A DNA stretch of 13,444 bases from JACPSX01 sp035288405 [NCBI: bacterium]. Lineage in GTDB: Bacteria > JACPSX01. The notes beneath the pieces are model-generated. The model was not told where the DNA came from. It ran no database searches and was given only the letters and a program-made list of their open reading frames with translations. The stretch spans positions 1 through 13,444 of the forward strand of contig DATEAK010000055.1 in assembly GCA_035288405.1 (NCBI GenBank). Reading direction: 5' to 3'. Shown one piece after another: positions 1 to 13,444 of the stretch (its first letter is position 1; each line of letters starts with the position of its first letter). Position numbers and translations under genes: made by a program.

Positions 1-651
1 GAAGAACTCCTCGTACCCCTGTCTCTCGTAGCGAATCCCCAGACGGTCGAGCCACCACAAGGTCATATCGACATACGGCCTCTCGTGCAGATCGATGACG
101 CTGATCTGACTATCCCCGCGGGCCAGCGGCGTAGAGATGAGCAGGCTGGTGAGAAACTGGGAAGTAATTCCGGAAATGGAGGTGACTCCTCCTTTCAGCC
201 TTCCCCCTGCCACGACCGGCAAGAAGCCGTTGCCGCGGGTGGAAAAGACCCTTCCTCCCAGGCGACCCAGGGCTTCCATCAACGGGCCCATCGGGCGGCA
301 GCGAGTCTGAGCATCCCCCGTAAGGACGGCGAACGTGCCGTCCAGGAGAGTGGCCATTCCCGTGGCAATACGGGCCGTCGTGCCCGAATTGCCCACATCG
401 ATCACCGTCTCGGGAGAAACGGGACACCCGCCGGTCCCCTTCACCTTCCACGTCACTCCCACCTCGATTTGAGCACCCAGCGACCGGCACGCTTCCCGAG
501 CCGAGCGTCCGTCATCGGAATCCAGCGGAGAGAGGATTTCCGAATCTCCACCCGATAGCGTGGCCAGAGCCAGAGCCCGGATCGTATGAGATTTCGAAGC
601 AGGAATTTCCACCGAACCTTTCAGGTTTCCCGGCCGGACAGTGAGGATCAT
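1..651 (-). CDS. aroA: 3-phosphoshikimate 1-carboxyvinyltransferase (EPSP synthase), N-terminal half, cut by window edge
   Basis: Transfers the enolpyruvyl group of PEP to shikimate-3-phosphate, the sixth step of the shikimate pathway, in the cytoplasm. The open frame runs from ATG at 651 to the edge with no stop, giving 217 residues of a protein usually about 420-450 long. Seen in the translation: SKSHTIRALALA at 19-30, with the substrate-binding Lys20, Ser21 and Arg25; NSGTTAR at 88-94; GDAQTRCRPM at 112-121; TSQFLTSLL at 163-171; and RPYVDMTLWWL at 191-201, all in family order. A GGAG Shine-Dalgarno at 657-660 lies 5 nt from the ATG, which supports this start. It is the last visible gene of the minus-strand string, 86 nt after aroC, and that gap is filled with a degenerate heptamer array. 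In many related genomes aroA lies between tyrA and cmk; here it follows aroK and aroC. Confidence 0.95.
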   Translation of the reverse strand, partial: MILTVRPGNLKGSVEIPASKSHTIRALALATLSGGDSEILSPLDSDDGRSAREACRSLGAQIEVGVTWKVKGTGGCPVSPETVIDVGNSGTTARIATGMATLLDGTFAVLTGDAQTRCRPMGPLMEALGRLGGRVFSTRGNGFLPVVAGGRLKGGVTSISGITSQFLTSLLISTPLARGDSQISVIDLHERPYVDMTLWWLDRLGIRYERQGYEEFF

Positions 652-666
652 AAGAACTCCAGAAAT

Positions 667-746
667 AGCTGAGTGCTGAGTGCCAGAAAAGGCTCTTGGC
701 TCTTAGCAATGAGCACTAAGCACTTAGCTCTAGGCTCTCAGCTCTT
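667..746. repeat. degenerate 7-bp repeat array A (aroC 3' end)
   Basis: From 691 to 746 the sequence divides into eight consecutive 7-mers close to RGCWCTN (ggctctt, ggctctt, agcaatg, agcacta, agcactt, agctcta, ggctctc, agctctt). A second short run with the same period (gctgagt twice) lies at 668-681. The array contains the last two sense codons and the stop codon of aroC (738-740) and fills most of the gap to aroA. A 21-bp stretch (712-732) recurs without change at 13254-13274. Confidence 0.85.
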
Positions 747-1814
747 ACCTATCTGACTAGCAAGGTTTCGAAGCAGGTGATCGGCGAGAACCAGCGCCAC
801 CATGGATTCCGCAATGGGAACGATCCGCGGGCAGATACAAGGGTCGTGGCGCCCCTTGATCTCAATGGTTCGCTGTTGGCCTACCTCGTCCACGGTTTGC
901 TGCTCCCGCTCAATGGAAGACGTGGGTTTGACGGCGGCACGCACCACGACTTCCGCGCCGTCGGAGATTCCTCCCATCACGCCGCCGCCGTGGTTTGTAA
1001 TGGGGACCACCACACCGTTTTCCACCCGGTACTGATCGTTGTGCTCCGATCCTTTCATCCAGGCCGCTCGGAACCCGTCTCCAAACTCGACCCCCTTGAT
1101 GGCCCCGATGCTCATGAGGCCCTTGGCGATGTCCGCATCGAGCTTGTCAAATACGGGCTCTCCAAGACCCGCCGGCACTCCGGAGACTCGCACCTCAACA
1201 ATCCCTCCCACGGAGTCTTTCTCTTCCCGGGATTTTAGGATCAGTTCCACCATCCGCTGAGCCGCCTCCGGATCCGCGCAGCGCACGATGTTGTTTTCAA
1301 TTTCGGACTCCACAAAGACTTGGGCTTCAATCCCGCCGATCATCCGGGTGTGCCCGACGATCTTGATCCCGCGGCCGGCGAGAAGCTTGCGGGCAATCGC
1401 CCCCGCGGCCACACGCCCCACCGTTTCCCGCGCACTGGAGCGTCCCCCGCCCCGGTAGTCTCTCACCCCGTACTTGGCGAAATAGCCGTAGTCGGCATGG
1501 CCCGGCCTGAAAACGTCTCGGATCGGCTCGTATTTACTCGAGTCCGCATCTTCGTTATAGACGATCATGGAGATCGGCGTGCCCATGGTAAGGCCCTGAA
1601 AGATCCCTGACAGGATGTGCACCTTATCCGTTTCCTGGCGAGGGGAAGTCACCTTACTCTGCCCCACACGCCGGCGATTGAGTTCTCTCTGTATATCGGC
1701 CTCTTCCAGAGCAAGACCGGCCGGGCAGCCATCCACCACGACCCCGACGGCCTCCCCGTGAGACTCCCCCCAAGTCGAAACGCGGAAACAGACGCCAAAG
1801 CTACTCCCCGGCAT
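738..1814 (-). CDS. aroC: chorismate synthase
   Basis: Converts EPSP to chorismate by anti-1,4-elimination of phosphate, using reduced FMN; this is the last common step of aromatic biosynthesis. The 358-residue product has the usual family length. Signatures: TWGESHG at 14-20, [14 protein letters not shown] and [14 protein letters not shown] in the first 130 residues, and [17 protein letters not shown] near the C-terminus. I chose the ATG at 1814 rather than an upstream in-frame codon because GGAGGG lies 5-6 nt before it and the protein then begins directly with the conserved [16 protein letters not shown] block. The gene overlaps the end of aroK by 14 nt, implying translational coupling. Its stop codon and last two codons (Lys-Ser) lie inside a heptamer repeat array, so the extreme C-terminus is probably set by the repeat and not by selection on the enzyme. 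Confidence 0.97.
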
Positions 1815-2355
1815 ATTTCCCTCCAACGAGTGCCGCAATTTCAGACACTACCTCGGAAACGGCGCGCCCGCCATTGGAAACTTTCTCATCCGCCCATTCT
1901 TCGTAACGGGATAATCGTTTCTTCAGAAGCTCTTCAAAATCTTCCCGTGGATTTTCCGGTGAAAGAAACGGAGGCAGTCCCTGTTGCTCAATGCGCCGGA
2001 AAAGCTCCTCGGAATTAACCTGCAAGTAAATGACGAAGCCGTCCATCCTCAGGCGAGACAGAAGATCGGGGTGTTCGATAGCCCCTCCGCCCAGTGCGAT
2101 GACGGCTTCTTTCGACTCGCAAGCTCTCTCCAATGCTGCACGCTCCAGAGCGCGGAAAAAACCCTCTCCCCGCTCCCGAAAAATTTCTCGGCAGGTCAAG
2201 GGAGCACCTTCTCTTCCCGCGTAAATCTCTTCCATGAGCCGATCCGTGTCCACGAAGGCGACTCCGAGGCCGGCAGCCAGTGCTTCTCCCACCGTGGTTT
2301 TGCCGCACCCCTTAAATCCCATCAGGATCACTTTTTTCCTCGGGGCCTTTCCCAT
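1801..2355 (-). CDS. aroK: shikimate kinase (divergent LID segment)
   Basis: Phosphorylates shikimate at the 3-hydroxyl with ATP. The 184-residue product is of normal size. Seen: the P-loop GFKGCGKTT at 13-21, the shikimate- and Mg-binding DTD at 36-38, [13 protein letters not shown] around 59-71 (with the substrate-binding Arg), ALGGGAI near 90, and [11 protein letters not shown] in the C-terminal part with the second substrate Arg. Odd: the LID motif, normally Arg-Pro-Leu-Leu or Arg-Pro-Pro-Phe-Leu, reads Gly-Leu-Pro-Pro-Phe-Leu, so the usual LID arginine is a leucine. I prefer the ATG at 2355 because the P-loop then sits near the N-terminus as usual; the ribosome site is mediocre (AGAGG close to the ATG, GGAGG 14 nt away). 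The frame is open upstream to 2433, but that part includes a palindrome and does not look like protein. The 3' end overlaps aroC. Confidence 0.92.
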
Positions 2356-2380
2356 GTCCTCTATCGTTTCCTCCGCCCCT

Positions 2381-2399
2381 TCTCCCCCGTTACGGGAGA
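2381..2399. repeat. short palindrome upstream of aroK
   Basis: TCTCCC at 2381-2386 pairs with GGGAGA at 2394-2399 around a 7-nt spacer. It resembles the C/G-rich palindromes in the 12.2-13.3 kb part of the window. There is no T-run, so it is not a standard terminator. It lies in the 148-nt gap between miaA and aroK. Confidence 0.4.
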
Positions 2400-2448
2400 G
2401 ATTGAACAGCCGAAAGCCTAACAAAAACCCCAAATCGCCACAAGGGGC

Positions 2449-2532
2449 AGTGCTGAGAGCTAAGGGCTAAGCGCTGAATGCTCTAGGCTCTAGGCTCTAG
2501 GCTCTAGGCTCTAGGCTCTAAGCTCTTAGCTA
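2449..2532. repeat. 7-bp repeat array B, with five perfect TAGGCTC units (miaA 3' end)
   Basis: Twelve consecutive 7-mers, from agtgctg at 2449 through five identical copies of taggctc (2484-2518), then taagctc and ttagcta. The five identical copies mark this as the youngest or most recently expanded of the three arrays; the left half is degenerate. The array overlaps the last eight sense codons and the stop codon of miaA. On the coding strand the unit reads GAGCCTA and contains TAG; because 7 is not a multiple of 3, three adjacent units place a stop in every frame. Confidence 0.9.
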
Positions 2533-3430
2533 CATCCTCCTCGCCGCTGCCGCTCAAATCAAACCAACGAACGCCCTCCATGGCCCGAAACCAGGTGAGC
2601 TGGCGCTTTGCAAACGCTTTCGTATCCTTCTTCAAATGCCGCACCGCCTCTTCCATACTCCACTGCCCCAGAAGCACGCGTCCCATATGGCGGTAGCCAA
2701 GAGTCTGCAGTGCGGGGAGGTCCGCAGAATAGCCGGCTTTCAACAGACCTGCCACCTCAGCGGCCAGCCCTTGTTCGATCATCTCATCCACCCTCTTCTC
2801 GATCCGTTGATAGAGATCGAAGCGCTCCCGGGTGAGACCGATGACCACCGCGTCAGGATACCGGTTGGGGAAGGCATGGCGGCTCTGCAGTGTCGAGATC
2901 GGTTTCCCGGTCAGGTGGTAAACCTCCAGCGCACGAATAGTCCGCACCCTATCCTTGGAGTGAATCCGCCTGGCCGCCTCGGGATCCACCATTTCCAGTT
3001 CGCGGCGCAACTCTTCGGGAGCCTTGCTCTGCAGCTTTTCCCGCAGTGTTCGATCCGCCGCAGGGCCCGAGAACAACCCCCTCAATAGCGCCTTAATGTA
3101 CAGTCCGCTTCCCCCCACAACCAGCGCCACCTGACCGCCGGCAAGAATGCGGTCCACGATGGCTCCGGCCTCGCGGGCGTACTCGGCAGCGCTATAGGTT
3201 TGATCGGGGAAGATCAAGTCGATCATATGATGAGGAACCCGGAGGCGCTCCTCCAGGGTCGGCTTCGCCGTACCAATGTCCATCCCCACGTAGACGTGAC
3301 GGGAATCCGCACTCACGATCTCGGCCCCGTCTGCGGCCATCCGGAGAGCCAGGGAGGATTTTCCCACGGCTGTGGGGCCTACAAGGACGATGAGTCGCGA
3401 GGATAGTGAAGGGACGCGATCAGCGATCAA
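2504..3430 (-). CDS. miaA: tRNA dimethylallyltransferase
   Basis: Adds a dimethylallyl group to N6 of A37 in tRNAs that read UNN codons, the first step to (methylthio)isopentenyladenosine. Seen: the P-loop GPTAVGKSS at about 18-26; DSRHVYVGMDIGTAKPT; PHHMIDL; YSAAEYAREA; VGGSGLYIKALLRG; the tRNA-contacting HSKDRVRTIRALEVYHLTGK; LQTLGYRHM; and AFAKRQLTWFRA, all in family order. No ATG or GTG is available before the P-loop; the best start is TTG at 3430, which gives 308 residues (family about 300-316) and overlaps the HU/IHF stop by 11 nt. No strong Shine-Dalgarno precedes it, so coupling to the upstream gene is likely. The C-terminal eight residues (AKSLEPRA) and the stop are encoded by the heptamer array, a repeat-derived tail. 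Confidence 0.93.
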   Translation of the reverse strand: MIADRVPSLSSRLIVLVGPTAVGKSSLALRMAADGAEIVSADSRHVYVGMDIGTAKPTLEERLRVPHHMIDLIFPDQTYSAAEYAREAGAIVDRILAGGQVALVVGGSGLYIKALLRGLFSGPAADRTLREKLQSKAPEELRRELEMVDPEAARRIHSKDRVRTIRALEVYHLTGKPISTLQSRHAFPNRYPDAVVIGLTRERFDLYQRIEKRVDEMIEQGLAAEVAGLLKAGYSADLPALQTLGYRHMGRVLLGQWSMEEAVRHLKKDTKAFAKRQLTWFRAMEGVRWFDLSGSGEEDVAKSLEPRA

Positions 3431-3695
3431 CGATCTCGCGCAGTTCCTTGCCCGCCTTGAAGAAGGGAACTTTCTTGGCGGGGATCCGAACGGAATCGCC
3501 CGTCTTCGGGTTGCGGCCGTCCCGAGGATCCCGGGTGCGGACTCGGAAGCTGCCGAAGCCCCGCAGTTCCACCTTGTCTCCCTTGGCAAGGGCCTTCGTG
3601 ATCGTACCGAACACCGTCTCCACCAGGACTTCCGTCTGTTTCTTGTTCAGGGTAATTCTCTCGGAAACCATCTCCACCAGATCCGCCTTTGTCAT
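3420..3695 (-). CDS. ihfB: HU/IHF-family DNA-bending protein (IHF beta-like)
   Basis: A 91-residue histone-like protein; dimers of this family bend DNA in the nucleoid and assist recombination, replication and sigma-54 transcription. It starts MTKADLVEMVSERI and carries the beta-arm region RGFGSFRVRTRDPRDGRNPKTGD at about 45-67, with the NPKTGD signature, then VPFFKAGKELRE. The KAGKELRE ending and the MTK(A/S)-(D/E)L start resemble IHF-beta more than HU, and in E. coli ihfB also follows rpsA; assignment to IHF rather than HU is an inference. GGAGGTGG lies just before the ATG. It starts 27 nt after sppA and overlaps the start of miaA. If it is IHF-beta, an IHF-alpha partner must be encoded elsewhere. 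Confidence 0.9.
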   Translation of the reverse strand: MTKADLVEMVSERITLNKKQTEVLVETVFGTITKALAKGDKVELRGFGSFRVRTRDPRDGRNPKTGDSVRIPAKKVPFFKAGKELREIVDR

Positions 3696-3722
3696 CCGCT
3701 TCCACCTCCGGATTTGTTCTTT

Positions 3723-4622
3723 TTAGGGAAACCGCCACAAGTACTGCAATCCGGTAGATCCACCGACGCCGGCAACTTCACGCATCCAGTCCTGCTTCCC
3801 CAGAACTCCCCCCAGAAGCCGGAAGATCCAGCTATGATCTTCCCGTTCCCGGACGATCCGGGGCTTGCCGGAAATGCCGACCAGGCGCGCCGTGTCATCG
3901 ATGGCGTCCTGCAAACTTCCGAGCTTATCGACAAGTCCCAACTCCTTGGCCTGACTCCCCGTGAAAATCCGGCCGTCGGCGAATTCCTTCACCTTCTCAA
4001 TGGGGAGCTTGCGTCCCTTGGCAACCGCCTGCACAAACTGCTCGTAAACATCGTCGATGACCCCCTGCAAAAGACGGCGCTCGTCTTCCCGCAGAGCTCT
4101 CATGGGGGAACCGACATCTTTATACTGTCCGCTCTTGATCACCACGGTTTTCACACCGATCTTTTTCATGAGATCTTCCACGTTGGCAAACTGGAAAATC
4201 ACGCCGATGCTCCCCGTGAGCGTTCCCGGATTGGCGATAATGCGGTCGGCAGCGGCAGCCACGTAATACCCGCCCGAAGCCGCCACACTCCCCATGGAAA
4301 CCACCACCTTTTTGCCGGCCACCCGGGTCTTGAGCACCTGGGTATAAATCTCCTGAGAAGGACCCACCGCACCGCCCGGGCTGTCCACTCTCAGGATGAT
4401 TCCTTTGATGGTGGGATCTTCCGCGTATCTCTTGAGCTGATCGACCGTATCCTCGGCATCCAAGATCGTTCCCCGGATGCTCACGATGGCGATCTTGTCT
4501 CCTCCCGCGGAGACGCCCTCCATTCCTCCGGTGAAGTAGTTGATTCCCGCCACAAACAGAACGAACAGGAGAACAAGCACCCCCAACAGGATGATACCCG
4601 TCACAATACTCTGTCTCTTCAT
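3723..4622 (-). CDS. sppA: signal peptide peptidase SppA, short (protease IV-like) form
   Basis: A membrane-anchored serine protease that degrades leftover signal peptides. It has 299 residues, the single-domain form, unlike the double-length E. coli protein. Residues 7-26 form one hydrophobic N-terminal segment (IVTGIILLGVLVLLFVLFVA), so the catalytic domain should face the periplasm. Seen: ILRVDSPGG at 77-84; GSVAASGGYYVA at 111-122 with the expected nucleophile Ser116; NPGTLTGSIGVI at 131-142; and SGQYKDVGSP with the expected general base Lys168. The 52-residue spacing between Ser and Lys equals that of B. subtilis SppA (147 and 199). It lies 42 nt after rpsA and 27 nt before the HU/IHF gene. 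Confidence 0.95.
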   Translation of the reverse strand: MKRQSIVTGIILLGVLVLLFVLFVAGINYFTGGMEGVSAGGDKIAIVSIRGTILDAEDTVDQLKRYAEDPTIKGIILRVDSPGGAVGPSQEIYTQVLKTRVAGKKVVVSMGSVAASGGYYVAAAADRIIANPGTLTGSIGVIFQFANVEDLMKKIGVKTVVIKSGQYKDVGSPMRALREDERRLLQGVIDDVYEQFVQAVAKGRKLPIEKVKEFADGRIFTGSQAKELGLVDKLGSLQDAIDDTARLVGISGKPRIVREREDHSWIFRLLGGVLGKQDWMREVAGVGGSTGLQYLWRFP

Positions 4623-4664
4623 TCGCGCTTTTCCCCGCTTCTGGGGACCCGAACTTCCCTCTCC

Positions 4665-6482
4665 CTATTCGGAATCGGAATCCCCATCGTAATCGGAATC
4701 CTTGTCCTTACGCCGCTTTCTGCGGGATTGCTGGGAGAGCAGGTCGGCAATTGTGGACTCTCCTCCCACATCGCGTCCGTAGCGGGCAATATCGGACTTG
4801 TCTTGATCGTCCAAACGCGCCCGCACGCTCAGGCCGATCTTGCGCGATTCCACATCCATCTTGATCACTTTCACGTCGAGCTCGTCTCCCGGCTTAACGA
4901 TCTTTTCCGGGTTGTCGACTTCCCCCCGGCCCAGTTCGGAGACGTGCACGAGGCCCTCAATACCGGGCTCCAGCTCGGCAAAAGCGCCGAAGTTCGTGAC
5001 CTTGACAACACGGACCCGAACATCCTGCCCCACCCGATACCGCTGGCCGACGTCCTTCCACGGATCTTCACTCAACTGCTTCATACCGAGGGAGAGTCGC
5101 TCGTTTTCCTGATCGATGCTGAGAACAACCGCGTTGAGCTTTTGCCCCTTCTTCAATATTTCCGAGGGATGCTTCACTTTCTGCGTCCAGGACATATCCG
5201 AGACATGGATCAGACCATCGATTCCTTCCTCCAGAGAAATGAAGGCCCCGAAGTCGGTCAAGTTCCGAACTTTCCCTTCCACCTCGCTTCCTACGGGATA
5301 TTTTTCCGCGATGGTGGACCAGGGGTTCGGCTCCACCTGCTTCATACCTAGGGAGATCCGCTTTTCCTCCCTGTTCACGTTCAGGATCTGAGCCTCCACC
5401 ACATCCCCCACGGCCACAATCTTGGAGGGGTGGCGTACTCTGCGGGTCCAGGACATCTCGGAGATATGAACGAGTCCTTCAATTCCCTCTTCCAACTCCA
5501 CAAAGGCCCCGTAGTCCGTAATGCTGACGACCTTGCCCTTGACGCGGGATCCGATGGGATACTTCTCCTCCACCTTGCTCCACGGATCCGCTGTGATCTG
5601 CTTGTATCCCAGGGAGACTCGTTCGGTTTCCCGGTCGTACTTGAGCACGATCACCTTGATTCGATCGCCCACCGCAAAGAGGTCCGAGGGGTGATTCACC
5701 CTTCCCCAGGACATGTCGGTAATGTGCAGTAGGCCGTCGATTCCTCCCAGATCCACGAAGGCGCCATACTCCGTAATGTTCTTGACGACCCCTTCCAGAA
5801 CCTGCCCTTCCTGCAAGCGAGCCAGTGTCTCCTTTTTCGCTTCCAGACGCTCCTCTTCCAGAAGGACGCGCCTGGACAGGACGATATTGCCCCGCTTGCG
5901 GTTGAGCTTGATGATCTTCATCTGGAGCCTCTGGCCGATCAACTTCTCCAGATTCCGCACCGGCCTCAAATCCACTTGGGACCCCGGCAGGAAGGCCTTG
6001 AGACCGATATCGACGGTAAGACCCCCTTTAATCCGGGAAATGACTTCTCCTTCGACGGCCTGGTTGTTCTCGTACGCCTTGCTGATATCATCCCAGATTT
6101 TGATCCGGTTGGCCTTCTCTTTGGAAAGGACGCACAGGCCTTCCGTATCTTCCGTTTCCTCCAGATACACTTCCACTTCGTCCCCGGTCTTCAGATCCCG
6201 TCCGTGCCGGGGAAACTCCCAGATGGGGATGACTCCTTCGGACTTGTAGCCGATATCGACCAGGACCATATCCTTCTCGATTCGCACGATCCGGCCCCGG
6301 ACAATTTCGCCTTCGCGAATCCTCTCGAAGCTGCCGGCGTAAATCTTCTCCAGCTCTTCCTGGCTCAGGATCTCATCTCCGAACTCGTCAAGTTCCGTAC
6401 TTCTCGCCTGCCCGCCGCCGGCTTCTTTCGCCCCCATGGGCTCATCCGCCTGCAGATGGGAAAATTCACTCTCTTGTTGCAT
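4665..6482 (-). CDS. rpsA: 30S ribosomal protein S1
   Basis: Binds mRNA upstream of the start codon and brings it to the 30S subunit. The 605 residues hold six S1 (OB-fold) domains at about 55-120, 140-205, 225-295, 310-382, 397-469 and 484-555. Domains 3-6 show the repeated YGAFV-L/E, GL(L/V)H(I/V)(S/T)-(D/E)MSW and R(I/V)SLG(M/Y)KQ blocks; the first two are more divergent, as usual for the ribosome-binding part of S1. It is longer than E. coli S1 (557) because of an N-terminal leader of about 50 residues rich in acidic residues and a C-terminal tail with a basic run (RRKRRK) followed by an acidic one (DSDYDGDSDSE). A strong AAGGAGG lies 11 nt before the ATG at 6482. The 82-nt gap to cmk is AT-rich on the rpsA side and may hold an extra promoter or an S1 autoregulatory leader, but I see no clear motif. 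Confidence 0.97.
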   Translation of the reverse strand: MQQESEFSHLQADEPMGAKEAGGGQARSTELDEFGDEILSQEELEKIYAGSFERIREGEIVRGRIVRIEKDMVLVDIGYKSEGVIPIWEFPRHGRDLKTGDEVEVYLEETEDTEGLCVLSKEKANRIKIWDDISKAYENNQAVEGEVISRIKGGLTVDIGLKAFLPGSQVDLRPVRNLEKLIGQRLQMKIIKLNRKRGNIVLSRRVLLEEERLEAKKETLARLQEGQVLEGVVKNITEYGAFVDLGGIDGLLHITDMSWGRVNHPSDLFAVGDRIKVIVLKYDRETERVSLGYKQITADPWSKVEEKYPIGSRVKGKVVSITDYGAFVELEEGIEGLVHISEMSWTRRVRHPSKIVAVGDVVEAQILNVNREEKRISLGMKQVEPNPWSTIAEKYPVGSEVEGKVRNLTDFGAFISLEEGIDGLIHVSDMSWTQKVKHPSEILKKGQKLNAVVLSIDQENERLSLGMKQLSEDPWKDVGQRYRVGQDVRVRVVKVTNFGAFAELEPGIEGLVHVSELGRGEVDNPEKIVKPGDELDVKVIKMDVESRKIGLSVRARLDDQDKSDIARYGRDVGGESTIADLLSQQSRRKRRKDKDSDYDGDSDSE

Positions 6483-6564
6483 TGCTACCGTAACCTCCTT
6501 GAAATGGTAAATTGCATCATGCCCGAATTTAAATTTTTAAAAACTCCCCCTTTCCTGAAAAACT

Positions 6565-7257
6565 TTACCCGCAGCGCCTCGCAAGACGGTGAGCGCAGAC
6601 AACCTCCACCATCCGAGCGACCACCTCTTCGGGAGTCAACCCGCTGCTGTCAACAACCACCGCGTTCTGGGGAACCTGAAGAGGGGCCGCGCTCCGCCGG
6701 CTGTCCCGCAAATCCCGCCGGTGCAGATCTTCCAAGACTTGAGAGAGATCCAGACCCTCCGTGCGGTCTTTCAGCTCCAGGTACCTTCGCCTTGCTCTTT
6801 CCTGCGGAGAAGCGTCGAGAAAAAATCTCACCTCGGCATCGGGAAAAATCACCGTTCCTGCGTCTCGACCGTCCACCACCACGCTCCCCCATTCGGCAGT
6901 CTGCCTCTGGGCCGGCAGGAGAGCTTCGCGGACACGGGGATGAGCGGACAGGATAGAAGCCGTGCGTCCCACTTCCTCGGACCGCAAACGGGTCGAGATA
7001 TTTTCACCCGAGATAAAGATCTGCGCTTTCCCTTGCACGAGCCGAAACTCCAGAGTCGCACGCCGGATCAGCTCCAGGACCCCCTCTTCTTCCTGGGGTT
7101 CAACCCCCGTCTGCAGAGTCAGCCAGGCGACGGCTCGGTAAATGTCCCCGGTGCTCACATGGGCGTAGCCGAGAGTCGCTGCCAGCAGTGCGGCAACCGT
7201 GCTTTTTCCAGAGCCTGCGGGGCCGTCAATTGTAATGACCAACTCCTTGGAACTCAT
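6565..7257 (-). CDS. cmk: cytidylate (CMP/dCMP) kinase
   Basis: Phosphorylates CMP and dCMP with ATP. The 230-residue product matches the family (E. coli 227). Seen: the P-loop GPAGSGKST at 12-20; STGDIYRAVAWL at 35-46, the CMP-binding start; DGRDAGTVIFPDAEVRFFLDA near the middle; the arginine-rich RARRRYLEL; and HRRDLRDSRRSAAPL, which shapes the nucleotide site. I take the ATG at 7257, preceded by GAGGA at 9 nt spacing; a TTG at 7275 would overlap the tyrA stop and lacks a good site. The gap to tyrA is 14 nt. Its place upstream of rpsA is widely conserved in bacteria. Confidence 0.95.
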   Translation of the reverse strand: MSSKELVITIDGPAGSGKSTVAALLAATLGYAHVSTGDIYRAVAWLTLQTGVEPQEEEGVLELIRRATLEFRLVQGKAQIFISGENISTRLRSEEVGRTASILSAHPRVREALLPAQRQTAEWGSVVVDGRDAGTVIFPDAEVRFFLDASPQERARRRYLELKDRTEGLDLSQVLEDLHRRDLRDSRRSAAPLQVPQNAVVVDSSGLTPEEVVARMVEVVCAHRLARRCG

Positions 7258-7271
7258 CAACGGAATTCCTC

Positions 7272-8129
7272 TCAAGAACGGATCAACTGTTCTCGAACTT
7301 CCTTTGCTTTTTGAAACTCCCCTTCCAGGGTTGCTTTCTTGCCCGCCGCGATGAGCAAGCGAATTTCCTCAAGCGCATCCTGGTAGCGGGAAATCAAGTC
7401 CAATAAACACTCCCGGTTCTGCAAGCAGATGTCACTCCACAGCGCAGCCGGGCTGGAAGCGAGCCGGCTGAAATCACGAAACCCGGGGCCCGCGAACAAA
7501 CGTCCCGTATCCACGGAAGACACAGCCTTGGCCAGAGCGTAGGATGCGACGTGCGGAAGATGGCTCACCGCCGCCATGGCCCAGTCATGTTCCTTGGGAT
7601 CCAAAGTCACCACCTCGGCTCCCACTGCCTTCCAGAAAGCAGACACGCGGTCCAGCGCCTTCGGGTCGGTTCGTGGCGTGGGAGTCAAGATGCAGCGGGA
7701 GCCGGCAAACAGATCCCCCGCAGCTCCCTCAAGTCCCGAAGTCTCTGCGCCCGCCAACGGATGTCCCCCGACGAAAGAAGAACGAGGGGAAAAGACCTCT
7801 TCGAGAGCGCTCACCAACCCCCCTTTTACACTCCCCACATCGGTCACGATGGCTCCCGTAGGCAGCGCTTCCCGGATCGCGCGGGCCACCTCGACCAGGG
7901 CGCCGACGTGAACCGCCAGCACCACAAAGTCGGCACCCTCCACGGCGGCTTCGGCATCCGTGCTCAGGCGATCGATCGCGCCGCGCTGCAAAGCCCTCTC
8001 CAGCATGGAGCGATCCGCATCATCGCCCACCACTTCGCCCGCCACACCGTAGCGCTTGCAGGCCATGGCCAGAGAACCCCCGATCAATCCGACTCCGATG
8101 ATGCACATTCTTTGGAAAAGGGGGGCCAT
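7272..8129 (-). CDS. tyrA: prephenate dehydrogenase (no ACT domain)
   Basis: Oxidative decarboxylation of prephenate (or arogenate) to the tyrosine precursor, using NAD(P). It has 285 residues. The N-terminal Rossmann fold starts with IIGVGLIGGSLA (GxGxxG at 12-17), followed by DVGSVKG, the prephenate-binding GGHPLAGAETSG, and SHLPHVASYALA in the helical C-terminal domain. The protein ends with a predicted helical segment and has neither a chorismate mutase domain nor an ACT domain, so classical tyrosine feedback through ACT is not expected. It starts at ATG 8129, 2 nt after the hisC stop, with AAGGA at 9 nt; a TTG at 8135 overlapping the hisC stop is the alternative. Which cofactor and substrate (prephenate or arogenate) it prefers cannot be read from the sequence. 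Confidence 0.94.
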   Translation of the reverse strand: MAPLFQRMCIIGVGLIGGSLAMACKRYGVAGEVVGDDADRSMLERALQRGAIDRLSTDAEAAVEGADFVVLAVHVGALVEVARAIREALPTGAIVTDVGSVKGGLVSALEEVFSPRSSFVGGHPLAGAETSGLEGAAGDLFAGSRCILTPTPRTDPKALDRVSAFWKAVGAEVVTLDPKEHDWAMAAVSHLPHVASYALAKAVSSVDTGRLFAGPGFRDFSRLASSPAALWSDICLQNRECLLDLISRYQDALEEIRLLIAAGKKATLEGEFQKAKEVREQLIRS

Positions 8130-8131
8130 CT

Positions 8132-9223
8132 TCAATTTTCCTTCCAGACCTTGCGCAGTGCGTGAGCAAACCGCTCATTCTCGGAAGGCAGCCCGATGGA
8201 CACCCGCAAATAACCCGGCAGCCCCCAACCGATCATGGGACGAACGATGACCCCCTCGCGCAGGAGTCCCTCGTAGATCTCCTCCTCCCGGTCCACTCGA
8301 ACGAGCACGAAGTTGGCCTCCGTCGGAACGAAGGAGAGGCCCAGCTCTTGAAAGAGGGCGTACAGGAATTTCTTTCCCTTCGCATTCACTTCGCGCGTGC
8401 GGGTCACGTGCTCCCGGTCATCGAGAGCTCCCAGAGCAGCGGCTTGCGCCAGGCTGTTCACGTTGAACGGTTCTCGCACCTGGTTCACATAGTTGACCAG
8501 CTCCTGCTTTCCGATCATGTATCCCACACGCAGCCCGGCCAGCCCGTAGATCTTCGAGAACGTGCGCAGGACAAACAGATTGTGGCCTTGCGCCAGGTAT
8601 TCCAGGCTGCGGGGAAAATCGGGCCGCTCCACGTACTCAAAATAGGCCTCATCGCAGACCACCAGAACGCGCGGGGGGACGCGGGTGAGAAAGCGTTCCA
8701 TCTCCCGGGCCCCGACGGAAGTGCCCGTGGGGTTATTCGGATTGGCGATAAAGAGGATCCGGGTTTTCGGGGTGATGCGGTCCGCCATGGCTTCCAGGTC
8801 ATGGCAAAAATTCTTGAGCGGCACACTCACCTTCACCGCACCCAGGGATTGCACGCTCATGGGATAGACGACGAATGCCTGCTCCGCGTAAATCCCCTCT
8901 TCGCCCGGCCGCAAAAACGTCTTGGCGATCAGATCGAGAATCTCGTTGCTGCCATTGCCGACCAGGATCTGCTCCGCGGCGACGCCATGAATCTCGGCCA
9001 GCCGGCGCCGCAAGTAAACGCTTCCCCCGTCGGGGTAGCGGTGCACCTGAGCCATGGCTTTCTCCAGGGCCGCGAGAGCCTTGGGAGAGGGTCCCAGGGG
9101 ATTTTCGTTGGAAGCGAGCTTCACGGCCTCCGGGATGCCGAACTCCGCTTCCACTTCCTCGATGGGCTTTCCCGGAACGTAAACGGGAAGACTCTTGATG
9201 TGAGGGGCGACCCAGTCCGTCAT
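8132..9223 (-). CDS. hisC: HisC-family PLP aminotransferase, probably acting on aromatic keto acids
   Basis: A class I/II aminotransferase of the histidinol-phosphate family, 363 residues. Seen: VKLASNENPLGPSP at 35-48; PDGGSVYLRRRLAE around 64-76; NPNNPTGTSV at 161-170; DEAYFEYV at 191-198; the PLP-lysine block TFSKIYGLAGLRVGY at 221-235 with Lys224 as Schiff base; and a C-terminal RVSIGLPSENERF. Its start ATG overlaps the pheA stop in an ATGA, and tyrA follows 2 nt later. This placement between the two prephenate-using enzymes, with no other his gene in the window, makes transamination of phenylpyruvate and 4-hydroxyphenylpyruvate its probable job; HisC proteins with this activity are known (for example in Bacillus). 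It may also serve histidine synthesis if no other hisC exists. The frame is open 57 nt upstream, but that region encodes the end of pheA. Confidence 0.9.
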   Translation of the reverse strand: MTDWVAPHIKSLPVYVPGKPIEEVEAEFGIPEAVKLASNENPLGPSPKALAALEKAMAQVHRYPDGGSVYLRRRLAEIHGVAAEQILVGNGSNEILDLIAKTFLRPGEEGIYAEQAFVVYPMSVQSLGAVKVSVPLKNFCHDLEAMADRITPKTRILFIANPNNPTGTSVGAREMERFLTRVPPRVLVVCDEAYFEYVERPDFPRSLEYLAQGHNLFVLRTFSKIYGLAGLRVGYMIGKQELVNYVNQVREPFNVNSLAQAAALGALDDREHVTRTREVNAKGKKFLYALFQELGLSFVPTEANFVLVRVDREEEIYEGLLREGVIVRPMIGWGLPGYLRVSIGLPSENERFAHALRKVWKEN

Positions 9224-10293
9224 GCCATCTCCCCTCGGGGGTAAGAACCCAGCACGCGCAGATCCACCGCGTCCGCCCACAATTCCTCAAGCGCTTTGCG
9301 GACCGCTTCCTCTTCCAGGTGCCCTGCCATATCCACGAAGAAGACATACTCCCAGGGCTTCTTCTTGGAGGGCCTGGACTCGATCTTGGTCAGGTTGACC
9401 TTCTGCTCCGCAAAAGGAGAGAGCGCTTTGAAGAGAGCCCCCGGCGCGTCTTTGACGGAGAACAAAATGGAGGTCTTATCGTTCCCGCTAGGAGCGGGTG
9501 GTTTCTTACCGATCACCAGAAAGCGGGTGTAGTTGTGCGGGTTGTCTTCAATGCCGCGTGCCAATACGGACAAACCGTAGAGTTCCGCCGCCAGAAGGCT
9601 CGCCACGGCCGCAGCACCCTCTTCTTCCCGGGCCCTCTCGGCGGCCCGCGCGGTGCTCGTCAGCTCCACAAGCTCGGCACGGGGAAGGTTGTGCTCGATC
9701 CATTGCCTGCACTGGGCCAAGGCCTGGGAGTGAGAATAAATACGCTTCACATAGCCTAGTGTGTTTGCGATGGAAACCAGGTAGTGAGTAATCTTAAGGA
9801 AAACCTCTCCACAGATCTTGAGATCGAACTCCATCAAAAGATCCAGCGTGTGGCTCACCATTCCTTCAATGGAATTCTCCACAGGAACGAGCCCGAAAGT
9901 GGCTCGATCCGATTCCACTTCCCGAAAGATGGCCGGAATCGTTTCCAGAGGAACCAGGCTTACGCCGGATCCGAAGTAGCGCTGGGAGGCCTGGTGAGCA
10001 TACGTCGCTTCCGGACCCAGGTAGACGACCGTTGTGGGACTTTCCAGAGCCACGCTGACGGCAAAGATTTCCCGGTACAGTGTACGAATGCCGTCATTCG
10101 GAAAAGGTCCCGGATTACTCGCCGTAAGACGCTCCAGAATTTCTCGTTCACGCTCAGGGACATGGAGTACGCTCGACAGCTTGGCCTTTTCCCGGCCGAT
10201 GTCGAGGACTAGACGGGCACGCTCATTGAGAAGCCTCAGAATCTCGTCATCGAGGCCATCGATCTTCTTTCGCAAATGGGAGAGATTGTCCAA
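9220..10293 (-). CDS. pheA: bifunctional chorismate mutase / prephenate dehydratase (P-protein)
   Basis: Converts chorismate to prephenate and on to phenylpyruvate. It has 357 residues in three parts: an AroQ-type chorismate mutase helix bundle at about 1-85 (LRKKIDGLDDEILRLLNERA, then RLVLDIGREKA); a prephenate dehydratase domain from YLGPEATYAHQAS to about 270, with VPVENSIEGMVSHTLDLL and ELTSTARAAERA; and a C-terminal ACT domain with PGALFKALSPFAEQKVNLTKIESRPSK. The GALxKAL and ESRP motifs are the phenylalanine-binding elements, so feedback inhibition by Phe is expected. There is no ATG near the N-terminus: the only in-frame start that keeps the mutase domain whole is TTG at 10293, with AAGGTGG at 9 nt; a stop codon lies a short way upstream. 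It is the first gene of the minus-strand string. Confidence 0.95.
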   Translation of the reverse strand: MDNLSHLRKKIDGLDDEILRLLNERARLVLDIGREKAKLSSVLHVPEREREILERLTASNPGPFPNDGIRTLYREIFAVSVALESPTTVVYLGPEATYAHQASQRYFGSGVSLVPLETIPAIFREVESDRATFGLVPVENSIEGMVSHTLDLLMEFDLKICGEVFLKITHYLVSIANTLGYVKRIYSHSQALAQCRQWIEHNLPRAELVELTSTARAAERAREEEGAAAVASLLAAELYGLSVLARGIEDNPHNYTRFLVIGKKPPAPSGNDKTSILFSVKDAPGALFKALSPFAEQKVNLTKIESRPSKKKPWEYVFFVDMAGHLEEEAVRKALEELWADAVDLRVLGSYPRGEMA

Positions 10294-10332
10294 AAGCCGG
10301 GACCACCTTACCGTATAGATTTGAGAAGCAAG

Positions 10333-10361
10333 ACTTTACTTGATTCGCGCTGGATCTGCAA
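10333..10361 (-). promoter_or_regulatory. possible sigma-70-type promoter for the pheA operon
   Basis: On the minus strand TTGCAG (10356-10361) and TAAAGT (10333-10338) are 17 nt apart, placing the transcript start about 30-35 nt before the pheA TTG. The match to TTGACA/TATAAT is modest, so this is only the best candidate in the region. Confidence 0.3.
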
Positions 10362-10410
10362 TAGCTTTTTCGCAGTTTCAATCCAGTGAGCATTCAGGCC
10401 AAAGCAAACC

Positions 10411-10455
10411 GGGACATTTTCGACACCCCCTGTCGGCAATTCTGACACTATGTCC
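10411..10455. promoter_or_regulatory. cluster of TGTC/GACA inverted repeats, candidate upstream activating sequence
   Basis: The core is TGTCGGCAATTCTGACA at 10431-10447, a 17-bp site with TGTC/GACA arms. It is flanked by GACA at 10413-10416 and 10422-10425 and TGTC at 10450-10453; the outer pair extends to GGGACA (10411-10416) and TGTCCC (10450-10455). The core centre lies about 130 bp before the predicted sigma-54 transcript start, the distance usual for enhancer-binding activators. The activator is not encoded in this window and its identity is unknown. Confidence 0.55.
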
Positions 10456-10543
10456 CTACCGCTCCCCGGATCGAAGGCTGCTTCCTCCTTATTTTATCCT
10501 TAATTCTCAAGTGGTTACAGATATCATTTGAATTTCGCTTACT

Positions 10544-10559
10544 TGGCATACCGATTGCA
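10544..10559 (+). promoter_or_regulatory. sigma-54 (RpoN) promoter
   Basis: TGGCATACCGATTGCA agrees at every defined position with the -24/-12 consensus TGGCAYRN4TTGCW, with exactly 10 nt between the GG and GC dinucleotides. Taking C10558 as -12, transcription should begin near 10570 on the plus strand. The first possible gene downstream is the small ORF at 10820, and an intrinsic terminator follows at 11037-11058, giving a transcript of about 490 nt. Confidence 0.75.
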
Positions 10560-10619
10560 TGTTCCTAACAACCGAGCGGATGCAAGTCCCTACACAACCT
10601 TCCCAATCACCGCCACAGA

Positions 10620-10649
10620 GAGGCAGCTACTAAGCGTGGTAGCTGCCTC
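10620..10649 (+). other. 13-bp stem-loop in the leader of the sigma-54 transcript
   Basis: GAGGCAGCTACTA (10620-10632) pairs with TGGTAGCTGCCTC (10637-10649) around an AGCG loop, with a single G-U pair. No T-run follows on either strand, so it is not a standard terminator. It starts about 50 nt into the predicted transcript and could be a regulatory, protective or protein-binding structure. Confidence 0.6.
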
Positions 10650-10801
10650 CCCCCTCCTTCAACTCACGAATCCGAGCGTTCTGGATCTTCGTCGCCAGAT
10701 TATCTTCAGGCGATGAAAATCCCCGAAACCTAGAGTTCTCCCCCATTGACAATTCATGGGAACGCAGTAATTTGAAAAATGGAAGTTCGAGATCTCCGTT
10801 A

Positions 10802-10819
10802 GCATACGGGAGGTTATGC
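10802..10819 (+). promoter_or_regulatory. small hairpin presenting the Shine-Dalgarno of the small ORF
   Basis: GCATA (10802-10806) can pair with TATGC (10815-10819), leaving the ribosome site GGGAGG in the 8-nt loop. The start ATG follows at once at 10820. The stem is only 5 bp, so its stability is uncertain. Confidence 0.4.
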
Positions 10820-11014
10820 ATGATGCGAGTCTACGATCTCACAGGCAACAACTCGATATTGCTGGGTGAAGTACTTAAGAAGTCCGGGAAGGCCGGTACT
10901 CGCCGCTTTTGGCTGGAGAGAGTTTGGGAAGGAATCGTCCAGTGGGTTTCCAGACACATTCCACCCAGGTTCCTTGGAAATCTCTGGCACCTCCCCCCAC
11001 ATACCCGGGCGTGA
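10820..11014 (+). CDS. uncharacterised small basic, tryptophan-containing protein (64 aa)
   Basis: I do not recognise this protein. The frame begins with two consecutive ATG codons at 10820 and 10823, preceded by GGGAGGT at ideal spacing, and ends with TGA 23 nt before an intrinsic terminator. The 64-residue product is basic; four of its aromatic residues are Trp. From about residue 30 it could form an amphipathic helix (RFWLERVWEGIVQWVSRHI), followed by a Pro/Trp-containing tail (IPPRFLGNLWHLPPHTRA). No signal peptide or clear transmembrane segment is seen; a peripheral membrane or RNA/protein-binding role would be guesswork. Third codon positions favour G and C, though less clearly than in the long genes. 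It is the only good frame in the predicted sigma-54 transcript, which suggests conditional expression. It could instead be a chance frame in a regulatory RNA. Confidence 0.5.
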   Translation: MMRVYDLTGNNSILLGEVLKKSGKAGTRRFWLERVWEGIVQWVSRHIPPRFLGNLWHLPPHTRA

Positions 11015-11036
11015 CAGACTGACAGAACTCTCCTGC

Positions 11037-11058
11037 GGCCCGTCAGGGGGCCTTTTTT
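11037..11058 (+). terminator. intrinsic terminator after the small ORF
   Basis: GGCCC (11037-11041) and GGGCC (11048-11052) form a GC-only stem with a 6-nt loop, followed directly by six T (11053-11058) and an AT-rich stretch. It has the right orientation to end the sigma-54 transcript and to separate it from glpX. Confidence 0.8.
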
Positions 11059-11236
11059 ATTTCCTGCCGGCCTACCCCCCTACCACGTGACGATGCGCCT
11101 TTATACCTCTTGTCTATTCATCTTCATCCCCGGGGATCCTCTTTTTCAAAACCTCACTCCTTTTAAACACTTGCAGCGTTTCAGAGGCCATGTTATTTTC
11201 GTGCTAGCAACTGCTCTTTTCTTTCAGGAAGAAAAG

Positions 11237-12202
11237 ATGGATAGAAATCTCGCCATAGAATTTGTCCGACTCACGGAGGCCGCAGCCCTGGCGGCAGCAC
11301 GCTTCATGAGCCGTGGAGATGAACGCCTGGCCGAGCAGGCGGCTGCCAAGATCATGTACGAGGTCCTCAACTCGGTCGAAGTCCACGGTAGAATCGTCAT
11401 CGGCATGGGCGAAGCCGCGGAGACTTCCACCTTGTACAGTGGGGAGACCGTGGGGAAGGAACACCCCGATCAGGTGGATCTGGCGCTGGACCCGCTGGAT
11501 GGCACGAACATCTGTGCGACCGGCGGGCCGAATTCCATTTCCGTCATCGCCATTGCCCCACCGGGAGGGCTTGTTCCGCTGCCCATGATGCTCATGGAGA
11601 AGATCGTGGTGGGACCCAGGGCCAAAGGGGCCATCGACATCGACCTGGCCCCTGCGGAGAACTTGGACAACATCGCTTCCGCCCTGCAGTGCCGCCGCGA
11701 AGACCTGATCGTGGCGATTCTGGACCGGCCGCGTCACCGCACATTAATCGAAGCCGTGCGCAAAAGCGGCGCCCATGTGAAGTTGATCGGAGATGGTGAA
11801 GTGTCCACTTCCCTGACCGCCTGCCGCCGGGAAGGGGGAATCGACGTGGTGATGGGCACCGGAGACGCCGGCAAAGCCGTGATCACGGCCGCCGGCCTGA
11901 AGTGTCTCGGGGGGGATTTCCAGGGGCGGCTTCTTCCTCAATCCGAAGAAGAAAAAGAAAAGTTAAACGACTTTGACCCGGAGCGGGTCCTCACCCTTTC
12001 GGATCTGGTTCCCACGGACTTCGTGATGTTCGCTGCCACCGGAGTCACCGACGGCGATCTCCTCAAAGGCGTGCGCTTCGTCCGCGGAGGGGCTACCACC
12101 AACTCCATCGTCATGCGCTCCAAGTCCGGAACCATTCGATTCTTAAGCACCGAACACCACTTCGACCGCGAACCCGACTACAACTCCCGCTCTCCTTTTT
12201 AG
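11237..12202 (+). CDS. glpX: GlpX-type class II fructose-1,6-bisphosphatase homologue with altered metal site
   Basis: Class II FBPases hydrolyse fructose-1,6-bisphosphate in gluconeogenesis, using Mn2+ or Mg2+. The 321-residue product aligns along its length with the family: MDRNLAIEFVRLTEAAALAAARFM, MEKIVVGPRAKGAIDIDL, DGEVSTSLTAC, LGGDFQGRLLP, FAATGVTDGDLLKGV and RSKSGTIRF. Counting from the ATG at 11237, the numbering matches E. coli GlpX at the four metal ligands. Asp85 in DPLDGT is kept and Asp33 is Glu33. Glu57 has become Met57 (VIGMGE in place of VIGEGE), and Glu213 has become Lys213 (GTGDAGKAV in place of GIGGAPEGV). Ordinary catalysis is therefore doubtful; it may be a divergent enzyme, a different phosphatase or a non-catalytic paralogue. 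AGGA lies 7 nt before the ATG; the frame is open 50 codons further upstream, but that part is unlike the family. No convincing promoter was seen between 11063 and 11236. Confidence 0.88.
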   Translation: MDRNLAIEFVRLTEAAALAAARFMSRGDERLAEQAAAKIMYEVLNSVEVHGRIVIGMGEAAETSTLYSGETVGKEHPDQVDLALDPLDGTNICATGGPNSISVIAIAPPGGLVPLPMMLMEKIVVGPRAKGAIDIDLAPAENLDNIASALQCRREDLIVAILDRPRHRTLIEAVRKSGAHVKLIGDGEVSTSLTACRREGGIDVVMGTGDAGKAVITAAGLKCLGGDFQGRLLPQSEEEKEKLNDFDPERVLTLSDLVPTDFVMFAATGVTDGDLLKGVRFVRGGATTNSIVMRSKSGTIRFLSTEHHFDREPDYNSRSPF

Positions 12203-12221
12203 AGAGACCCTCTTCTTCCTC

Positions 12222-12345
12222 TCCTCCCATGCGGGGAATTCCGGATTCCCTCGCTCCCATCGGGGGAGAGAGTTTGAGTGAGGGGGAGAGCAGGTTACTG
12301 TGAGAGGGACAATGTTTGACAATCAGACATCCCCCCATTGGGGGA
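12222..12345. repeat. C/G-rich palindromic intergenic repeats after glpX
   Basis: The gap between glpX and the antitoxin holds GGGAAT..ATTCCC around 12235-12251, a CTCCCATCGGGGGAG element at 12254-12268 followed by a GTTTGAGTGAGGGGG tail, and a CCCCC-ATT-GGGGG palindrome inside 12330-12345. The second matches the core-and-tail layout of the element at 13196-13236, so these belong to one interspersed family. No T-run is present, so none is a clear terminator for glpX. Confidence 0.6.
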
Positions 12346-12386
12346 AGGTGCCATCGGGAAAGGGACTGACATCAGGCCTCTTATTC

Positions 12387-12725
12387 CTAACCTTTTTCGC
12401 CAACTTTGACCACACGTCCTCGGACATCTCCTGTCGCACTCGGAAACAGCTCCTTTTTTATCCCCTCCGCCAGCCACTGTCTGATGAGAGTTTGGTAGGG
12501 AATCGATTTCATCGTTGCAATTTTGCGGAGGGCTTGGATCTGAGCCGGATCAAGCTTAATTGAGATGTTCTGCAGGCGTCTCGTCCTTCTTCCGCTCAAG
12601 ATCTCCTTACGCAATTCTTCTTCCAGTGCGAATTCAACAGGGCTCTCATCAAGTTCGCCGAGCACCCCGGATCGATCATAGTACTTTGCCGGGGTCTCCT
12701 TGACCTTGCCGGATCGCTTTTCCAT
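12387..12725 (-). CDS. CopG-type antitoxin of a BrnT-like toxin-antitoxin pair
   Basis: The 112-residue product resembles the CopG antitoxin family that accompanies BrnT-type toxins. The N-terminal half is acidic and probably wraps the toxin (YYDRSGVLGELDESPVEF). The second half holds a ribbon-helix-helix DNA-binding domain: the beta strand NISIKLD around residues 53-59, then IQALRKIATMKSIPYQTLIRQWLAEGIKKEL as the two helices. The ending VVKVGEKG is short and basic. The ATG lies 3 nt after the toxin stop, with GGAGGA inside the end of the toxin gene, so the two are translated together. In such modules the antitoxin, alone or with toxin, represses its own promoter; a palindrome overlaps the promoter here. 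It does not have the compact BrnA layout, so I give no symbol. Confidence 0.85.
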   Translation of the reverse strand: MEKRSGKVKETPAKYYDRSGVLGELDESPVEFALEEELRKEILSGRRTRRLQNISIKLDPAQIQALRKIATMKSIPYQTLIRQWLAEGIKKELFPSATGDVRGRVVKVGEKG

Positions 12726-12728
12726 GGG

Positions 12729-13004
12729 TCAGATCCTCCGATGCCGCTGGTAATATTTGCGCTCAGCTACATCCATGTCCCATCCCGTGATTACACGGAC
12801 AAGGCCCTTACTTTTTCTTTCAAAGACTGCAACAAGCAAGCGGCCTGACCGGGTGCGGCCGAAGGCCGCATAATGGCCCCGCTTTGTCTTTCGAAAAATT
12901 GGGGCGATGGCAAATATCTCTTCAGCCTCTTCTGGCTCAATGCCATGACCGAGCGCAAGGTGCAGCACATTGCCGTCATCCCACTCAAATCCTGAGATTC
13001 GCAA
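12729..13004 (-). CDS. brnT: BrnT-like ribonuclease toxin
   Basis: The 91-residue product matches the BrnT (DUF497) family, small RelE-fold ribonucleases that stop translation until neutralised by the partner antitoxin. Seen: FEWDDGN at 6-12, GHGIEPEEAEEIF at 19-31, GHYAAFGRTRSGRLLVAVFER at 43-63, and VRVITGWDMDVAERKYYQRHRR at 69-90. The usual ISARRA segment reads ITGWDMD, a variant I believe occurs in a BrnT subgroup. The start is TTG at 13004, preceded by GGAG at about 8 nt; an ATG 5 nt further upstream is in a different frame. Toxin precedes antitoxin, the normal order for brnT modules. The weak start codon may help keep toxin below antitoxin. Flanking palindromic repeats suggest accessory DNA. 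Confidence 0.85.
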   Translation of the reverse strand: MRISGFEWDDGNVLHLALGHGIEPEEAEEIFAIAPIFRKTKRGHYAAFGRTRSGRLLVAVFERKSKGLVRVITGWDMDVAERKYYQRHRRI

Positions 13005-13020
13005 CCCATATCTCCACTTG

Positions 13021-13055
13021 GTAATACATTACACTACCCAAACATTTTCCGTCAA
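13021..13055 (-). promoter_or_regulatory. promoter and putative operator of the toxin-antitoxin pair
   Basis: On the minus strand TTGACG (13050-13055) and TGTAAT (13028-13033) are 16 nt apart, each matching 5 of 6 consensus bases. An inverted repeat with arms GTAAT/ATTAC at 13021-13032 overlaps the -10 region, the expected place for an antitoxin-bound operator. The toxin TTG start is about 17 nt further downstream. Confidence 0.55.
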
Positions 13056-13077
13056 GTGCCACCTCCGGTACTACCCT

Positions 13078-13236
13078 CCCTCCCCCATGGGCGGAGAATC
13101 TACCCTCATATCCTCTCCCCTCTCAGGCAGGAGGATTCAGCATCACATCTCCTTCCCCCTTCGCGGGGGAAGATGAAGGGGGGGGCAAACCTATCACCCC
13201 TCGCCCCCAATGGGGGAGAGGGTCTGGGTGAGGGGG
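13078..13236. repeat. cluster of C/G-rich palindromic repeats upstream of the toxin gene
   Basis: Three elements lie in this gene-free stretch: a CCCCCATGGGCGG core near 13082-13094; a perfect 8-bp stem CTTCCCCC/GGGGGAAG at 13152-13159 and 13165-13172 with loop TTCGC; and at 13196-13236 a CCCCC-AAT-GGGGG core with outer CACCCCTCG and GGGTGAGGGGG arms. The last has the same core-plus-GAGTGAGGGG-like tail as the copy near 12254. They look like copies of a non-autonomous interspersed element. Confidence 0.65.
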
Positions 13237-13246
13237 TCCGCTTTCT

Positions 13247-13281
13247 GGCCCTTAGCACTAAGCACTTAGCTCTAAGCTCTT
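13247..13281. repeat. degenerate 7-bp repeat array C (right-edge ORF 3' end)
   Basis: Five 7-mers: ggccctt, agcacta, agcactt, agctcta, agctctt. The middle three are identical, in the same order, to units at 712-732 in the array at the aroC end, 12.5 kb away. On the minus strand it covers the stop codon (13272-13274) of the frame entering from the right edge. Confidence 0.8.
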
Positions 13282-13444
13282 TCTACGATGCGGCGGGGTG
13301 GGAAGGGGTCTGGCGCCGGGCCTTCTCGCGTTGGAGAAGGCTTTTCACCCGGCTCTCCAGAATACTCCCTTTCCCGTTCTCGCTTACTCTCCGCCAATGC
13401 TGTCTTGACAAGTTCGTCAAGGTAGCTACAATGGCTACTTGGGA
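13272..13444 (-). CDS. possible C-terminal end of an unidentified protein, cut by window edge
   Basis: A minus-strand frame is open from the right edge to TAG at 13272-13274 (56 residues). It reads like protein: a charged helix (YLDELVKTALAESKREREREY) followed by a Pro/Gly/Glu-rich tail (GEPGEKPSPTREGPAPDP) and PPRRIVERA at the end. A second minus-strand frame is also open to the edge and stops at 13283-13285, so the reading frame is not certain; I prefer the first for its composition and because its stop lies in a heptamer array, as for aroC and miaA. I do not recognise a family. Confidence 0.35.
   Translation of the reverse strand, partial: PSSHCSYLDELVKTALAESKREREREYSGEPGEKPSPTREGPAPDPFPPRRIVERA

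What the first reader, a model, noticed from the sequence alone, without database searches (positions are those of the whole stretch)
10544..11058. A compact sigma-54-controlled unit encoding an unknown 64-residue protein (or a regulatory RNA)
Seen directly: a full-match -24/-12 element, a single good small ORF with double ATG and GGGAGGT, then a GC stem plus six T. Nothing else is encoded between promoter and terminator. A sigma-54 promoter devoted to one small basic Trp-containing protein, next to the aromatic operon but pointing away from it, matches no system I know.
Basis: partly seen in the sequence, partly recalled or inferred. Interest (0 to 1): 0.75.

Follow-up and report, generated by a model that had tools for sequence, protein, structure and literature searches.

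The report
Sigma-54-driven conserved RNA plus small protein
Between two ordinary metabolic genes of an uncultured bacterium lies a specially regulated promoter that appears to make a conserved structured RNA, followed by a gene for an unnamed 63-residue protein; promoters of similar layout drive small regulatory RNAs in gut bacteria.

Summary
The -24/-12 promoter (10543-10559), small ORF and terminator are real. (1) The promoter is identical over 19 bases. (2) Upstream lie five TGTC/GACA half-sites with identical spacing in both genomes and a weak IHF-like site: an enhancer-dependent sigma-54 layout. (3) From the predicted start 10570 to about 10660 there is a conserved RNA block: a 27-base identical run, then an 11-pair hairpin and a C/U-rich tract. 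It is the best conserved part of the unit and the finding overlooked it. (4) After an unconserved gap, a 63-residue ORF (ATG 10823) is conserved as protein: 35 of 63 residues, ungapped, then a terminator. So 'protein or RNA' is most likely both. The promoter layout resembles glmY; RNA and protein match no family searched. Whether both share one transcript is unproven: a weak conserved sigma-70-like site precedes the ORF. RpoN was not found in the fragmented relative MAG. All conservation rests on one pair of genomes; targets and protein function are unknown.

The parts
10412..10454 (+). Probable enhancer (upstream activating) site: five TGTC/GACA half-sites at 10413, 10422, 10431, 10444, 10451, with a TGTC-N9-GACA palindrome at 10431-10447
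   Evidence: Same five half-sites with the same spacing in L001 (5183, 5192, 5201, 5214, 5221); 0 of 5000 shuffles of either intergenic stretch reach five in 45 nt, 2 of 300 shuffles of the whole window do; 25-nt identical run 10412-10436. Regulator unknown.
10505..10517 (+). IHF-like site TCTCAAGTGGTTA between enhancer and promoter
   Evidence: 1 mismatch to WATCAANNNNTTR (consensus recalled) in both genomes; about 10% of shuffles of the 86-nt stretch have such a match, and the window has a second one at 10326: weak
10543..10559 (+). Sigma-54 promoter, -24/-12: TTGGCATACCGATTGCA
   Evidence: 19-nt identical run 10542-10560 with L001
10570..10660 (+). Conserved RNA block; 5' end at the predicted +1; starts with a 27-nt invariant run (10570-10596)
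   Evidence: 79 of 94 alignment columns identical (my count); fourfold sites of the neighbouring genes are 52-55% identical
10620..10649 (+). 11-pair hairpin, 8-nt loop, one T-A to C-G change on both sides in L001
   Evidence: with two sequences the covariation control has no power
10650..10659 (+). C/U-rich tract CCCCCTCCTT containing CCTCCTT; no U run, so not a usual terminator tail
   Evidence: Read directly; CCTCCTT also follows the hairpin in L001
10746..10773 (+). Possible sigma-70-like promoter of the ORF: TTGACA-N16-TAATTT; conservation resumes about here after the gap 10660-10743
   Evidence: Both hexamers and spacing kept in L001; the second hexamer matches only 3 of 6, and the consensus scan lists it in neither genome
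10792..10814 (+). Possible small hairpin pairing ATCTCC (10792-10797) with the Shine-Dalgarno GGGAGGT (10808-10814)
   Evidence: Both arms and their distance identical in L001. The isolated L001 stretch folds this way; the isolated window stretch prefers another fold
10823..11014 (+). 63-residue protein gene (MRVYDLTG...WHLPPHTRA); an alternative ATG one codon earlier at 10820 is not kept in L001
11037..11058 (+). Intrinsic terminator
   Evidence: counterpart in L001

Best explanation
An enhancer-binding protein (EBP, AAA+ type) binds the TGTC/GACA cluster centred about 135 bp before the start, perhaps helped by DNA bending, and switches on sigma-54 RNA polymerase at 10543-10559. Transcription starts near 10570. 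The first ~90 nt form a regulatory RNA: a single-stranded stretch with almost no G, a stable hairpin and a C/U-rich tract, able in principle to base-pair with G-rich translation start regions. Transcription most likely continues through the 63-residue gene to the terminator at 11058, so that one activated transcript carries both a regulatory RNA (as such or after cleavage) and the message of a small basic protein whose ribosome site may be masked by a local hairpin. Shown by comparison of two genomes: conservation of these elements and selection on the protein. Inferred: sigma-54 use, the start site, a single transcript, pairing with targets, and any function of the protein.
For: Promoter identical over 19 bases, and the invariant RNA run begins at the predicted +1, while only 3 of the 9 bases between them match. 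Enhancer half-sites kept in exact spacing. 27-nt invariant run against 52-55% identity at fourfold sites of pheA and glpX. Hairpin kept with one change on both sides (no power in the shuffle control). A frame opening at ATG 10580 inside the RNA block is shifted by a 1-nt indel in L001, so that block is kept as RNA, not as codons. The 63-aa ORF is ungapped, 35 of 63 residues identical, dN/dS about 0.35, with 0 of 20000 substitution shuffles as similar. The only terminator with a T6-T7 tail found in the unit lies after the ORF in both genomes. G001 has 13 exact sigma-54 sites versus 0 for the control pattern and 20 matches to the sigma-54 activator domain, 15 of them at E 5.2e-67 or better.
Against: Only two genomes carry it, so every conservation claim rests on one pairwise comparison. 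RpoN was not found in G001 with either of two domain models, though that MAG has at least 294 contigs and may be incomplete. Hfq was not found there either. Conservation drops to 43-57% between about 10660 and 10745 and resumes at a TTGACA, which favours two units. The enhancer palindrome pattern occurs at two places in G001, but its reversed control at one, so its rarity says little. Duplex energies with seven nearby translation start regions show no shared target. The 490-nt transcript is not unusually stable (z -1.67). The first ~45 nt of the RNA fold differently in the two isolated sequences.
Confidence: 0.5

Rival explanations
1. Two neighbouring units: a ~90-nt sigma-54-dependent sRNA ending at the 10620-10660 hairpin, and a separate small-protein gene with its own sigma-70-type promoter at 10746-10773.
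For: Unconserved gap 10660-10743 with conservation resuming about TTGACA-N16-TAATTT, kept in both genomes.
Against: The hairpin is followed by C/U, not a U run, while the terminator after the ORF has T6-T7. The second hexamer of the proposed promoter matches only 3 of 6 and the scan lists it in neither genome.
Confidence: 0.28
2. One mRNA only: the 10570-10660 block is a cis-acting 5' leader controlling translation or stability of the small protein, and no free regulatory RNA exists.
For: Same strand, one U-tailed terminator; the Shine-Dalgarno lies near a conserved complementary ATCTCC; the C/U tract could in principle reach the Shine-Dalgarno.
Against: The leader is conserved more tightly than the gene it would control and is separated from it by an unconserved ~85 nt. 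No significant pairing between the RNA block and the ORF start region in either genome (fraction of shuffles at least as good 0.68 and 0.495). No Rfam family matches in the window.
Confidence: 0.17
3. The 5' block encodes a leader peptide from ATG 10580.
For: In the window the frame from ATG 10580 is open for 17 codons by my reading; its first five residues (MQVPT) are those of L001 (one search printed the L001 peptide; its window start was off by one base).
Against: A 1-nt indel shifts the frame after eight codons, and in the identical 27-nt run third positions are as invariant as first and second, so selection is not on codons.
Confidence: 0.03
4. The promoter and ORF are chance patterns in an intergenic gap.
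For: The promoter match alone is only moderately unlikely in one window.
Against: Conservation of promoter, enhancer, RNA, ORF frame and terminator in L001.
Confidence: 0.02

Closest known systems
GlmY/GlmZ sRNA genes of enteric bacteria (sigma-54, activator GlrR/QseF, enhancer TGTC-N10-GACA)
   Same: Sigma-54 promoter in front of a small structured RNA and a TGTC/GACA enhancer; for Proteus mirabilis glmY also putative IHF sites, and glmY is cotranscribed with the protein genes downstream of it (PMC8745638, passages; PMC4987338, table passage).
   Different: Palindrome spacing N9 rather than N10; no Rfam match to GlmY/GlmZ; downstream gene is an unknown small protein, not the two-component system; a quite different organism; Hfq not found in the relative; four of 15 EBPs scanned score far under the GlrR cut-off.
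Dual-function RNAs such as SgrS/SgrT (recalled, not searched by name)
   Same: If one transcript, it would join a regulatory RNA and a small protein.
   Different: SgrS is smaller and, as recalled, not sigma-54-controlled; here the RNA block is 5' of the ORF and a single transcript is not shown.
Qrr and CrcZ/CrcY sRNAs (recalled; only title and start of abstract of PMC10162802 and PMC6296734 were seen, listing)
   Same: Sigma-54-dependent regulatory RNAs switched on by an EBP.
   Different: No Rfam family matches the window; no small protein attached in those systems as recalled.

Membership tests
Sigma-54-dependent promoter | -24/-12 element TGGCAY-N5-TTGCW | tested here: met
   Exact match; identical in L001
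Sigma-54-dependent promoter | EBP binding site upstream | tested here: inconclusive
   Conserved, non-random TGTC/GACA cluster; binding itself cannot be tested here and no activator could be assigned
Sigma-54-dependent promoter | RpoN encoded in the genome | tested here: inconclusive
   No genome held for the window; not found in the fragmented relative G001 with two domain models, although activator domains and 13 exact promoters are
GlmY/GlmZ | Sequence/structure match to the Rfam family | tested here: not met
   No Rfam match at gathering threshold in the window nor up to E=5 at 10540-10860; no GlmY/GlmZ among the two chance-level L001 hits
GlmY/GlmZ | Enhancer TGTC-N10-GACA | tested here: not met
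   Half-sites match but the spacing is N9
Dual-function RNA | Regulatory RNA and small protein on one transcript, each with its own function | not testable with these tools
   Conservation of both parts only; no transcript data
Known small-protein family | Profile match | tested here: not met
   Pfam best E 0.13, 12.4 bits against a cut-off of 27; NCBIfam none up to E=1; PHROGs none up to E=1; PDB none up to E=10

The most novel reading that the evidence does not exclude
A new family of sigma-54-activated dual-function RNA: one enhancer-controlled transcript that carries a 5' regulatory RNA with an exposed CCUCCUU tract (the same letters as the anti-Shine-Dalgarno end of 16S rRNA, as recalled) and a conserved 63-residue protein, under a regulator that may serve this locus alone.
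Probability: 0.25. Interest if true: 0.6.

Novelty: new variant of a known kind. Interest (0 to 1): 0.42.

Why it matters
If true, it would extend sigma-54-controlled regulatory RNAs, which I recall mainly from Proteobacteria, to an uncultured lineage. It gives a concrete, bounded RNA, a small protein and a candidate enhancer to test together.

Tried and rejected
Relatives: the 131-nt promoter/RNA DNA query in 98 genomes gave one strong match, G001 itself, plus five genomes with weak matches (E 0.02-0.09), not followed. The 63-aa profile in 386 genomes gave G001 (4.5e-42) and four partial matches at E 0.004-0.009, taken as chance and not followed. The RNA model in 386 genomes gave G001 and three others, E 1.1e-4 to 0.009. 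I looked at those three alignments and at the surroundings of the best, L047 in G061: no -24/-12-like site (up to 2 mismatches) in front of it, and it lies on the minus strand between two plus-strand ORFs, overlapping the end of the first; rejected. L048 breaks 5 of the 11 hairpin pairs; L049 matches model positions 28-82 only. The 'phylum' scope of G001 held only G001 and kinship is not told, so absence in the 386 says little about close kin.

GlpX neighbours: 29 of 98 genomes, G001 included, have a GlpX match. I ran tblastn of PheA and the small protein on 30 GlpX loci from other genomes (29 plus L002): PheA none at E<=1, the small protein one 12-residue match at E 0.60. Flanks are about 1.5 kb at most, several are shorter, and L002 begins inside the gene, so it cannot show what lies upstream.

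Which activator: 15 of the 20 activator-domain loci were read and four of those 15 scanned against NCBIfam. Each matches 22 EBP models, all below cut-off; the nearest is L069 to NtrC (547.8 against 558.6 bits); GlrR scores 325-383 against 763. No activator was assigned. TGTC-N9/10-GACA sites in 37 held G001 loci are no more frequent than chance by my estimate; one lies at 897 in L066, near an EBP gene.

Other sigma-54 sites: of the 13 in G001, one (L055) seems to lie inside a coding stretch and may be chance (my reading).

Targets: duplex energies of the RNA with seven translation start regions in both genomes against 200 single-base shuffles each: none stands out in both (lowest fractions pheA 0.225/0.015, tyrA 0.195/0.055, glpX 0.135/0.065). 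Most start codons used there are those of the longest ORFs, unverified. A genome-wide target search was not done.

Structure: AlphaFold2 on the two-row alignment, mean pLDDT 58.8, helices only; no fold search was made. Viral contigs: none. Plasmids: none. Papers: Tectomicrobia with sigma54, none; Tectomicrobia with small RNA, one paper in the listing, unrelated by its abstract; PilR with TGTC, none; dual-function/small RNA/sigma54/RpoN, 239 papers, 8 listed, titles and abstract starts only, nothing of this kind seen; PMC4641369 searched for passages, no TGTC or GACA in its text.

Full report
What the window is. By Pfam and NCBIfam matches it carries, on the minus strand, aroA (partial), aroC, aroK, miaA, sppA, rpsA, cmk, tyrA, an aminotransferase gene and pheA, and on the plus strand glpX (class II fructose-bisphosphatase) from 11237 (gene names are mine from the families). 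The unit in question lies between pheA and glpX, pointing towards glpX. No whole genome is held for the window. A search with the GlpX protein found one close relative, L001, in a Candidatus Tectomicrobia MAG (GlpX 87% identical in the best segment; 279 of 310 aligned residues), and one distant one, L002. L001 is collinear with the window from within rpsA to glpX.

Checking the observation. The promoter match by itself is not overwhelming in a 13-kb window, so I turned to L001.

Comparison with L001. The pairwise alignment shows blocks of strong conservation separated by poorly conserved sequence. The neighbouring genes are diverged enough for this to mean something: fourfold-degenerate sites are 88 of 161 identical in glpX and 84 of 161 in pheA. 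The longest identical runs in the intergenic stretch are 27 nt (10570-10596, at the predicted transcription start), 25 nt (10412-10436, enhancer), 20 nt (10297-10316, beside pheA), and two of 19 nt (10542-10560, the promoter, and 10353-10371, the probable pheA promoter). A run of 27 or more in 950 columns at 60% identity occurred in 0.035% of 20000 simulations.

Promoter architecture. Five TGTC/GACA half-sites at 10413-10454 keep their exact spacing in L001; 0 of 5000 shuffles of either intergenic stretch reach that density, and 2 of 300 shuffles of the whole window do. The central palindrome pattern TGTCNGNNNNNCNGACA occurs at two places in G001, one of them this locus, but its reversed control occurs at one place, so rarity alone is weak evidence. 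An IHF-like site (one mismatch to a recalled consensus) lies between enhancer and promoter in both genomes, but about 10% of shuffles have one. G001 has 13 exact TTGGCAYN5TTGCW sites against none for the reversed pattern; some stand before genes that I read, without a family search, as flagellar or response-regulator genes, and one seems to lie inside a coding stretch. G001 has 20 matches to the sigma-54 activator domain, 15 of them at E 5.2e-67 or better, and those 15 I read. Against this, RpoN was not found in G001 with two domain models; contig numbers run to at least 294, so the MAG is fragmented and the gene may simply be missing.

The RNA block. From 10569 to 10660, 79 of 94 alignment columns are identical (my count). 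A single-nucleotide indel shifts the frame that opens at ATG 10580, so the block is kept as RNA rather than as codons. A stable hairpin (10620-10649) forms in both, with one T-A pair that is C-G in L001 (with two sequences the covariation control has no power). The part before it is largely unpaired with almost no G over 10591-10618, and its first ~45 nt fold differently in the two isolated sequences. The hairpin is followed by a C/U-rich tract with CCTCCTT in both, not by a U run. No Rfam family matches the window; L001 gives two chance-level hits.

The protein. From ATG 10823 both genomes have 63 codons, no gap, 35 of 63 residues identical. Each of the other five frames of the same stretch has a stop in at least one of the two genomes: four of the five in L001 and the fifth in the window. 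dN is 0.37 and dS 1.06 by NG86; YN00 gave no value. Placing the same substitutions at random positions kept 24 residues on average and never reached 35 in 20000 trials. The middle third is much less constrained (dN 0.72) than the two ends (dN 0.21 each). No family or PDB match; the AlphaFold model is poor. The Shine-Dalgarno GGGAGGT lies 10 nt after an ATCTCC that could pair with it, identical in both; the isolated L001 stretch folds so, the window stretch prefers another fold.

One unit or two. Between about 10660 and 10745 conservation falls to 43-57%, and it resumes at TTGACA-N16-TAATTT, kept in both genomes. This may be a separate promoter for the ORF, but its second hexamer fits 3 of 6 and the scan lists it in neither genome. 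The U-tailed terminator is after the ORF in both genomes. I favour a single transcript carrying both parts, at 0.5, over two units at 0.28.

Comparison with what is known. [quoted passage not shown] mirabilis glmY, which is cotranscribed with the protein genes downstream (PMC8745638, passages). The present unit may work like that at the promoter level, but it fails the sequence and spacing tests for being GlmY/GlmZ, so it is not filed there.

Distribution. Beyond L001 nothing convincing was found in the 98 or 386 genomes listed as relatives of G001; the best GlpX match among the 97 other genomes is 54% identical, so they are distant. The unit is thus known to me from two genomes, and all conservation arguments rest on this pair.

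Noticed in passing
window 10290-10375, minus strand: The probable promoter of the pheA-led aromatic operon, TTGCAG-N17-TAAAGT, is conserved in L001 (identical runs 10297-10316 and 10353-10371); the hexamers were read by eye.
   Followed up: partly
window 11172-11200: A conserved stretch in front of glpX with TTGCAG and TTATTTT in sigma-70-like spacing, so glpX probably has its own promoter (read by eye).
   Followed up: partly
L057 and L058 (G001): Two similar short response-regulator genes (by my reading), each with a sigma-54 box and similar upstream sequence.
   Followed up: no
window 12203-13444: DNA similarity with L001 ends just after glpX; the three plus-strand ORFs scanned there have no Pfam match over cut-off.
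   Followed up: no
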